Positions 1 through 64,000 of a stretch of DNA of 64,000 bases are shown piece by piece. Position 1 is the first letter of the stretch, and each line of letters opens with the position of its first letter. A program made the translations under genes and the position numbers. The notes below the pieces were generated by a model. That model made no database searches. It saw only the letters and a program-made list of their open reading frames with translations, and was not told where the DNA came from. Origin of the DNA: Halomonas alkaliantarctica (lineage in GTDB: Bacteria > Pseudomonadota > Gammaproteobacteria > Pseudomonadales > Halomonadaceae); NCBI RefSeq assembly GCF_029854215.1, contig NZ_CP122961.1:2604001-2668000 (forward strand). The letters are read 5' to 3'.

Positions 1-1191
1 AAGGACACCAGGCTCCCCGGCAGGCAGCTCGCGATACTCGGCATCCAAAATCGCCAAGCGATAACCCGGCATCGGCACGCCCATTGCACCCACATGCTTT
101 AGATGGTCAAGCGAATGGTGGTTATTGCACGTCATGCCGGTTTCCGTCTGGCCGTAGTGATCCATGACCGGACAGCCCAGCGACTTCTCCACCCAGGTCA
201 CCACTTCAGTATTTAAAGGTTCGCCCGCCGAGCTCGCCGCACGTAGCTCTAGCGTTTCATGAGCGTCATCAAATAGCCCTGATGCTTTCATTAACCGGTA
301 AGCGGTCGGCGCGGCAGCAAAATTAGTAATATGGTGGCGCTTCATAAACGCCAGCGCCCCCTCGGCGCTAAATCCTGCTTCGCAGAAATGCGTCGTTACG
401 CCGAGCAGTAAAGGCCCGGCAATCGCATAATAGAGACCATAGGCCCAGCCGGGGTCGGCCATATTCCAGAAGCGGTCATCGTCACGCAGATCAATGGCCA
501 GCTCCATATAGATCGCAAAAGCAGTCATGCCCGCCAGTGGCACGGCAACGCCTTTCGGTTTGCCTACGGTGCCAGAGGTGAACATTTGCAGAAATGGCGC
601 TTCAGGCGCGAGTCTCGGCGGCTGATCGCTCATTGACGTATGCGTCAATGCAGCTTGCCAATCATGATCACCTGAGTGCTCGCTGGTCGCCCCACCCGCA
701 GCCAGTACCGGCGGGCATTGGCTAAGACCATCGAATTTATAGCGATTAGCGTGATCGGTTATCACCAACTTGGTGCCTGCGCGCCCTAGTCGATAGTCCA
801 CCGCATCGGGGCCGAAGGCGGTAAACAGCGGCTGATAAACCGCGCCAATACGCCATGTTGCTAAGACCGCAACCAATAGCTGTGGTGACCGTGGCAGCAT
901 GCAGGCGATGCGGTCGCCTATACCCAACCCCTGAGACTGAAACCACCCTGCCAGCTTGGCGCTCTGCTCGTCTAGCTCGGCGTAGGTCAGGGTATGCAAA
1001 TCACCTTGAGAATCCTCTTGAACCAGCGCTAGCACATCGCCGCGTCCAGCGCGCACATGACGCCCACAGCATGCCTCAAAGGCATTTAGCAGGCCGTCCT
1101 GGTGGTCATCCAGGCGAGCGATAACGCTATCCACGGAAAAGTTATCGAGATAGTGGTGATAGTCGGGCAGTGAATGTGATGTCGCTGTCAT
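1..1191 (-). CDS. AMP-dependent acyl-CoA synthetase (3' end outside window)
   Basis: The frame is open from an ATG at 1191 to the window edge, giving 397 residues without the C-terminal end. It belongs to the ANL adenylating family: the phosphate-binding loop FTSGTVGKPKG and the A5-type motif DHYGQTETGM are both visible. Members activate a carboxylic acid with ATP and pass the acyl group to CoA. The sequence order around AGPLLLGVTTHF fits a medium-chain or acetoacetyl/propionyl-type synthetase, but the substrate cannot be read from it. The neighbouring TetR regulator and thiolase suggest a small acyl-CoA catabolic locus. A palindrome resembling a LiuR operator lies about 75 bp upstream. The family is certain; the substrate is unknown. 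Confidence 0.9.
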   Translation of the reverse strand, partial: MTATSHSLPDYHHYLDNFSVDSVIARLDDHQDGLLNAFEACCGRHVRAGRGDVLALVQEDSQGDLHTLTYAELDEQSAKLAGWFQSQGLGIGDRIACMLPRSPQLLVAVLATWRIGAVYQPLFTAFGPDAVDYRLGRAGTKLVITDHANRYKFDGLSQCPPVLAAGGATSEHSGDHDWQAALTHTSMSDQPPRLAPEAPFLQMFTSGTVGKPKGVAVPLAGMTAFAIYMELAIDLRDDDRFWNMADPGWAYGLYYAIAGPLLLGVTTHFCEAGFSAEGALAFMKRHHITNFAAAPTAYRLMKASGLFDDAHETLELRAASSAGEPLNTEVVTWVEKSLGCPVMDHYGQTETGMTCNNHHSLDHLKHVGAMGVPMPGYRLAILDAEYRELPAGEPGVL

Positions 1192-1264
1192 GATGGCTCT
1201 CTTGTGTTATTGGAAATGAGCTCGTAGTGAGAATGGGCACAAGCAATATTGTTATATTTATCCG

Positions 1265-1280
1265 TTGACGTTAACGTAAG
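1265..1280. promoter_or_regulatory. Palindromic operator-like site upstream of acyl-CoA synthetase
   Basis: The 16 bases TTGACGTTAACGTAAG form an imperfect palindrome around ACGTTAACGT, in the leader of the minus-strand synthetase gene. The pattern resembles the published LiuR (MerR family) operators that control branched-chain acyl-CoA catabolism. No MerR gene is in the window, so the adjacent TetR protein is an equally plausible ligand. Assignment rests on pattern memory only. Confidence 0.35.
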
Positions 1281-1380
1281 CTTAAAGATAATAGCAACGC
1301 TAAAAGTAAACGGCACAGAGAGCAAGCACTGTTCTAAGTTGTAGCGTTAGACGTTGGTCGAGACAAACGTCATCAAAGCA

Positions 1381-1959
1381 TCAAACCGAGGTAGGCATAA
1401 TCATGGCGACCAGCTCGTCAGCGAGGTCATCAGGCGAGCGTGGCCCGTTGGGGTCGTACCAGCGCACCGTCCAGTTCAGCGCGCCCAACACAAAGCGCGA
1501 GACAAGAAAGCGATCGCCATGGATCAAGCCTGCTTCCAAAGCATCGTCGATAACAGCAACCCACAGCGCCTCATAAGCATCGCGTAAATGGCTTAAATGA
1601 GCACTGGCCGCCGGGTCGAGTCGGCGCCACTCAAACAATGCCACCACATGGGCATTGCGGTCAGTAAAGAGGGTTTCGAGATGGGCACGCGCCATGGTCC
1701 GCAGGCGTACTTCAGGCTCAGCGGCGCACTCATTCAGCGCTTTACGCGCGATCATCAAGGCATTTTGCGTGCCCTCTTCAATGACCGCGGCGAGGATTTC
1801 CTGCTTATCTTTAAAATGATGAAACAAGCTGCCGGACTTAATACCCATTTCCTGCGCCAGCATACGCACCGTTGTGCGATCAAAGCCCTCTTGGACGAAT
1901 AGCTGAGCCGCGAGGCTCGTCAATTCCTTGCGGCGAGGGGAAGCATTCATTACATTCAT
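1381..1959 (-). CDS. TetR/AcrR family transcriptional regulator
   Basis: The protein starts MNVMNASPRRKELTSLAAQ and has the TetR N-terminal helix-turn-helix at roughly residues 10-60, with FDRTTVRMLAQEMGIKSGSL and FHHFKDKQEIL typical of the family. The C-terminal ligand domain is unassigned. The open frame extends upstream to 2037, but that extension is not TetR-like, so I chose the ATG at 1959; another ATG at 1950 is also possible. No strong ribosome site is visible at either. It lies between the acyl-CoA synthetase and the divergent thiolase, so it probably represses one or both in response to an acyl-CoA. The target is inferred from position. Confidence 0.85.
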   Translation of the reverse strand: MNVMNASPRRKELTSLAAQLFVQEGFDRTTVRMLAQEMGIKSGSLFHHFKDKQEILAAVIEEGTQNALMIARKALNECAAEPEVRLRTMARAHLETLFTDRNAHVVALFEWRRLDPAASAHLSHLRDAYEALWVAVIDDALEAGLIHGDRFLVSRFVLGALNWTVRWYDPNGPRSPDDLADELVAMIMPTSV

Positions 1960-2076
1960 GTCATTTACACTAGCGCTTGCTTGGTTACTCTGGAGAGAAC
2001 CACAGCACCGTCTACGGGTCAACGTATCAACCACCACTTGGCATGATAATCACAATAATTCTGAAGGAGATTGGTC

Positions 2077-3264
2077 ATGAGTAACCCCACCGATGTTGTA
2101 TTTCTCGCTGCCAAACGCACGCCGATGGGCGGCATGATGGGCAGCCTGGCGAACATGACAGCGCCACAGCTTGGCGCCATCGCTATCAAAGCGGCCATTG
2201 AGGAGGCCGGAATCGATCCTGCGGCCATCAGCGAAGGCATTATGGGCTGTGTACTCCCCGCCGGTGTTAAGCAGGGCCCAGCGCGGCAAGCGATGCGACA
2301 AGCTGGCATTCCTGATGCCAATGGCGCCACCACCATAAACAAGCTGTGCGGCTCGGGCATGAAAGCAGCGATGCTTGCCCACGATTTAATCAAAGCGGGC
2401 AGTGGTGATATTTTGCTGGCTGGCGGCATGGAGTCCATGTCTAACGCCCCACACGTGCTGACTAAGGCACGCGGTGGCTACCGACTGGGGCACGGCGAGC
2501 TTAAAGACCACATGTTTCTAGATGGGCTGGAAGACGCCGAAACGGGCAAATTAATGGGCGTGTTTGCCCAGGATGTAGCTACTGAGCGCGGTTACACACG
2601 CGAGCGCCTGGATGATTTTGCTATTGCCTCCCTTGAGCGCGCCATGGCCGCCACCAACTCCGGCCACCTAAGCGCAGAGATGGCACCGGTGATGGTCACC
2701 TCTCGTCAAGGAGAAACCCTTGTCGAACACGATGAGCAGCCCTTCCAGGCTAAGCTCGATAAAATCCGCCAGCTGCGCCCCGCCTTTGCCAAAGACGGTA
2801 CGATTACCGCCGCTAACGCCAGCTCAATTTCCGACGGCGCTTCGGCACTTATCTTGGCGAGTCAGGAAGCTGCGGATCAGCAAGGTATTAAGCCGCTAGC
2901 GCGTATGCTAGGCCACACGACTCATTCGCGACACCCTAGCGAATTCACCATCGCGCCTGTGGGTGCAATTGAAAAGCTGATGAAAAAGCTAGATTGGGGC
3001 GTTAATGACGTTGATCTGTTTGAAATCAACGAAGCCTTTGCGGTGGTCACACTCATGGCCATGGATGACTTGGGTCTTCCCCATGACAAGGTCAATGTGT
3101 TTGGCGGTGCCTGCGCCCAAGGCCACCCGATAGGCTCTACCGGCTCGCGCATCATCGCCACGCTCATTCATGCGCTGCGCACTAAAGGTGGCAAGCGCGG
3201 CATTGCTAGCTTATGCATTGGCGGTGGCGAAGCAACCGCCGTCGCCGTCGAGCTAATCGATTAG
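2077..3264 (+). CDS. Thiolase (acetyl-CoA C-acyltransferase)
   Basis: This 395-residue thiolase has all catalytic elements: nucleophile Cys91 in NKLCGSG, the NEAF motif, the GHPIGSTG histidine near residue 350, and the second cysteine in CIGGGEA near residue 380. It either condenses two acetyl-CoA to acetoacetyl-CoA or cleaves 3-ketoacyl-CoA. The length fits biosynthetic and degradative acetyl-CoA acetyltransferases (AtoB/PhaA type). The ATG at 2077 follows AAGGAGA (2064-2070) at good spacing; an in-frame TTG at 2071 is less likely. It is divergent from the TetR gene and is followed by a strong hairpin, so it looks monocistronic. Confidence 0.92.
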   Translation: MSNPTDVVFLAAKRTPMGGMMGSLANMTAPQLGAIAIKAAIEEAGIDPAAISEGIMGCVLPAGVKQGPARQAMRQAGIPDANGATTINKLCGSGMKAAMLAHDLIKAGSGDILLAGGMESMSNAPHVLTKARGGYRLGHGELKDHMFLDGLEDAETGKLMGVFAQDVATERGYTRERLDDFAIASLERAMAATNSGHLSAEMAPVMVTSRQGETLVEHDEQPFQAKLDKIRQLRPAFAKDGTITAANASSISDGASALILASQEAADQQGIKPLARMLGHTTHSRHPSEFTIAPVGAIEKLMKKLDWGVNDVDLFEINEAFAVVTLMAMDDLGLPHDKVNVFGGACAQGHPIGSTGSRIIATLIHALRTKGGKRGIASLCIGGGEATAVAVELID

Positions 3265-3310
3265 TCCGCGATTTTCTAGGCTAATTTCATAGGGTTAACC
3301 CACTGCGCTT

Positions 3311-3343
3311 AACGCCCTGGCAGATTTCCACCAGGGCGTTTTG
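3311..3343 (+). terminator. Rho-independent terminator after thiolase
   Basis: A perfect 10-bp stem (AACGCCCTGG at 3311-3320 with CCAGGGCGTT at 3331-3340) encloses a 10-nt loop and ends in a short T run. It sits 47 bp after the thiolase stop and, being nearly symmetrical, may also stop transcription from the convergent chemoreceptor gene. Confidence 0.75.
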
Positions 3344-3354
3344 CCAACTCGTAA

Positions 3355-5055
3355 TTACGGCGATGAGGCGGCCAGCAACCGGGCTTTATGATCATCCTGC
3401 TGGGGGCGTGCTATCACTGGTCCATCTTGGCTCATTTGCTCCCATCCGGGATATTCGGGGTCATTACCATTGGCATGTCGGCCTGCCTCAGCGACTTCCT
3501 CTACAACACTAAATTGTCCTGCATATTCGCGCATCTGCAAGGCTTCTTGGGATAACACCTCTGCGCTCTGGGCCGCCTGATTGACTAAGCGCATAGTATC
3601 TTGGGTGGTGGTATCGATTTGGATGACCGCTTGGTTAACCTCTTCAATGCCCCGCCGCTGCTCCTCAGAAGCATGGGTGATTTGCGTCATCAGCGTATTC
3701 ACATTACTGGCTGCTTGCATAATCGCCCGAGTATGCTCACCCGCTTGCTGAGACAGTACGCTACCTTGCTGGACACTCGCACTCGACGCTTCAATACGCG
3801 TCCGAATTTCGCTTGCAGCATTGGCACTGCGCGTTGCCAGTGCACGCACCTCGTTAGCGACCACCGCGAATCCACGCCCATGTTCACCGGCACGCGCCGC
3901 TTCAACCGATGCATTGAGCGCTAATATATTGGTTTGAAAAGCAATGCTTTCAATCATTCGAATGATGCTTTGAATCTCTTCGGAGTGATTATTTATCGCT
4001 TCCATGGTGGCGATAAACTGGATAATCACCTCGTCACCCTGCTGCGCTTTATGGGACACATCCGCCGTGGACTGATTAACATGCGCAGCACTTTCAGCAT
4101 TTTGATTCACCGTGGCGGTTAGCTGTTCCAAGCTCGCCGCCATTTGCTGCAAGGCTGATACTTGAGTGTCGGTTTGGCTCGCCAAAAGCTGGTTCTGCTC
4201 GGTCATCTCCTGACTATTGCTATACACCTGCTGGCTGCTCGCATTAAGTCGATTAACCGTGGTCGTCAAAGAGTGCTGCATCTTATCCAGTTCACTAAAT
4301 AGCTGACCAATTTCATTTGATGAGTGCGCCGTTACCGGCGATGACAAGTCACCTTTAGCAATGCGCTGGAAATGCCCAGTGATCGTCTTCAATGGTCGAA
4401 GCACATTTTTACGCACGCCCCATACCACGACTGTCACTACCAACAGCGCAGCACAAAGCGCTGCAATCACACCCCAAAAAAGTAGTGAGGAGACCTGTTC
4501 AAAGCGCATAAGTAAGGCGTTACCCCGCTGAACGGAAGCGTCAAAAAAAGCCTCGGCGCTTGCTACAAAGTGCTGGCTGCTATCATCCACTCGCGACTCA
4601 CCCGAAAAAAAACCAGACACGTCGCGCTCTTCAAGCATCATCATTTGAAGGTTGAGATTATTGTTAACAAATGATTGAAAGTTTGACGCTAACTGGTCAA
4701 CAACCGCCTGCTGATCTTGATCAAAGTCGCTGGCTGTAAATTGATTGAAATTCTCGGTCGCCGCGTCAAGCAAACGGTGGGCTTCTTCTATCAGAGGATC
4801 AGGTCGATCGAACGACGGAGTACGAATTAACTCAGCCGCCCGATTCATCTGAATACGCGCGCGCAACAGCTGGGAGTAGGCGCTATCCAGGTTGCTAATT
4901 TGCGCCATATCCCGTTCATGAAGCGATGTAAATGCTTCACGACCAAAATGGTTGGCGAACAAACCCAGTGCGCCAATGACAACCACCAGGCCGCTAAAGG
5001 CCATTAATACGAGCGTCCAACTCGCCTTGACGCTTAAGTTATTAATCCATTTCAT
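3355..5055 (-). CDS. Methyl-accepting chemotaxis protein
   Basis: A 566-residue chemoreceptor of Tar/Tsr layout: an N-terminal membrane helix (about 10-30), a periplasmic four-helix-bundle sensor (about 35-190) ending in [21 protein letters not shown] as the second membrane helix, a HAMP domain, and a long cytoplasmic coiled coil. The signalling hairpin tip is conserved ([20 protein letters not shown] followed by [12 protein letters not shown]). It would relay an extracellular signal to CheA/CheW. No other chemotaxis gene is adjacent, so this is an orphan receptor, and its ligand cannot be inferred. A short C-terminal tail rich in Asp, Pro and Gln follows the helical domain. Confidence 0.93.
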
Positions 5056-5079
5056 CTCGACCCGCCCCTTTCAGTAAGA

Positions 5080-5493
5080 TTAATCAGACTTGTGAAGGGG
5101 CAGCCATAGCTGCAGGCGCCGACGAATCTCTAATAACGCCTGCTCATACGCATCTGACTTACCGATCAAGCGAGGATCACGAATATCCCAGGACAGCACT
5201 TCGCCCGCCCCCCCTTGCCAATCGCGGCAGGCTTGCTGGGCTTTGTCGCATAGCACAACGACAAAATCGAAATTGTCGCTTTCAAACTCATCCAACGACT
5301 TACTGCGCAGGCCCTCGGTGGGAAGTCCGTGTTTGCGCAACGCTTCAAGCGTCAATGAATGGGGTTCATCCGGCTCAGAACCGGCGCTGAACGCTTCAAA
5401 ACGATCACCTGCCAAATGGCGAAGCAGCGCCTCTCCCATCAGAGATCTTGCAGAGTTAGCATTGCAGAGGAACAACACGCGGCGCTTCGTCAT
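5080..5493 (-). CDS. arsC: Arsenate reductase, thioredoxin-coupled type
   Basis: This 137-residue protein has the low-molecular-weight phosphatase fold with P-loop C10-NANSA-R16. Two further cysteines fall at residues 82 and 89 (LCDKAQQAC), the same three positions used by the thioredoxin-linked arsenate reductase of plasmid pI258. It should reduce As(V) to As(III), relaying a disulfide from Cys10 through 82 and 89 to thioredoxin. The start MTKRRVLFLC is chosen because the fold begins there; the frame extends 36 bases upstream. It is divergent from acr3, which would export the arsenite produced. A plain protein-tyrosine phosphatase role is unlikely given the cysteine triad. Confidence 0.9.
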   Translation of the reverse strand: MTKRRVLFLCNANSARSLMGEALLRHLAGDRFEAFSAGSEPDEPHSLTLEALRKHGLPTEGLRSKSLDEFESDNFDFVVVLCDKAQQACRDWQGGAGEVLSWDIRDPRLIGKSDAYEQALLEIRRRLQLWLPLHKSD

Positions 5494-5580
5494 AAATAAA
5501 CAGCCTCTTATGTAGTTAGTGGCTGTCACTCTACGCCGGGTTCATGACGGCAATATTGCAAACATAAAGCAGCGCTAGAA

Positions 5581-5602
5581 ATATACGAAAAAACACATAT
5601 GA
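5581..5602. promoter_or_regulatory. Putative arsenic-responsive operator upstream of acr3 (copy 1)
   Basis: A 22-bp AT-rich imperfect palindrome, beginning ATATACGA and ending CATATGA, lies about 88 bp before the acr3 start, in the divergent arsC/acr3 interval. It matches 18 of 22 positions with a site the same distance from gapdh (9113-9134). A shared regulator, most simply an ArsR protein encoded elsewhere, is inferred. Confidence 0.5.
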
Positions 5603-5690
5603 TAGAGAGATCGACTTAAATTGACTCGAATAGAGCGCTGCAGAACTCTCCAAGCGCGTTAACCAGCGCGCCATCTAATAGGAGCCTTAC

Positions 5691-6761
5691 ATGCCAGCAC
5701 TACATGACAACACCTCGCCCTCCACCGCCGAAGGCATGGGCGTGTTTGAACGCTACCTTACGCTATGGGTAGCACTCGCTATTGTGGTGGGTATCTTAGT
5801 TGGCCAATTTATCCCAGCGGTACCGGAAACGCTTTCACGCTTTGAAGTGGCGCAGGTGTCGATTCCAGTGGCGGTACTCATTTGGGCAATGATTTTTCCC
5901 ATGATGGCGCAAATTGACTTCACCTCGCTGCTGGGCGTGCGTCGTCAGCCAAAAGGTTTGATCATCACTACATCGGTGAACTGGTTGATTAAACCCTTCA
6001 CTATGTTCGCCATCTCCTGGCTATTTCTGATGGTGATATTTCGGCCGTTTATTCCCGCCGAGTTAGCCAGTCAGTATCTAGCAGGGGCGATTCTACTGGG
6101 CGCCGCGCCATGCACCGCCATGGTGTTCGTGTGGAGCTACCTGACCCGCGGCGATGCCGCCTACACCCTGGTGCAAGTGGCACTCAACGACCTGATTATG
6201 CTGTTTGCCTTTGCCCCTATCGTGGTCTTCCTACTGGGCATTTCCAATATTCAGGTGCCGTGGGACACGGTCGCCCTGTCAGTGGTGCTGTACATTGTGA
6301 TACCCCTGTCGGCGGGTTATATCACGCGGCAAAGCTTGATTAAAAAGCACAGCAACGAGTGGTACGACAACGTGTTTATAAAGCGGGTTGGCCCAATAAC
6401 CCCGATTGGCTTGATCATTACCCTGGTACTGCTATTCGCCTTCCAAGGCGAGGTCATTCTCAATAATCCGCTGCATATCATATTGATCGCGATACCGCTG
6501 ATTATTCAAACGTTTCTAATCTTTTTTATTGCCTATGGTTGGGCTAAAGCCTGGCGATTGCCGCATAACATTGCTGCTCCAGGGGCAATGATCGGCGCCA
6601 GCAACTTCTTTGAACTGGCGGTGGCAGCGGCTATCGCGCTATTTGGCTTACAGTCGGGCGCTGCGCTAGCCACTGTTGTCGGCGTATTGGTCGAAGTACC
6701 GCTAATGCTCGCGCTGGTCAGAATTGCCAATAAAACTCGCCATCATTTTCCTGTTAACTAG
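5691..6761 (+). CDS. acr3: Arsenite efflux permease of the ACR3 family
   Basis: A 356-residue integral membrane protein with about ten hydrophobic segments, of the BART superfamily. The diagnostic cysteine in GAAPCTAMVF (residue 141) matches the essential Cys of characterised Acr3 proteins. It extrudes As(III) from the cytoplasm using the proton gradient. The ATG follows AGGAG (about 5680). It is divergent from arsC and ends 3 bp before the convergent arsJ stop. Both routes of arsenate detoxification are therefore together here: reduction plus arsenite export, and arsenylated sugar-phosphate export. Confidence 0.94.
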   Translation: MPALHDNTSPSTAEGMGVFERYLTLWVALAIVVGILVGQFIPAVPETLSRFEVAQVSIPVAVLIWAMIFPMMAQIDFTSLLGVRRQPKGLIITTSVNWLIKPFTMFAISWLFLMVIFRPFIPAELASQYLAGAILLGAAPCTAMVFVWSYLTRGDAAYTLVQVALNDLIMLFAFAPIVVFLLGISNIQVPWDTVALSVVLYIVIPLSAGYITRQSLIKKHSNEWYDNVFIKRVGPITPIGLIITLVLLFAFQGEVILNNPLHIILIAIPLIIQTFLIFFIAYGWAKAWRLPHNIAAPGAMIGASNFFELAVAAAIALFGLQSGAALATVVGVLVEVPLMLALVRIANKTRHHFPVN

Positions 6762-6764
6762 TGG

Positions 6765-7988
6765 CTATTTGCTTATTAAATCACTACCCCGCGGCAACGC
6801 CAGCGCCATCAATGCACTGGCAGCCACTAAGGCCGCTGATACCCACAGGCAGGCGCTCAGCCCGTATGCCATATACAGCCAGCCTGACAGTAGCGTACCC
6901 ACTAAACGCCCCATGGCATTGGCCATGTAGTAAAAACCAACATCCATAGAGGCGCCGTCGGCGCGGGCATAATGCACAATCAAATAGCTGTGCCAGCTGG
7001 AGTTAATGGCAAACAACACTCCAAAGGCGAGCAGCCCGACGACTAACCAGCCTACTTGCGCCAAGGGCAGCATTGCCAACACAATCGCCAGCACTGCCAG
7101 CGCCGCCGCCCAGCCAGCGGTGAGTGCCCATGCATCGCCTTTGATCAGCCGGGTTAACTTGGGCGCCTGGGTTTGAACCCCGCCGTAGCCGATGACCCAT
7201 ATCGCAAGGAGCCCGCCCACAGTCCAGTGCGACCAGCCATGCTGATCGTATAAAAACACCGGCAGTGCCACCACAAACCACACATCCCGCGCCGCAAACA
7301 GGCAAAAGCGCGCCGCGGAGAGCACGTTAATAGCGCGTGATTTTGAGAAGATTTCGGAGAACTTGGGCTTCACTTTCCGGCGGCCTAAATCCGCCTTGAG
7401 CCGCAGTAGTGAAAGCAGCAACACGCCGCCCAACATCACCGCCATCACCAATACGGCCGCCTGGAAGCCAATCAACGTTAGCAGCAACCCACCAACAAAA
7501 AAGCCTACCCCCTTTAACGCGTTTTTAGAGCCGGTCAGCATCGCCACCCAACGGTAGAGCGAGCTATTGGCGTTAACGCTCTCTTTGGGCACCAGCACCT
7601 TAACAGCGCTTTTAGCGCTCATTTTGTTGAGGTCTTTGGCAATCCCCGATAGCGCCTGAGCGGCCATGACCCAAGCGACAGTGAGCAGGCTAGCGGGCAC
7701 CATCAGCATGGCGAGGGCAAAAATTTGCAGCCCAAGGCCCACATTCATGGTGCGGTTGAGCCCCAACCGCGCGCCCAGCCAGCCGCCTACCACGTTAGTC
7801 ACCACGCCAAAGGCTTCGTAAAACAGAAACAGCATGGCGATTTCTAACGGCGAGTAGCCAAGCTGGTGGAAGTGCATGACCACCAGCATGCGCAGCGCGC
7901 CGTCGGTGACCGTGAACGCCCAGTAGTTACCGGTAATCAGCATATATTGGCGCACCTCGAAAGGTAGCGCATTTACCCTTTGCAGCAT
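6765..7988 (-). CDS. arsJ: Organoarsenical (1-arseno-3-phosphoglycerate) efflux MFS transporter
   Basis: A major-facilitator protein of about 407 residues with some 12 membrane segments. The stretches RQYMLITGNYWAFTVTDGAL, FLFYEAFGVVTNVVGGWLGA and the motif GIAKDLNKMSAKSA are the ones I recognise from ArsJ. ArsJ exports 1-arseno-3-phosphoglycerate, which decays outside to arsenate. It follows gapdh directly: the gapdh TGA at 7993 is 4 bp before the ATG at 7988. Earlier in-frame GTG starts (8015, 8000) would overlap gapdh; ATG is chosen because the family homology begins there. Translational coupling with gapdh is likely. Confidence 0.9.
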   Translation of the reverse strand: MLQRVNALPFEVRQYMLITGNYWAFTVTDGALRMLVVMHFHQLGYSPLEIAMLFLFYEAFGVVTNVVGGWLGARLGLNRTMNVGLGLQIFALAMLMVPASLLTVAWVMAAQALSGIAKDLNKMSAKSAVKVLVPKESVNANSSLYRWVAMLTGSKNALKGVGFFVGGLLLTLIGFQAAVLVMAVMLGGVLLLSLLRLKADLGRRKVKPKFSEIFSKSRAINVLSAARFCLFAARDVWFVVALPVFLYDQHGWSHWTVGGLLAIWVIGYGGVQTQAPKLTRLIKGDAWALTAGWAAALAVLAIVLAMLPLAQVGWLVVGLLAFGVLFAINSSWHSYLIVHYARADGASMDVGFYYMANAMGRLVGTLLSGWLYMAYGLSACLWVSAALVAASALMALALPRGSDLISK

Positions 7989-7992
7989 CGAT

Positions 7993-9024
7993 TCAGCCAC
8001 GATCGACCTGCCCACTGCCTACCATCAGGGCCAACTCGACCGTGCGGTTGGCGTAGCCCCACTCGTTGTCATACCAGGCGTAGAGCTTTAGCTGAGTGCC
8101 GTTGATCACCATGGTGGAGAGCGCATCAATAATCGAGCTGCGCGGGTCGGTGCGGTAATCAATCGACACCAGCGGGCGCACTTCATAGCCCAAAATACCG
8201 GCAAGCTCGCCATCGGCAGCGGCTTTAAGCGCCTGATTGACCTCTTCGACACTCACTTCACGCTCAAGCTCGAACACCATATCCGTGAGTGAAGCATTCG
8301 CCAGCGGCACGCGAATCGCATGGCCATTCAACTTGCCTTCTAACTCTGGGAAAATCGCGGTGATCGCTTTGGCCGAACCGGTCGTGGTGGGAATCAGGCT
8401 CATGCCGCAGGCACGCGCGCGGCGCAGGTCTTTGTGTGGAGCATCTAAAATGGTTTGGGTATTGGTGATGTCGTGAACCGTGGTCATCGAGCCGTGGCGA
8501 ATACCAAAGGTTTCCTGGATAACTTTGACCACCGGTGCTAGGCAGTTAGTGGTGCAACTGGCAGCGGTGACGATCTTATGTTGAGCAGAATCGTAAAGAT
8601 GGTCGTTCACCCCCACCACCACATTAAGCACGCTCGCCTCTTTCATCGGCGCACTCACCACCACACGGTCGACGCCTTGATCAAGATACGCCTGGAGCTG
8701 ATCCGTGGTTTTCATAACGCCCGAGCACTCAATCACTATATCGCAGTTCGACCAGTCGCTATCGGCAAGCGCCTTATTAGCGCTAAAGGCGACAGCTTTA
8801 CCGTCGATAACAATAACGTTATCAGTTGCCGAGATGCCCTTCCCTGGTGCCCAGTGCCCGTGTACCGAATCAAACTCCAGCAGGTGGCCAAAAGTAGCCG
8901 CATCGCCACCGGGGTCATTGATACGAATCAGCTCAACGTCACCCGCTGCCACCTTTGCCCACAAACTGCGCAGTGCCAAGCGCCCAATACGTCCAAAACC
9001 GTTGATACCGATACGTAATGCCAC
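7993..9024 (-). CDS. gapdh: Glyceraldehyde-3-phosphate dehydrogenase of the arsenic locus
   Basis: A complete 343-residue GAPDH: Rossmann motif [10 protein letters not shown] at residues 6-15, catalytic Cys157 in AASCTTNC, and the general-base His184. In this context it would use arsenate in place of phosphate, forming 1-arseno-3-phosphoglycerate for export by ArsJ encoded immediately downstream; this pairing is established for Pseudomonas aeruginosa. The start is GTG at 9024 with a good AGGAGG site just upstream. A candidate operator and two 14-bp direct repeats lie in its leader. Whether it also serves glycolysis is not visible, but the operon suggests a dedicated role. Confidence 0.93.
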
Positions 9025-9046
9025 GGGAGCCTCCTAAGCTTGCGGT

Positions 9047-9076
9047 TTTTCAAAGCTATATGTTTTCAAAGCTATA
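9047..9076. repeat. Direct repeat in the gapdh-arsJ leader
   Basis: TTTTCAAAGCTATA occurs at 9047-9060 and again at 9063-9076, one and a half helical turns apart (16 bp). It lies between the gapdh ribosome site and the candidate ars operator. It could be a second regulator site or a slipped duplication. Confidence 0.6.
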
Positions 9077-9112
9077 AATTTGCAAACGACCTGTTTAAAA
9101 AGCATAACGATC

Positions 9113-9134
9113 ATATACGATAAAGCATATATAA
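9113..9134. promoter_or_regulatory. Putative arsenic-responsive operator upstream of gapdh (copy 2)
   Basis: A 22-bp element starting ATATACGA and ending ATATATAA, 18/22 identical to the element upstream of acr3 and lying at the same distance (about 88 bp) from the start codon of its gene. It is read on the same strand as copy 1 although the gene is on the other strand, which suits a roughly palindromic operator. Confidence 0.5.
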
Positions 9135-9140
9135 AAGCTG

Positions 9141-9180
9141 AAAAAAAGGTTCATAAATGAACAAGCCCACCGATTGACGA
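9141..9180 (-). terminator. Possible terminator after pstB
   Basis: On the minus strand, downstream of pstB, a short stem (GTTC pairing with GAAC, 9149-9162) is followed by seven T residues (9141-9147). The stem is weak, so this is tentative. Confidence 0.4.
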
Positions 9181-9203
9181 TGAGCTTGCTTGGTAAGCGT
9201 TAA

Positions 9204-10043
9204 TTAGCCATAACGACCCGAGATATAGTCTTCGGTCTTCTTCTGCGCCGGGGTTGAGAACATCACTTTAGTGTCGTTGTACTCAATGATTTCCCCCAGG
9301 TGGAAGAACGCCGTGTAATCCGCCACTCGCGCCGCCTGCTGCATATTGTGCGTCACGGTGATGATGGTGAACTGCTCTTTAAGTTTGTCCATCAAATCTT
9401 CGATGGTGGCGGTCGAAATGGGGTCTAGCGCTGAGGTTGGCTCATCCATCAGGATGACATCAGGCTGTACCGCAATAGCACGGGCAATGCACAGCCGCTG
9501 CTGCTGACCACCAGAGAGAGAGGTGCCTGGCTCCTGTAGCTTATCTTTGACTTCGTTCCACAGACCGGCGCTACGCAATGCATTTTCAACCAACTCATCC
9601 TGCTCTGCTTTACGGCTGACCAAATCGTGCATACGTGGCGCGTAGGCGACATTTTCATAGATCGACTTAGGAAAGGGGTTCGGCTTTTGGAATACCATGC
9701 CTACCCGACGACGCAGCGCCACTTCATCCATTTTAGGCGCATTAACGTCTAGCCCGTCCATCTCAACCAGCCCTTCGGTACGTACACTTGGAATCAAGTC
9801 ATTCATACGATTCAAGCAGCGTAAGAAGGTCGACTTACCACACCCGGAAGGGCCAATTAGCGCCGTCACATTTTTCTGGAACAGATCAATATTAAGGTTA
9901 TTCAACGCTTGGTTTTTGCCATACCACAGGTTCAAATCTCGCACTCGGATACTCAAATCGTGGCAGGCCTGATCGTTACGGGTGTAGGGCTGCCCAACCG
10001 CAGGTGCATGCTGGTCGTTCATTACAGGTGCTCGGCTATTCAT
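9204..10043 (-). CDS. pstB: Phosphate ABC transporter ATP-binding protein
   Basis: A 279-residue ABC ATPase with Walker [10 protein letters not shown], signature LSGGQQQR, Walker [12 protein letters not shown] and the switch histidine in [25 protein letters not shown] is characteristic of PstB. It powers high-affinity phosphate import through PstC/PstA. AGAGGA lies only one base from the ATG at 10049 but seven from the ATG at 10043, so the latter is preferred. It is the last gene of pstSCAB; phoU, which usually follows pstB, is missing and the ars genes come next. Confidence 0.96.
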
Positions 10044-10067
10044 AGTCATGTCCTCTATCGCGCTGGC

Positions 10068-11234
10068 CTACCAGCGACGCTCAAATTTCTTACGTAACAC
10101 AACGGCGAAGGCGTTAAGTGAGATGAGTATGGTGAGTAGCACCAAAATACCGCCGGCTGTTTTCTCTACAAACGCTTGCTCAGGCTCGCCTGACCAAGTA
10201 AATATCTGTGCAGGCATAACGGTGGCCGCGTTAGTAAAGGATGCGCCGACATCGGGGATAAAGGCCACCATGCCCACGATTATCAGCGGCGCCGTTTCAC
10301 CCATCGCTTGCGCAAGGCCGATGATGGAGCCGGTCATAATACCCGGCATTGCCAACGGCAAAACGTGGTCGCGTACGACTTGCCAGCGAGAACACCCTAC
10401 CCCAAAAGCAGCATGACGAATGGAGTCCGGTACGCTACGCAGCGCAGTTCGCGTTGAGATAATAATCACCGGCAACGTCATTAGCGCCAGCGTCATACCA
10501 CCGGCCAATGGCGACGAACGTGGCACCCCAAAGAAGTTGATAAAAATCGACAAGCCCAGCAAACCAAATAAGATCGAGGGAATCGCAGCGAGGTTATTGA
10601 TGTTAATTTCAATCGCTTGGGTAAAGCGGTTATCGGGTGCAAACTCTTCCAGGTAAACTGCCGTCATTACGCCGATGGGAAACGAAATCGCCAGCGTGAC
10701 GATCATAGTCATCACGGTGCCCAATACTGCCGATATAATCCCGGCATATTCGGCTATTTTTGAATCACCATTGGTAAAAAATGTGGTATTAAAACGCATA
10801 TCCACTTGGCCAGATTCAACCCGCTCATCAATGGCGGCCTGCTGTTCAGGGCTTAAGCTATTTTGGTGTCCCTTTAAGTATTGATCCACTTCGCTAGTCG
10901 CCAATACCCAATCGTTTTCGCTGGTGCCGATCATGCCAGGATTGTTGCGAAGCTCCATCGGTATCACGCGCACCATAGTGCGACTGATGATGGGCAGTAG
11001 CTCTTCATCAAACGCCCGCCGTCCGTCTGTTTGTGCTTCTTCGGTATAGTTGATCTCGACTTGAATATACGCCTGCTGAAAAGCGGGAAGACCTTTATTC
11101 AGCATATCGGCAAAAAACAGCACCAGAAAAAGACCCGCGAGACCTAGCGACCCCATGGTTATCCACTTAAGCCGAGCAGACTTTCGGTGGCGCTTTTTTA
11201 GCTGCTGGCTGATTTCGTCAAAAGTATGGCTCAT
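10068..11234 (-). CDS. pstA: Phosphate ABC transporter permease PstA
   Basis: A 388-residue permease, about 90 residues longer than the E. coli protein because of an N-terminal membrane anchor plus a periplasmic insertion (about residues 45-150), a form common in pseudomonads and halomonads. The binding-protein-dependent transport domain with about five to six membrane helices follows, including the EAA-type loop HAAFGVGCSRWQVVRDHVLP that contacts PstB. It forms the inner-membrane channel with PstC. It lies 19 bp after pstC and 18 bp before the pstB frame, in one operon. Confidence 0.95.
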   Translation of the reverse strand: MSHTFDEISQQLKKRHRKSARLKWITMGSLGLAGLFLVLFFADMLNKGLPAFQQAYIQVEINYTEEAQTDGRRAFDEELLPIISRTMVRVIPMELRNNPGMIGTSENDWVLATSEVDQYLKGHQNSLSPEQQAAIDERVESGQVDMRFNTTFFTNGDSKIAEYAGIISAVLGTVMTMIVTLAISFPIGVMTAVYLEEFAPDNRFTQAIEININNLAAIPSILFGLLGLSIFINFFGVPRSSPLAGGMTLALMTLPVIIISTRTALRSVPDSIRHAAFGVGCSRWQVVRDHVLPLAMPGIMTGSIIGLAQAMGETAPLIIVGMVAFIPDVGASFTNAATVMPAQIFTWSGEPEQAFVEKTAGGILVLLTILISLNAFAVVLRKKFERRW

Positions 11235-11252
11235 CGAAACAGTTCCTCAGCG

Positions 11253-12503
11253 TTACAGGTTATTCACGCGGTATTTTTCGCGGAAACGACGGATCATCAG
11301 AACCGACACCAAATTAAGCAAAAGTGTAATAACGAACAGCACCAGCCCTAGCGCAAAGGCTGACAATGTTTCTGCGCTTTCAAACTCTTGGTCCCCGGTA
11401 AGCGCGGCAACAATACGCACGGTGACCGTGGTCATATCTTCCAGCGGATTAGCGGTGAGATTTGGGCGCATACCTGCGGCCATGACCACGATCATGGTTT
11501 CACCCAGCGCGCGCGACATACCCAGGAGTGCCGCTGAAATAATACCCGGCAGAGCAGCGGGAATAACCACGTCTCGAATGGTTTCGCCTTTGGTCATGCC
11601 TAGTGCCAGCGACCCTTGGCGCATACTATCCGGCACCGAGTTGATCACATCGTCAGACAACGATGAGATAAACGGGATAATCATAATCCCCATCACAACA
11701 CCTGGGGCGACGGCGTTATTGTAAGAAGCGTCGAGCCCAAAGAATCCGGCGATGTTGACGATAATAGGCGCTACCGTAATCGCGGCAAAAAAGCCGTACA
11801 CCACAGTCGGTATACCCGCCAGAACTTCAAGCACCGGCTTAGCAACGGTGCGCACATTACGCGGCGCATACTCGGACATATAAATCGCCGAGAGCAGACC
11901 GATAGGAACAGCTACCAGCATGGCGATAGCGGTTATCATAAAGGTACCGGCAAACAGCGGCACTGAACCAAACTCAGCGCCGCTTCCATCTCCACGGCCC
12001 GCTGACGCTAAAAAGCTCGCGCCTGGGTTCCACGTGGTGCCGGTAATAAATTCCCAGAAGCTGTGCATTTGGAAAAAGCGCAGCGCCTCGGAAATGATCG
12101 AGAACAAAATACCGAACGTAGTGAAAATCGATATTAACGCTGCCCCAGCTAAAACCATGCGGATTACCCGCTCAATGGCCTGGCGGGCATGAAAATCAGG
12201 CTTTACTTGGTTAAGACTCACCATCAGCCCTATGGCTGCTACCACCAGACTCGCTGCCAGCAAATAGAGCGTGGGTATATCGGCGCCCATTAAAAGCAGT
12301 ACAAAAGCCCCCAGCGTACTCACCAATACGGCTGGGCCTGCGGTCGAGAGCACGGTAAACCAGGCGTATTGGTCTGGCTGAGCAAACATCGCCGTACCCG
12401 CGCTACGTAAACGAGTGGCTTTTGAACGGCCAGCAAAAAACGCCAGCAGCCCCAGCAGTAGTAACGCACCGCAAAAAATCAGAAGAAGCTGGTTAGTCTG
12501 CAT
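11253..12503 (-). CDS. pstC: Phosphate ABC transporter permease PstC
   Basis: A 416-residue permease with an N-terminal extension of three membrane helices before the conserved transport domain. The EAA loop is QGSLALGMTKGETIRDVVIP. It pairs with PstA to form the phosphate channel. It is separated from pstS by a 150-bp gap holding a strong terminator and, after it, a candidate second PHO box, so pstC may be transcribed both by readthrough and from its own promoter. Confidence 0.95.
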   Translation of the reverse strand: MQTNQLLLIFCGALLLLGLLAFFAGRSKATRLRSAGTAMFAQPDQYAWFTVLSTAGPAVLVSTLGAFVLLLMGADIPTLYLLAASLVVAAIGLMVSLNQVKPDFHARQAIERVIRMVLAGAALISIFTTFGILFSIISEALRFFQMHSFWEFITGTTWNPGASFLASAGRGDGSGAEFGSVPLFAGTFMITAIAMLVAVPIGLLSAIYMSEYAPRNVRTVAKPVLEVLAGIPTVVYGFFAAITVAPIIVNIAGFFGLDASYNNAVAPGVVMGIMIIPFISSLSDDVINSVPDSMRQGSLALGMTKGETIRDVVIPAALPGIISAALLGMSRALGETMIVVMAAGMRPNLTANPLEDMTTVTVRIVAALTGDQEFESAETLSAFALGLVLFVITLLLNLVSVLMIRRFREKYRVNNL

Positions 12504-12561
12504 CGAATTTCTCTCGCATTACTTAATGAAATCGTATTGGCGACTACTTTGGCGCACAAAC

Positions 12562-12579
12562 ATTACAACAATGTGACAA
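12562..12579 (-). promoter_or_regulatory. Candidate second PHO box, upstream of pstC
   Basis: On the minus strand TTGTCACATTGTTGTAAT has the PhoB layout of two 7-base repeats (TTGTCAC, TTGTAAT) separated by four bases, matching about 11 of 14 consensus positions. A TACGAT sequence lies nearer pstC as a possible -10 element. It is weaker than the pstS box. Confidence 0.45.
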
Positions 12580-12599
12580 ACGCCAATATATCGCTGTCA

Positions 12600-12637
12600 T
12601 AAAACGAAAGGCCGGCAGCTTTCGCTGCCGGCCATTT
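12600..12637 (-). terminator. Terminator/attenuator between pstS and pstC
   Basis: A perfect 10-bp GC-rich stem (GGCCGGCAGC at 12610-12619 with its complement at 12624-12633) has a 4-nt loop and, on the minus strand, is followed by TTTCGTTTTA. It would terminate most transcripts after pstS, giving more binding protein than permease. Confidence 0.85.
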
Positions 12638-12656
12638 TCATTTCTAACTTAACGAA

Positions 12657-13670
12657 TTACTTAAGAACGTCTACTGACATCGTAGTGCGATCTGCGACAG
12701 CCTGACGCCACTCTTCACGCTCGTCTTCCGGCAGCACGATCAAGCCGATATCTTTCAAGTAACCATCTGCGCCAATCATCATTTCGCTCATAAACATGTC
12801 GACGTAATCGTACATCGGCGGAACTTCTTCAGCGTGCTGGTTCTTCACGTAGAACCACAGTGAGCGCGCGATAGGATAGTCACCCGAGCTGATTGCTTCA
12901 GCTTCAGGCGCCACACCGTCAATGGTAGCAGCGCTGATGGTGTTCATGTTTTCTTCTAGGAAGGAGTAACCGAAGATACCAAAGGCGCCAGTGTCTTCTG
13001 ATAGACGCTGAACGATCAGGTTGTCGTTTTCACCAGCATCGATGTAAACACCGTCAGAGCGAATATCGGTGTAGCCTTCTTCGCCATAAATTTCCATGTC
13101 TGAAGAGGCGCTTTCCATCACTAGCTCTTCAAAAGCGTCACGTGTACCGGAAGTCGTTGGCGGACCATAGATGGAGATTTCGCGATCGGGCAGAGCTGAG
13201 TCGATCTCGCTCCAGTTGGTGTAGGGGTTTTCAACCAATTCACCGTCAACCGGCACCATGGCAGCTACCGCCATGAAGATCTGCTCACGAGTTAAAGCAA
13301 CGTCATCGTTTTCGCTTGATTGACCAAGCACGATACCATCAGAGCCGATTTTGGCTTCGGTGATATCGGTGACGCCATTCTCTTCACAACGCTCAAACTC
13401 TGCTACCTTCATGCGGCGTGAAGCGTTAGTAATGTCTGGCGTGCCTTCGCCAACACCGTTACAGAACAGACGCAAACCACCGCCCGAACCGGTTGATTCG
13501 ATAACGGGTGTCGGGTTGCCGGTAGTGGCACCAAACTCTTCAGTTACGTAGCTGGCAAATGGGTAAACGGTACTGGAGCCCACGATACGGATTTGATCAC
13601 GGGCTTGGGCAACACCGGCAACGCTCATTACAGCAGCCGCGATAACGGTGGTTTTTAGAATACGGTTCAT
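12657..13670 (-). CDS. pstS: Periplasmic phosphate-binding protein
   Basis: A 337-residue exported binding protein with an N-terminal signal peptide ending near VAGVAQA (about residue 23). Phosphate-binding motifs are IVGSSTVYPFA, ESTGSGGG, ITNASRRM and PTTSGTRDAF. The mature protein is strongly acidic, as in halophiles. It captures phosphate for PstCA-B. From memory, the arsenate-tolerant Halomonas GFAJ-1 carries a Pst operon near its ars genes whose binding protein strongly discriminates against arsenate; whether this one does cannot be seen from sequence. A PHO box lies 62 bp upstream of the start. Confidence 0.95.
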   Translation of the reverse strand: MNRILKTTVIAAAVMSVAGVAQARDQIRIVGSSTVYPFASYVTEEFGATTGNPTPVIESTGSGGGLRLFCNGVGEGTPDITNASRRMKVAEFERCEENGVTDITEAKIGSDGIVLGQSSENDDVALTREQIFMAVAAMVPVDGELVENPYTNWSEIDSALPDREISIYGPPTTSGTRDAFEELVMESASSDMEIYGEEGYTDIRSDGVYIDAGENDNLIVQRLSEDTGAFGIFGYSFLEENMNTISAATIDGVAPEAEAISSGDYPIARSLWFYVKNQHAEEVPPMYDYVDMFMSEMMIGADGYLKDIGLIVLPEDEREEWRQAVADRTTMSVDVLK

Positions 13671-13731
13671 GCGAAAAACTCCTGTTCATGTAGGGATCTA
13701 ACCTTCGCAAGACACACCTTGCACTGGTTCC

Positions 13732-13749
13732 ATGACAACTTCATGACAG
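13732..13749 (-). promoter_or_regulatory. PHO box upstream of pstS
   Basis: On the minus strand CTGTCATGAAGTTGTCAT gives two 7-base PhoB half-sites, CTGTCAT and TTGTCAT, separated by GAAG, matching 13 of 14 consensus positions. It is in the position expected for activation of pstS by PhoB under phosphate starvation. Confidence 0.88.
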
Positions 13750-13800
13750 AGAGCAGAACGTGAAAAAGTTTTCGCTATGGAGAAGCATTCAGGCCCCACA

Positions 13801-14532
13801 TCACCATAAAAGCCCTAGCGCGGCGAAGGTGCATAACGCCAGCGAGACCCCTTGCAGTAGGCGTCTATCCAAGCGGTGGGCAATGGCATCTGCCAACGCA
13901 TTACCGATTAATACTGCGGGCAGGAAGGTAAGCGCGACCTGGAAATGCCAGAGCTGAATCTGGTCAGCCAAGGCAAGGGTAATCAAGGTCAACATGGAGG
14001 TTAAAATGAAAAAGGCGGCCAAGTTACCGCGCACACGATCTGCCGGTAGGGCATGCATTAAAAGTACGATGGGCGGGCCACCAATCGCCGCAACGGTGCC
14101 GAAAATACCGGAGAGCACCCCAGCGCCAAACAGCGTAATTCGGTTTACCGGCAGTTGAAAGCGGCACAAGGTGACAAACACTGCAAACAGGACAATGACC
14201 GCAATTAGCTTCTCTAACACAAACATGGGTGCGGCAAGTAGCAGCCAAATACCCAGCGCATTGCCGGGTAGGCGCCCCACCAACGCCATGCCAATGGAAT
14301 CCAGACGCACCTCGTGCCAGTAGTGACGCACCATCATCAGCGAGACGGTAAAACCAAACAGCACCAGAATAACCGGCACCAGACGAGGCTCAAGCATTAA
14401 CAATAGCGGCGCGCCTATGACAGCCAATCCGAAGCCGGTAGCCCGCTGCACAAAAGCCCCCAGTAACAGCACAGCGGAGCAAGCTAACCATGTGCTCATC
14501 GACATATTGACCCAGGCCAGCATGCTATCCAT
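13801..14532 (-). CDS. TauE/SafE family sulfite/anion exporter
   Basis: A 243-residue membrane protein with about eight hydrophobic helices and the family pattern LLLGAFVQRATGFGLAVIGA near the N terminus and FGTVAAIGGPPIVLLMHALP in the middle. TauE/SafE proteins export sulfite, sulfoacetate or related organosulfur anions, but many are uncharacterised. It lies 130 bp downstream of the pstS start region and in line with the Bcr/CflA gene; no sulfur-metabolism gene is near. The substrate is unknown. Confidence 0.85.
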   Translation of the reverse strand: MDSMLAWVNMSMSTWLACSAVLLLGAFVQRATGFGLAVIGAPLLLMLEPRLVPVILVLFGFTVSLMMVRHYWHEVRLDSIGMALVGRLPGNALGIWLLLAAPMFVLEKLIAVIVLFAVFVTLCRFQLPVNRITLFGAGVLSGIFGTVAAIGGPPIVLLMHALPADRVRGNLAAFFILTSMLTLITLALADQIQLWHFQVALTFLPAVLIGNALADAIAHRLDRRLLQGVSLALCTFAALGLLW

Positions 14533-14592
14533 TCAAACTATCCTTACGCCCTATCAATACGCCCTGCCCATACACCCTGCCCATTTGAGAAA

Positions 14593-15780
14593 CTATCCAT
14601 CCGCAGCGGGTGCTTTAGTCAGTTTGCGCACACCGATATTGCCTAGCAATGCAGCGCCCAGCATGGTGAGCACCATTGGCCATAAGTGCTCAACCTCGAA
14701 TAGTCCTACCATCACTCCCGCGAGGGCGCCGCAAGTAAACTGAATACCACCCAGTAGCGCTGTTGCCGTGGCGCTGATATGGCCAAAATGATCCAATAAC
14801 GACGAGATCGCGTTGGGCGTAATCAGCCCGATCATACCGGTAAACAGCATAATTAACGGCACCACGATCACTAGCGACGCAATGTCCAGGGCGGTTACCG
14901 CTACCAACCCAAGCGCTGCCACCAGCTGTACAAGCAAACCTAAACGCAAATTCTGCTGGGGAGTACGCTTGCTGAGCAGATGAATATTGACCCGGTTAGA
15001 GAGCGCAATCACCACCACATTGACCCCAAACACAAGCGGATAGGTGCCGGGCGAGAGGCCAAAATAGTCGAGATAGAGAAACGGCGAAGCGGTCACGAAG
15101 GCAAAAAGACCTGCAAAGGAAGCCGCTACCGCACAGATATAGCCCATGCCTTCACGATGCGTAAGCACACTGGCGTAGTTGCGTACTACCTGCCGTGGTG
15201 ACGCGGCAGGCAACGACATGTCGCGGGTTTCAGGCAGACGCGTGCCTAACAGCCAGAGTAAAAAACCTGCATAGATGGCTAAGAACACAAAAATCAGCCA
15301 CCAGCCAGCCACATGCAGCAGCAAACTGCCCACAGCTGGCGCCACCAGCGGCGCCAGCATCATAATCATTGCCATGGTGGACATCACTTTAGCGGCCTCG
15401 CGCCCGCTAAAGCAGTCGCGCACAATCGCCGCCGAATTGACCACGCAAGCTCCTCCACCCAGTGCCTGGATAAACCGCCAGAGCAGCAGCGTGGGCAAAC
15501 TGTCCACCAGCGTAATAGCAAGGCTCGCCAGCATAAACACCACCAGCCCACCTAGAAGCACAGGCTTTCTGCCCATACGATCCGAAAGCGGGCCAAAGCA
15601 GAGCTGGCCCAGCGCAAAGCCAAACAAAAATACGCTGATGGAGAGTTCAGTACGATGAATACTGGCGCCGATACTCTCGGCAATGATACCCATGGCAGGC
15701 AAATAAGCGTCGATAGCAAAGGGCGCCAGTGCAGTATTGGCGGCCACCAACAGTGCTACCCGGCGAGGATTAAGATCCAT
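14593..15780 (-). CDS. Bcr/CflA family drug efflux transporter (MFS)
   Basis: A 395-residue, 12-helix major-facilitator protein. The DHA1 motif A loop GQLCFGPLSDRMGRKPVLLGG and the early D-A-YLPA motif (FAIDAYLPAMG) mark the Bcr/CflA subgroup, drug:proton antiporters known for bicyclomycin, chloramphenicol or sulfonamide export. The start follows AAGGAGACCC. The gene stands alone with about 60 bp to the TauE gene. The true substrate cannot be deduced. Confidence 0.9.
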   Translation of the reverse strand: MDLNPRRVALLVAANTALAPFAIDAYLPAMGIIAESIGASIHRTELSISVFLFGFALGQLCFGPLSDRMGRKPVLLGGLVVFMLASLAITLVDSLPTLLLWRFIQALGGGACVVNSAAIVRDCFSGREAAKVMSTMAMIMMLAPLVAPAVGSLLLHVAGWWLIFVFLAIYAGFLLWLLGTRLPETRDMSLPAASPRQVVRNYASVLTHREGMGYICAVAASFAGLFAFVTASPFLYLDYFGLSPGTYPLVFGVNVVVIALSNRVNIHLLSKRTPQQNLRLGLLVQLVAALGLVAVTALDIASLVIVVPLIMLFTGMIGLITPNAISSLLDHFGHISATATALLGGIQFTCGALAGVMVGLFEVEHLWPMVLTMLGAALLGNIGVRKLTKAPAADG

Positions 15781-15879
15781 GGGTCTCCTTAAGGCGATAG
15801 TGTATGCACTGAAATAGATAGGCCGCTAATCATAGCCGATTTGAAAACATTTGTCGGGATTGGAGGCTATCAGTAGATC

Positions 15880-15901
15880 GCCCCTGGAAGCGACCAGGGG
15901 C
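15880..15901 (-). terminator. Hairpin after the STAS gene
   Basis: An 8-bp stem (GCCCCTGG with CCAGGGGC) with a 6-nt loop lies 19 bp past the STAS stop on the minus strand. No T run follows, so it may be a Rho-dependent end or an RNA-stabilising hairpin. Confidence 0.45.
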
Positions 15902-15919
15902 TTATCAGGATGAGGGATA

Positions 15920-16438
15920 TTAGTGGCGCGGGGTGGCGTCTTGTGACTCAAGCATGTCAACCAGTGGCTGAAACTGCTCACGGTTATGCTCGTTCATGTG
16001 CATCAAAATGCGGTGGGCTTCCAATATCCGATCGCGCAATCCTTCTTCATCAGCAGGCTCTTGGGGCAGCTCTTCAAGCTCATTATTGAGCGTGGTCGCC
16101 TGCTGTAGCGGCGCTTCCATCAACGTAAAAAAGCGCGCAAAGCCCATCACGTCGAGCATCTGCCGCACGTCAGGATTATCGACAATAATCGTTGGCGGTT
16201 GCTCCAGGCGCCCTTTCACCGCCATCGCCACCTTGGCCAGAAAGCCAAGCGCCGTTGAGTCCACGTTAGTGGCTTCACGTAGGTCAATCAATACAGCACG
16301 CAGCCCCGGCGTCTCTGCGAGACGTTGGGCTTGGGTATCCAGCGTGGCGCAAAGCGTCAAGCGCACATCGCCACACAGTTTTAGAACAAAAACACCAGAA
16401 TCGAACGCCGCTTTAATGCGGCCTTCTTCAATCAGCAT
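15920..16438 (-). CDS. STAS-domain anti-anti-sigma factor
   Basis: A 172-residue protein with a STAS domain over the first 110 residues, including the phosphorylatable serine in TNVDSTALGF. An extra C-terminal helical region (LEELPQEPADEEGLRDRILE onward) follows. Such proteins bind an anti-sigma factor or kinase when dephosphorylated. It overlaps the end of the PP2C phosphatase gene by about 11 bp, so the phosphatase is its likely activator. The pair corresponds in arrangement to PA2797/PA2798 next to vacJ in Pseudomonas aeruginosa. The ATG at 16438 is preferred over a TTG at 16444. Confidence 0.87.
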   Translation of the reverse strand: MLIEEGRIKAAFDSGVFVLKLCGDVRLTLCATLDTQAQRLAETPGLRAVLIDLREATNVDSTALGFLAKVAMAVKGRLEQPPTIIVDNPDVRQMLDVMGFARFFTLMEAPLQQATTLNNELEELPQEPADEEGLRDRILEAHRILMHMNEHNREQFQPLVDMLESQDATPRH

Positions 16439-17624
16439 GACCAAATCCGCTCACCATCATGATTGTAATATCATCGGGTAAAGCATCGCGCTCTTGGTTG
16501 GCATCAAACTCCGCATCTCCTTCTGCAAGGAGTGTGTTTGTTTCTGCTAGCCGGTTGCGCAACTGCTCAAGCGTGACACTCTCGCTTACTAATTGCTCAA
16601 GCTCCTTGAGCCGCGTGTCGAGCGTTTTACCCGGCAAGCATTCCAATACTCCATCTGAGCAGAGCCATAGACGAAATTTATTCGGCAATGCACAACTCAG
16701 CGAAGGATACTCCACATCGGGGAAAAGGCCTACCGGCATTCCCTCGCCATCTAAACGGCGTAGCTCACCCTCTGCCGCCAACAAGGGCATGGGAAGCTGC
16801 GCGCCGAGCGAATAGTGAAGAGTATGAGCCTCATGGTCAATAACACCGACAAATAAGGTGGCATGTTTACCAATATCGGTGCCCTGCAGCTCACGGTTCA
16901 TCGCCTTTAGCCAATCAGGCGGCAAGTTTTCCGGGTGCTGGCCATCCCACTCACTCAGCCAGCGGTTACATAAATATTTCAGCAGCACCGTGACAAACGC
17001 CGACGAAGCGCCATGCCCCGATACATCAGCGAAATAAAAGGCACTGTAACGCTCGTTATAGCGTTGATAATCTAAGAAATCACCGGATAAATAGAGTGAT
17101 GGGGCAAAAACGTAGTCATAAAAGACCCCGTTAATCACTTTGGGGCGTTGCGGTAATAAACGCCGCTGGATGTGCCCCCCGCTCTGCTGATCCATCCGCA
17201 GCAGCGCCAAGTGTGTCTCCAGGCTCTCATTTAACTCCGCCAGCCGTGCATGGTCACGCTCGCGCTCCAACGCCAACTCGTTAAGCTCAATGGCCTTGCG
17301 GATCATTCGACGCAACAACTCAGCGTGACGCAGTGGATGAACAATATAATCCACCAGCCCTACATCAATGGCCTTGATCAAGTCGGCGTCCTGGCGCGAG
17401 TCGCTGACCACCAGCGTGGGTAGGCGGCGTGTCAACTGCGACCACTGCTGTCTGGGAACCGCTCGGGCATGAGCAACAATGAACGCCGTGTTAGCGGGTA
17501 AACGCTCAATATCTTCAGCGGCAAACACCCACATACCGTCGCAGGTAATCGCTTCAGCCAGCGCATCGCGTTCACGACCGGGTTCGTCGATTACCGCGAT
17601 CAACTGCTTAGAATGATCCATCAT
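16428..17624 (-). CDS. Response-regulator PP2C-type serine phosphatase (RsbU/SpoIIE-like)
   Basis: About 398 residues: a receiver-like domain (about 1-120, with LPTLVVSDSRQDADLI and a lysine replaced by HPLRH, so partly degenerate), a coiled linker, then a SpoIIE/PP2C domain (about 150-395). Metal-binding aspartates are in SGDFLDY and FADVSGHGASSAF, with a late DDITIMMV motif. It would dephosphorylate the downstream STAS protein, a partner-switch module. The start MMDHSKQ at 17624 (or the ATG 3 bases on) follows GAGG and overlaps the mlaA stop. Confidence 0.88.
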   Translation of the reverse strand: MMDHSKQLIAVIDEPGRERDALAEAITCDGMWVFAAEDIERLPANTAFIVAHARAVPRQQWSQLTRRLPTLVVSDSRQDADLIKAIDVGLVDYIVHPLRHAELLRRMIRKAIELNELALERERDHARLAELNESLETHLALLRMDQQSGGHIQRRLLPQRPKVINGVFYDYVFAPSLYLSGDFLDYQRYNERYSAFYFADVSGHGASSAFVTVLLKYLCNRWLSEWDGQHPENLPPDWLKAMNRELQGTDIGKHATLFVGVIDHEAHTLHYSLGAQLPMPLLAAEGELRRLDGEGMPVGLFPDVEYPSLSCALPNKFRLWLCSDGVLECLPGKTLDTRLKELEQLVSESVTLEQLRNRLAETNTLLAEGDAEFDANQERDALPDDITIMMVSGFGHAD

Positions 17625-17629
17625 ATGCC

Positions 17630-18469
17630 TCAATCGGTGACTTCTTCGCCACCAAAGTCGCTGTCATTCTGGTCACTGTTGTCGAAGCCACTGTCTTCAA
17701 AATCGCTGTCATCAAACTCGAAGGTTTCGCTGGCAAAGGGATCATCACCCAATTCTCCATCGCTCACCTCAAATTGGCGACTCTGTAAGTAAGCGTCACG
17801 AATAAAACGGTAGCGATCACCGCGAATTAATTCTTCCTGGTCAAGCAGGCCCGCTCGAATATCGATCACATTGAGTGCGGTAAGACTTACTCGAACGGTA
17901 TCGTCTTCTACATAGGTAACGGGGTACGTTGCCATATCAGCGGGCATACCAGTGGTGTCCCGCAGCGTGCTTGGGCCGAAGAAAGGCAACACCAGATAAC
18001 GCGAATCTTCCCATCCCCATACCGCTAACGTCTGGCCGAAATCTTCTTCATCGGCGGCAATTTCCATCCGAGTAGCAGGATCAAACAGCCCGCCAACACC
18101 TACCGTAGAGTTAATCAAAAAACGGGATGTGGCGAGACCCGCGTTGGCCGGTTTGCCCTGCAGCACGCTATTGAGCGCAGTACGCACTTCACCTAAGTTG
18201 GAGAAAAAGTTACCCACCCCCGTTTCCACTGGATCAGGGGTAATAGCGCGATAGCCTTTTGCCACCGGCTTGAGCGCATAGCGATCCAACACATCGTTAA
18301 ACGCAAACACCTTGCGGTTAAAGCCCTCCCACGGGTCTTCGGGAGCAGCCGTTTCCGCCATTTGCGTGCTGGCACAGCCGCCGGTTGCGAGTAACGTCAC
18401 CAGCAGTAGTGGCAACCCTTTGCTACGCAGCGAAAGTGCTGGCTTCTCTTTATTTAACCACTGCCACAT
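17630..18469 (-). CDS. mlaA: MlaA (VacJ) lipoprotein, lipid asymmetry maintenance
   Basis: A 279-residue outer-membrane lipoprotein with a signal sequence and candidate lipobox ATGGC (Cys about residue 32). The conserved body begins DPWEGFNRKVFAFNDVLDRY and includes FLINSTVGVGGLFD and GPSTLRD. MlaA removes mislocalised phospholipid from the outer leaflet and hands it to MlaC. The last 45 residues are very rich in Asp, Glu, Ser and Phe (DDSDFEDSGFDNSD), an acidic tail not needed for the fold. It is first in an apparent operon with the PP2C and STAS genes. Confidence 0.93.
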   Translation of the reverse strand: MWQWLNKEKPALSLRSKGLPLLLVTLLATGGCASTQMAETAAPEDPWEGFNRKVFAFNDVLDRYALKPVAKGYRAITPDPVETGVGNFFSNLGEVRTALNSVLQGKPANAGLATSRFLINSTVGVGGLFDPATRMEIAADEEDFGQTLAVWGWEDSRYLVLPFFGPSTLRDTTGMPADMATYPVTYVEDDTVRVSLTALNVIDIRAGLLDQEELIRGDRYRFIRDAYLQSRQFEVSDGELGDDPFASETFEFDDSDFEDSGFDNSDQNDSDFGGEEVTD

Positions 18470-18501
18470 GACTTTTTCCTTTTTTCAATTCCGCAACACA
18501 C

Positions 18502-19623
18502 TCACAAACGCCGGATGACCACGCTGCCCGCGCTATAACCTGCTCCAAAGGAGCAAATCACACCAATATCGCCCTCCACAAGCTGCTCGCGATGGAGGTG
18601 AAAAGCGATGATAGAACCCGCTGAACTGGTGTTGGCGTAACGATCCAATATGATCGGCGCCTGTGTTTCACTCGGGTCATAGCCCAATACTTTACGGGCG
18701 ATTAAATCGTTCATATGCCGGTTAGCCTGGTGTAGCCACATGCGCTTAAGATCGCCACCGGTCAACTCTAAAGAGGCCAAATGATCAGTGATCAATTTAG
18801 CCACCATCGGGCAAACTTCCCTAAACACACGTCGCCCTTCCTGCACAAACAGCTTATCCAAAGCCAGCGGGTCACTGTCCGTTACGCGGTTAAGAAATCC
18901 TGCGTTATTACGGATCGCGTTGGAAAACTGGGTGGCCAAGCGAGTTCCGAGAATTTCAAATTGCTCATCAGCAACCGCCACGGCGCTATTTTCTAGTACC
19001 ACAGCGGTACAAGCATCGCCGAAAATGAAGTGGCTGTCACGGTCTCGGAAGTTAAGATGCGCCGAGCAAATTTCCGGATTGACCACCAGAGCGCGCTTAA
19101 CACTGCCAGCGGCTATGGCGTTGGCAGCCGTTTCCAGGGCAAATGTCGCAGAGCTACAGGCCACATTCATATCAAACCCGTAGCCGCTTGTTCCCAGGGC
19201 CTGCTGTACTTCGACCGCCACGGCGGGGTAGGCACGCTCCAGGTTTGAGCAGGCCACGATCACCAGTTCAATGTCGGCAGCATCGACCTTGGCAGTTGCC
19301 AGCGCCTGCTGTGCGGCAGCGGTCGCCATCTCGCACTGAATAGAGGGCTCGTCATTGCCCCGCTGCGGCAGTTTAGGCCGCATACGCTGTGGGTCAAGGA
19401 TGCCAGATGCATCAAGCACGTAGCGGCTCTTAATACCCGAGGCTTTTTCGATAAACTCGCTACTCGAGTGGGCCAACGGTTCGCGCTCGCCGCTTGCAAT
19501 GGCTGCGGCGTGCTGTTCATTGTCGCTATCTACCCAAGCATTAAATGCCGCCACCAGGGCCGCATTATCAATGGCGTGTTCCGGTGTATAGAGTCCTGTA
19601 CCGGTTATCACCACATGTGTCAT
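18502..19623 (-). CDS. Beta-ketoacyl-ACP synthase III family protein
   Basis: A 373-residue thiolase-fold condensing enzyme with the KAS III triad Cys156 (VACSSAT), His298 (LHQANRH) and Asn331 (YANTSSAG). It is longer than E. coli FabH (317) because of an insertion at residues 30-60, like the FabH-like proteins of pseudomonads that condense medium-chain acyl-CoA with malonyl-ACP. It could start fatty-acid synthesis or make a secondary product. It is not in a fab operon. AGAGGAG precedes the ATG. Class is certain, physiological substrate is not. Confidence 0.85.
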   Translation of the reverse strand: MTHVVITGTGLYTPEHAIDNAALVAAFNAWVDSDNEQHAAAIASGEREPLAHSSSEFIEKASGIKSRYVLDASGILDPQRMRPKLPQRGNDEPSIQCEMATAAAQQALATAKVDAADIELVIVACSNLERAYPAVAVEVQQALGTSGYGFDMNVACSSATFALETAANAIAAGSVKRALVVNPEICSAHLNFRDRDSHFIFGDACTAVVLENSAVAVADEQFEILGTRLATQFSNAIRNNAGFLNRVTDSDPLALDKLFVQEGRRVFREVCPMVAKLITDHLASLELTGGDLKRMWLHQANRHMNDLIARKVLGYDPSETQAPIILDRYANTSSAGSIIAFHLHREQLVEGDIGVICSFGAGYSAGSVVIRRL

Positions 19624-19751
19624 GCCAATCTCCTCTAAGCGGCTTGCCGACGTGACCGGCCAACAATGGCTAGCGCGTGACTTACGGCGAACCCATCCCG
19701 TTACTGTGTGCGTAAAATAGCGGTTTTTCCAGCAACTTTTTCAACCCCTAG

Positions 19752-22700
19752 CTAAACACTAGTGATCTCTTGCCAGCGTTTTTCCGATCGTTTTACCGAC
19801 ACCACCATGCTAGTCCCCAACTGCTGCGCAAATAGCGATACCCTAAGCTCTTGCAACCACCAGCCAAAAGCGACCAATTCCGGGTCTTCCACCCTTCCGC
19901 GTCGCTCACTTTCCCGGCGCGCATCAAAACGGGCCTCTAATGCTTGGACGTCTTGCATCATCATTTGATCGCGGCCGCGTTCCCGGGCGGCTTTCTCAAG
20001 CCGAATGAGCGCCGCCTCTGTGTAGCGCGGGTATTCATCCAGCCAGGCACCTGCATCGCGGATAAAACCTGGATAGACCAGGCGCTGCATTTGTGCACTA
20101 ACATCGCTGTACACCAGCGCCAGGGCAAAATTAAGCTTCCCTTTGAGCACCTTACTAACCGCCAGGTGGCCTTTTAGCGCAACCTCTACGCGTATCAAAA
20201 GCGCTTTCGCTTCGTCCACGAGTTGGTTCTTAGTAGCGTCGAGGCGCTGGCTAAACTCACCTTCAGAGCGTGGCAGGGGGTGCTGAGCCACTACCTGGGT
20301 AAACACCGCTAGCAGCAGATCGTCGATCAAGGCTTGTTTACTGCCCACTTTGGCGAACAGCAGCGCGCACTTCTCAACACCCGGCAGTTGCTTAATCGCT
20401 TTAACCTGCTCGGGAAGCCTGGCAATGCCCAACCGGGCAATGCCCTCCTGGTGGGCGGCGTCAGCTTTTGCAGGGTGATCAAACAGCGCCACTTTGAACT
20501 CGCTGGCTTCGGCAACCAATGCAGGATACGCCTCTACGCGAATGCCTGCCTGGGTGGTGACCCGTGAAGCAGGCAGCGGCGTCTTGGGAAGCCCGGCAAC
20601 GGCGGGTTCGTGGCTAACCTGTTCAGCCAGGGCCTGGGCGCCTGCGCTGGCTGCCGCTTCAAAACGCTGCTCCAAGGCGCGCAGATCGCGCCCCTGCCCT
20701 AAGATTTCGCCCGCGTGATCGACCACGCGAATATTCATTATCAGGTGCGGTTCGAGCAAGTCTAGGCGCCAATCGTCAGGATGCACCCGCGTCGATGTCC
20801 GGCGGCGAATAAACTCCCCTAACGCCTCGGTTAACGGACGCTGATCGGGAACCAGGGTTTCCAGCGCTGCATCCACCCAATCGGGAATCGGTACCACCTG
20901 ACGGCGGATGCTTTTGGGCAGCGATTTGAGCAGCGCAATACACTTTTCACGCAACAGCCCAGGCACCAGCCACTCCAGAGCGTGCACCGGCACCTGGGGC
21001 ACCATGGCGGCGGGAACGGTCAGGGTAACACCGTCATCCTCGGCTTCAGGGTCAAAGTGGTAGCTGACCGGATACGCAACGCCCGCCAGAACTAAATGAT
21101 CAGGATACTGCGCCTGGGTAACGTCATCAGCATCGCGCGCTTTGAGCGAATCAATATCGAAATGCAGTAATTCCGGCTCCTGCTGCTCGGCCTGCTTGCG
21201 CCAGTGCTCAAAGCCCTTGCCGTTGACGATCTCCGCCGGAATCCGCTGGTCGTAAAAGTCATAGAGCGTGTCTTCATCGACCAGAATATCTCGCCGCCGA
21301 GCGCGGTCTTCCAGCGCTTCGACTTCATCGATTAGCGCGCGGTTATGAGCAAAGAAGGCCCCTTTGGTTTGAAACTCCCCTTCCACCAGCGCACGGCGAA
21401 TAAACAGTTCCCGGGACTCCTGAGGCGCGATTGGCCCGTAATGTACCTTGCGCCGCGCCACAATCGGCAGACCAAACAGCGTGACCTGTTCAAAGGCCAC
21501 TACCTGCGCGCGTTTCATTTCCCAATGCGGTTCACTGTAGCTGCGCTTCACCAGATGCTGCGCCTGGGGTTCGATCCACTGCGGATCGATTTTGGCCACG
21601 GTGCGAGCAAACAGTTTGGAGGTTTCCACCATCTCGAACGCCATGATCCACTTGGGCGACTTCTTGGCCAACCCAGAGCCTGGATGAATCATAAACTTGC
21701 GATTGCGGGCGCCGAGATACTCGCGGTTCTCGACCAACGTCCCCAGGTTGGAGAGCAGCCCCGAGAGTAGCGCCTGATGCACCTTGCCCGACGTTTTACG
21801 CCGTGTTTGACGCGCCTGCTCTTCGCTCTCGTCTTCATTGCGGGGCGGCGGCGCGGGCACGTCGATATCCATATCGCGCAGCAGTTGGCGCAGTTGGCGG
21901 AAGGTATCGTGCCATTCGCGCATACGCAGGTAGTTGATGTAGTGCTCACGGCACCAGCGGCGCAACTGATTACCCGACAGCGCTTCGCGGGCATTCTCAA
22001 TACCGTGCCAGAGGTTCAGCAAGGCGACAAAGTCGGAATCCGGGTCGTGCCAGCGCTGGTGAGCTTGGTCAGCGGCTTGGCGCTTATCCGCTGGTCGGTC
22101 ACGGGGGTCTTGGATGGCCAGCGCCGAGACGACGATCAGTACATCTCGCAGGCTGCCGAATTCGACACCCGCCAGCACCATACGCGCTAGGCGTGGGTCA
22201 ATTGGCAGCCGCGCCAGCTTACGTCCGAGCGGAGAAAGGCGCTGTTTTTCGTCCACCGCGCCCAGCTCGAACAGCAGTCGGAAGCCGTCTTTAACAAAGC
22301 GGCTATCCGGCGGATCAACAAACGGAAAGGCCTCAATATCGCCGAGCTTGAGCCCCAGCATCGAAAGAATCACCGAGGCCAGGTTGGTGCGCTGGATTTC
22401 AGGGTCGGTAAAGCCGGGTCGGGAGAGAAAATCCTCTTCGCTATAGAGGCGAATGCACACGCCTTCGGCAATCCGCCCACAGCGCCCTTTACGCTGGTTG
22501 GCACTGGCCTGGCTAACCGCTTCTACCGGCAGTCGCTGGATCTTGGAACGGTAGCTATAGCGGCTGATACGCACGAGGCCTGGGTCGATCACATAGCGAA
22601 TTCCAGGCACCGTCAACGACGTTTCCGCGACGTTGGTGGCGAGTACAATGCGCCGGCCGCGGTGCGGCGCAAACACGCGGTTCTGCTCTTCGTTGGAGAG

Positions 22701-23768
22701 CCGTGCGTAAAGGGGCAGGATTTCGGTGCCTTTCAGCTCGGCACGGCGCAGAGTATCGGCGGTTTCACGAATTTCGCGCTCACCCGGTAAAAACACCAGC
22801 ACATCCCGTGGGCCGTGCAGCCAGCCTTTTTCGCGCTCAATGGCTTCAATCTCTTCCACCGCGTGCAGAATGCCCTCTTGAAGCGTGCGGTCTTCCTCAT
22901 CGTCCTCGTCGCGCACCAGCGGCCGGTAGTGCACTTCTACGGGATAGGTGCGCCCGGTGACTTCCACCACAGGAGCGGGCGTTTTGGCGGTGCCAAAGTG
23001 CTTGGCAAAGCGCTCCACGTCGATAGTCGCCGAGGTAATGATGACTTTTAGGTCGGGCCGTTTGGGGAGCAAACGCTTGAGGTAACCAAGCAGAAAGTCG
23101 ATATTCAGGCTGCGCTCATGGGCTTCATCAATAATGATGGTGTCGTAACGCATCAGCAGCGGATCATGCTGGGTTTCGGCCAGCAAGATCCCGTCGGTCA
23201 TCAGCTTAACCAAGGTCGTCGGGCTGCTCTGGTCGGTGAAGCGCACCTGATAGCCCACCTGCTCGCCCAAAGAGACTTCCAGCTCTTCCGCCAGACGACC
23301 GGCGACACTGCGGGCAGCCAAGCGACGCGGCTGAGTGTGGCCAATTAAGCCACGGCGGCCCCTACCCAGCTCTAAACACATTTTAGGCAACTGGGTGGTT
23401 TTGCCTGAGCCGGTCTCCCCAGCCACTACCACCACCTGATGGTCACGGATGGCGTTGAGAATATCTTCCCGCCGTTCGACCACCGGCAATTCTGGCGGAT
23501 AGTTGAGGGCGACCTTTTGGCTTTCGCGCTGGCTAAGCTGCTGCTGGGAGCGGCTAAACTCACGCTCCACTTCGTCCAAACCACGGCTAATCGGCTTGTT
23601 ATCGCGCAGACGACGGTTTAAACCGGCCAGCCGCCGCTCCAGCCGCTCTGCATCGCGCAGCATCACATCGCCCGCGACCTGTTTCAGCGACGCAAGACGT
23701 TGGCTATCGGTGGGGGCTGGGGATGTGTCGGTGGTCACGATTGAGTCGGCTTCCATTCGCTTGGGCAT
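19752..23768 (-). CDS. hrpA: ATP-dependent RNA helicase HrpA
   Basis: A DEAH-box helicase of about 1338 residues, close to the 1300 of E. coli HrpA. Motif I GETGSGKTT is near residue 118, motif II DEAH follows in IIIDEAHERSLN, motif III is SATID and motif VI is QRKGRCGR. HA2 and OB-fold regions and the long HrpA-specific C-terminal domain complete it. It unwinds RNA and rescues stalled ribosomes in E. coli. The first in-frame ATG at 23768 is used; a second at 23756 is possible. It stands alone, behind the fadD terminator. Confidence 0.94.
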   Translation of the reverse strand: MPKRMEADSIVTTDTSPAPTDSQRLASLKQVAGDVMLRDAERLERRLAGLNRRLRDNKPISRGLDEVEREFSRSQQQLSQRESQKVALNYPPELPVVERREDILNAIRDHQVVVVAGETGSGKTTQLPKMCLELGRGRRGLIGHTQPRRLAARSVAGRLAEELEVSLGEQVGYQVRFTDQSSPTTLVKLMTDGILLAETQHDPLLMRYDTIIIDEAHERSLNIDFLLGYLKRLLPKRPDLKVIITSATIDVERFAKHFGTAKTPAPVVEVTGRTYPVEVHYRPLVRDEDDEEDRTLQEGILHAVEEIEAIEREKGWLHGPRDVLVFLPGEREIRETADTLRRAELKGTEILPLYARLSNEEQNRVFAPHRGRRIVLATNVAETSLTVPGIRYVIDPGLVRISRYSYRSKIQRLPVEAVSQASANQRKGRCGRIAEGVCIRLYSEEDFLSRPGFTDPEIQRTNLASVILSMLGLKLGDIEAFPFVDPPDSRFVKDGFRLLFELGAVDEKQRLSPLGRKLARLPIDPRLARMVLAGVEFGSLRDVLIVVSALAIQDPRDRPADKRQAADQAHQRWHDPDSDFVALLNLWHGIENAREALSGNQLRRWCREHYINYLRMREWHDTFRQLRQLLRDMDIDVPAPPPRNEDESEEQARQTRRKTSGKVHQALLSGLLSNLGTLVENREYLGARNRKFMIHPGSGLAKKSPKWIMAFEMVETSKLFARTVAKIDPQWIEPQAQHLVKRSYSEPHWEMKRAQVVAFEQVTLFGLPIVARRKVHYGPIAPQESRELFIRRALVEGEFQTKGAFFAHNRALIDEVEALEDRARRRDILVDEDTLYDFYDQRIPAEIVNGKGFEHWRKQAEQQEPELLHFDIDSLKARDADDVTQAQYPDHLVLAGVAYPVSYHFDPEAEDDGVTLTVPAAMVPQVPVHALEWLVPGLLREKCIALLKSLPKSIRRQVVPIPDWVDAALETLVPDQRPLTEALGEFIRRRTSTRVHPDDWRLDLLEPHLIMNIRVVDHAGEILGQGRDLRALEQRFEAAASAGAQALAEQVSHEPAVAGLPKTPLPASRVTTQAGIRVEAYPALVAEASEFKVALFDHPAKADAAHQEGIARLGIARLPEQVKAIKQLPGVEKCALLFAKVGSKQALIDDLLLAVFTQVVAQHPLPRSEGEFSQRLDATKNQLVDEAKALLIRVEVALKGHLAVSKVLKGKLNFALALVYSDVSAQMQRLVYPGFIRDAGAWLDEYPRYTEAALIRLEKAARERGRDQMMMQDVQALEARFDARRESERRGRVEDPELVAFGWWLQELRVSLFAQQLGTSMVVSVKRSEKRWQEITSV

Positions 23769-23795
23769 TAACAAGAGATATTAATAACAAATATA

Positions 23796-23823
23796 AAAAA
23801 TCAACCCGCTCAATTGAGCGGGT
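23796..23823 (-). terminator. Terminator after fadD
   Basis: A perfect 20-bp palindrome (ACCCGCTCAATTGAGCGGGT, 23804-23823) is followed on the minus strand by TTGATTTTTTATATTT. It lies between the fadD stop and the hrpA start. Confidence 0.85.
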
Positions 23824-23886
23824 CGTATAGTGTAACGCTTTCAGCTCCGCGACGCCTAACCACAGCGCCGAGTCGTCATTTAACGG

Positions 23887-25557
23887 TTACGTTTTTGAGG
23901 GCTCTTCGTCGCGTAGCTGGCGGCGGAGCACTTTGCCTACGTTGGTTTTGGGCAACTCATCGCGAAACTCAATGATCTTGGGCACCTTATAGCCAGTGAG
24001 CTCTTTTTTGCACCAGTCACGTAGCGTTTTTTCATCTAGCTGATCATTTTTACTGACCACAAACAGCTTGATGGCTTCACCAGCATTTTCATCTGGCACA
24101 CCGACCGCAGCCGATTCAAGTACATCTGGGTGGGCTGCCACCACATCTTCAACTTCGTTGGGGTAAACATTAAAGCCAGAAACCAGGATCATGTCTTTTT
24201 TGCGATCAACGATGCGGATGTAGCCATCATCTTGTAGCACAGCGATGTCGCCGGTGTGGAACCAGCCATTCTCATCGATGGCGTCGCGGGTTTCGTCTTC
24301 GCGCTGCCAGTAGCCTTTCATCACCTGCGGCCCTTGGACACAAAGCTCTCCCGGCTCGCCCATCGCAACGTCATTACCATCGACGTCGACGACTTTAACC
24401 GCGGTGCCTGCCACTGGCTTACCGATTGTACCCAGTTGAATCGCGTCGGTGGGGTTGAAGCTGACAATGGGAGAAGTCTCGGTCAGACCATACCCTTCCG
24501 CGATTGGACAACCGGTAGTTTTTTCCCAACGCTGCGCCGCTGCTTTGGTCAGCGCCATGCCGCCGGAGATCGTTAGCTTCAATTTGGAAAAATCGAGCTG
24601 CTTGAAGTCGTCGCGATTACACAGCGCATTGAACAGCGTATTGAGGCCGATAAAAGCGGTAAAGGGCAGCCCCTTGAGCTCTTTGACAAAACCATCCAGG
24701 TCGCGAGGGTTAGTGATCAGCAAAGAGTGGTTACCGGTTTCCATTAGAAACAGGCAGTTAACCGTAAAAGTATAAATGTGATAAACCGGCAGTGGTGCGA
24801 TAACCAGCTCTTCACCATCGGTCAGATGAGGGCCAATCGCTTCCCGCGCTTGCAGCATATTGGCGATGAGATTGCGATGGGTCAGCATGGCACCTTTGGG
24901 CATACCCGTGGTGCCTCCAGTGTATTGAAGTGCGGCTAACTCGTCGGGACTTCTATTCACCTCGGTATGGCTTAGCGAGGCACCTTTTTTCAATGCACCG
25001 CGAAAACCCACAGCATTAGGCAGTGAATAGGCAGGTACCATTTTCTTAACGTGCTTGACCACTGCATTGATTAGCCAGCGCTTTGGAGCATCGTGCAAAT
25101 CGGCTAACTGAGTGACTAAAACGTGTTTGATATCTGTTTTATCGAGCACTTTCTCCAGCTTGTCGGCCATATTGGCCAAAATCACAATGGCTTTAGCGTT
25201 GGAGTCTTTGAACTGGTTGGCCATTTCCCGTTCGGTATACAGCGGATTGGTGTTAACCACGACCAAGCCTGCACGCAGTGCACCGAATACCGCTACTGGG
25301 AACTGCAGTACGTTGGGCAACTGAATGGCAATTCGATCACCGGGAACGAGGTCGGTTTCGTGCTGCAGCCAAGCGGCAAAGTCTGCGGAAAGGCGATCAA
25401 GGTCGGCGAAGGTCAGCGTTTTCCCCATACAGGAAAATGCAGGCTTGTCCTTAAAACGTTCTACTGCGGTATGAAAAACATCCGTGACTGAATCGTACTG
25501 ATCCAACCCTTCAAGCGCTGGGCCACGTAAAACGGCGGCGTTGGCGTGTTCGCTCAT
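23887..25557 (-). CDS. fadD: Long-chain fatty acid--CoA ligase
   Basis: A 556-residue acyl-CoA synthetase, the usual FadD length (561 in E. coli). It has the AMP-binding loop YTGGTTGMPKGAM, the motif EGYGLTETSP, and the C-terminal hinge DRKKDMILVSGFNVYPNEVE with the catalytic lysine region KTNVGKVLRR. It activates imported long-chain fatty acids for beta-oxidation. The ATG at 25557 has GGAG at 7 nt; a TTG two codons upstream is less likely. Confidence 0.94.
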   Translation of the reverse strand: MSEHANAAVLRGPALEGLDQYDSVTDVFHTAVERFKDKPAFSCMGKTLTFADLDRLSADFAAWLQHETDLVPGDRIAIQLPNVLQFPVAVFGALRAGLVVVNTNPLYTEREMANQFKDSNAKAIVILANMADKLEKVLDKTDIKHVLVTQLADLHDAPKRWLINAVVKHVKKMVPAYSLPNAVGFRGALKKGASLSHTEVNRSPDELAALQYTGGTTGMPKGAMLTHRNLIANMLQAREAIGPHLTDGEELVIAPLPVYHIYTFTVNCLFLMETGNHSLLITNPRDLDGFVKELKGLPFTAFIGLNTLFNALCNRDDFKQLDFSKLKLTISGGMALTKAAAQRWEKTTGCPIAEGYGLTETSPIVSFNPTDAIQLGTIGKPVAGTAVKVVDVDGNDVAMGEPGELCVQGPQVMKGYWQREDETRDAIDENGWFHTGDIAVLQDDGYIRIVDRKKDMILVSGFNVYPNEVEDVVAAHPDVLESAAVGVPDENAGEAIKLFVVSKNDQLDEKTLRDWCKKELTGYKVPKIIEFRDELPKTNVGKVLRRQLRDEEPSKT

Positions 25558-25767
25558 GGGCAATCTCCGCTATTAGCGTCGGCGTAAGTCACCGACCTTG
25601 TTGTTGTCGCTAGGTTCTATCTGAAAATAGGTTAAGAAGCCCAACGATATACGACCTCTAACAGGCTGTAAAACGATCGATTGAAACTGGCGTTTCAACT
25701 TTAGCCCATAGTCGAGTTCAATTGATGCGCTGCTACTTCCCTCATTCCAATTTAGTAGATCGTCTAT

Positions 25768-26547
25768 TTATGGACAGTAACGCGCCTGAATTTCTCCATC
25801 GCGCCAGACCAATAGCTCACCCGGCACCATGCGCTGCCAGGCTTCATTGTGCGTGAGCGGTTCAGTGGCAATGACTGAAACGATGTCGTTAGGCGTGGTA
25901 TGTTCGGCAAAATTCACCGTCATCTCAGCGTCGGAGAGTTCCGCCTCGCCGAAGGGCGCGCAGCGAGTAATATGCGCAAGCTTCGTAGCGCAAAATGTAT
26001 ACAGATAGATTCCATCGGAGAGCAACATATTGAACACGCCCAGCGCTCTTAGCTGCTCACACAGCTGGTGCAAGCGCTCCCACAGCGTTGTGGGATCAGC
26101 GGGCGGGGCAGGAAACTCGCGGCGAAGCTCCCCCATTAACCAGCAGTAGGCGTGCTCACTATCAGTGCTGCCAACCGGGGTGTAGTTTCCTAATGCTAGG
26201 CTTTCCCAGCCACTTAATTGGCCATTGTGGGCATAGCACCAGGGTCGCCCCCACATTTCTCGCGTGAAAGGGTGGGTATTGGCAAGCTTTACGCCCCCCA
26301 CGTTAGCTTGGCGAATGTGACTGATCACTACATCGGACTTAATCGGGTAGTCGCAAATCAGCCGGGCGATGGGGGAGTCAACGGAAGGATGGGGGTCGCG
26401 AAAATCGCGGTAACCGCCCTCTTCGTAGAAGGCAATTCCCCAACCATCGCGATGAGGACCGGTGCCCCCACCGCGATGCAAAAAGCCCGAAAAGCTAAAA
26501 CAGATATCAGTGGGCACATTGGCGCTCATACCCAGCAGTTCACACAT
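25768..26547 (-). CDS. Class II glutamine amidotransferase (YafJ-like)
   Basis: A 259-residue Ntn-hydrolase beginning MCELLGMSANVP, where Cys2 becomes the N-terminal nucleophile. HRGGGTGPHRDGWGIAFYE and the AHNGQLSG and GSTDSEHAY motifs are those of the glutamine amidotransferase domain found alone in YafJ. It probably releases ammonia from glutamine or a gamma-glutamyl compound; its acceptor is unknown. It is separate from the purine and glmS families, which carry extra domains. Confidence 0.88.
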   Translation of the reverse strand: MCELLGMSANVPTDICFSFSGFLHRGGGTGPHRDGWGIAFYEEGGYRDFRDPHPSVDSPIARLICDYPIKSDVVISHIRQANVGGVKLANTHPFTREMWGRPWCYAHNGQLSGWESLALGNYTPVGSTDSEHAYCWLMGELRREFPAPPADPTTLWERLHQLCEQLRALGVFNMLLSDGIYLYTFCATKLAHITRCAPFGEAELSDAEMTVNFAEHTTPNDIVSVIATEPLTHNEAWQRMVPGELLVWRDGEIQARYCP

Positions 26548-26593
26548 ACGCTTTACACATGCTTAGACACCAAAATGTTGTTCAAAGCGGCCA

Positions 26594-27019
26594 TCAACCA
26601 ATCACCGGTTCGCGACGGCGTGGTGATTCGCTTTCATCGACACTCTCTTCTTCCTGGACGGCATACTCATCGTCCCCAGGGCGGCGCCACCACCACAGGG
26701 CAACGCCGATAAGCGCGCCTAATGCCATCCCCAACACCAGCCACATCAGCCCACCGCGAAGTGCCGAGCCGTTGTTTTCTAAAAAGCCAACCGCTGCCAC
26801 CATCGCCGAAGGTGCCCAACCGGTATAGAATTCACCCTCTTCTATTAACGGCAGCCGAAAAGTGGCAGGTGCCCATATCGCGCCTGCCACCATCCAGGTC
26901 AGTACAAGACGTGGCAAGCGAGGCAGAAAAGTGAGCGCAAAATAGACCGCGACAACCACTAACAGCGACAGCCCGTAATAACTCAACCACAGTAGTGGCG
27001 TTGAATTTGCAAACAGCAT
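26594..27019 (-). CDS. Hypothetical small inner-membrane protein
   Basis: A 141-residue protein with three to four predicted membrane helices: residues about 5-30 (LLWLSYYGLSLLVVVAVYFA), 37-52, and 90-112 ending in LWWWRR. The C-terminal tail is charged (EEESVDESES). I do not recognise a family function. The ATG at 27019 is preferred because GAGGGG precedes it; another ATG lies four codons upstream. It is divergent from ptrB with about 60 bp between. Confidence 0.7.
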   Translation of the reverse strand: MLFANSTPLLWLSYYGLSLLVVVAVYFALTFLPRLPRLVLTWMVAGAIWAPATFRLPLIEEGEFYTGWAPSAMVAAVGFLENNGSALRGGLMWLVLGMALGALIGVALWWWRRPGDDEYAVQEEESVDESESPRRREPVIG

Positions 27020-27081
27020 AATACCCCTCATATGGGTGAGTTCACCCGACGTTGATTTCCCGTTATGGTACCTATCAATTT

Positions 27082-29184
27082 ATGAAAGCACAGCAAGGCA
27101 TACCTTCAGGCTTACCCGCTGCACGCTATTATCGCGCTAATGACCCGCAATGGCACTGGTTAGAAGAGCGCGATGACCCACAGGTCAGCGCCTTTTTAGA
27201 GGCCGCCAACCAGCAACAAGCCGATTGGTTTGCCCCGCTTGCCCCGCTGGAGGAAGCGTTATACCAGAGTCACCTGGCGCGCCGCGAATTAGCCGTGACC
27301 AGCCTTAAGACAACGCTTGACCACTTCACGTTCTGGAACGAAACCGGTGCCGAGGATGATTACCCCTGCTGGTGGCGCCACCCCAACCATCAGCCTGAAC
27401 AGCACGAATGCTTTTTTGACGTTAGAGCCCGCGCTGCCGAGCACGACTTTTACGACATGGGCGATATGGCACTCTCACCCGATGAGCAGTGGTTGGCCTG
27501 GACAGAAGATACTCAAGGCGACGAGCGTTTTACCCTGTGGATGAAAGCATTGCCAAGCGGGCCTCCCGTGCAACTGTTAAGCGATATTGGCGCAGGGCTG
27601 TGCTGGGCAGAAGATCAAACTGCCACCACGGCGACGCTGCTGTTCACTCGCTTTGACGACACTCAGCGCCCCGACAGCGTTTGGCGCTTTTCACTTTCGC
27701 TGACGGAGCCTGGCGCCTCAAAAGAGCCAGTTCTGGTGCTACGGGAAGAAGATCCAGAGTTTTGGCTCGGCATCGGCAAAACGCGCTCACGGTCGTGGCT
27801 GCTGCTCGAAAGCGGCTCAAAAGACACCAGTGAAATTCACCTGTTGCCCGCCCACTCGCCTGATTCAGCACCGCGGTGTATTCAACAGCGCCAACCAGGG
27901 GTTGAGTACAACATTGATCACCGCCCTGGCAGCTTTTATCGCCTGCACAACCAAGCAGGCGCTCACTTTCAGCTCGATTTCCTGCCCGAAAATCAGCTTG
28001 GTCAGTCCCAATTGAATTGGCAAACCCTAATCGCCCACCGTGAAGAAGCTACCCTGGAAGGGGTTGATGCGTTCTCTTGGGGGCTGATGCTGGCTGAGCG
28101 CGACCATGCCCAGGCGCAAGTGCGTTTGCGGCGTTTGCTTTTCGATGCCCAGCACAACTGCACCCTGGACGAGACCCTGGCACTACCTGAACAACCCTGT
28201 TCGCAGATGCTGGAAGATGCGCCGCACTTCGATACCCAGGTAGTGCGCCTGCGCGAAGAGTCGTTTACCCAGCCGCCCAGCTGGTTTTCACTCGATCTAA
28301 CCAGTGGCGAACGAACGCTGCTGAAACGAGTACCTGTTTACGGCAATTTACAGCCGGAGCAGCTAGTCAGCCGCCGCCTTTGGGCAACCAGCCGCGATGG
28401 CGAGCAAGTGCCCGTATCGGTGGTGATGCGCGCCGACCTGGCGGATAGGCCCTTACCCACGCTGCTGTATGGCTACGGCGCCTACGGCGAGGCGCTCGAC
28501 CCCTGGTTCTCGATTGCCCGGTTGGAACTGCTTGAACGTGGTGCGGCCTTTGCCGTTGCTCATGTGCGCGGCGGCGGCGAGCGCGGCGAACCCTGGTATT
28601 TAAACGGCAAGATGGCCCACAAGGAGAACAGCTTTAACGATTTCCTGGCCGCCAGGGAGGCGCTTGTGGAGCAGGGTGTCAGTGATTCACAGCGCATAGC
28701 GGCCTATGGCGCCAGCGCTGGAGGGCTGTTGGTCGGCACCTGCATTAATCGTGCCCCGGAAAAGTTTTGTGCCGCGCTGCTAGATGTGCCCTTCTTGGAC
28801 GTACTGCGCACGATGCAGAACCCGGAGTTGCCTCTGACGACCGCAGAGTACAGCGAGTGGGGCAACCCTGAAGAACCAGAGGTCGCCGAACGAATAGCCG
28901 CTTACTCGCCTGTCGATAATATTAAAGAGCAGGCATACCCTGCCCTATGGATTGAGGGCAGTTGGTTCGACACCCGAGTCAGCTACTGGGAGCCAGCCAA
29001 GTTTTATGCCCAAGTATCCCTACAGCAGCAGGGTTCAGCGCCGGTTCTAATGCGTACTGACATGAGCAGCGGACACGGTGGGGCCTCGGGGCGTTTCAAA
29101 GCCTGGCATGATACGGCGCGGCAAGATGCGTTTATTCTTTGGGCGTTGGGCCTTAACGCTCAATCATCTCCAGCTCCTGCATAA
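27082..29184 (+). CDS. ptrB: Protease II (oligopeptidase B)
   Basis: A 700-residue S9A serine peptidase: an N-terminal beta-propeller (about 70-410) followed by an alpha/beta-hydrolase domain. The nucleophile is in AYGASAGGLLVG, the histidine in SSGHGGASGR near the C terminus, and the acidic residue in IEGSWFDTRV. Oligopeptidase B cleaves small peptides after Arg/Lys. The ATG at 27082 is the first; no clear ribosome site is visible. Its last 32 bp overlap the 3' end of the convergent heme oxygenase gene. Confidence 0.93.
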   Translation: MKAQQGIPSGLPAARYYRANDPQWHWLEERDDPQVSAFLEAANQQQADWFAPLAPLEEALYQSHLARRELAVTSLKTTLDHFTFWNETGAEDDYPCWWRHPNHQPEQHECFFDVRARAAEHDFYDMGDMALSPDEQWLAWTEDTQGDERFTLWMKALPSGPPVQLLSDIGAGLCWAEDQTATTATLLFTRFDDTQRPDSVWRFSLSLTEPGASKEPVLVLREEDPEFWLGIGKTRSRSWLLLESGSKDTSEIHLLPAHSPDSAPRCIQQRQPGVEYNIDHRPGSFYRLHNQAGAHFQLDFLPENQLGQSQLNWQTLIAHREEATLEGVDAFSWGLMLAERDHAQAQVRLRRLLFDAQHNCTLDETLALPEQPCSQMLEDAPHFDTQVVRLREESFTQPPSWFSLDLTSGERTLLKRVPVYGNLQPEQLVSRRLWATSRDGEQVPVSVVMRADLADRPLPTLLYGYGAYGEALDPWFSIARLELLERGAAFAVAHVRGGGERGEPWYLNGKMAHKENSFNDFLAAREALVEQGVSDSQRIAAYGASAGGLLVGTCINRAPEKFCAALLDVPFLDVLRTMQNPELPLTTAEYSEWGNPEEPEVAERIAAYSPVDNIKEQAYPALWIEGSWFDTRVSYWEPAKFYAQVSLQQQGSAPVLMRTDMSSGHGGASGRFKAWHDTARQDAFILWALGLNAQSSPAPA

Positions 29185-29716
29185 AGAGCGTAAAGGCCTG
29201 CTGTGCCCCCGCCAATACAGCAGGCCAGGTAGGGGGCGGGCAGTGATACTCAGCGAAATGCCAAAAGTCAGCCCACTGCGCCTCCTCTAAAGGGTGAGTC
29301 GTAAAAAAACGCAGTGGCACCTGATCTCCCATCACGCGCTTAACGTGTCGGGCAATCATGGCACCACCCAAACGCGACCCTTCCAGCACATAGAGCATGC
29401 CTACGATGCTCGCCATACTCTTAGGGAGCGAAGCGCAATGGGGTACGCTCGCATGCTGGCCTAGTTGATCCATATCCGCCTTCAGCAGCGCTGCTCGTTG
29501 AGTGAGGGGGTAATGAGCACCGAGAGCGGTTAAGCCAATACTCAACGCCTCTTCTAAGCTGGCTATCGGCACATAAAGGGCGCTTAACGCAGTGGCATAC
29601 TCAGGCAGTGTTAAATCTCGCTTAAGCAGTGGTTTCAACGCTGGGTGCTGATCTACTCGACGATGGTCGGCACGTGTTTCTCGCTTCAACCATTCGCTAA
29701 GCGTTGGATTACTCAT
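29153..29716 (-). CDS. bphO: Biliverdin-producing heme oxygenase
   Basis: A 187-residue all-helical heme oxygenase. The proximal histidine is His18 in TRADHRRVDQH, and the distal-helix pattern VLEGSRLGGAMIARHV is that of bacterial HemO/BphO. It opens heme to biliverdin, the chromophore of bacteriophytochromes. Its ATG (29714-29716) overlaps the bphP stop by 8 bases, so the two are translationally coupled. It is last in the three-gene operon. Iron acquisition is a possible second role, but nothing around supports it. Confidence 0.92.
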   Translation of the reverse strand: MSNPTLSEWLKRETRADHRRVDQHPALKPLLKRDLTLPEYATALSALYVPIASLEEALSIGLTALGAHYPLTQRAALLKADMDQLGQHASVPHCASLPKSMASIVGMLYVLEGSRLGGAMIARHVKRVMGDQVPLRFFTTHPLEEAQWADFWHFAEYHCPPPTWPAVLAGAQQAFTLFMQELEMIER

Positions 29717-31196
29717 TCGTTGTCCAGCTAAATGACTTTGCCTGTTGAAGTAAGGCACGAAGTTTCAGCAGGTAGATACGAGTACTTGAAAACCAGGGCC
29801 TGCTGTGACCCACACGCTGCTCCACCCAGGCTTCAAATGATCGCCTCGGGGCAATCGCACTGTTGCCATCACGATAGTCGATAGGTTTATCTGGATTACC
29901 GCCCCAGGTGACTTCATAGAGGTATTCCAGCCGGCAAAGATAGAGATTAACGTTGTGATACTGATCCAGAGGCAAATCACTGACTACGGCAACGCCCGCA
30001 ATCTCACTCAATGGCATATCGCCACAATCGCGTTGCAGATTATCGCTTATCCATACGGACGACGTTTCAAACCTGGCTGCCTCGGCGACTACGTTGACAG
30101 CGCTAGCCGATAGCACTGCTCCTCTTTGATGGCACTCACTTCCCACCTGCAAAATAACGCCATCAACACTAAACGTATCCATTAGCCAGCGACTTAGTTC
30201 GGGCCAAGCACTCTCTAGCTCACCATGGCGCATCAACACCGCCTTGGCGTGATCAAACTGGCGCTGCAATCCATCGTATATCTGTAACCGCCGGCGTGCT
30301 TTATAGTCCCGCAAACGTAAATTAAAGGCTTCTGAAAGCGCACTCATGGCCTGTAACTGGCTAACCGTTAACTGTTTTGGCACCGCATTGTGACACGAGA
30401 TAAGCGCATCAAGCTCACCGGCCTGGGTAATGGGGAGAGAAATAGCCGACCCAACGCCCATATTGGCCATATACTCTTGATGAACAGGCGATACGCTGCG
30501 TAGATCAGCCCAGGTAAGATTGGGATTTGATGACTGGCCACGACCAACAATGGCCGCAGGTTCAGCGCTGGCTTGGGGAATAGAGCGCCAGGGGTTTTGT
30601 AAGTAGAGCTGACGTGCCACCTGAGGAATATCGCTGGCCGGGAAACGCAGTCCTAAATAGCTGCCAGTTACCTCCGGCTGGCGGGCTTCCGCCGTTACTT
30701 CACCGTCACCTTCCGGCATAAAGCGGTAATAGTGCACCCTATCGAATCCGCTTAGCGCCAGCAGGGCCACTAATAGCTGTTGGCACTGATTTTCCAGCGC
30801 ATGGCGGTCTTCAGGCACAGGAAAAGCTTCACCCCCCATTGGCATAGGTTCAGCATAAGCATCCACTGGGTAAAGCTCATAGATCAGCTGCTCGCCGTTA
30901 TGACTAATGATCACATCAAACTCTTGCTGCCCAACATTCCCTTGACCAATATAGCGCTCCCCCTGGTTAAGGGGTGGGGCGATATTGTGAACCTCCTCAA
31001 GAAAATCGGGCAGCGGTTGATCTAATAGCTGCTCTATACGCGTATCCAAAGCGAGTAAGCTTGCCAAATTAGCCGACACATGGCTGACAAGTCCTTGAAG
31101 ATCACTCACCACCAGCGCCCCGTGAGGCTGAATAGCGCCGGAAAGATGCAGTTGCTCTTGCTCACACCCTTCAATAAATCTGTCTTGCATGGCCAC
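29709..31196 (-). CDS. bphP: Bacteriophytochrome photosensory core without output domain
   Basis: About 495 residues with PAS (about 10-110), GAF (about 125-300) and PHY (about 310-480) domains, and then the protein ends. The biliverdin-binding cysteine is Cys11 in IEGCEQEQLHLSG. The GAF shows FPASDIPQVARQLYLQNPW and LISCHN, and the PHY tongue motif is PRRSFEAW. Bacteriophytochromes normally continue into a histidine kinase or GGDEF/EAL module; here the stop lies 29 residues after that motif. A GTG at 31196 has the better spacing from AAAGGA; ATG at 31190 is the alternative. It follows the large GGDEF-EAL gene by one base and precedes bphO. Confidence 0.92.
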   Translation of the reverse strand: MAMQDRFIEGCEQEQLHLSGAIQPHGALVVSDLQGLVSHVSANLASLLALDTRIEQLLDQPLPDFLEEVHNIAPPLNQGERYIGQGNVGQQEFDVIISHNGEQLIYELYPVDAYAEPMPMGGEAFPVPEDRHALENQCQQLLVALLALSGFDRVHYYRFMPEGDGEVTAEARQPEVTGSYLGLRFPASDIPQVARQLYLQNPWRSIPQASAEPAAIVGRGQSSNPNLTWADLRSVSPVHQEYMANMGVGSAISLPITQAGELDALISCHNAVPKQLTVSQLQAMSALSEAFNLRLRDYKARRRLQIYDGLQRQFDHAKAVLMRHGELESAWPELSRWLMDTFSVDGVILQVGSECHQRGAVLSASAVNVVAEAARFETSSVWISDNLQRDCGDMPLSEIAGVAVVSDLPLDQYHNVNLYLCRLEYLYEVTWGGNPDKPIDYRDGNSAIAPRRSFEAWVEQRVGHSRPWFSSTRIYLLKLRALLQQAKSFSWTTNE

Positions 31197-31197
31197 G

Positions 31198-34100
31198 TTA
31201 GGAATTCCTTTCCTTATCATCGTTGCTCGGAGGCAGAGCATAGTCCGCTACCAACACGGTAAACTCAGCCAGCGGTAGGGGCCTGGATAATAAATACCCT
31301 TGAACGTAATCACAGCCATTAGCGGTCAACCAATTCAGTTGGGACTGAGTTTCCACTCCCTCACCCACCGTGCGTATGTTAAGCGCTTTGGCCATGCCTA
31401 AAATAGCCAGCGCAATCGCCTGGTCACTTTCATCAGCGCTGCCTAGGCCATCAACAAAGCTTTTGTCGATTTTCAGTTCTGCCAACGGTAGCCGTTTTAG
31501 ATACGCCAGAGAGGAGTAGCCGGTGCCAAAATCATCGACCGCCAGCTTAATACCGGCTTCACGCAGCTTTTCAATATTGCCTAATGCCGCACTTGAGCGA
31601 TCAACAAGCGTACTTTCGGTGATTTCCACCTGGATAAGCTCGTGGGGAACACGGTACTGCTTTAAACAGGAAAACAAGTGGGAGATGAACCGCTCCTCCT
31701 GAAAGCTGCGGGCTGAGACATTCATGGCCACTGGCGGCGGGCGGATGCCATCGGCAAGCCATTGCGCCAACTGATTAACCAACAGCAGTGCGACATGCCG
31801 ATCCAGCTCTAAGATCAAGCCCGTGGCTTCAGCGACAGGTATAAAATCGGCAGGACTTACCGCGCCTAAAACCGGATCGTTCCAGCGCAGTAGCGCCTCG
31901 CCCCCCACAAGCTGGTTAGGGGGCGCACTAGTAAATTTAGGCTGATAGACTAAGTGCAAACGACCTTGTTCCATGCCTTCACGCAGGGCTTGCTCAATGG
32001 CGACGTCACGCATTAAGCGCTCTTGCAGCTCAGGTTTGAACAACTCAAAACGATCGCGGCCATTCTCTTTGGCACGATACATCGCCGTATCGGCAGCTTT
32101 GGTTAGTCCTGCCACATCTTCACCATCATCGGGGCAAAAAGCCAGGCCAATGCTTGAGGTGACAAATAGCGAGTGACGGCGGACTTCAAAAGGTTTGGCA
32201 AGCGACTCAACTATCCGCTTGGCCACCTGCTCGGCACCTTCAATCGTGGTTTCCGTGACGATAATGGTAAATTCATCGCCCCCCAACCGAGCCACGGTGT
32301 CCATATCTCTCACCAGTTCACGAAGTCTAACAGCTACTTGAATCAGCAGTTCATCGCCAACGTCATGACCCAGTGTGTCGTTAATGCTTTTAAAGTTATC
32401 CAGGTCTAGAAACATCAATGCGCTGATTTGATTATTACGTCGGGAGTGGGCAATGGCCACCTGAAGACGGTCTTGAAACAAGGTTCGATTGGGGAGCCCT
32501 GTCAAAGCATCGTGCGTGGCCAGGTACTCTGCGTGCTGCTGGGACTCTTTAATATGAGTGATATCCGAAAATACCGCTACATAGAGCATCTCTTCATGGC
32601 TATCCGGCTCAATACTATTAAGCGTCAACCACTGTGAGAAAAGCGTGCCATCATGCCGGCGGTTCCAAACCTCTCCTTGCCAAAAGCCATGATGCTGAAC
32701 CAGCCCCCATAAAATGTGGCAGGTGGAAGAAGGCTCAGCATCCACACCATTTTCTTGTTCACTGTATAGAATCGGAAGCGCCGGCGTACCCAATACCTGG
32801 TGTGCGGAAAATCCAGTAATCCGCGAAAAAGCAGCATTTACTGACTGCACATTACCCAAGGCATTGATGACAACAATGGCCTCACCCGCCTGCTCGTATA
32901 CTTTGGCGGCCACCTGCATTTCCCGCTCGGCCTGCTTGCGTGATGTAATATCTTCAGCTTCTGTGAGGATCAGATGGGGATGGCCTTGCTCATCGCGCAA
33001 CAGTTGGTGAACCGCCGAGAAAATGCGCACTCCACCTTCAGGAGCGGTCAGCACATGCTCAGCTTTTACCATACGTTGATAGCGCAGCGCCTCAAGGTCA
33101 CATGTCCACAAGGAGCTTGCATAAGTTTCTGGAAATAATTCAAAGGGGGTATGGCCTACAAGCTCATTCTGGGAGAAACCAAACGTATTTAAAAACTGGG
33201 GATTGGCAAAAGTGTAGTGGCCATTGAGATCCTTGAGCGCCATCATCACCGTGCTATTTTCCATGAGTGCATGCAATTGCGCCTGAGACTGGCGTAATTT
33301 GGCCTGCACATGGCTAAGGTCGGTAATATCCATCAGCGTCACTATCAACAGCTCTACTTTGCCCTCGCGACTAACGCCAGGGGTCAGCACTCGTTGCAGC
33401 AACCGCCCTTCAACGTCAACCACGGCCTCTTCCGGCACCCCGCTGGCCATAACACTGACAAGCTGCTCTTCCAAGTTATTGATCGCGGAAGGTAGATTTA
33501 ATCCCGCCACATGCCGCTGAAGGACGGTGGGTCGGAAATTAAAATAGCGCGCCGCAGGTGCATTGTAACGCTTCAGACAGTGGTCGGTATCAAACACCAG
33601 CAGCGGAAAATCAAGCGCATCATAGAGGTAGGTGTACTCTTCGTTAAGCTGCGTCAGCTCACTGGTTTTAACATTTAGCTCTTCATTAAGGCTTATCAAC
33701 TCTTCGTTAGTGGCTTGAAGCTCCTCATTGGCGGCCTCCATCTCTTCATTAGCGGCTTGAAGCTCCTCATTGGACGCCTGCGCCTCTTCATTAAGCGATT
33801 GCATCTCTTCATTGGCCGTGGCCAGCTCTTCAATCAGCGCTTGGAGATGCTCCCGGGTAGCCACCAGTTCATCTTCTAAGCTGTTACTTTTGTCCAGCGG
33901 CAGTGGCTCCATCAACCGATCTAATGCAACATCGGTCACCGGAACAGTGTCGATAACTTGATTCGGTGTCAGAATCACCAGAAGGCGGCGGTCATCATCG
34001 CCCTCTGAGAGTGACCGCACACTGAGCTGCCACCAGCGGTCTTCAAAGCGCCGACGGCGCCCTACCTGAGGCTCTCGCAGCTTCTGAAATTGATGCAACA

Positions 34101-35763
34101 TCGCCATCAGCTCACCGCGAAAAACCGGACTAATCACATCGCTAATGCCCACTTGCGTACGACCAGCGGGAAAATGCAAGAATTTGCCGACGTCACCCGC
34201 AGTATGTAAGACGCTTCCCTGGGTATCGCAAAGAGCAATAGTCGCTTCCATATGGGAAGCCAGCGCATCTAACAGTTGCTGCATATCGTGATTACGCCGA
34301 CGTGAAGGCTGGCTTTCAACGGCCCCCTGCGATGAGCGCACGGCTACTTCGCGACTTTCACCCAGTTTACGAAACAGGCGCTCACGTCTATTAAGCGGCA
34401 TAAATAAACTTTCGGTTTGGGCGATGCTTTCCGAGCGCCCGAGAAATAGCATGCCTCTCGCTCTTAAGCCAAAATGGAAGCGCTGCAGCACCCGCGTCTG
34501 TAATTCATTATTAAAGTAGATCAATACATTACGGCAAGAAACCAAGTTCAAGCGCAAAAACGGTGGGTCATCGACCAAATTATGCTTGGCAAACACCACC
34601 ATATCACGCAGCTCTTTATTGACCTCGTAAGTATGCTCGTCAGCAGTGAAATAACGCTCCACCCACTCGGATGGCAACGCCTCAAGGGCAGCCGCTATAT
34701 AGCGACCACGCCGAGCGATTTCCAAAGCATCTTCATCGATATCAGTAGCAAAAATCTGCACTACCCGGCTGAACTCACCATGCCGCCGCCTGGCTTCGGC
34801 AATCATTAGCGCAATCGAGTAAGCCTCCTCGCCCGTCGCACAACCCGCCACCCAAACCCGAATGGGTTCGCGACTAGCCTCTTGGATAAGGCTATTCACA
34901 GCCCCATCCAAAGCATCAAACGCGGATCTGTCGCGTACAAATGCCGTCACCGAAATTAAAATATCACGGCCTAGCTGCTCTAACTCCGCATGACTTGACT
35001 CCACTAACGATAAATACTGGTGCATATCCGCCACATTAGTGGCAATCAGGCGTCGCCTTATTCGTCGGCTTAACGTGCCTTTTTTATAGCCGGAAAAATC
35101 TAACTGTCGGTGCTCTTTTAATAACGCTAATAAACGTTCCGGGACGAAGGTCTGGTTATCTTCAAGACTTGAACGCTCAAGCCGAGAAAGATCGGCCAAA
35201 CGTGACCCCATCGCCTCTACATCCAATATATAATCAATGACGCCAGCATCTAGCGCCGATTGGGGCATGCCATTGTATTTAGCACTAGCGGGCGTTTGCA
35301 CCATAGTGATACCACCGGCCGCCATAATAGCGCGTAAGCCCGCCGTACCATCAGAGCCTGTGCCCGATAGCACGATACCCACTGCAGCCTCATGGGCATC
35401 CTCCGCTAACGAGATAAAAAACTCGTTTACCGATGGCTTTGGTCCCACATGGGGTTTTATGGGGGTAGTATAAAAAATCCCCTCTTTGATCAAAGCATTG
35501 GTATTCGCTGGCACCACATAGATAACCCCAGATTCAGGGGTTTGATTGTTTTCAAAGCGCTGCACTCGTAAGCGGGTCTCACGACTTAAAATGTCGACCA
35601 GCATACTTTTATGCGTTGGTGATACATGCTGTAACACGACATACGCTAGGGGCATACCTGGATCAAGCGGCTTAATCAATTTTGAAATGGCTTCTAAACC
35701 GCCAGCAGAGGCGCCGATACCCACCACAAGGGGAGAGATTGGAGGGAAGCTGGCAGCAGTCAT
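31198..35763 (-). CDS. CheB-CheR-PAS-GGDEF-EAL hybrid signalling protein
   Basis: A 1521-residue protein. In order: CheB methylesterase (about 8-190; Ser in GIGASAGG, His in QHVSPTHKS, Asp in SGTGSDG), CheR methyltransferase (about 215-480; VAGCATGEEAYS, FATDIDEDAL, SCRNVLIYF), PAS (about 500-615), a coiled coil of repeated NEEL heptads (about 645-720), three PAS domains (about 725-1085), GGDEF (intact GGDEF motif, about 1090-1250) and EAL (EALLRW, about 1265-1510). No receiver or membrane segment is seen. It could both make and degrade cyclic-di-GMP. It is first in the operon with bphP and bphO, so red-light control through the phytochrome is inferred. Confidence 0.92.
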   Translation of the reverse strand: MTAASFPPISPLVVGIGASAGGLEAISKLIKPLDPGMPLAYVVLQHVSPTHKSMLVDILSRETRLRVQRFENNQTPESGVIYVVPANTNALIKEGIFYTTPIKPHVGPKPSVNEFFISLAEDAHEAAVGIVLSGTGSDGTAGLRAIMAAGGITMVQTPASAKYNGMPQSALDAGVIDYILDVEAMGSRLADLSRLERSSLEDNQTFVPERLLALLKEHRQLDFSGYKKGTLSRRIRRRLIATNVADMHQYLSLVESSHAELEQLGRDILISVTAFVRDRSAFDALDGAVNSLIQEASREPIRVWVAGCATGEEAYSIALMIAEARRRHGEFSRVVQIFATDIDEDALEIARRGRYIAAALEALPSEWVERYFTADEHTYEVNKELRDMVVFAKHNLVDDPPFLRLNLVSCRNVLIYFNNELQTRVLQRFHFGLRARGMLFLGRSESIAQTESLFMPLNRRERLFRKLGESREVAVRSSQGAVESQPSRRRNHDMQQLLDALASHMEATIALCDTQGSVLHTAGDVGKFLHFPAGRTQVGISDVISPVFRGELMAMLHQFQKLREPQVGRRRRFEDRWWQLSVRSLSEGDDDRRLLVILTPNQVIDTVPVTDVALDRLMEPLPLDKSNSLEDELVATREHLQALIEELATANEEMQSLNEEAQASNEELQAANEEMEAANEELQATNEELISLNEELNVKTSELTQLNEEYTYLYDALDFPLLVFDTDHCLKRYNAPAARYFNFRPTVLQRHVAGLNLPSAINNLEEQLVSVMASGVPEEAVVDVEGRLLQRVLTPGVSREGKVELLIVTLMDITDLSHVQAKLRQSQAQLHALMENSTVMMALKDLNGHYTFANPQFLNTFGFSQNELVGHTPFELFPETYASSLWTCDLEALRYQRMVKAEHVLTAPEGGVRIFSAVHQLLRDEQGHPHLILTEAEDITSRKQAEREMQVAAKVYEQAGEAIVVINALGNVQSVNAAFSRITGFSAHQVLGTPALPILYSEQENGVDAEPSSTCHILWGLVQHHGFWQGEVWNRRHDGTLFSQWLTLNSIEPDSHEEMLYVAVFSDITHIKESQQHAEYLATHDALTGLPNRTLFQDRLQVAIAHSRRNNQISALMFLDLDNFKSINDTLGHDVGDELLIQVAVRLRELVRDMDTVARLGGDEFTIIVTETTIEGAEQVAKRIVESLAKPFEVRRHSLFVTSSIGLAFCPDDGEDVAGLTKAADTAMYRAKENGRDRFELFKPELQERLMRDVAIEQALREGMEQGRLHLVYQPKFTSAPPNQLVGGEALLRWNDPVLGAVSPADFIPVAEATGLILELDRHVALLLVNQLAQWLADGIRPPPVAMNVSARSFQEERFISHLFSCLKQYRVPHELIQVEITESTLVDRSSAALGNIEKLREAGIKLAVDDFGTGYSSLAYLKRLPLAELKIDKSFVDGLGSADESDQAIALAILGMAKALNIRTVGEGVETQSQLNWLTANGCDYVQGYLLSRPLPLAEFTVLVADYALPPSNDDKERNS

Positions 35764-35899
35764 GATCGTCCTTTACTTATGCGTAACAGTCACCGTTCAG
35801 TTTACACACCTTATTGCGCAAAGCGACATTTCAAAATCTGGAAACAGCCCAATAAACGCCTGTTTTATAATGCAGATTATATTCGAACCTGCTACTGCA

Positions 35900-36437
35900 T
35901 TTGGCTACAACTCCAGAATCCATATGCATCTAGTCCTGCTTAAGATTTCAGTTAGTCGTCGTGCTCGATATAGCGCTACTCATGGAGCAGGAAACCAGCG
36001 CAGCTAATGGTGTTTATGCGGTGCATTTTCTTCATTCTAATGGCCACTTGTTGAACGAGGGCGACGGCCTTTTGCCTGCGATATCTATCATGTCACCGGC
36101 AGACGCACTGGCAGAACATACGACGATACTAGCGGTGTTTTTCCCTTGATCTCAGCGGCAGATACCTCAGCGTGAATCGATCAGTTCTCACTCTGCTGGA
36201 AATTAGCGCAGCAGTGAAACCAGCAGTAACGGTATTTTAATTTGCGAGGCTCAACAGCCTGACTACCCTATTTTGTTCGTCAACCCAGCCTTTGTAGCCA
36301 TCACTGGCTATACGCTTGAAGAAGCCATAGGACACAACTGCCGGTTTCTCCAGGGCGAAGACAGCGACCCAAAACATACCGGATTCGCGCCAGCTATTTA
36401 TGAAAATATTTTCCAAAAACCATTCACTCGTCCATGA
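35900..36437 (+). pseudogene. Decayed GAF-LOV photosensor gene remnant
   Basis: In one frame, residues encoded at about 36207-36434 read as the front half of a LOV domain: SSNGILICEAQQPDYPILFV, then the flavin-binding motif GHNCRFLQGEDSD. It stops at TGA 36435. The same frame at 35961-36146 reads like the beginning of a GAF domain (LMEQETSAANGVYAVHFL), with stops at 36147 and 36204 between them. There is no start codon or ribosome site and no C-terminal half. The LOV part is clear; the GAF part is a weaker pattern match. This is best read as the relic of a blue-light sensor. It fills most of the 770-bp gap between the CheB-CheR gene and the 51-residue gene. Confidence 0.65.
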
Positions 36438-36534
36438 TTCTGCGCCATACTAGACCTTAGCCGCATACACTAATGTCTAAGCGCGATTTATACGCTCAAT
36501 GCTTATGACAGTTCTCAAGGAGTCAGTTGAAACC

Positions 36535-36690
36535 ATGAAATACCAAGATCACTTCCCGACCATTTGGGACGCACCTCAAAAGACTAGCGCTAAATCCGCT
36601 AACCAGGCGCCAGCTAAACAGCTGCTTTCACCGGTTAAAGAAGCGTTTTTGTCTATTTGGGATACCCCTAAGCGCCAGCCCAGCGCTTAA
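36535..36690 (+). CDS. Small protein with repeated IWD motif
   Basis: A 51-residue protein whose two ends resemble each other: FPTIWDAPQK near residue 7 and FLSIWDTPKR near residue 38, joined by an Ala/Lys/Ser/Gln linker. No membrane helix or signal peptide is visible and I recognise no family. AAGGAG (36517-36522) is 12 bases from the ATG, rather far; ATG codons at 36499 and 36505 would give a longer protein. It lies alone between the LOV remnant and convergent ycgN. Coding is supported by the internal repeat but not proved. Confidence 0.55.
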   Translation: MKYQDHFPTIWDAPQKTSAKSANQAPAKQLLSPVKEAFLSIWDTPKRQPSA

Positions 36691-36701
36691 AGCGTCAGGA
36701 A

Positions 36702-37157
36702 TTACATTGGCAGTACGGCAATGATATGTGACTCAAGTTGCTGCTCAGGCACATCATCTTGGGACACTGCAAAGCTGCGCACGCTGATGCCTTTGCGGTG
36801 AACCCGCTCGGCGTCATTGCTTAACAGCGGATGCCAACCCGCCAGCTTGCGCCCTTCTGCCACTCGCCGGTAGCCACAGCTCTGCGGCAGCCAAGTAAAC
36901 TCTTTAACCAACGCTGGTGTCAGTTGGGTGCAGTCGGGAACCGTTTCAAAACGGTTAGCATAATCACTGCACTGACAGCTGTGGGTATCCAGCAGACGGC
37001 AGGCAACATTGAGCACCGCCAGCTCTTGGGTGTCCTCATCGTGCAACTTCAACAGGCAGCACTGTCCACAGCCATCACATAGCGCTTCCCACTCCTGGGG
37101 CGTCAGCTCTTCAAGGGTAAAGCGCTCCCAAAAACGTTCGCGCATCGTGGTTTCCAT
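36702..37157 (-). CDS. YcgN family cysteine-cluster protein (UPF0260)
   Basis: A 151-residue protein with the family signature CDGCGQCCLLKL (residues about 28-39), TCQC-type cysteines (SCQCSDY) and WLPQSCGYR followed by WHPLL. The eight cysteines suggest metal or Fe-S binding. The biochemical role is unknown. It is followed in the opposite sense by a small gene and preceded by acpH with about 30 bp between. Members are near-universal in gammaproteobacteria, often beside ycgL and rnd, as here. Confidence 0.9.
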   Translation of the reverse strand: METTMRERFWERFTLEELTPQEWEALCDGCGQCCLLKLHDEDTQELAVLNVACRLLDTHSCQCSDYANRFETVPDCTQLTPALVKEFTWLPQSCGYRRVAEGRKLAGWHPLLSNDAERVHRKGISVRSFAVSQDDVPEQQLESHIIAVLPM

Positions 37158-37187
37158 CCTGCTACCTCATTGTCACGGAATAACTCT

Positions 37188-37766
37188 TTATGATGGGAAT
37201 CTGTCTTGATGGCTTAATTCAGCCATAAGAGCGGGCCATAGTGTCTGGAAATCGCCCTCTAATGCGTGATAATCGTCGTATAGCCAAGGCACTAAGGCAG
37301 CCAACTGATTAGGGCCAGACAAACGCTGCCCAATCCCGGCAACGGCCCGGCAGGTAAACGCAAAGTCAGCGTAGCCTCTTAGCCAGTCTTGCTCGACGAG
37401 AATCGGCATCATACCAGCTAGCCGATTCGGCGCGTTGCGGGTGGAGAGCAGCCGATAACAACGCTCAATAATCGCCTCTTGATGCGCCTGCCCCGCCGTA
37501 TCCCGAGCCAGGAAATGATCCCACACCATATCCAGCGCTATTCCCGCATAGCGACGCTGACCCGCTGGCGCACGCCGCCGCGCATTAATAACGCTAGGAT
37601 GGCTATCCACCCAGGCATCCACACGCCGGTGATGGCGAATGCCCAGCGCAGTAGCAGTGGACCAATCGCTTAAATCGCGCCCCTTAACGCCATCAGCAAT
37701 TAAATTGCCGTAGAGAAAATCATCGCTACCGGCGCTCACTAACCACGCATGGGCAAGAAAATTCAT
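37188..37766 (-). CDS. acpH: ACP phosphodiesterase (AcpH)
   Basis: A 192-residue protein starting MNFLAHAWLVSAGSDDFLYG, the hallmark N terminus of the HD-like AcpH family, with conserved DFVKG/DGVKGRD and RRVDAWVDSHP metal-site segments. It removes 4'-phosphopantetheine from holo-acyl carrier protein. It lies between ycgN and ycgL on the same strand, 12 bp from ycgL. Confidence 0.9.
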   Translation of the reverse strand: MNFLAHAWLVSAGSDDFLYGNLIADGVKGRDLSDWSTATALGIRHHRRVDAWVDSHPSVINARRRAPAGQRRYAGIALDMVWDHFLARDTAGQAHQEAIIERCYRLLSTRNAPNRLAGMMPILVEQDWLRGYADFAFTCRAVAGIGQRLSGPNQLAALVPWLYDDYHALEGDFQTLWPALMAELSHQDRFPS

Positions 37767-37778
37767 AACCGAATGGCG

Positions 37779-38093
37779 CTACTGTTCGTCAGTACGGTCA
37801 TCAGAACGCGAGGCAACATGGGCGCGATGCACGTCGAGCAAATAGGCCTCTTTAGCCGGCGGCATTTGCAGATAGAATCCTTTGTCTTTAATACCGTCCA
37901 CCACGTCTGCTGCATTCACCCGGGACAATTTTTTGTCAGCGGTCAACAGCATGGTAAATACCGGCACAGGCTTGCCGAAGGTCTCCAGTAATTGCTCTGG
38001 GACATCTGCAAGCCCTTGACGCTTATCGACGTATAAATACATTTCATCTTTACGCGAGCTTTTGAAAACCTCGCAAATCAATTTGTCGCTCAT
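37779..38093 (-). CDS. YcgL domain protein
   Basis: A 104-residue protein starting MSDKLICEVFKSSRKDEMYL, with the YcgL-domain segment RQGLADVPEQLLETFGKP and the AAD(V/I)..G(I/F)..KGFYLQMPP motif. Function is not established. Its ATG overlaps the stop of rnd (38090) by 4 bases, the typical rnd-ycgL coupling in gammaproteobacteria. Confidence 0.9.
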   Translation of the reverse strand: MSDKLICEVFKSSRKDEMYLYVDKRQGLADVPEQLLETFGKPVPVFTMLLTADKKLSRVNAADVVDGIKDKGFYLQMPPAKEAYLLDVHRAHVASRSDDRTDEQ

Positions 38094-39220
38094 GATGATC
38101 GCTCCTCGAGGGCTTGGGCCAACGCAGCATTCAAACATTCGCCCCGCCAACCGCTCGGCCAGGTCAATGGCTCACCCGCCAAGTCCTGCATCACCAGTGT
38201 TTCAATATCACGGCGGCGCATGAGCATTTCCGGCGCCACCCCCAAGTCATTGGCTTTGCTCGTGACCGCCTTTTTAAGTGCTTTAAAACGTGATTTGAAC
38301 GTCGGGTGCATGGGGTCTGGCCAACGCTTGGGCAGCGCCGCTTCATCACAGTGCTGGGCTTGTTTGACCATTGCCAGCAGTGCGTCGCCCTCTTTTTTGA
38401 TCAGCATCGGCTTAATGCCTTCAACGTCAGCGAGCTCAAAGCGATTGCTGGGCATCTTTTCCGCGATCGCAAACAGCAGCTTATCGCTAATCAACCAGTT
38501 GCGCGGCAAGTCGCGGCGGCGTGTTTCGCCTTCACGCCAGGTGGTCATTAGCCGATACGCTTCCATCTGGCGGGGAGTTAAGCGCCACAGCTGGCGTTGA
38601 CGGGTGTACCACTGTTGATCGTTATCAACGCTCCGGCCAGCCTGTTCAATTAGGCTCGCGCACTCAGCATCCACCCACTCACGACGCCCCAGTGTGGCGA
38701 GCTTGTCAGCCTGTAACGTCCAGACTTTTAGCAAATAGATCACATCCAGTGCGGCGTAATGGCACTGCGCAGGCGACAGCGGGCGCAACAACCAGTTTGA
38801 GCGGGTCTCCTCTTTAGGCAGGGTTTCACCGACCCAAAATTCAACCAGCTTTTGATACCCCATTCCTGGGTTATCGCCCAAAAATCCTTGTACCACCTGG
38901 GTATCAATTAAGGGTGACGGCAATACGCCCGCCCAGTGCTGGAAGACTTCCAGGTCTTCGCTGCAGGCGTGCAGTAACTTGATGGCACTATTTTGCAGCA
39001 GAGCGCGGAATTTATCGGTACACGGGACGGCTACCGGGTCAACCAGATAAGCCTCTTCACCCGCGGTGAATTGAATCAATGCAGGCACTGGAAAAAAGGT
39101 GTTCTCTCGAAAAAACTCGGTATCCAGAGCAATTACAGAAGCATCGGCTACTTGCTCGCACGCCGCATCGAGCGCCTCTGGAGTATCAAGCCATTGAAAA
39201 GAGGGAGTAAGAGAGGACAA
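38090..39220 (-). CDS. rnd: Ribonuclease D
   Basis: About 376 residues: a DEDD exonuclease domain with DTEFFRENTF (motif I), HACSEDLEVF (motif II) and HYAALDVIYL (motif III), followed by two HRDC domains (about 210-370). It trims the 3' ends of tRNA and small RNAs. No ATG precedes the conserved part; a TTG at 39220 has GGAAGA at six bases and is preferred over the TTG at 39244. Confidence 0.92.
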   Translation of the reverse strand: MSSLTPSFQWLDTPEALDAACEQVADASVIALDTEFFRENTFFPVPALIQFTAGEEAYLVDPVAVPCTDKFRALLQNSAIKLLHACSEDLEVFQHWAGVLPSPLIDTQVVQGFLGDNPGMGYQKLVEFWVGETLPKEETRSNWLLRPLSPAQCHYAALDVIYLLKVWTLQADKLATLGRREWVDAECASLIEQAGRSVDNDQQWYTRQRQLWRLTPRQMEAYRLMTTWREGETRRRDLPRNWLISDKLLFAIAEKMPSNRFELADVEGIKPMLIKKEGDALLAMVKQAQHCDEAALPKRWPDPMHPTFKSRFKALKKAVTSKANDLGVAPEMLMRRRDIETLVMQDLAGEPLTWPSGWRGECLNAALAQALEERSS

Positions 39221-39273
39221 AAGTATTCTTCCAGGTTGGCGCAAACGCTAAAGCGCTTGCGTTTTAGGTAGGC

Positions 39274-39879
39274 TTATTCGCTGGCAAACGGCAGACGACC
39301 ATTAAACGCACGGCTCAAAGTGCCGCCATCAACGTACTCCAGCTCTCCACCCATGGGAACGCCATAGGCAAGCCGCGAGAGTTTGACGCCGTGTTCGGAT
39401 AGCAACGAAGCAATATAGTGGGCAGTCGCTTCACCCTCGATGGTAGGGTTAGTCGCCAACACCACCTCTTCAATGAGCCCTTCTGCAACTCGCGCTTCCA
39501 GCAAGTCTAAACCAATCGACTCCGGCCCCACGCCATCTAGCGGCGAAAGGTGCCCGTGGAGCACAAAGTAGCGCCCTTTAAAGCCACCGGCTTCTTCAAT
39601 CGCCAGTTGATCGGCAGGCGACTCCACCACACACAGCAGTGAATCGTCGCGCCGCGGGCTTTCACACAGCATGCAGATCTCAGCTTCGGTGAGCGTGCGG
39701 CAACGTTGGCAATAGCCGACTTCTTCGATCGCCTGTTGAATAACCGCAGCAAGTCGCTGTCCACCTGGCCGTTCGCGCTCGAGAAGATGCATAGCCATGC
39801 GCTGAGCCGTTTTGGGCCCAACGCCTGGCAGTATGCGAAAAGCATCCATTAACTGCTCAACGAGAGGAGAAAAACGCAT
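39274..39879 (-). CDS. recR: Recombination mediator RecR
   Basis: A 201-residue protein with the N-terminal HhH ([11 protein letters not shown]), a four-cysteine zinc motif ([16 protein letters not shown]) and a Toprim domain ([16 protein letters not shown]). With RecFO it loads RecA at single-strand gaps. It is 3 bp downstream of the ybaB gene in the standard dnaX-ybaB-recR order. Confidence 0.96.
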
Positions 39880-39882
39880 TGC

Positions 39883-40209
39883 TTAGAACGGCATCTTAAA
39901 GCCGGGCGGAAGGTTCAAGCCTGCCGTCGCTTCTTCCATTTTTTGTTTAGAGCTAACTTCCAATTTGCGCACTGCGTCGTTGACCGCTGCCGCTAGCAAA
40001 TCTTCCAGTAGCTCTTTGTCCTCTTCCATGACGCTGGGGTCAATGGATACATTTGAAACGTCATGTCGACCGTTCATAGTGACCTTGACCATACCGGCCC
40101 CCGCCTCGCCCTGCACTTCGGCTTTGGCGACCTCTTCCTGGGCTTGCTGCATTTTTTCCTGCATCTCTTGGGCTTGCTTCATTAAGTTGCCCATTCCACC
40201 TTTAAGCAT
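39883..40209 (-). CDS. ybaB: YbaB/EbfC family nucleoid-associated protein
   Basis: A 108-residue protein with a coiled N-terminal helix ([20 protein letters not shown]) and the conserved [16 protein letters not shown] core. It forms DNA-binding dimers that help organise the nucleoid. It lies between dnaX and recR on the same strand. Confidence 0.95.
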
Positions 40210-40283
40210 GGTCTTATCTCCAACGTAAGTAGTTAAAAGATCTAATTAAAAAGATGTTTATGTCTCGTCTAAATAACAAGCGC

Positions 40284-42275
40284 TTAGCGTATCGCGTCGG
40301 CAGGCTTAACGCTGGATTCTATCAGCTTTGCACCAAACGCCTGCTGTAACTTCTGTACATGGGGGTCGTGATTGAGTAGATCAACCGCCTGGGCATGACG
40401 CTCTTTATTAAGGCGCTCTTCGCGTTGCCGGGGTGTTTCCAGGCTATTAGACAACTCGGCAACGTAAAACGCTATTCGCCGTGGCATGCCCTGCTCTTTA
40501 AGCGCACGCTCAATGCGCGTTTGGTGCACTTCCGCCTGCATAGCCTCTTGGCTTGGGTCTAGGCGAAGCGTCAACAGCGTACCGTCGTCGCTCTCTACCA
40601 AACAGTTGCCTGCCAAGTTACGGGTCAAGCCGCCCAGGCCCAGCGAGTCAAAGCACTGCAACCACTGCGCATTATCCAGCTTGCCTGGCTGGGCTTTTGG
40701 AAAGGCTTCTGTCCGGGCTTCTGGTTGAATTTCTGGAAAGGCCTCTGGTTGAGCTGTAGGCACCTCAGACGTAGTGGGCTCTACCGCCGCTTGGGGCTCG
40801 GATACGGGCTCAGGTGTTAAGACCGGCTCTGCAACAGGTTCTGGTTCCACCATTGCCGCTGGTTCAGAGGCTTGCTGGGAAGTATCAGCCTCGATCGTTG
40901 GCGCGTCCGTTTCGAGTGTCCAAGGCGGTGGCTCTTGTAGCGGAGGTTGCTCTTCAGCGACAGGCGCTGTCTGCTCGGGGCTTGGCTCCAATTGCTGTGC
41001 GGGCTGAGCTTCTGGCGTGGAATGAGCTTCTGGCTTTGCATCAGCTACTGGAGCGGGCTGCGGCGCCGGTGAAGGCGTTTCTGCCACTGCTACTTGAGCA
41101 TTTGTTTCCGCCGCTACTCCCTCAGATGGCTCGCGGCGAAGCGGTAGCGGGGTACGCGGTGGTTTCGGCACGCCCTGAGGTCGAAACGCCAACATGCGCA
41201 GCAGCGTCATCTCTAACGCGCTACGCAGGTCGGGGGCGTGCATCATGTCCCCACGGCCCTGAATACCAATTTGGTAATAGAGCTGAATGTCTTCGGCGGT
41301 GAAGCGGCTTGCTAGTTGCAGGATAACGTCGCGATCACCGTGGCTGTTATCCACGGCATCCGGCACCATCTGCGCCACCGCTAAGCGGTGAAGCATACTC
41401 GATAACTCATCCAACACCGCGGCAAAGTCCGGGCCTTGCTCTGCTAACTCGGCCACTTCGGCCAACAAGCGCTGTACATCCACATCGGCCAGGGATTCCG
41501 CCAGCCCAAGAATATGGCGATGATCCAGGGTGCCCAGCATGGCGGCCACATCCGCATGACGCACCGCCCCCTGCCCAAACGCAATGGCTTGGTCGGTGAG
41601 GCTCATGGCATCACGCATTGAGCCTTCCGCCGCCTTACCCAATAGCCACAAAGCGCTTTCATCAAAGGCGACGCCCTCCTCACCCAGCACATAGGTGAGG
41701 TGCTCAACCACACGCTCTGGTGGCATATGTTTGAGGGTAAATTGAAGGCAGCGTGAGAGTACTGTCGGCGGCAGTTTTTGCGGATCGGTGGTCGCCAGCA
41801 GGAATTTAACGTGAGGGGGAGGCTCTTCCAGCGTTTTCAGCAGCGCATTGAAACTGCTGGTGGAGAGCATGTGCACCTCATCGATCAGGTACACCTTATA
41901 GCGCCCTTGGGTAGGCGCGTACTGAACGTTGTCCAGCAGTTCCCGGGTATCTTCTACTTTGGTTCTTGACGCTGCATCGACCTCAATAAGATCAACAAAG
42001 CGCCCTTCATCGATTGCTTGGCAGCTATCGCACTGCCCGCACGGGGTAGAGGTAATACCTTCATCGCCACGACCGTTGGCCGTACAGTTCAAACACTTGG
42101 CAAGAATTCGCGCCAAAGTGGTTTTACCCACACCGCGGGTACCCGTAAACAGGTAGGCATGGTGCAGACGGCCCTGATCAAGGGCATTCACCAAGGCACG
42201 CTGAACATGGGCCTGGCCCACGAGTTCGTGGAATGTGCGAGGCCGCCACTTGCGGGCCAGAACCTGATAGCTCAT
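40284..42275 (-). CDS. dnaX: DNA polymerase III subunits gamma/tau
   Basis: A 663-residue clamp-loader ATPase from MSYQVLARKWRP. Walker A is GTRGVGKTT, the zinc finger is CLNC with CGQCDSC, and SRC is in TVLSRCLQF. AAA domains I-III fill the first 360 residues, then a long linker rich in Pro, Glu, Ala and Gln (about 380-545) and the C-terminal tau domain. I see no A-AAA-AAG slippery heptamer of the E. coli type, so a frameshifted gamma product is not evident. The frame extends 72 bases upstream, but homology begins at the chosen ATG. A strong hairpin lies in its leader. Confidence 0.95.
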   Translation of the reverse strand: MSYQVLARKWRPRTFHELVGQAHVQRALVNALDQGRLHHAYLFTGTRGVGKTTLARILAKCLNCTANGRGDEGITSTPCGQCDSCQAIDEGRFVDLIEVDAASRTKVEDTRELLDNVQYAPTQGRYKVYLIDEVHMLSTSSFNALLKTLEEPPPHVKFLLATTDPQKLPPTVLSRCLQFTLKHMPPERVVEHLTYVLGEEGVAFDESALWLLGKAAEGSMRDAMSLTDQAIAFGQGAVRHADVAAMLGTLDHRHILGLAESLADVDVQRLLAEVAELAEQGPDFAAVLDELSSMLHRLAVAQMVPDAVDNSHGDRDVILQLASRFTAEDIQLYYQIGIQGRGDMMHAPDLRSALEMTLLRMLAFRPQGVPKPPRTPLPLRREPSEGVAAETNAQVAVAETPSPAPQPAPVADAKPEAHSTPEAQPAQQLEPSPEQTAPVAEEQPPLQEPPPWTLETDAPTIEADTSQQASEPAAMVEPEPVAEPVLTPEPVSEPQAAVEPTTSEVPTAQPEAFPEIQPEARTEAFPKAQPGKLDNAQWLQCFDSLGLGGLTRNLAGNCLVESDDGTLLTLRLDPSQEAMQAEVHQTRIERALKEQGMPRRIAFYVAELSNSLETPRQREERLNKERHAQAVDLLNHDPHVQKLQQAFGAKLIESSVKPADAIR

Positions 42276-42303
42276 GAAGCTGTACTTCCTTCGGCGGGCT
42301 GAC

Positions 42304-42333
42304 TTGCCCCGCGCTGTAGCCAGCGCGGGGCAA
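42304..42333 (-). other. Perfect hairpin in the dnaX leader
   Basis: A 13-bp perfect inverted repeat (TTGCCCCGCGCTG at 42304-42316 with CAGCGCGGGGCAA at 42321-42333) around a 4-nt loop, 28 bp upstream of the dnaX ATG. No T run follows on either strand, so it looks like a leader structure and not a classical terminator. Confidence 0.6.
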
Positions 42334-42435
42334 AGGCCACGATGCAAAATAAAGACGATGCGAGAACAAACGCCATTCTAACGGTTGCACCGCAGCCCGC
42401 CAACCGCCTGAACAAAGCGGACTATTAGATAACGC

Positions 42436-42786
42436 CTAGGCGTTATCACCACTTTCCGCCGCACCGGCACGCTCAGCAGCGGCTTTTACCAGCTTTTCCA
42501 GCTCGCCACTCTGATGCATCTCAACCACGATGTCGCAGCCGCCCACCAGCTCGCCTTCTACCCACAGCTGCGGGAATGTCGGCCAGTTAGCAATCTTGGG
42601 CAGCTCAGCGCGAATATCCGGATTATCCAGAACGTTAACGAACGCAAAGCGCTCACCGCAGCTCATCAGCGCTTGAACGGTCTGGGCAGAAAAACCGCAC
42701 TGGGGCAGTTGGGGCGAGCCTTTCATGTAAATCAGGATCGTGTTTTCGCTAATTTGACGCTGAATGTTTTCGGCAGTCGTGCTCAT
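42436..42786 (-). CDS. grxD: Monothiol glutaredoxin Grx4
   Basis: A 116-residue monothiol glutaredoxin with the active-site CGFS (Cys30) in MKGSPQLPQCGFS, and the glutathione-binding WPTFPQLWV and GGCDIV segments. With glutathione it carries [2Fe-2S] clusters, alone or with BolA. It is monocistronic upstream of dnaX. Confidence 0.95.
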   Translation of the reverse strand: MSTTAENIQRQISENTILIYMKGSPQLPQCGFSAQTVQALMSCGERFAFVNVLDNPDIRAELPKIANWPTFPQLWVEGELVGGCDIVVEMHQSGELEKLVKAAAERAGAAESGDNA

Positions 42787-42843
42787 ACTATTTCCTCGCT
42801 CATTGATGACCGACGCCCTCTAACTCATCTACTTGGCTTAGCC

Positions 42844-42945
42844 CTTGAACCAGGTCCTAGACACTGATTCTTGAACCTAGCCCTTGTAATTGGTACTTGA
42901 GACTAGTGCTCAGAATAGTACCTGAGTAGAGCGCTCGGCTTTAAC
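42844..42945. repeat. Degenerate 26-bp tandem repeats between grxD and argF
   Basis: Four imperfect units begin with CTTGAACC, CTTGAACC, CTTGAGAC and CCTGAGTA at 42844, 42870, 42896 and 42921, a spacing of 26, 26 and 25 bp. A shared CTAG/CCTAG element sits in the same phase in most units. The function is unknown; it lies in the divergent promoter region of grxD and argF. Confidence 0.5.
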
Positions 42946-43033
42946 GTGTAAATGGCATTCTACGCATGCCGTTCGCGTTGCGCATCCCCTGCAGCATAGC
43001 TAGGATAGTGTTTTTGCGCGGAGAGAAGCCCTT

Positions 43034-43969
43034 ATGGCGACACGCCATTTCCTGACCTTGCTAGATTTGACCCCGGACGAGCTGGACTATTTGATCCAGC
43101 GCGCCATTACGATCAAAACCAATTTAAAAGCCCAAGGTCCTGTTTATACACCATTACCCAACCGCACCCTGGCGATGATCTTTGAAAAATCTTCGACGCG
43201 TACACGGGTTTCGTTTGAAACGGGAATGGCACAATTTGGCGGCCACGCGCTATTTCTCTCCCCCCGCGATACTCAGCTCGGTCGGGGCGAGCCGATTGAA
43301 GACACCGCTCGCGTACTGTCTGAAATGGTCGATGCGGTAATGATACGCACCTTCTCCCACGCTGGGCTGGAAACCTACGCCAGCGCCAGCAGCGTTCCGG
43401 TGATTAACGCCTTAAGCGATGACTATCACCCCTGCCAGCTACTTGCCGACGTGATGACCTGGATCGAGCTACGCGGTAGCGTTAAAGGGCGAACAGCGGT
43501 ATGGATTGGTGATGGCAACAACATGTGCCACTCCTGGATCAATGCTGCTCGACAGTTCGGTTTTCATCTGCGTATTTGCTGCCCGAAAGGCTACGAGCCA
43601 CGTGCAGACATCATGGCAGCCGCTGGCGATCAAGTGACGCTGCTACACGACCCCCAGGAAGCAGTAAAGCAGGTCGATCTGATCACCACCGATGTGTGGG
43701 CTTCCATGGGTCAGGAGGAGGAGCAGGCAAAACGTGAAGCCGACTTCGCAGGCTTCCAAGTGACAGAAGCGATGCTGGACCAGGCTAATCAAGACGTACT
43801 CTTCTTACACTGCCTGCCCGCGCATCGTGGCGAAGAAATCAGTCACACGCTGCTCGACGACCCCCGCGCAGTCGTCTGGCAGGAAGCTGGCAACCGCCTG
43901 CATGCACAAAAAGCGCTGATCGAGTTTTTGCTACTGGGCCAAATCACTGAGCAAAAGGCCACTAACTAA
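43034..43969 (+). CDS. argF: Ornithine carbamoyltransferase
   Basis: A 311-residue transcarbamylase with the carbamoyl-phosphate motif SSTRTRVSF, the [10 protein letters not shown] segment, and the ornithine-site [10 protein letters not shown]. It makes citrulline from ornithine and carbamoyl phosphate in arginine synthesis. It has its own promoter region and is closed by a strong terminator at 44002-44036, so it is monocistronic. I saw no clear ARG box. Confidence 0.95.
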
Positions 43970-44001
43970 CCACCGTTATAAAATCGAGAAAAAGCAAGAC
44001 G

Positions 44002-44036
44002 AAAAAAAAGCCTCGCTAAACAACGAGGCTTTTTTC
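44002..44036. terminator. Bidirectional terminator between argF and tRNA-Ala
   Basis: A GCCTCG/CGAGGC stem (44010-44015 with 44024-44029) is flanked by eight A on one side and six T on the other. It can terminate argF on the plus strand and the tRNA-Ala transcript on the minus strand. Confidence 0.9.
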
Positions 44037-44044
44037 TAGGATTT

Positions 44045-44120
44045 TGGTGGAGCCTAGCGGGATCGAACCGCTGACCTCAACACTGCCAGTGTTGCGCTCT
44101 CCCAGCTGAGCTAAGGCCCC
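44045..44120 (-). tRNA. tRNA-Ala (GGC)
   Basis: A 76-nt cloverleaf read on the minus strand, with encoded CCA end. The anticodon loop CTGGCAG gives GGC, and the acceptor stem has the G3-U70 pair that identifies alanine. A consensus-like promoter lies upstream (44149-44177). Confidence 0.96.
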
Positions 44121-44148
44121 ACATACTGTCTTTTCGACAGCGAGGCGC

Positions 44149-44177
44149 ATACTACGGTGAACATTTATCTCGGTCAA
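44149..44177 (-). promoter_or_regulatory. Promoter of tRNA-Ala
   Basis: On the minus strand TTGACC (-35) and TAGTAT (-10) are separated by 17 bp, about 30 bp before the tRNA. A small hairpin (CTGTC with GACAG, 44126-44140) is in the transcribed leader. Confidence 0.75.
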
Positions 44178-44324
44178 GTTTTACATCATCAGTAGCCAGC
44201 TAATTCTCCTTTGTCTTCAGCTGTGGCACTCTATATCACCATGTAGTTAACAAGATAGATAAGATAGAGCAGCGTCCAAGGCCAACGCCTGAGCCCATGA
44301 TGTTTCCAAGCAGGAGCCTTTCCA

Positions 44325-44975
44325 TTGATCAGTGTACTTATCGCCGATGATCATCACCTAGTAAGAACTAGCATTGCTCACCTGCTAAACGAAGAATGTG
44401 ATATTAAAATTGTGGGCGAGGTAGACGATGGTGAAAGTGCGGTAACACAGTGCCGCCACTTAAAGCCCGACATCGTGCTAATGGATATTCGCATGCCGGG
44501 AATAGGCGGGCTTGAAGCCACTCGGCGTATTCGCCGCACCATGGAAGACGTTAAAGTCTTAATATTGACAGCACATATGGAAGACAGCGTATTGCGCCGT
44601 ATGCTTGAGGCCGGTGCCTCTGGCTTTTTAAGCAAAGGTGCAGATGCAATAGAAATGACGGATGCCATCCGTCAAGTATTCCACGGCCGCCGCTACGTCA
44701 GTCAGGAAATAGCCCAGCGCCTGGCCCTTTCGCACTTCACCAATGAGGACAACCCGTTTAGCCACCTATCTCACCGTGAGCTACAGATTGCCCTCATGAT
44801 TGTGAACTGCCAGCGTGTGCAAGATATCTCTGATCGCCTACATTTAAGTCCTAAAACGGTAAACACCTACCGCTACCGACTCTTTGATAAACTACAGGTT
44901 GCTACCGATGTCGAGCTTACTCACTTAGCGCTCCGTCACGGGCTGGTCGAGGGGTTTGACGCTACCCAAATATAA
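44325..44975 (+). CDS. gacA: GacA/UvrY-type response regulator
   Basis: A 216-residue NarL/FixJ-type regulator: receiver (DD at about 8-9, phospho-acceptor Asp in DIVLMDIRMPG, Lys in FLSKGA) and a LuxR helix-turn-helix (VQDISDRLHLSPKTVNTYRY). It begins with TTG, positioned 8 bases after AGGAG (44312-44316). Placement immediately before uvrC is conserved for gacA/uvrY. With a GacS/BarA kinase elsewhere it would switch on CsrA-titrating small RNAs. It overlaps no gene; uvrC begins 40 bp after its stop. Confidence 0.94.
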   Translation: MISVLIADDHHLVRTSIAHLLNEECDIKIVGEVDDGESAVTQCRHLKPDIVLMDIRMPGIGGLEATRRIRRTMEDVKVLILTAHMEDSVLRRMLEAGASGFLSKGADAIEMTDAIRQVFHGRRYVSQEIAQRLALSHFTNEDNPFSHLSHRELQIALMIVNCQRVQDISDRLHLSPKTVNTYRYRLFDKLQVATDVELTHLALRHGLVEGFDATQI

Positions 44976-45015
44976 CCCCATCTTCCCTGCTGTTATCGGG
45001 TACCAACACGCTGAT

Positions 45016-46830
45016 ATGACCTTTGATTCAAAACAGTTTTTGAGCTCGGTAAGCTCCTCGCCAGGGGTTTACCGTATGCTCGATGAGCAAAGTAATACGC
45101 TCTATGTAGGCAAAGCCAAACGCTTAAAGGCGCGCCTTGCCAGTTATTTCCGTGGGCAACTGAATACCAAAACCCAGGCCATGGTGGGACGCATCGCCGA
45201 TGTCCAGGTAACCGTCACGCGCACTGAAACTGAAGCCCTGCTGCTCGAACAGACACTGATCAAGCAGCTGCGTCCGCCCTATAATATTTTACTGCGCGAC
45301 GATAAGTCCTACCCGTTTGTCTTTGTCACTGACCGCCATCCCTACCCGGCACTTGAATATAAGCGCGCACGGCAACGCAGCAACGATGGTCGCTATTTAG
45401 GCCCCTACCCCAGCAGCGGCGCCGTACGTGAAAGCCTAGCGCTGATGCAAAAGATATTTCATATTCGCAACTGTGAGGACAGCGTTTTTGCCCACCGCTC
45501 GCGCCCCTGTTTGCAGTATCAGATACAGCGATGTAGCGCCCCCTGCGTCGACTACATCTCTGCCGAGGACTACCGGCGCGATCTCGAGCACGCAGTGATG
45601 TGCCTGGAAGGCAAAAGTGAAAGTGTTACTCAAGAATTAATGCAAGCCATGGAAGCGGCCAGCCAGGCGCTCAACTTTGAGGAGGCTGCCCGTCTTCGCG
45701 ACCAGGTTCAGCAACTACGACAGCTTCAGCAGCGGCAGTTTGTCGACACCGGAGGCGGTGATGCGGATATTTTCGCTCTCGCCCAGCGCCCCGGTGCGCT
45801 TGGCGTTTCAGTGTTAAGCGTCCGTGATGGTCGCCTGCTGGGCGCGCGCCATCACACGCCGAAAAATGGTCTGGATCTACCGCTTGAAACGCTACTTACC
45901 GAGGTGGTTAGCCAATACTATTTTGGTCAACCGCATAACGTGCCCAGCGAAGTAATTACTAGCCACCCGTTAGACGACAGCGAGCTTATCGCCGAGGCGT
46001 TGACCCAACAGGCGGGGAAACGCATTCGCGTCACCAGCCAAGTGCGCGGTCATCGCGCTCAGTGGCAACAGCTCGCCATTACTAATGCTGAACAGCAGCT
46101 AGCTTCTCAACTGGCCAATCAAACCCAGCTCACCCAGCGCTTTACCGCCCTGCAGAAAGCCCTGGGGTTAGAGGACACACCGCAACGCTTGGAGTGTTTC
46201 GACATTAGCCATAGCCACGGTGAGGCAACCGTTGCCTCCTGCGTAGTGTTTGATCATCAAGGCCCACGCAAAAGCGACTACCGCCATTTCCGCATTGAAG
46301 GAGTCGCCGCTGGTGATGACTACGCTGCCATGCAGCAGGCCCTGACACGGCGCCTTAAGCGGGTGAAGAGCGGCGAAGCAGTCGCCCCTGACATCCTGAT
46401 CGTCGATGGTGGCAAGGGTCAGCTCAATATGGCCCGTGATGTGTTTAAAGAACTCGATATCAGCGACATCATTCTATTGGGCGTCGCCAAAGGAACCACG
46501 CGTAAGGCGGGACTTGAAAGTCTGTTTGTGGAAACAGCGGACAATCCGCTGGATTTGGATCCTGCCTCCCCCGCTCTACATTTGATCCAGCACATTCGCG
46601 ACGAATCACACCGTTTCGCTATCGCTGGTCACCGCGCTCAGCGCGATAAAGCGCGGCGTACTTCAACCTTGCAGGATATTCCTGGCATTGGCCCAAAACG
46701 CCGGCGTGAGTTACTGCGATTTTTTGGCGGCCTGCAGGGCGTTCAAAAAGCTAGCCGCGATGAACTTGCCCGCGTGCCGGGCATTAATGCGTCATTAGCC
46801 GAAAGTATTTACCGGGCGCTCAACGGATAA
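45016..46830 (+). CDS. uvrC: Excinuclease ABC subunit C
   Basis: A 604-residue nuclease: GIY-YIG domain at the N terminus (SSPGVYRML, TLYVGKAK), four cysteines around NCEDSVF and QRCSAPC, UvrB-interacting UVR motif (FEEAARLRDQVQQLRQLQ, about 205-225), RNase H-like 5' nuclease domain (LECFDISHSHGE, LIVDGGKGQL) and C-terminal HhH pair. It makes both incisions in nucleotide excision repair. The conserved start is ATG at 45016. Confidence 0.96.
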   Translation: MTFDSKQFLSSVSSSPGVYRMLDEQSNTLYVGKAKRLKARLASYFRGQLNTKTQAMVGRIADVQVTVTRTETEALLLEQTLIKQLRPPYNILLRDDKSYPFVFVTDRHPYPALEYKRARQRSNDGRYLGPYPSSGAVRESLALMQKIFHIRNCEDSVFAHRSRPCLQYQIQRCSAPCVDYISAEDYRRDLEHAVMCLEGKSESVTQELMQAMEAASQALNFEEAARLRDQVQQLRQLQQRQFVDTGGGDADIFALAQRPGALGVSVLSVRDGRLLGARHHTPKNGLDLPLETLLTEVVSQYYFGQPHNVPSEVITSHPLDDSELIAEALTQQAGKRIRVTSQVRGHRAQWQQLAITNAEQQLASQLANQTQLTQRFTALQKALGLEDTPQRLECFDISHSHGEATVASCVVFDHQGPRKSDYRHFRIEGVAAGDDYAAMQQALTRRLKRVKSGEAVAPDILIVDGGKGQLNMARDVFKELDISDIILLGVAKGTTRKAGLESLFVETADNPLDLDPASPALHLIQHIRDESHRFAIAGHRAQRDKARRTSTLQDIPGIGPKRRRELLRFFGGLQGVQKASRDELARVPGINASLAESIYRALNG

Positions 46831-46926
46831 ACGCTCGTTTGGCATGGATGCCATAGGCCAAGGGGGATAGAATGACCCCCAGACATTTCAAACCCTCTGA
46901 TTTTCCGGCAAGGATCGCACCCTGCG

Positions 46927-47475
46927 ATGAATATACCTAACATACTGACACTGGCGAGAATCGCCTTTATTCCGCTGCTGGTGGTGCTGTTTTATCTACC
47001 CTTCAGTTGGAGCATGCCCCTAGCGGCTGGCTTATTTGGACTGGCTTCCATTACCGACTGGCTGGATGGCTATTTAGCGCGACGCTGGAATCAATCAACC
47101 CCCTTTGGCGCTTTTTTAGACCCGGTGGCTGACAAACTCATGGTGGTCGTCGCCCTGGCGCTGTTAATCGAGCGTTATGACACTCTGGTACTAACGCTTC
47201 CTGCGCTGGTGATTATTGGCCGTGAAATTGTCATTTCAGCGCTGAGAGAGTGGATGGCTGAAATGGGCAAACGCGGCATGGTAGCGGTTTCCTGGGTAGG
47301 TAAGCTGAAAACCACCTTGCAAATGGTATCGCTGTTAATCTTGCTGGCGCTGCCTCCGACCCATGAATTTGCGCTGCTGGGCGTGGTAGTGCTTTATACC
47401 GCCGCTCTCCTAACACTGTGGTCGATGATTCAGTACTTGAAAGCCGCTTGGCCGCATCTAAGCCGCTCAATGTAA
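46927..47475 (+). CDS. pgsA: CDP-diacylglycerol--glycerol-3-phosphate 3-phosphatidyltransferase
   Basis: A 182-residue inner-membrane enzyme with four to five helices and the CDP-alcohol phosphotransferase motif D-WLDG-YLAR, then G and two aspartates in [11 protein letters not shown]. It makes phosphatidylglycerol phosphate, the precursor of phosphatidylglycerol and cardiolipin. It follows uvrC by about 95 bp in the usual gacA-uvrC-pgsA order. Confidence 0.95.
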
Positions 47476-47516
47476 ACTGCTGATAACTAAATAAGGAACA
47501 CGCGTTAATTCATTGA

Positions 47517-47544
47517 TTGACAACCTGACGGTGATCCGTATAAT
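47517..47544 (+). promoter_or_regulatory. Consensus promoter of the tRNA-Gly-Cys-Leu cluster
   Basis: TTGACA (47517-47522) and TATAAT (47539-47544) are both perfect sigma-70 hexamers with 16-bp spacing. A GC-rich discriminator follows (TCGCCC), as is common in stringently controlled stable-RNA promoters. tRNA-Gly begins 15 bp later. Confidence 0.88.
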
Positions 47545-47559
47545 TCGCCCTCGAGTCGA

Positions 47560-47634
47560 GCGGGAATAGCTCAGTGGTAGAGCATCGCCTTGCCAAGGCG
47601 AGGGTCGGGAGTTCGAATCTCCTTTCCCGCTCCA
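47560..47634 (+). tRNA. tRNA-Gly (GCC)
   Basis: A 75-nt tRNA with encoded CCA. The anticodon loop TTGCCAA gives GCC. It is the first in a Gly-(broken Gly)-Cys-Leu cluster after pgsA, a known integration hotspot in related genomes. Confidence 0.96.
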
Positions 47635-47653
47635 TCTTGGATGTGTGGTATTG

Positions 47654-47709
47654 AAGGCTAGGGTCGTGAGCTGGTGCGCCAGTCCGATCGAATCTCCTTT
47701 CCCGCTCCA
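47654..47709 (+). pseudogene. Broken copy of the tRNA-Gly 3' half
   Basis: TCGAATCTCCTTTCCCGCTCCAT (23 bp) at 47613-47635 is repeated exactly at 47688-47710. Upstream of the second copy AAGGCTAGGGTCGTGAG nearly repeats the first gene's anticodon-stem/variable region (two mismatches), but 16-17 extra bases containing CTGGTGCGCCAG split it. The 5' half is missing. It is a decayed duplicate or a scar of integration at the tRNA 3' end. Confidence 0.75.
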
Positions 47710-47720
47710 TAGACTTTTGA

Positions 47721-47794
47721 GGCTGGATGGCAGAGTGGTTATGCAGCGGACTGCAACTCCGTGTACGCCGGTTCGATTCCGACTCCAGCCTCCA
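47721..47794 (+). tRNA. tRNA-Cys (GCA)
   Basis: A 74-nt tRNA with encoded CCA. The anticodon loop CTGCAAC gives GCA. It lies between the broken tRNA-Gly copy and tRNA-Leu. Confidence 0.95.
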
Positions 47795-47863
47795 TCTTTG
47801 TGTAGCAGTGGTGTTTTAAGTAGCAGGAAACAGCATTGCGGTGTGATCGTTTTGTGATGTATA

Positions 47864-47950
47864 GCCCGGATGGCGAAATCGGTAGACGCAAGAGACTTAA
47901 AATCTCTCGGGGGCAACCCCGTGCCGGTTCAAGTCCGGCTCCGGGCACCA
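47864..47950 (+). tRNA. tRNA-Leu (TAA)
   Basis: An 87-nt class II tRNA with a long variable arm (CGGGGGCAACCCCGT) and encoded CCA. The anticodon loop CTTAAAA gives TAA, reading UUA/UUG. Confidence 0.96.
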
Positions 47951-48209
47951 TTATCCATTGTTTATCCTCCCCTCCAGCTTTACCCCCTTTAAACGCTTAA
48001 TCTCCTATATTGTTTTTCTTGACGCTGCGCTTTTGTGCGCTCTTTCGCCTTCCCAAACATCGCGCATACCACTGATTTATTACCCCAAAACATCGCTAAA
48101 CGCCAAGTGCCACGCTATGATGCCTGCCTTCTAACTATTTGCGCTCGGCGAAGCTAGCGACATTTAGGGTTGGTAATATTTCGGTCAGTATCAAGGGGGA
48201 GCGGGCGCT

Positions 48210-49931
48210 ATGAGCACGCCAACATCCGATGTACTTATCATTGGCGGAGGCGTCGCTGGGTTAACCCTTGCCTTGGAAGTGGCTGATCACCGGTCAGTGA
48301 CGCTGGTTCGTCCTGCGCAAGACGACCAAGGCGCCAGCCGTTGGGCTCAAGGTGGCATTGCCGCCGTGCTCTCGCCGGATGACGACCTCGATGCCCATAT
48401 CAATGACACCTTGGTTGCTGGCGATGGGCTATGCGATATCGAGGCCGTTCGCTTTACCGTTACCAATGGCCCCGCTGCTATCCAGTGGCTGATTGATAAG
48501 GGCGTTCCCTTTACACCCGAGCACGACCCTGCCGCACGCTACCCGTATCACCTAACCCGAGAAGGCGGCCATAACGCACGGCGGATTATCCACGCCGATG
48601 ACGCCACCGGCCGTGCTGTAGTGGACACGCTATTAAACAGCGTTGCCCAGCATCCCAACATAACCCAACGCAACGATCTAACCGTGGTTGGCTTGTTACA
48701 GGATGCCCACGGCGCCTGCCACGGTGCCTATGGCAGCGATACTAACCACCAGTGGCACTCCCTTACTGCGCGCTACACCGTATTAGCCACTGGTGGCGCA
48801 AGCGGCCTTTACCTTCACACCACCACGCCTGCCCCTAGCAGCGGCGAAGGCATGATGATGGCCGCAGAGCTGGGTGCTCGGTTAATGAATCTTGAGTTTC
48901 AACAGTTTCACCCCACCTGCCTATTTGATCCCGCAGGTCCGGCGTTTTTGATTAGTGAGGCGGTTCGCGGCGAAGGCGGACACCTGCTCAATGAGGCGGG
49001 AGAGCGTTTTATGCTGGCGCTGGATAAGCGCGCCGAGCTAGCCCCTAGGGATGTCGTCGCCCGCGCCATTGATGCTGAAATACAGCGCAGCTCTCTGGGC
49101 CATGTGTGGCTGGACATTCGCCATTTAGGTGAAAAGGCGATTCACCATCACTTCCCCACTATTCTGGCGCACTGCGCCTCCCGTGGAATTGATATCACTC
49201 AGCAGGCTATTCCCGTGGTGCCTGCCGCCCACTACAGCTGCGGCGGTGTCGCCACCAACCTACAAGGCGCCACCGACGTTACCAACCTCTATGCCATCGG
49301 TGAAACCGCCTGCACGGGGCTGCATGGCGCCAACCGCATGGCCAGCAACTCACTCTTAGAGTGTTTGGTATTTGCCCGCAGCTGTGCACAGGCGCTGTTA
49401 GCCGACGAGAGACCACACGGCCTAACGACCAGCGGTAGCGAATTTCAGCCCCCGACCCAGACTCCAGCAGCCGCCTTCTCTAAAGCAGTGCTCAGCGATA
49501 TACGCCAACAAATGCGCACCACCATGAGCCAGCATGTTTCCATTGTACGCAGCGCTACCGGGCTAAGCACTGCTCTGGAGAACTTGAAGACACTGCTGAC
49601 ACTGCTAAACAGTGTGGAAGAGACTCGGGGGGCTCTGGCAGCCTCGGAAGGGAAGCGCTTACACCAAACTCTACAGTTAGCTGTATTGACCGTTATCGCC
49701 GCTCAGCGGCGCCATGAGTCGCGCGGGCTGCATTACTCCACCGATTGGCCCCACCAACTGCCTAAAGCCATTGCCTCTTCGCTTTCGATAAATGATTTAA
49801 CCGACGCGCTAGAAAAAAAACCGTTAGTGGCCAGGGCTATGGAACAACTGCCTTACTTCACGCAGGCTTTCTTGAGGCGCACTATCAGGACAGAGCCAAA
49901 CCCGCTGCTTACCCACATAAAGCCCTACTAA
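48210..49931 (+). CDS. nadB: L-aspartate oxidase
   Basis: A 573-residue flavoprotein: N-terminal FAD motif IIGGGVAGLTLALE, SRWAQGGIAAV, TREGGHNARRI, HPTCLF and the active-site region AAHYSCGGVATN, then the C-terminal helical domain. It oxidises aspartate to iminoaspartate, the first step of NAD synthesis. GGGGAG precedes the ATG. Its last 108 bp overlap the convergent cptA gene. An eight-A run at 49812-49819 is read through in frame. Confidence 0.95.
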   Translation: MSTPTSDVLIIGGGVAGLTLALEVADHRSVTLVRPAQDDQGASRWAQGGIAAVLSPDDDLDAHINDTLVAGDGLCDIEAVRFTVTNGPAAIQWLIDKGVPFTPEHDPAARYPYHLTREGGHNARRIIHADDATGRAVVDTLLNSVAQHPNITQRNDLTVVGLLQDAHGACHGAYGSDTNHQWHSLTARYTVLATGGASGLYLHTTTPAPSSGEGMMMAAELGARLMNLEFQQFHPTCLFDPAGPAFLISEAVRGEGGHLLNEAGERFMLALDKRAELAPRDVVARAIDAEIQRSSLGHVWLDIRHLGEKAIHHHFPTILAHCASRGIDITQQAIPVVPAAHYSCGGVATNLQGATDVTNLYAIGETACTGLHGANRMASNSLLECLVFARSCAQALLADERPHGLTTSGSEFQPPTQTPAAAFSKAVLSDIRQQMRTTMSQHVSIVRSATGLSTALENLKTLLTLLNSVEETRGALAASEGKRLHQTLQLAVLTVIAAQRRHESRGLHYSTDWPHQLPKAIASSLSINDLTDALEKKPLVARAMEQLPYFTQAFLRRTIRTEPNPLLTHIKPY

Positions 49932-50252
49932 CCAGGGCCCTAAATAATCACAGCGCACCTGATGTGCTTCACCAAGCATCTCGCCTTGTATGAGAGCGGC
50001 CGCTGTTGGCTGGAGTTCGCGCAGCCAACGACCTTGAACGTGTGACGCCGTCAAGGTCAGCGAGAGCACGCCTTTGGGTTGATGAAGATAGCCGCGCCAC
50101 ATAACGGCACCGCCTAATACAGCTATCGCAACAGCTGCGGGGGCTCCCACGACCCAATAGCTTAGCGCCACTACCCCTACAAACAACCCACATTGGGCTA
50201 GCAGCCAAAATCTAGAGGGTACGATAGGCAGAATTATCGGTGGTTTCAGCAT
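49824..50252 (-). CDS. YgfX/CptA-like membrane protein
   Basis: A 142-residue protein with two adjacent membrane helices near the N terminus (about 14-55) and a soluble C-terminal part with WLRELQP and YLGPWLVGLYV, as in the YgfX family. The E. coli member (CptA) was described as a toxin affecting MreB and FtsZ and as a partner of the YgfY/SdhE protein. It overlaps sdhE by about 40 bp at its start and nadB by 108 bp at its end. ATG at 50252 is chosen over a TTG at 50258. Confidence 0.8.
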   Translation of the reverse strand: MLKPPIILPIVPSRFWLLAQCGLFVGVVALSYWVVGAPAAVAIAVLGGAVMWRGYLHQPKGVLSLTLTASHVQGRWLRELQPTAAALIQGEMLGEAHQVRCDYLGPWLVGLYVGKQRVWLCPDSAPQESLREVRQLFHSPGH

Positions 50253-50505
50253 GTTCAACGATCATTTGTACGATACGGCGCTGGCCAGCCTCCTCGGGCC
50301 ACTCGCGGTGCATCAGCCAGACAAACAGATCCTGATCCTCACCTTCAATAAGTTGCTGGTAGGCCAGTTGATCCGCTTCGCTGAGATGGTCAAAACGCTG
50401 TTCAAGAAATGGGATAAGCAGCAGATCAAGCTCCCACATGCCGCGCCGGGAGTGCCAGTAAAGCCGTTTGCGCAAAATGGCCGCTGGGGAATTGTCGTCG
50501 TTCAA
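50212..50505 (-). CDS. sdhE: FAD assembly factor SdhE (YgfY)
   Basis: A 97-residue protein with the signature SRRGMWELDLLLIPF (the RGxxE motif) and the C-terminal LFVWLMHREWP. SdhE attaches FAD covalently to succinate dehydrogenase and fumarate reductase. The start is taken as TTG 50505, nine bases after GGAG; the frame continues to 50577 but that part is unrelated. It overlaps ygfX, the usual pair, and is divergent from ihfB. Confidence 0.9.
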   Translation of the reverse strand: MNDDNSPAAILRKRLYWHSRRGMWELDLLLIPFLEQRFDHLSEADQLAYQQLIEGEDQDLFVWLMHREWPEEAGQRRIVQMIVEHAETTDNSAYRTL

Positions 50506-50605
50506 CGTCAGCCGCTCCGATCTAAGAAATGAACACCCAGTATACCTAAGCTGTGGGGTCGCGCCAGAGCGCTCCATCGCCTATGCTGTTAATGAGTCTA
50601 GAACC

Positions 50606-50651
50606 TTGTTTTATCTGAATTGTTTTATACTGAATTGCGCAGTATGCTGAA
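50606..50651. repeat. Three direct repeats in the ihfB leader
   Basis: TTGTTTTATCTGAA (50606-50619), TTGTTTTATACTGAA (50620-50634) and a diverged TTGCGCAGTATGCTGAA (50635-50651) are tandem. They overlap the probable promoter (TATACT at about 50626-50631) between sdhE and ihfB. Function unknown. Confidence 0.5.
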
Positions 50652-50711
50652 TTTGATGTTAGTGAGGTCGAGAGCGCGTCACGGCCTTCAATGTTTGCAG
50701 GGAGCCAACCG

Positions 50712-51008
50712 ATGACTAAATCAGAATTAATCGAACAAATTGCGATGCGTCAGCCGGAGTTGTCCGCCAAAGATGTTGAAACGGCGGTGCGTATTATCCT
50801 GGACGATATGACGGATTCTCTTTCTAGCGGTGGTCGCGTTGAGATCCGTGGTTTTGGCAGTTTTTCACTGCACTACCGGGAGCCGCGGGTAGGGCGCAAT
50901 CCAAAAACAGGCGACGCAGTTGATCTGGAAGGCAAGTATGTGCCGCACTTCAAGCCTGGTAAGGAGCTACGCGAGCAGGTAGACGCTAGTCGAGCACTCG
51001 GCTACTAA
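50712..51008 (+). CDS. ihfB: Integration host factor subunit beta
   Basis: A 98-residue HU-family DNA-bending protein starting [11 protein letters not shown], with the beta-arm motif [20 protein letters not shown] containing the intercalating proline region. With IhfA it bends DNA sharply. GGGAG precedes the ATG. In enterobacteria rpsA lies upstream; here sdhE is divergent instead. lapA and lapB follow. Confidence 0.96.
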
Positions 51009-51097
51009 AACGCGACTATTAATTTCTGCGGGATGACGTCGCCGCTCGAGTCGTACACAATAGCGCTACCGTGAACGTCACAGACTAGGAAACTCAC

Positions 51098-51403
51098 ATG
51101 CGTTGGATCAAAGGGCTGATTTTAGCCGTTATTTTGCTGATAGTAGTGCTGGTAGGTATTCTGTTTGCTGTTAATAATCAGCAAACCGTTGCCTTAAACC
51201 TTATTTGGCTGGAGCTACCAGCGGTATCGCTCTCTGTTTGGCTGCTCGCAACATTGGTGTTTGGCGTCTTACTGGGCATGCTCGCCATGCTAGGCGTCTA
51301 CGTGCGATTAAAGGCAACCCTGGCCCGCAGTGAGCGACACAATAAGCAGCAGCGTAAAGAGCTCGATAACCTGCGCACCCGGGAGTTTAAGGAACTGGCA
51401 TAA
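51098..51403 (+). CDS. lapA: Lipopolysaccharide assembly protein A domain protein
   Basis: A 101-residue protein with two membrane helices (about 5-25 and 42-65) and a basic cytoplasmic coiled-coil tail (SERHNKQQRKELDNLRTREF). NNQQTVALNLIWLELPAVSL is the LapA-domain pattern. It works with LapB in regulating LPS synthesis. Its TAA is immediately followed by the lapB ATG. Confidence 0.92.
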   Translation: MRWIKGLILAVILLIVVLVGILFAVNNQQTVALNLIWLELPAVSLSVWLLATLVFGVLLGMLAMLGVYVRLKATLARSERHNKQQRKELDNLRTREFKELA

Positions 51404-52609
51404 ATGCTGGATGTCGCGCTGCTAAGCGTACTGTTGGTCGCCATTGCCATTGGTTACGGGTTAGGTTATCACCAAGCCGGACGCCGCCGACATCGCTCCC
51501 AGCCGCCCGCGACCTCGTCCCAGGCGCTCTCCCGGGATTACTTTGTCGGGCTTAACTACCTGCTTAATGAGCAGCCCGACGAAGCGATTAATACGTTTAT
51601 CAGCGTGCTTGCAGTCAACAGCGACACGGTTCATACCCATATCGCCCTCGGCAAACTGTTTCGCGCGCGCGGCGAGGCCGATAAAGCGGTTAGTATTCAC
51701 CAAAATCTGCTAGCACGACCCTCTCTTTCCCAGCACACCAACGAACAAATCCAGCTAGAGCTTGCCCGGGACTTTATGGCCCTCGGTGTTCATGATCGCG
51801 CACAGCGGCTACTCGATACGCTGTTGGAACACAGCAGAGATGATGATCACCGCTATGCGGCTAAACAGCTGCTCATTGATTTATTAGAGCGCGAAAAAGC
51901 GTGGCAGCAAGCCCTCGACGTTATCCAACCACTGCTTAAACAGTATCCTAAGATGCGTCGCCCCGCTGCTCACTGGCTATGCGAGCTGGCGTTGGAGGAA
52001 ATCAGCCAAGCCAGTCGACCACTGGCGAAAAAGCACCTCAAAAAAGCCCTACAGTTGGATGAAAAATGCGTTCGCGCCACCCTGCTGCTGGCTGAATTAG
52101 AAATGGACAACGGACACTATGCCCGCGCTATTGAGCAATTAGACAACATCCCAGGGCAAGAGCTAGCGCATATTCCCACTATGCTTCCTGCCCTCAAGCA
52201 CGCCTATTTGCGCAAAAACGACGAAGCGGGTTACGAAGCCCATCTATATCGGCTACTTGAGCAAGCGCCTTACACCAGTACTATTATTGCCCTGGGCCAG
52301 CTCGTTCATCAGCGTGACGGTGTCGACAAAGCAATTGAGTTGATCGGAGAACGTCTGCGCGCCGTGCCGAGCTTAGGCGGGCTGGATTATTTGATCGATC
52401 TGTATATTGAAAGCCAGCGGCTTGGTGGAAAACCTTCCCCGGATACGCGTCTGCTACTGCTAAAACATCATACCGATGCGCTGCTGCTTAACCGTACGCG
52501 TCATCGCTGCCAACGCTGTGGTTTTGCCAGCGACGCGTTACAGTGGCAGTGCCCCAGTTGCCGCTTCTGGGGCACGATCAAGCCGGTCATTGGCGTCGAG
52601 GGCGAATAG
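51404..52609 (+). CDS. lapB: LPS assembly protein B (YciM)
   Basis: A 401-residue protein: N-terminal membrane anchor, about nine TPR repeats (45-350), and a C-terminal rubredoxin-type metal site CQRCG plus CPSCRFWG. LapB presents LpxC to FtsH for degradation and thereby balances LPS and phospholipid synthesis. It abuts lapA with no gap and is convergent with pyrF. Confidence 0.95.
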   Translation: MLDVALLSVLLVAIAIGYGLGYHQAGRRRHRSQPPATSSQALSRDYFVGLNYLLNEQPDEAINTFISVLAVNSDTVHTHIALGKLFRARGEADKAVSIHQNLLARPSLSQHTNEQIQLELARDFMALGVHDRAQRLLDTLLEHSRDDDHRYAAKQLLIDLLEREKAWQQALDVIQPLLKQYPKMRRPAAHWLCELALEEISQASRPLAKKHLKKALQLDEKCVRATLLLAELEMDNGHYARAIEQLDNIPGQELAHIPTMLPALKHAYLRKNDEAGYEAHLYRLLEQAPYTSTIIALGQLVHQRDGVDKAIELIGERLRAVPSLGGLDYLIDLYIESQRLGGKPSPDTRLLLLKHHTDALLLNRTRHRCQRCGFASDALQWQCPSCRFWGTIKPVIGVEGE

Positions 52610-52628
52610 TTTCGCCAAGCAGAGGTAT

Positions 52629-53330
52629 TCAGCGAGCCTCTAATTCCGCCTCAATCGCCTCAAGCGCTACCATGGGGTCGACAGCCTGGGTGACGGGGCG
52701 ACCGATGACCAGGTGGCTACTTCCTGCCGCAATGGCCTCGCTGGGGCTCATCGTTCGCTGCTGGTCATTAGCGACTGCAAAGCTTGGCCGAATACCGGGG
52801 GTCACTTTTAAGAAAGACTCACCGCAAAGCGTTTTGATCCGCGCAGACTCCTGGGCCGAGCAGACCACCCCTTGCAAACCACTCTGCTTCGCCAGCAGCG
52901 CTAAGTGCTCTACGTGCTCGGCCAGCGGGGCCTTGATACCTAACTCTGCCAAGTCCTCGGCCTGCATACTGGTCAATACGGTAACGGCGATTAAGTGAGT
53001 CGTTAGGCCGTGTTGATCCAAACGTTGCACAGCTGCCTCCATCATCCGGCGCCCGCCGCTGGCATGTACGTTGACCATCCACACACCCTGCTCCGCCGCC
53101 GCCTGCACTGCGCTGGCTACGGTGTTGGGAATATCGTGAAATTTAAGATCCAGAAATACTTCAAACCCACGCCCATGCAGTGCCTCAAGTACCGCGGGGC
53201 CGCTGCGGGTAAACAGCTCTTTACCTACTTTCACACGGCAGCGGGCGGGATCCAACTGATCAGCCATGCACAGCGCGGCGTCTAGCGACGGGTAATCAAG
53301 GGCAATAATAATCGGGGAATCGATGGCCAC
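52629..53330 (-). CDS. pyrF: Orotidine 5'-phosphate decarboxylase
   Basis: A 233-residue TIM barrel with [16 protein letters not shown] and the catalytic signature [10 protein letters not shown], and a C-terminal IGRPVTQ phosphate loop. It makes UMP from OMP. The start is GTG at 53330. In enterobacteria pyrF follows lapB in the same direction; here it is on the opposite strand. Confidence 0.95.
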
Positions 53331-53449
53331 AACGTTACTCCAAATACGTTTTGGTCATTATATCAGCCTCTCCCTACTCCTCGCGCCCCCCGCATGCGAG
53401 CTGCATGTAAGCCATTTGCCATATATCCGTCGTTAAAAACTTACAACTG

Positions 53450-53467
53450 CTGTCATAAATCTCTTAC
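53450..53467 (+). promoter_or_regulatory. PHO-box-like site upstream of the secreted HhH gene
   Basis: CTGTCATAAATCTCTTAC matches the 18-base PhoB consensus CTGTCATAAATCTGTCAC at 16 positions: two 7-base repeats with a 4-base gap. A further degenerate repeat, CTTACAA, sits 10 bases upstream. It lies 142 bp before the HhH start codon. Confidence 0.55.
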
Positions 53468-53609
53468 AGAAACACGTTTTCAATAAAGCTAAGTTAGTAA
53501 TGCATTGGCGATTATCTTGCTCATTATTAACTCGGGCACTTGTAAAAACTCTACGCAACACCGCCTGTGCAATCCAAGTAACCTAACGTTATTAAAAGGA
53601 TCATTGCAG

Positions 53610-53891
53610 ATGAACATGACACTTAAAGGGATATTGGCCGCACTACTGTTTAGCATAAGCTTAGGATTTTCCAGTGGCGTGCTGGCCCAAGAAGTAGCCC
53701 CGATTAACGTCAACACTGCCGATGCGGAACTGCTAGCCGAACTACCGGGGATTGGCCCCAGCCGAGCCGACGCAATCATTGAAGAGCGCGAAACCAATGG
53801 CGCCTTTGAAAGCGCTGAAGAACTTGAGCGCGTCAATGGCATTGGGCCTGCCACCGTTGACCGCATGCGCGATCAAGTGATATTTGAATAG
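53610..53891 (+). CDS. Secreted helix-hairpin-helix protein (ComEA-like)
   Basis: A 93-residue protein with a signal peptide (MNMTLKGILAALLFSISLGF, cleavage near VLAQE) and a ComEA-type double helix-hairpin-helix: INVNTADAELLAELPGIGPS and VNGIGPATVDRMR. Such proteins bind DNA in the periplasm; ComEA ratchets incoming DNA during transformation. AAGGATC precedes the start. A possible PHO box lies upstream. A role in DNA uptake is suggested by the fold and export, not proved. Confidence 0.85.
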   Translation: MNMTLKGILAALLFSISLGFSSGVLAQEVAPINVNTADAELLAELPGIGPSRADAIIEERETNGAFESAEELERVNGIGPATVDRMRDQVIFE

Positions 53892-53923
53892 CCTCATTGG
53901 AAAACGCTTCTTTCGGTAATCGC

Positions 53924-53959
53924 CACAATGCCCGGTGTGTATAAGCACCAGGCATTGTG
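53924..53959. terminator. Long hairpin between the HhH gene and prpD
   Basis: CACAATGCC...GGTG pairs with CACC...GGCATTGTG (13 pairs, one C-A mismatch) around an 8-nt loop, midway between two convergent stop codons. T runs are absent, but position and strength suit a bidirectional terminator. Confidence 0.65.
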
Positions 53960-53970
53960 TAAAGCGCGCT

Positions 53971-55455
53971 TTAAATCATCCACATACCCATAAATTTGTG
54001 TACTGGCACCGCTTCAAGCGTTGACTGCTGGCTGCATAGTTCGGCAATTGTTTGGCAACGAGTTATCGGAAAGCGAGTTGCCAGATTGCGCTCAAACTTT
54101 TCAACCAATAGCGGCATCCCCTCTTCCCGACGACGTCGATGGCCTACCGGATACTCCACCGCCACTTTATCGGTTGCACTCCCATCGCTAAAAAACACCT
54201 GCACTGCATTAGCGATAGAGCGCTGCTCAGGATTGTGGTAATCCGCAGAATACTCAGCGTTTTCTTCTACCACCATTTTGTCACGCAGCTCATCTATCAG
54301 CGGATGCGCCGCATGAAAGCTGTCTTCATAGTGCTCAGCGGTAAGCGAACCAAAAATAAGCGGCACCGCTGTCATGTATTGCAGGCAGTGATCGCGGTCC
54401 GCCGGGTTAGCGAGTGCACCGGTTTTGGAAATAATCCGAATAGCCGAATCGTGGGTGGTGAGTACGATCTTATCGATCTCGGCTAGGCGATCCTTCACCT
54501 GCGGGTGGAGCGTCACGGCGGCTTCACAGGCGGTTTGAGCATGAAACTCAGCGGGAAAGGAGATCTTAAACAGAATGTTCTCCATTACGTAGCTGCCAAA
54601 CTCCCGCTGAAAGCGCAAGCGGCGCTCTGCTTCTGGCTTCAGACTCAAATCTTTATTGGCATGGCTGAACAGCACATCATAGAAGCCCCATTGGGGCGCC
54701 GACAGCGCGCTGGGAATACCCATTTCACCGCGCAAGGCGATATCCGCCAAACGCACGCCTCGTGAGGTGGCGTCCCCTGCAGCCCAGCTTTTACGCGAAC
54801 CTGCGTTGGGCGCATGACGATAGGTGCGCAGGCTCTGGCCATCCACCCAGGCATGGGAGAGCGCTGAAAGCAGCTGCTCCCGATTGGCGCCCAGCAGCTT
54901 GGCGGCCACCGCCGTAGACGCGACTTTCACCAGCACCACGTGATCGAGCCCCACGCGATTGAAGCTATTCTCCAGCGCCAGCACGCCCTGAATCTCATGG
55001 GCCATGATCATGGCGTTGAGCACATCGCGCATCACCAGGGGCGCTTCGCCTTGAGCGACCCGTTGCTGGGAAAGATGGTCGGCAACGGCGAGTATCCCAC
55101 CAAGATTATCGGAAGGGTGGCCCCACTCGGCGGCAAGCCAGGTATCGTTATAATCCAACCAGCGGATAATACAGCCGATATCCCACGCCGCCTTAACGGG
55201 GTCAAGACGCAAGGATGTACCCGGGACTCGCGCGCCAAACGGCACTACCGTGCCCTCCACTATCGGCCCAAGATGCTTGGTACATTCAGGGAAACGTAGC
55301 GCCAACAGGCCGCAACCGAGCGTATCCATTAAACAGTAACGGGCGGTTTCCAATGCCTCATCGGACGCCACCTGATAATTGAGTACGTAGTCGGCAATAG
55401 CCTGTAACTCAGGATCATAATCCGGGCGTTCATTGGCTTCGGATGTGGCGGACAT
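53971..55455 (-). CDS. prpD: 2-methylcitrate dehydratase
   Basis: A 494-residue MmgE/PrpD protein with the segments [20 protein letters not shown] and [36 protein letters not shown], typical of PrpD. It dehydrates 2-methylcitrate to methylaconitate. As AcnD is also encoded, PrpD may be a parallel route. It is the last gene of the prp cluster, 38 bp after prpF. Confidence 0.93.
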
Positions 55456-55493
55456 AGCACTCTCCTTTTGTATACCGATCTATTCAGTATGGC

Positions 55494-56690
55494 CTAAAAA
55501 CTGTCGCCGGGTATGCGAACCAAACCCTCCATCAATACCCGGGCGCTGCGACTCATCACCGCCTGCTCGATATGCCAACGCCCTTCGACCAGGCTTGCTT
55601 CAGCGCCCACTCGCAGGCTGCCAGAGGGATGCCCGAAGGTGACCTCGTTTCGCTTACTACCACCGGCGGCCAGATTCACTACTGTGCCCTCAATGGCTGC
55701 TGCGGCAGCAATGGCCACGGCGGCGGTGCCCATCATGGCGTGGTGCAATTTGCCCATGGAGAGCGCTCGCACCAGCAGATCGATATCTGACGCCTGTACG
55801 TTTTTACCGCTCGATGATACGTAATCCGCCGGCGGCGCTACGAAAGCGACTTTGGGAGTGTGTTGTCGTTTACCCGCTTCGCTGACATCACTGATCAGCC
55901 CCATCCGCACAGCGCCATAGGCACGAATGGTTTCAAACATCTCAAGCGCCCGGCTGTCACCATTGATGGCATCCTGCAGCTCGGCACCGGTATAGCCAAT
56001 GTCGGCGGCGTTAATAAACACGGTGGGAATACCGGCATTAATCAGAGTGGCTTTCAATATCCCCACGCCTGGCACATCCAACTGGTCAATCAGGTTACCG
56101 GTGGTAAAAATGGCCCCCTCGCCATCGGCTGGGTCCATAAAGGCCACCGGAATCTCGGCGGCGGGAAAGGTCACGCCATCCAGCTCAAAATCGCCAGTCT
56201 CCTGCACTTCGCCATTGACGATAGGCACCCGTGACACGATGGTCTTCTGGATATTCACCTGCCAAATGCGCACCTCGGCCACGCCGTTTTCAGGAATACG
56301 AGCAGGGTCAACCAGACCATTGGCAATCGCAAAAGGGCCGACCGCCGCGGAGAGGTTGCCGCAATTACCGCTCCAATCCACATAGGGCTTGTCGATGGAT
56401 ACCTGACCGAACAGGTAATCCACATCGTGCTCAGCTGACTCACTTTTAGACAAAATCACCGTCTTGCTGGTACTTGAAGTGGCGCCCCCCATACCATCAA
56501 TCTGTTTTTCGTAAGGGTCGGGACTACCGATGACACGCAGTAGCAATTGATCCCGCGCCACGCCCGGTTGCTGGGCCGCTTCGGGTAGGTCGCTTAGTTT
56601 AAAAAATACGCCCTTACTGGTGCCGCCGCGCATATAGGTGGCCGGGATTTTTATCTGCGGCACATGTTTGTTTTGAACTGATGCGCTCAT
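55494..56690 (-). CDS. prpF: 2-methylaconitate isomerase PrpF
   Basis: A 398-residue DapF-fold protein starting MSASVQNKHVPQIKIPATYM and continuing RGGTSKGVFF, the PrpF signature; SGNCGNLSAAVG and the MGKLHHAMMGTAA segment follow. It isomerises methylaconitate so that AcnD product can be hydrated. AGGAG precedes the ATG by eight bases and overlaps the end of a large stem-loop. Confidence 0.93.
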   Translation of the reverse strand: MSASVQNKHVPQIKIPATYMRGGTSKGVFFKLSDLPEAAQQPGVARDQLLLRVIGSPDPYEKQIDGMGGATSSTSKTVILSKSESAEHDVDYLFGQVSIDKPYVDWSGNCGNLSAAVGPFAIANGLVDPARIPENGVAEVRIWQVNIQKTIVSRVPIVNGEVQETGDFELDGVTFPAAEIPVAFMDPADGEGAIFTTGNLIDQLDVPGVGILKATLINAGIPTVFINAADIGYTGAELQDAINGDSRALEMFETIRAYGAVRMGLISDVSEAGKRQHTPKVAFVAPPADYVSSSGKNVQASDIDLLVRALSMGKLHHAMMGTAAVAIAAAAAIEGTVVNLAAGGSKRNEVTFGHPSGSLRVGAEASLVEGRWHIEQAVMSRSARVLMEGLVRIPGDSF

Positions 56691-56709
56691 TATTATCACT
56701 CCTAAAAAT

Positions 56710-56769
56710 AACCCGGTGCTCAAAGCCTGATTCGAAAAGCTAGGTTCGAAAAGCTAAAGACACCGGGTT
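56710..56769 (-). other. Stem-loop with internal direct repeats between acnD and prpF
   Basis: AACCCGGTG (56710-56718) pairs with CACCGGGTT (56761-56769). The 42-base loop carries TTCGAAAAGCTA twice (56731-56742 and 56745-56756). On the minus strand the stem is followed by ATTTTTAGGAG, so a terminator-like U run runs into the prpF ribosome site. Confidence 0.65.
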
Positions 56770-56794
56770 CTTTTGATCAGCTAGGCCACTTCAA

Positions 56795-59404
56795 TTAAGC
56801 CGCTGTGGACTCTAAAAAGTCTTGGGCAAAACGCTGCAGTACGCCACCGGCGGTGTAAATCGACACCTCCTCGGCGGTATCCAAACGGCACTTCACCGCA
56901 ACCTGTTCGCTGTCACCATTGTGACGGTGAACCACCAGCGTGAGCATTGCCCCTGGCGAAACGGCGCCTTCGACATCAAAGGTTTCGGTGCCGTCCAGGC
57001 CTAGTTTCATACGCGTTGTGCCGGGCTCAAACTCCAACGGCATCACCCCCATACCAATCAGGTTGGTACGGTGGATGCGCTCAAAGCCTTCGGCGGCAAT
57101 CGCTTCCACGCCTGCCAGTGCCACGCCTTTGGCCGCCCAGTCACGTGAGGAGCCCTGGCCGTAATCCGCCCCGGCGATAATAATCAGCGGCTGCTTGCGA
57201 GCCATGTAGGTTTCAATCGCTTCCCACATGCGGGTCACTTCGCCTTCCGGCTCTACCCGCGCCAGTGAGCCCTGTTTTACCTTGCCGTCAGCGTCGCGCA
57301 CCATCTCGTTGAACAGCTTCGGGTTAGCAAAGGTAGCGCGCTGGGCAGTCAGGTGGTCACCGCGGTGGGTAGCGTAGGAGTTAAAGTCCTCCTCCGGCAG
57401 GCCCATTTTGGCCAAATACTCTCCCGCTGCGCTGTTCAACTGAATCGCGTTGGAAGGCGACAAGTGATCGGTGGTGATATTGTCCGGCAGTATCGCCAGT
57501 GGCCGCATGCCTTTTAGGGTGCGCACTTTTGCCATATTGCCCTCCCAGTAAGGCGGCCGGCGGATATAGGTACTCTGGGGCCGCCAGTCATACAGCGGGC
57601 TGACCTGGGCTCGGGCGCTCTTGTCCAGATCGAACATGGGAATATAGGTCTGGCGGAACTGCTCCGGCTTCACTGATGATTTAACAATCGCATCAATCTC
57701 TTCATCCGCGGGCCAGATATCTTTCAACGTGACGGGGTTCCCAGCCTGATCGACACCCAGGGCGTCTTTTTCGATATCAAAGCGAATCGTGCCCGCAATA
57801 GCGTAGGCGACCACCAGGGGTGGTGACGCCAAAAAGGCCTGCTGGGCGTGGGGGTGGATACGACCGTCGAAGTTACGGTTGCCAGAAAGCACGGCAGTCG
57901 CGTAAAGATCACGCTCAATAATCTCCTTCTGAATTTTTGGATCCAGCGCCCCGGACATACCGTTACAGGTGGTGCAGGCGTAGGCGACGACCCCAAAGCC
58001 GAGGCTTTCCAGTTCGCTCATCAAACCGGCTTCTTCCAGGTACATCTTGACGGTTTTCGAACCCGGCGCCAGCGACGACTTCACCCAAGGCTTACGCAGC
58101 AGACCCAACCGATTGGCATTACGGGCGATCAGCCCTGCCGCGACCATATTGCGCGGGTTGGAGGTATTGGTGCAGCTGGTAATGGCGGCGATGATAACCG
58201 CGCCATCGGGCATTTTACCCGCTTTCTCTTCCGCCTGAGCGGCCTCAAGCCCTACCGCAATACCGCGCTGGGCAAGCTCTGAAGTGGGCAAATGAGCGTG
58301 AGGATTGGAGGGCCCTGCTAGGGTGCGCGTTACCGACGAGAGGTCAAAGGTCAGCACCCGCTCGTACTCAACCTCGGTCAAGCTATCCGCCCACAGGCCG
58401 GTGTGCTTGGCGTAGGTTTCCACCAGCGCCACCTGCTCATCTTCACGGCCGGTAATTTTCAGGTAATCGATAGTCTGGCCATCGATGTAGAACATCGCAG
58501 CGGTCGCGCCATATTCGGGGGTCATATTGGAGATAGTGGCGCGATCCCCTACGGTGAGAGCGTCGGCGCCTTCGCCGTAAAACTCCAGGTAAGCGCCCAC
58601 TACCCGCTCTTTACGTAGGAACTCGGTAATCGCCAGCACCATATCCGTGCCGGTAATCCCCGGCTGCAGTTTGCCGGTCAGCTCTACGCCGACGATATCT
58701 GGCAGGCGCATCATGGAGGCACGGCCCAGCATGACGCTTTCGGCTTCCAGCCCCCCCACACCTACGGAGATAACGCCCAGGGCATCGACCATGGGCGTAT
58801 GGCTATCGGTACCCACACAGGTATCCGGGTAGGCAATGCCATCGCGGTTCTGCACCACCGGCGACATCTTCTCCAGATTGATCTGGTGCATGATGCCGTT
58901 ACCGGGGGGAATCACATCGACGTTCTCAAACGCCGTCTTAGTCCAGTTGATAAAGTGGAAGCGGTCATCGTTGCGGCGATCTTCAATGGCGCGGTTTTTC
59001 TCGAAGGCGCCCTCTTCAGATCCTGCGTGCTCCACCGCCAGTGAGTGGTCGACGATCAGTTGGGTGGGCACGACAGGATTAACCTTGGCGGGGTCACCAC
59101 CCTTCTCGGCGATGGCATCACGCAGCCCTGCCAAGTCGACCAGTGCGGTCTGGCCGAGGATATCGTGGCAGACGACACGCGCTGGGTACCAAGGGAAGTC
59201 CAGATCGCTCTTGCGCTCGATCAGCTGTTTTAGTGCATCGGTGAGCAATTCAGGATCGCAGCGGCGCACCAGTTGTTCGGCCAGCACACGAGAGGTATAG
59301 GGCAACTGCGCATAGGCACCGGGCTGGATATCTTCCACCGCCTCGCGAGCATCAAAAAACTCAAGCGCTGTGCCAGGAAGGGGTTTACGGTATTGGGTAT
59401 TCAT
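56795..59404 (-). CDS. acnD: Fe/S-dependent 2-methylisocitrate dehydratase AcnD
   Basis: An 869-residue aconitase-family protein from MNTQYRKPLPG. Cluster cysteines are in TSCTNTSNP and ACTTCNGMSG, and the substrate motif is GSSRDWAAKG. AcnD, with PrpF, dehydrates 2-methylcitrate. It is placed between prpC and prpF, and the pairing with prpF distinguishes it from a housekeeping AcnA. A GTG at 59419 is a less likely start. Confidence 0.94.
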   Translation of the reverse strand: MNTQYRKPLPGTALEFFDAREAVEDIQPGAYAQLPYTSRVLAEQLVRRCDPELLTDALKQLIERKSDLDFPWYPARVVCHDILGQTALVDLAGLRDAIAEKGGDPAKVNPVVPTQLIVDHSLAVEHAGSEEGAFEKNRAIEDRRNDDRFHFINWTKTAFENVDVIPPGNGIMHQINLEKMSPVVQNRDGIAYPDTCVGTDSHTPMVDALGVISVGVGGLEAESVMLGRASMMRLPDIVGVELTGKLQPGITGTDMVLAITEFLRKERVVGAYLEFYGEGADALTVGDRATISNMTPEYGATAAMFYIDGQTIDYLKITGREDEQVALVETYAKHTGLWADSLTEVEYERVLTFDLSSVTRTLAGPSNPHAHLPTSELAQRGIAVGLEAAQAEEKAGKMPDGAVIIAAITSCTNTSNPRNMVAAGLIARNANRLGLLRKPWVKSSLAPGSKTVKMYLEEAGLMSELESLGFGVVAYACTTCNGMSGALDPKIQKEIIERDLYATAVLSGNRNFDGRIHPHAQQAFLASPPLVVAYAIAGTIRFDIEKDALGVDQAGNPVTLKDIWPADEEIDAIVKSSVKPEQFRQTYIPMFDLDKSARAQVSPLYDWRPQSTYIRRPPYWEGNMAKVRTLKGMRPLAILPDNITTDHLSPSNAIQLNSAAGEYLAKMGLPEEDFNSYATHRGDHLTAQRATFANPKLFNEMVRDADGKVKQGSLARVEPEGEVTRMWEAIETYMARKQPLIIIAGADYGQGSSRDWAAKGVALAGVEAIAAEGFERIHRTNLIGMGVMPLEFEPGTTRMKLGLDGTETFDVEGAVSPGAMLTLVVHRHNGDSEQVAVKCRLDTAEEVSIYTAGGVLQRFAQDFLESTAA

Positions 59405-59432
59405 AGCAGGCAGACTCACAAGAAGGGGGCTG

Positions 59433-59461
59433 AAAAAAGCCCGGCATTCAAGTCACCGGGC
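59433..59461 (-). terminator. Terminator between prpC and acnD
   Basis: On the minus strand GCCCGG/CCGGGC (59439-59444 with 59456-59461) around an 11-nt loop is followed by six T. It looks like a classical intrinsic terminator lying within the prp gene cluster. Confidence 0.8.
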
Positions 59462-59471
59462 AGCAAGCGGT

Positions 59472-60599
59472 TCAGTCTCGCGCTTCTATCGGCACCCACT
59501 CGCTCTTCTCGGGGCCGGTGTAATCGGCACTGGGGCGAATGATGCGGTTGTTGGCGCGCTGCTCAAATACATGTGCCGCCCAACCGGTCAGCCGCGAGCA
59601 GACGAAAATCGGCGTGAACAGCTTGGTAGGTATATCCATAAAGTGGTATGCGCTGGCGTGGAAGAAATCCGCGTTACAGAACAGCTTCTTCTCGCGCCAC
59701 ATTACCGCTTCGACCCGCTCTGAAACCGGGTAAAGCACCGTATCGCCCACATCGTCAGAGAGCTTTTTAGACCAGTGCTTGATAATCTCGTTGCGCGGGT
59801 CGGACTCACGATAAATCGCGTGGCCGAAGCCCATGATTTTATCCTTACGTTCCAGCATGCCCATGATTTTGCTTTCTGCTTCTTCGGGGGATTGCCAATC
59901 TTCGATCATCGCCATGGCCGCTTCGTTAGCGCCGCCATGCAGGGGGCCGCGCAACGAGCCAATCGCCCCGGTCACGCAAGAGTGCATATCCGAAAGCGTC
60001 GAGGCACACACCCGGGCGGTAAAGGTAGAGGCATTAAACTCATGCTCGGCGTAAAGAATCAGCGAGACGTTCATGACCCGCGCATGTAGTTCAGAAGCAG
60101 GCTCGCCACGGAGCATGTGCAGGAAGTGGCCGCCTACCGAGTCATCATCCGTTTCGGTGTCGATGCGTACGCCGTCATGGGAGAAGCGGTACCAGTAGCA
60201 AATAATCGAGGGAAGCACGGCTAGCAGCCGGTCAGCAACGTCCTGCTGCTGATCGAAGTTCTCCTCTGTCTCTAGATTGCCCAGCATTGAAGTGCCGGTG
60301 CGCATCACATCCATCGGATGGGCATCTTTGGGAATCTGCTCAAGCACCGTTTTCAGCGCATCGGGCAAACCGCGCAGGCTTTTGAGCTTGCTGATGTAGT
60401 GATCTAATTCGCCCTGATTGGGCAACTTACCTTTTAACAGTAGGTAAGCGACCTCTTCAAATTTGGCTTTTCCGGCGAGCTCTTTAATATCAAATCCACG
60501 GTAGGTCAGGCCTGAACCTGTTTTACCTACCGTACACAGCGCGGTGGAACCGGCGCTCTGTCCACGCAGTCCTGCACCTGTTGCGGGTTTATCAGCCAT
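59472..60599 (-). CDS. prpC: 2-methylcitrate synthase
   Basis: A 375-residue citrate synthase-fold enzyme with LYAEHEFNASTFTAR and MGFGHAIYRESDPRN, as well as GGANEAAM, the active-site parts of methylcitrate synthase. It condenses propionyl-CoA with oxaloacetate. AGGAGAC precedes the ATG. A 226-bp gap with a three-way RNA-like fold separates it from prpB. Confidence 0.95.
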   Translation of the reverse strand: MADKPATGAGLRGQSAGSTALCTVGKTGSGLTYRGFDIKELAGKAKFEEVAYLLLKGKLPNQGELDHYISKLKSLRGLPDALKTVLEQIPKDAHPMDVMRTGTSMLGNLETEENFDQQQDVADRLLAVLPSIICYWYRFSHDGVRIDTETDDDSVGGHFLHMLRGEPASELHARVMNVSLILYAEHEFNASTFTARVCASTLSDMHSCVTGAIGSLRGPLHGGANEAAMAMIEDWQSPEEAESKIMGMLERKDKIMGFGHAIYRESDPRNEIIKHWSKKLSDDVGDTVLYPVSERVEAVMWREKKLFCNADFFHASAYHFMDIPTKLFTPIFVCSRLTGWAAHVFEQRANNRIIRPSADYTGPEKSEWVPIEARD

Positions 60600-60718
60600 G
60601 GTGTGTCTCCTAACTCTGCTTTTATTTTAAATTGTGTTTTTCATTTAAATTTCGGCAAGGCTGCCTCGGGGGGGGCAGGTTTCCGCGAGGGCGCTGTGAA
60701 CCCATCCTTGGGCGCTAC

Positions 60719-60789
60719 TTTTGTCATCTGACCGCCATGGATGGCGGAAATGCCGGAATCGTCGGGAACACTTTCCGGCCATGACAAAA
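60719..60789 (-). other. Three-way-junction element between prpB and prpC
   Basis: A 9-bp outer stem (TTTTGTCAT at 60719-60727 with ATGACAAAA at 60781-60789) encloses two inner stems: CCGCCA/TGGCGG with a TGGA loop (60732-60747) and GCCGGAA/TTCCGGC (60752-60758 with 60773-60779). All stems are perfect. The element lies 36 bp after the prpB stop, within the operon leader of prpC. No known RNA family is recognised. Confidence 0.65.
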
Positions 60790-60825
60790 GACCCTCGCTT
60801 CAACCAGCCCTCTCACCACCCGGGC

Positions 60826-61716
60826 TTAATGGTCATCGCCTTTTTCAGCAAACAGTGCATCGAGCTTTTGTTCAAAGTCGTGGTAGTTCAGAAAATCATA
60901 GAGCTCATCGCGGGTTTGCATGATAGGCACCACGTCTTTTTGATGGCCATTGTCCAGGATGCTTTGATAGACCTGCAGTGCCGCGGCGTTCATGGCACGG
61001 AAGGCAGAGAGCGGGTAAAGCACCATGCGGCAGCCAACGTCACCAAGCTCCGTTTGAGTAAACAGCGGAGTAGCGCCGAACTCGGTGATGTTAGCTAAAA
61101 TCGGCGCGTTGACCCTTTCGCAGAAAGCCTTGTAATCATCCAGGGTGTGAACCGCTTCGGCGAAGATGGCATCCGCCCCCGCTTCTACGCAGGCGTTGGC
61201 GCGCTCAATGGCCGCATCAAGGCCCTCTTTTTGAAACGCATCGGTGCGAGCAATCAAATAGAAGTCGGGATCGATCTTGGCATCGGCGGCGGCTTTGATA
61301 CGATCGACCATCTCCTGCTGGGAGACAATTGCCTTATTCGGGCGGTGTCCACAGCGCTTTTGCGCCACCTGGTCTTCCATATGTACCGCGGCCACGCCAG
61401 CGCGCTGCATCTCTTTCACGGTGCGGGCAATGTTGAAGGCACCGCCCCAGCCGGTATCGATGTCCACCAACAGCGGCAGCTCTGTGGCGCCGCAGATACG
61501 GTGAGCATCTTCCACCACGTCATTCATGGTCGTCATGCCCAGATCCGGCAAGCCGAACGAGGCGTTGGCAACACCGCCACCGGAAAGGTAAATGGCTTGA
61601 TGGCCTACTTTGTCGGCCATTAGTGCTGTATAGGCATTAATGGTGCCTAAGATCGGCAGCGGGCGGTTAGCCTCAAGCGCGGCCCGAAACCGGGCGCCGG
61701 GAGTCATCTGGGACAT
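60826..61716 (-). CDS. prpB: 2-methylisocitrate lyase
   Basis: A 296-residue isocitrate-lyase-superfamily TIM barrel with [16 protein letters not shown] (metal-binding Asp) and the catalytic QKRCGHRP. It splits methylisocitrate to pyruvate and succinate, the last step of the cycle. It is the first enzyme gene after the GntR regulator, 41 bp away. Confidence 0.95.
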
Positions 61717-61757
61717 GGGACGTTTCTCCTGCTGTAATGTTGATATGTTGTTATGGT

Positions 61758-62498
61758 TTAGCTTTGTGACTGGGACGCTGACTGTTCTAGGATGGCTGCA
61801 TAGCGATCCGCCACATTGGCCCGGGAGGCGCTGACGTGGCGGCGCATGAGCAGCTCGGCCAGCTCCGCATCGCCGGCTTCAATGGCATCGACAATGCGAT
61901 GGTGCTCCACAAAGGCGCGCTGTGGTCGCGTGCCACTGGCACTGAACTGGGTGCGATAAAGACGCACAAGGTAGTAAAGGTCGTCGCAGAGCAGGTTCAT
62001 GAGCATTTTGTTGTGGCTGCCCTGAACGATGCAGTAGTGAAAATCGAGATCGCCTTCGCGCTGGTAGTAAGCTTCGCCACGCTTTAGATCGGCTTGGCCT
62101 TCGTGCAGCGCCAGCACATCCCGTAAACCCTGAACCTCTTCCGGCGACATATGCTCCGCCGCCAAGCGCGCCGCCATACTTTCCAAGGCTTCGCGCAGGT
62201 CAAACAGTTCTAAAAGCTCTTTCATCGAGAGCTTAACCACCCTTGCGCCCACATGGGGAACCCGCTCGATCAAGCGGTGGGCTTCAAGGCGGCGCATCGC
62301 CTCGCGCAGCGGACCCCGTGAAATACCGTAGGTTTTAGATAATCCCGGCTCGGTGATCTTACTGCCGGGAGCAAGTTCGCCGCGTACAATCGTATCCTGC
62401 AACTGATGAAATACCCGCTCGGCGAGCGTGCGCACTTCAGGGGTTGCCATTTCATGCAGAGAAGTATCGGAATAAGAAGAAGAAACGGGTAAGCTCAT
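61758..62498 (-). CDS. prpR: GntR family regulator of the prp cluster
   Basis: A 246-residue GntR/FadR-type (VanR-like) protein: winged helix at about 20-90 ([40 protein letters not shown]) and an FCD all-helical effector domain (about 95-235) with Asp and His residues that usually bind metal. It likely represses prpBC-acnD-prpFD until methylcitrate or propionate-derived signal is present. A perfect palindrome overlies its start region. Confidence 0.9.
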
Positions 62499-62502
62499 GG
62501 CG

Positions 62503-62516
62503 AATTGTCGACAATT
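62503..62516. promoter_or_regulatory. Palindromic GntR operator at the prpR start
   Basis: AATTGTCGACAATT is a perfect 14-bp palindrome, five bases before the prpR ATG. TTGTCGACAA resembles the operators of VanR/FadR-type GntR regulators. Binding here would block prpR and prpB transcription. Confidence 0.7.
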
Positions 62517-62731
62517 AGGAACATAGCGAAACTTTAGCCCCGCGAGCCACAGCCGTCAACCTGCTTATAAAGCGACCTTATGCATCTTTCGTTGTAGGCA
62601 AAAAGTCTAGCCGTAAAAACAGTGTCAACAATCCTGCTTCTAGCGTGAGAAATGCGTCAATCGCGTGACTGGTGCCGATCTTCAACGACCTCTACCATAT
62701 GCAGCCCTTTTACCGGCCAGGCGTTTGCTTA

Positions 62732-64000
62732 ATGAACCAGGCGTTGATGATAACTGCCCTGCCCTATTCACCCGACCCATTGGGAATATTCGCCTGCCTA
62801 CGTGCCAGGCCTGGCGCGGTGCTGCTCGATAGTGGCCGCCCTATCGCCACCGGTCGCTTTGATATTATCAGCAGCGACCCGCTTGCGACGCTGGAAGTTG
62901 CTCATCATGGCGAGGCACGTGTTGCCTCAGATCAGCTTATCCCCCCGGCGCACTTGGCTAACGATGCGTTTGCCCTTCAGCAATGGCTACTGGATCAACT
63001 GAATATCCCGGATGAAACCAGTGAACTCCCTTTTCTAGGCGGGCTAATCGGTTACTGGGGCTACGATCTAGGGCGAGAAACCTTATCGATACCGAGCGCT
63101 CAAGCAAGCCCAGTAACGTTACCGCAAGCCCGCTTAGGGCTTTACGATTGGTGTATCACGCTGGATCACATGTCGCAGCAGGCGTGGTTGATCGCCACCC
63201 AGCAGCGTCGTGAGCAGGTGGAGAGCTGGCTTACCCAGACGCCAGTACCCACTAGCGCGTTTACATTAACGGAACCCTTTAAAGCAGAACTTAGCAATGC
63301 CCAATATGTCGCGCGCTTTAACGCCGTGCAGCGCTATATTCGAGCGGGTGACTGCTATCAAATCAATCTTGCTCAGCGCTTTTATGCCGACTACCAGGGG
63401 GATGAGTGGCAGGCGTACCTGCAGTTACGCAAAGCGACTCCCACGCCCTATTCAGGTTTTATGGCCTGGGGCGATAAGGCCGTACTGTCACTTTCGCCCG
63501 AGCGGTTTATTCAGTGCCGCAACGGCGAGGTCGAAACACGGCCGATTAAAGGTACCCGCCCGAGAGGCGCGACGCATGAAGAGGATCTGGCGCTGGCTGA
63601 AGAGCTAATGAGCAGCACTAAAGATCGCGCTGAAAATGTGATGATCGTTGACCTGATGCGCAATGACCTGGGTCGCGTGTGTCAGCCCGGCTCCATTCGC
63701 GTGCCGCAGTTGTGTCACTTAGAGAGCTACCCTAACGTTCACCATTTAGTTAGCGTCGTACAAGGGGCCCTGGCTGAAAACCACACCCCACTGGCACTGC
63801 TTAAGGCAGCTTTTCCCGGCGGCTCAATTACCGGCGCCCCCAAAATTCGCGCGATGCAGATCATCGATGAACTAGAACCCTGCCAGCGCAGTGTTTATTG
63901 CGGCAGCCTGGGCTATGTCGATGTGCGCGGCAGCATGGATACCTCCATCGCTATTCGCACGATGGTTGCCGAAGCGGGAAGAGTGCATGTATGGGGCGGC
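62732..64000 (+). CDS. pabB: Aminodeoxychorismate synthase component I (3' end outside window)
   Basis: The frame runs from an ATG at 62732 to the window edge (423 residues). It is a chorismate-utilising enzyme with DCYQINLAQRF, the PIKGTRPRG motif whose lysine marks PabB (TrpE has alanine here), DLMRNDLGRVC, and FPGGSITGAPKIRAM. It makes aminodeoxychorismate for folate synthesis. An ATG at 62747 is an alternative start. Confidence 0.93.
   Translation, partial: MNQALMITALPYSPDPLGIFACLRARPGAVLLDSGRPIATGRFDIISSDPLATLEVAHHGEARVASDQLIPPAHLANDAFALQQWLLDQLNIPDETSELPFLGGLIGYWGYDLGRETLSIPSAQASPVTLPQARLGLYDWCITLDHMSQQAWLIATQQRREQVESWLTQTPVPTSAFTLTEPFKAELSNAQYVARFNAVQRYIRAGDCYQINLAQRFYADYQGDEWQAYLQLRKATPTPYSGFMAWGDKAVLSLSPERFIQCRNGEVETRPIKGTRPRGATHEEDLALAEELMSSTKDRAENVMIVDLMRNDLGRVCQPGSIRVPQLCHLESYPNVHHLVSVVQGALAENHTPLALLKAAFPGGSITGAPKIRAMQIIDELEPCQRSVYCGSLGYVDVRGSMDTSIAIRTMVAEAGRVHVWGG

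Follow-up and report, generated by a model that had tools for sequence, protein, structure and literature searches.

Phytochrome control of c-di-GMP is known from PadC, where it is achieved by fusion, the PAS-GAF-PHY sensor of the Idiomarina protein controlling a GGDEF domain (excerpts of PMC9587094). Phytochromes have also been described in partnership with separate proteins: BphP1 binds PpsR2, of which Q-PAS1 is the minimal part, and thereby provides a precedent for a phytochrome bound to a separate protein (excerpts of PMC7555876), and Synechocystis Cph2, a phytochrome-family photoreceptor, interacts with the separate diguanylate cyclase Slr1143 (a study cited in PMC8846402). A further group of related proteins comprises the CheB-CheR-PAS hybrids with a histidine kinase or GGDEF-EAL output, some of which are encoded without an adjacent phytochrome.

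The window considered here, i.e. the whole stretch of 64,000 nucleotides of Halomonas alkaliantarctica DNA that was analysed, contains an operon that combines a bacteriophytochrome without an output domain, a heme oxygenase and a giant CheB-CheR-PAS-GGDEF-EAL protein. The operon resembles Idiomarina PadC, whose photosensory module is one of the solved structures closest to its phytochrome; however, PadC is a fusion, whereas here the sensor and the enzyme are separate and the enzyme adds EAL, CheB, CheR and four PAS folds. PpsR2 is a regulator of gene expression without c-di-GMP enzymes, and its likeness to the giant consists in strings of PAS domains and a weak structural similarity. Cph2, unlike the phytochrome described here, carries GGDEF/EAL domains of its own, and the Cph2-Slr1143 system is not known to include a CheB-CheR protein. 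The other CheB-CheR-PAS hybrids share with the giant the CheB-CheR-coil-PAS front half, but the phytochrome-linked giants form nearly their own clade and have distinct PAS-B and PAS-C sequences.

Our preferred reading, to which we assign a probability of about 0.68, is that the operon encodes a two-protein red-light switch, in which the phytochrome acts in trans on the multi-PAS giant and sets its GGDEF/EAL balance. The heme oxygenase would make biliverdin, which the phytochrome would take up via its N-terminal cysteine and which would allow light to toggle the protein between two states; the phytochrome, which has no output domain, would relay its state by binding the giant, perhaps at the coil-PAS-B-PAS-C segment, and this binding would tip the giant's balance between diguanylate cyclase and phosphodiesterase and so alter the c-di-GMP level. 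In the most tentative step, CheR and CheB would methylate and demethylate the coil of the giant that carries them and in this way set the gain of the switch. Biliverdin binding, the contact in trans, the docking site and the effect on the enzymes are what we infer here; action of the phytochrome on the giant in trans, for which the comparative evidence argues, appears highly probable. The data point to an output-less phytochrome lineage that would work through a separate multi-PAS effector, the output of which (GGDEF-EAL or histidine kinase) would have been exchanged in some taxa. In the open-licence literature of PubMed Central we found no description of this operon, nor of phytochromes without output that are linked as a lineage to CheB-CheR-PAS-GGDEF-EAL proteins. 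If our reading is true, the pair would amount to a naturally split light switch for c-di-GMP, of use in optogenetics, and a clean test bed for phytochrome signalling in trans.

Operon layout and domain architecture

The operon consists of three minus-strand genes in the order giant, phytochrome, heme oxygenase, with the following features:

35763-31198, minus strand: giant CheB-CheR-PAS-coil-PAS-PAS-PAS-GGDEF-EAL protein, ATG start, 1521 aa (ORF, Pfam, motifs, predicted structure)
35197..35724, minus strand: CheB methylesterase domain, residues 14-189 (Pfam; motifs)
34393..35139, minus strand: CheR_N/CheR (N-terminal and SAM-binding domains), residues 209-457 (Pfam; conserved motifs)
33961..34242, minus strand: PAS-A, PAS-like fold, about residues 508-601 (predicted structure; missed by Pfam)
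33616..33876, minus strand: 87-residue helix/coiled coil, residues 630-716, with 7-residue NEExxAx repeats; candidate methylation region (predicted structure, sequence)
33322..33627, minus strand: PAS-B (PAS_10), residues 713-814 (Pfam); sequence mainly in phytochrome-linked giants
32932..33261, minus strand: PAS-C (PAS_4), residues 835-944 (Pfam); sequence mainly in phytochrome-linked giants
32557..32883, minus strand: PAS-D (PAS_9), residues 961-1069 (Pfam); nearest solved sequences include the PAS domains of MmoS and NifL
32050..32520, minus strand: GGDEF domain with I-site RxxD, residues 1082-1238 (Pfam; motifs)
31279..31992, minus strand: EAL domain, residues 1258-1495 (Pfam; motifs)
29709..31196, minus strand: output-less bacteriophytochrome PAS-GAF-PHY, GTG start, 495 aa (PAS_2-GAF-PHY, Pfam)
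29153..29716, minus strand: heme oxygenase, ATG start, 187 aa (Heme_oxygenase, Pfam)

The coordinates of the open reading frames bear out the arrangement given in the preliminary description, i.e. three abutting or overlapping genes on one strand with a 1-base gap and an 8-base overlap. The phytochrome ORF as listed starts at 31241, and the GTG at 31196, preceded by AAGGAA, leaves a gap of 1 base between the end of the giant's gene and the beginning of this one; the ATG of the heme oxygenase gene at 29716 lies inside the end of the phytochrome gene (29709), which makes the overlap of 8 bases. The Pfam domains of all three proteins exceed Pfam's own cut-off, and they include the methylesterase, methyltransferase, PAS, GGDEF and EAL domains that had been assigned to the 1521-residue giant. 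A model of the giant's residues 457-1078, calculated on 40 sequences (mean pLDDT 81, pTM 0.39), comprises a PAS-like fold at ~508-601, an uninterrupted 87-residue helix (630-716) and, after it, another three PAS folds. The catalytic motifs of CheB, CheR, GGDEF and EAL, which the same description had found intact, are indeed so and are kept across 52 aligned giants: the letters of GGDEF and of EAL in 52/52 each, the Arg and the Asp of the I-site RxxD in 51/52 and 52/52, Ser19, His46 and Asp138 of CheB in 51/52, 51/52 and 50/52, respectively, and the CheR motifs are likewise present and conserved. Having the GGDEF signature, the I-site, EAL and the further motifs of dual GGDEF-EAL proteins, the giant looks able to make and break c-di-GMP, both activities being predicted from its families.

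The phytochrome exhibits the features of a bacteriophytochrome, i.e. a PAS-GAF-PHY core with the Cys, the Asp of PASDIP, two His and the PHY tongue. We take the biliverdin Cys, the PASDIP Asp, the two chromophore His and the PHY tongue to be the parts that matter; 81/81 short phytochromes share this Cys and Asp, the two His and the Trp of the tongue. Only 31-50 residues follow the PRxSF motif in the 79 short phytochromes measured, which leaves no space for a usual output domain, and the window protein has no domain after PHY and is thus not a fusion of the PadC type. Its model (pLDDT 81, last helix formed by residues 472-488) resembles the photosensory modules of DrBphP, PaBphP, XccBphP and Idiomarina PadC (TM about 0.7-0.76, 25-28% identity), and relatives occur in Halomonas sp. 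NYA30 (92%) and Vreelandella neptunia (88%). Production of biliverdin and photoconversion are to be expected from the families to which the two proteins belong. A different, PAS-GAF-PHY-GGDEF protein (L245 355-2382, plus strand; G000:C1 about 103854-105881; L and G numbers denote loci and genomes) has no Cys near the N-terminus, no PRxSF, and DFP in place of DIP. It recalls the PadC homologue of Halomonas meridiana, described as missing all essential motifs (excerpts of PMC9587094), and many genomes of the genus have remote phytochrome matches whose open frames are about as long.

The neighbours of the operon that were scanned belong to housekeeping families (oligopeptidase-like, YcgN family, acyl carrier protein phosphodiesterase, RNase D). 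A scan of the operon against Rfam gave no family above threshold, and a scan for sigma-70-like promoters, with no match ahead of the giant and 3 in the region vs 8.2 in shuffles, was uninformative. The operon DNA had no phage match at the near setting; 71 plasmid records matched, all at <60% identity, and among the 30 listed of these 71 the identity is <=33% and the named ones are mostly histidine kinases. At 35946-36371 of the window, the plus strand holds a PAS gene broken into three pieces, with the LOV-type motif GHNCRFLQG; the pieces are 76-92% identical to parts of a gene for a 1159-aa PAS-GGDEF-EAL protein of V. neptunia (L039 1513-4989), which has the LOV motif and is divergent from the giant. 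The divergent genes of L043, L045, L046 and L047 have the LOV motif too, but in the corresponding gene of L042 it was not seen. A possible blue-light c-di-GMP gene next to the red-light operon seems to have been lost in the species of the window.

Distribution and lineages of the linked pair

Some phytochrome match is present in 52/82 genomes of the genus and the short form in 14/82, the other 38 having remote matches alone (24-36% identity), most of them in open frames of ~670-700 aa. All of the short-phytochrome genomes (14/14) keep the order giant, phytochrome, heme oxygenase, and a search with a CheB-CheR query found the giant, among the matches listed, in exactly the 14/82 genomes with the short phytochrome, while four other genomes, in which the short phytochrome is absent, have, again among the matches listed, CheB-CheR hybrids of smaller size (859-1005 aa, 38-42% identity). 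The genus genomes are related, hence not independent, and the 14/82 co-occurrence carries no p-value. It includes two damaged copies in otherwise ordered operons, a split phytochrome in G048 (L014), a genome also present in the phylum draw described below, and a frame-broken phytochrome accompanied by a frame-broken giant in G020 (L012); these are perhaps due to decay or to assembly error. In G016 the beginning of CheB is on a different contig, and the phytochrome of G081 is at 45% identity.

Beyond the genus, genome contigs were scanned for loci encoding a relative, and of the 495 obtained the best 80, chosen by likeness to the short phytochrome, were analysed; 78 of these have the short form and two (L114, L117) long fused phytochromes. 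Conservation of the gene order in relatives had been set beforehand as a test of the proposal, and it was found not only in the genus: a CheR-PAS-GGDEF-EAL gene lies directly upstream in 53/78 of these short-phytochrome loci, and in 47 of the 53 it ends at most about 60 bases from the phytochrome start, as estimated from the domain with a 45-base offset in the computed gap. In another 10/78 the giant is cut, split or rearranged: it is partial, owing to a contig end or a frame break, in five (L047, L054, L065, L075, L083), its domains are divided over two upstream genes in two (L077, L091), it lies downstream in L104, and a split CheB-CheR is accompanied by a nearby PAS-GGDEF-EAL in L111 and L113. 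The upstream gene of L103 (1/78) encodes a CheB-CheR-PAS-GAF-histidine kinase-receiver protein, the partner in L112, L115 and L116 is a PAS-histidine kinase hybrid, and L107, one of four loci (4/78, with L048, L060 and L088) in which the contig ends upstream of the phytochrome, has a PAS-histidine kinase downstream, so that five partners have a histidine kinase output. No partner lies directly upstream in 12/78, including L104, L111, L113, L112, L115 and L116; six loci (L074, L081, L089, L093, L095, L108) have neither a giant nor such a kinase directly beside the phytochrome in the stretch examined, and L074 and L081 have a GGDEF ORF 2-4 kb upstream. The one remaining locus, L079, comes from a damaged metagenome-assembled genome (MAG).

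The gene for heme oxygenase was detected next to the phytochrome in 44/78 loci and not in 31/78, while the contig ends there in 3/78, as judged by a one-query search which distant heme oxygenases may escape. This frequent adjacency and the missing output domain would suit a phytochrome that serves mainly as a biliverdin-binding pigment carrier or as a sink for heme degradation, with no part in signalling. Such a role is, however, very improbable, since 80-81/81 short phytochromes retain the PHY tongue and the residues associated with photoconversion, and most of the neighbours found are signalling proteins.

Even draws of genomes, which reduce the effect of choice by likeness and overlap with each other in genomes, yielded the short phytochrome (E <= 1e-60 and an open frame under 600) in 5/398 genomes of the phylum, with the giant beside it in 5/5 (G000, G048, G091, where it is in two frames, G356 and G454), and (E <= 1e-70) in 4/369 genomes of the class, with CheB-CheR beside it in 4/4, including the damaged MAG G613. 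An apparent CheB-CheR-phytochrome fusion in the latter (L079) was rejected as damage or misassembly, since the giant's end and the phytochrome's start are missing and the frame changes, in a MAG; the Idiomarinaceae also have the separate pair (L061, L064, L068, L069, L071, L073), and none of the rows of our 101-row phytochrome tree has a phytochrome fused to CheB-CheR. The earlier wording 'uncommon alternative to fusion' is fair if genomes of the phylum draw are counted, but it understates a recurring lineage.

Phylogenetic trees were calculated quickly, with arbitrary roots and SH-aLRT support only, near-identical and broken loci being omitted from them and from the distance comparison described below. 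Among 101 phytochrome cores every short form, including the 509-aa L166 (the same protein as L205), lies on one side of a branch with 99% SH-aLRT, the other side comprising 28 rows, all long; by this tree the window phytochrome is a member of an output-less lineage. The CheB-CheR tree of 80 rows contains a group of 52 rows, supported at 95% SH-aLRT, which consists of 51 phytochrome-linked proteins and one unlinked protein (L198), and the linked giants thus appear to form essentially one clade. The kinase-output protein of L103 falls within this clade, which argues for an exchange of output in a protein that stayed linked; on the other hand, the split CheB-CheR proteins of L077/L091 and L111/L113 fall outside it, and therefore other CheB-CheR proteins seem to have become linked as well. 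The recurrence of the pair in many distantly related bacteria suggests light control of the messenger via protein-protein contact, and the co-occurrence in the genus and the single-lineage trees fit control in trans. The trees of the giant and of the phytochrome agree in placing Vreelandella zhuhanensis (L056) with Litchfieldella xinjiangensis (L049) instead of with the remaining Vreelandella, which fits a joint transfer of the genes.

Candidate contact region of the phytochrome and the giant

In a single-sequence search with PAS queries taken from the window, PAS-B was found in 54/55 and PAS-C in 55/55 linked giants, compared with PAS-B in 1/10 (weak, L229) and PAS-C in 1/10 (L198) of the GGDEF-EAL giants considered unlinked, i.e. 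those with the phytochrome absent from the stretch of 6.5-14 kb that was fetched; for two of these ten (L208, L239) the genome encodes a linked giant as well. The scores of CheB, CheR, GGDEF and EAL overlap between the two groups. Pfam detected PAS_10 after the coil in 5/5 unlinked giants scanned, and L198 reached the PAS-B threshold in a smaller search, so the difference between linked and unlinked giants is one of sequence and not of domain content. One unlinked giant (L232 2545-8019, minus strand, CheB-CheR-PAS-GGDEF-EAL) includes the LOV motif GRNCRFLQ within its PAS array, a possible light sensor located in cis on a protein of the same type.

Pairwise distances in 29 loci correlate with those of the phytochrome most strongly for GGDEF (r 0.91) and EAL (0.89), followed by PAS-B (0.79), PAS-C (0.77), CheR (0.74), heme oxygenase (0.60), PAS-D (0.51) and CheB (0.38). 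This mirror-tree comparison points to GGDEF-EAL over PAS and disagrees with the PAS signature, and no single site is singled out. PpsR heads the Foldseek list for the model of the giant's PAS-coil region, with a low TM-score; as a docking model it was rejected, since the giant's ~700-1069 (PAS-B to PAS-D) aligns with it at an rmsd of 18 A, and it is kept as a lead only.

The ten giants without an adjacent phytochrome, L198 among them, indicate that a giant can work alone. Together with the six short phytochromes that have neither giant nor kinase directly beside them, and with the resemblance of PAS-D to redox-sensing PAS domains, they speak for an alternative in which the genes are co-regulated neighbours whose products make no contact, the phytochrome having another partner and the giant's PAS domains sensing something else. 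We consider this unlikely in view of the exact co-occurrence in the genus (among the matches listed), the tight neighbourhood across very distant taxa, the nearly single clade of linked giants and the similar divergence of the phytochrome and GGDEF-EAL, and we retain the reading of a phytochrome that acts on the giant in trans.

The coiled coil as a candidate methylation substrate

Conservation within the giant peaks in the coil (638-708), where the mean majority fraction in 52 giants is 0.82, vs 0.72 in GGDEF, 0.69 in CheB, 0.67 in CheR, 0.64 in EAL and 0.52-0.60 in the PAS domains. It contains the repeat N-E-E-[LM]-x-A-[AST] with a period of ~7 residues, and at least three EExx[AGST] motifs at a spacing of seven occur in 58/63 long CheR hybrids vs 0/5096 of the remaining ORFs in these loci, among them 41 signalling ORFs with PAS/GGDEF/EAL. 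The methylation consensus of chemoreceptors is given in excerpts of PMC6829392 as [ASTG][ASTG]xx[EQ][EQ]xx[ASTG][ASTG], the second Glx, at heptad position c, being typically methylated; if the Asn of the repeat is placed at position a and the Leu at d, which is our own assignment, the second Glu of each pair falls at c. The second half of the consensus has five matches in the window giant, all in the coil, a number reached by 1/5000 shuffles. The strict consensus has no match in the window giant, because the first position is Gln or Glu each time; in the 330 aa that follow CheR in 65 giants it has none in 55, one in 9 and two in 1, and it is present in 8/8 methyl-accepting chemotaxis proteins (MCPs) checked of the 21 matched in the genome. 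The coil is thus similar to the published methylation consensus without meeting it.

The conservation of the coil and its near-consensus repeats suggest that CheR and CheB may modify the giant itself, which makes the giant's own coil a candidate substrate. The fuller proposal, that these domains add methyl groups to the EE pairs in the 87-residue coil, remove them again and so turn the protein into a self-adapting light-to-c-di-GMP machine, is tentative and on balance doubtful. If true, it would give the switch formed by the phytochrome and GGDEF-EAL a chemotaxis-like memory within one polypeptide, without MCP, CheA or CheW. No description of a substrate of CheB-CheR-PAS hybrids was found in the excerpts of open-licence PubMed Central literature, and the methylation substrate of a CheB-CheR hybrid becomes directly testable, by mass spectrometry, on one protein.

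Alternatively, the phytochrome could act on the CheB-CheR half, so that light would alter the methylation of ordinary chemoreceptors in a phototaxis-like adaptation, with c-di-GMP as a side output. The CheB/CheR motifs are intact in nearly all of the 52 giants and the genome holds 21 MCP matches, as this would demand; yet the genome has, among the matches listed, separate CheR and CheB, one CheR (89954-90727) adjoining MCPs, the partner kinase in 4 Chromatiaceae loci is without CheB-CheR, and CheB tracks the phytochrome distances least of all, which together render the alternative improbable. The statement that local chemotaxis genes are absent is nearly right, as no MCP, CheA or CheW was found among the ten ORFs scanned with Pfam between 23887 and 39244, but an MCP with a TarH-type sensor and HAMP is encoded in the window at 3355-5055 on the minus strand, 24 kb from the operon. 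Self-methylation, if true of the giant, would extend to the wider class of CheB-CheR-PAS hybrids. The coil motif is also present in hybrids untied to this phytochrome (e.g. L099 2-2218) and hence belongs to CheB-CheR hybrids generally.
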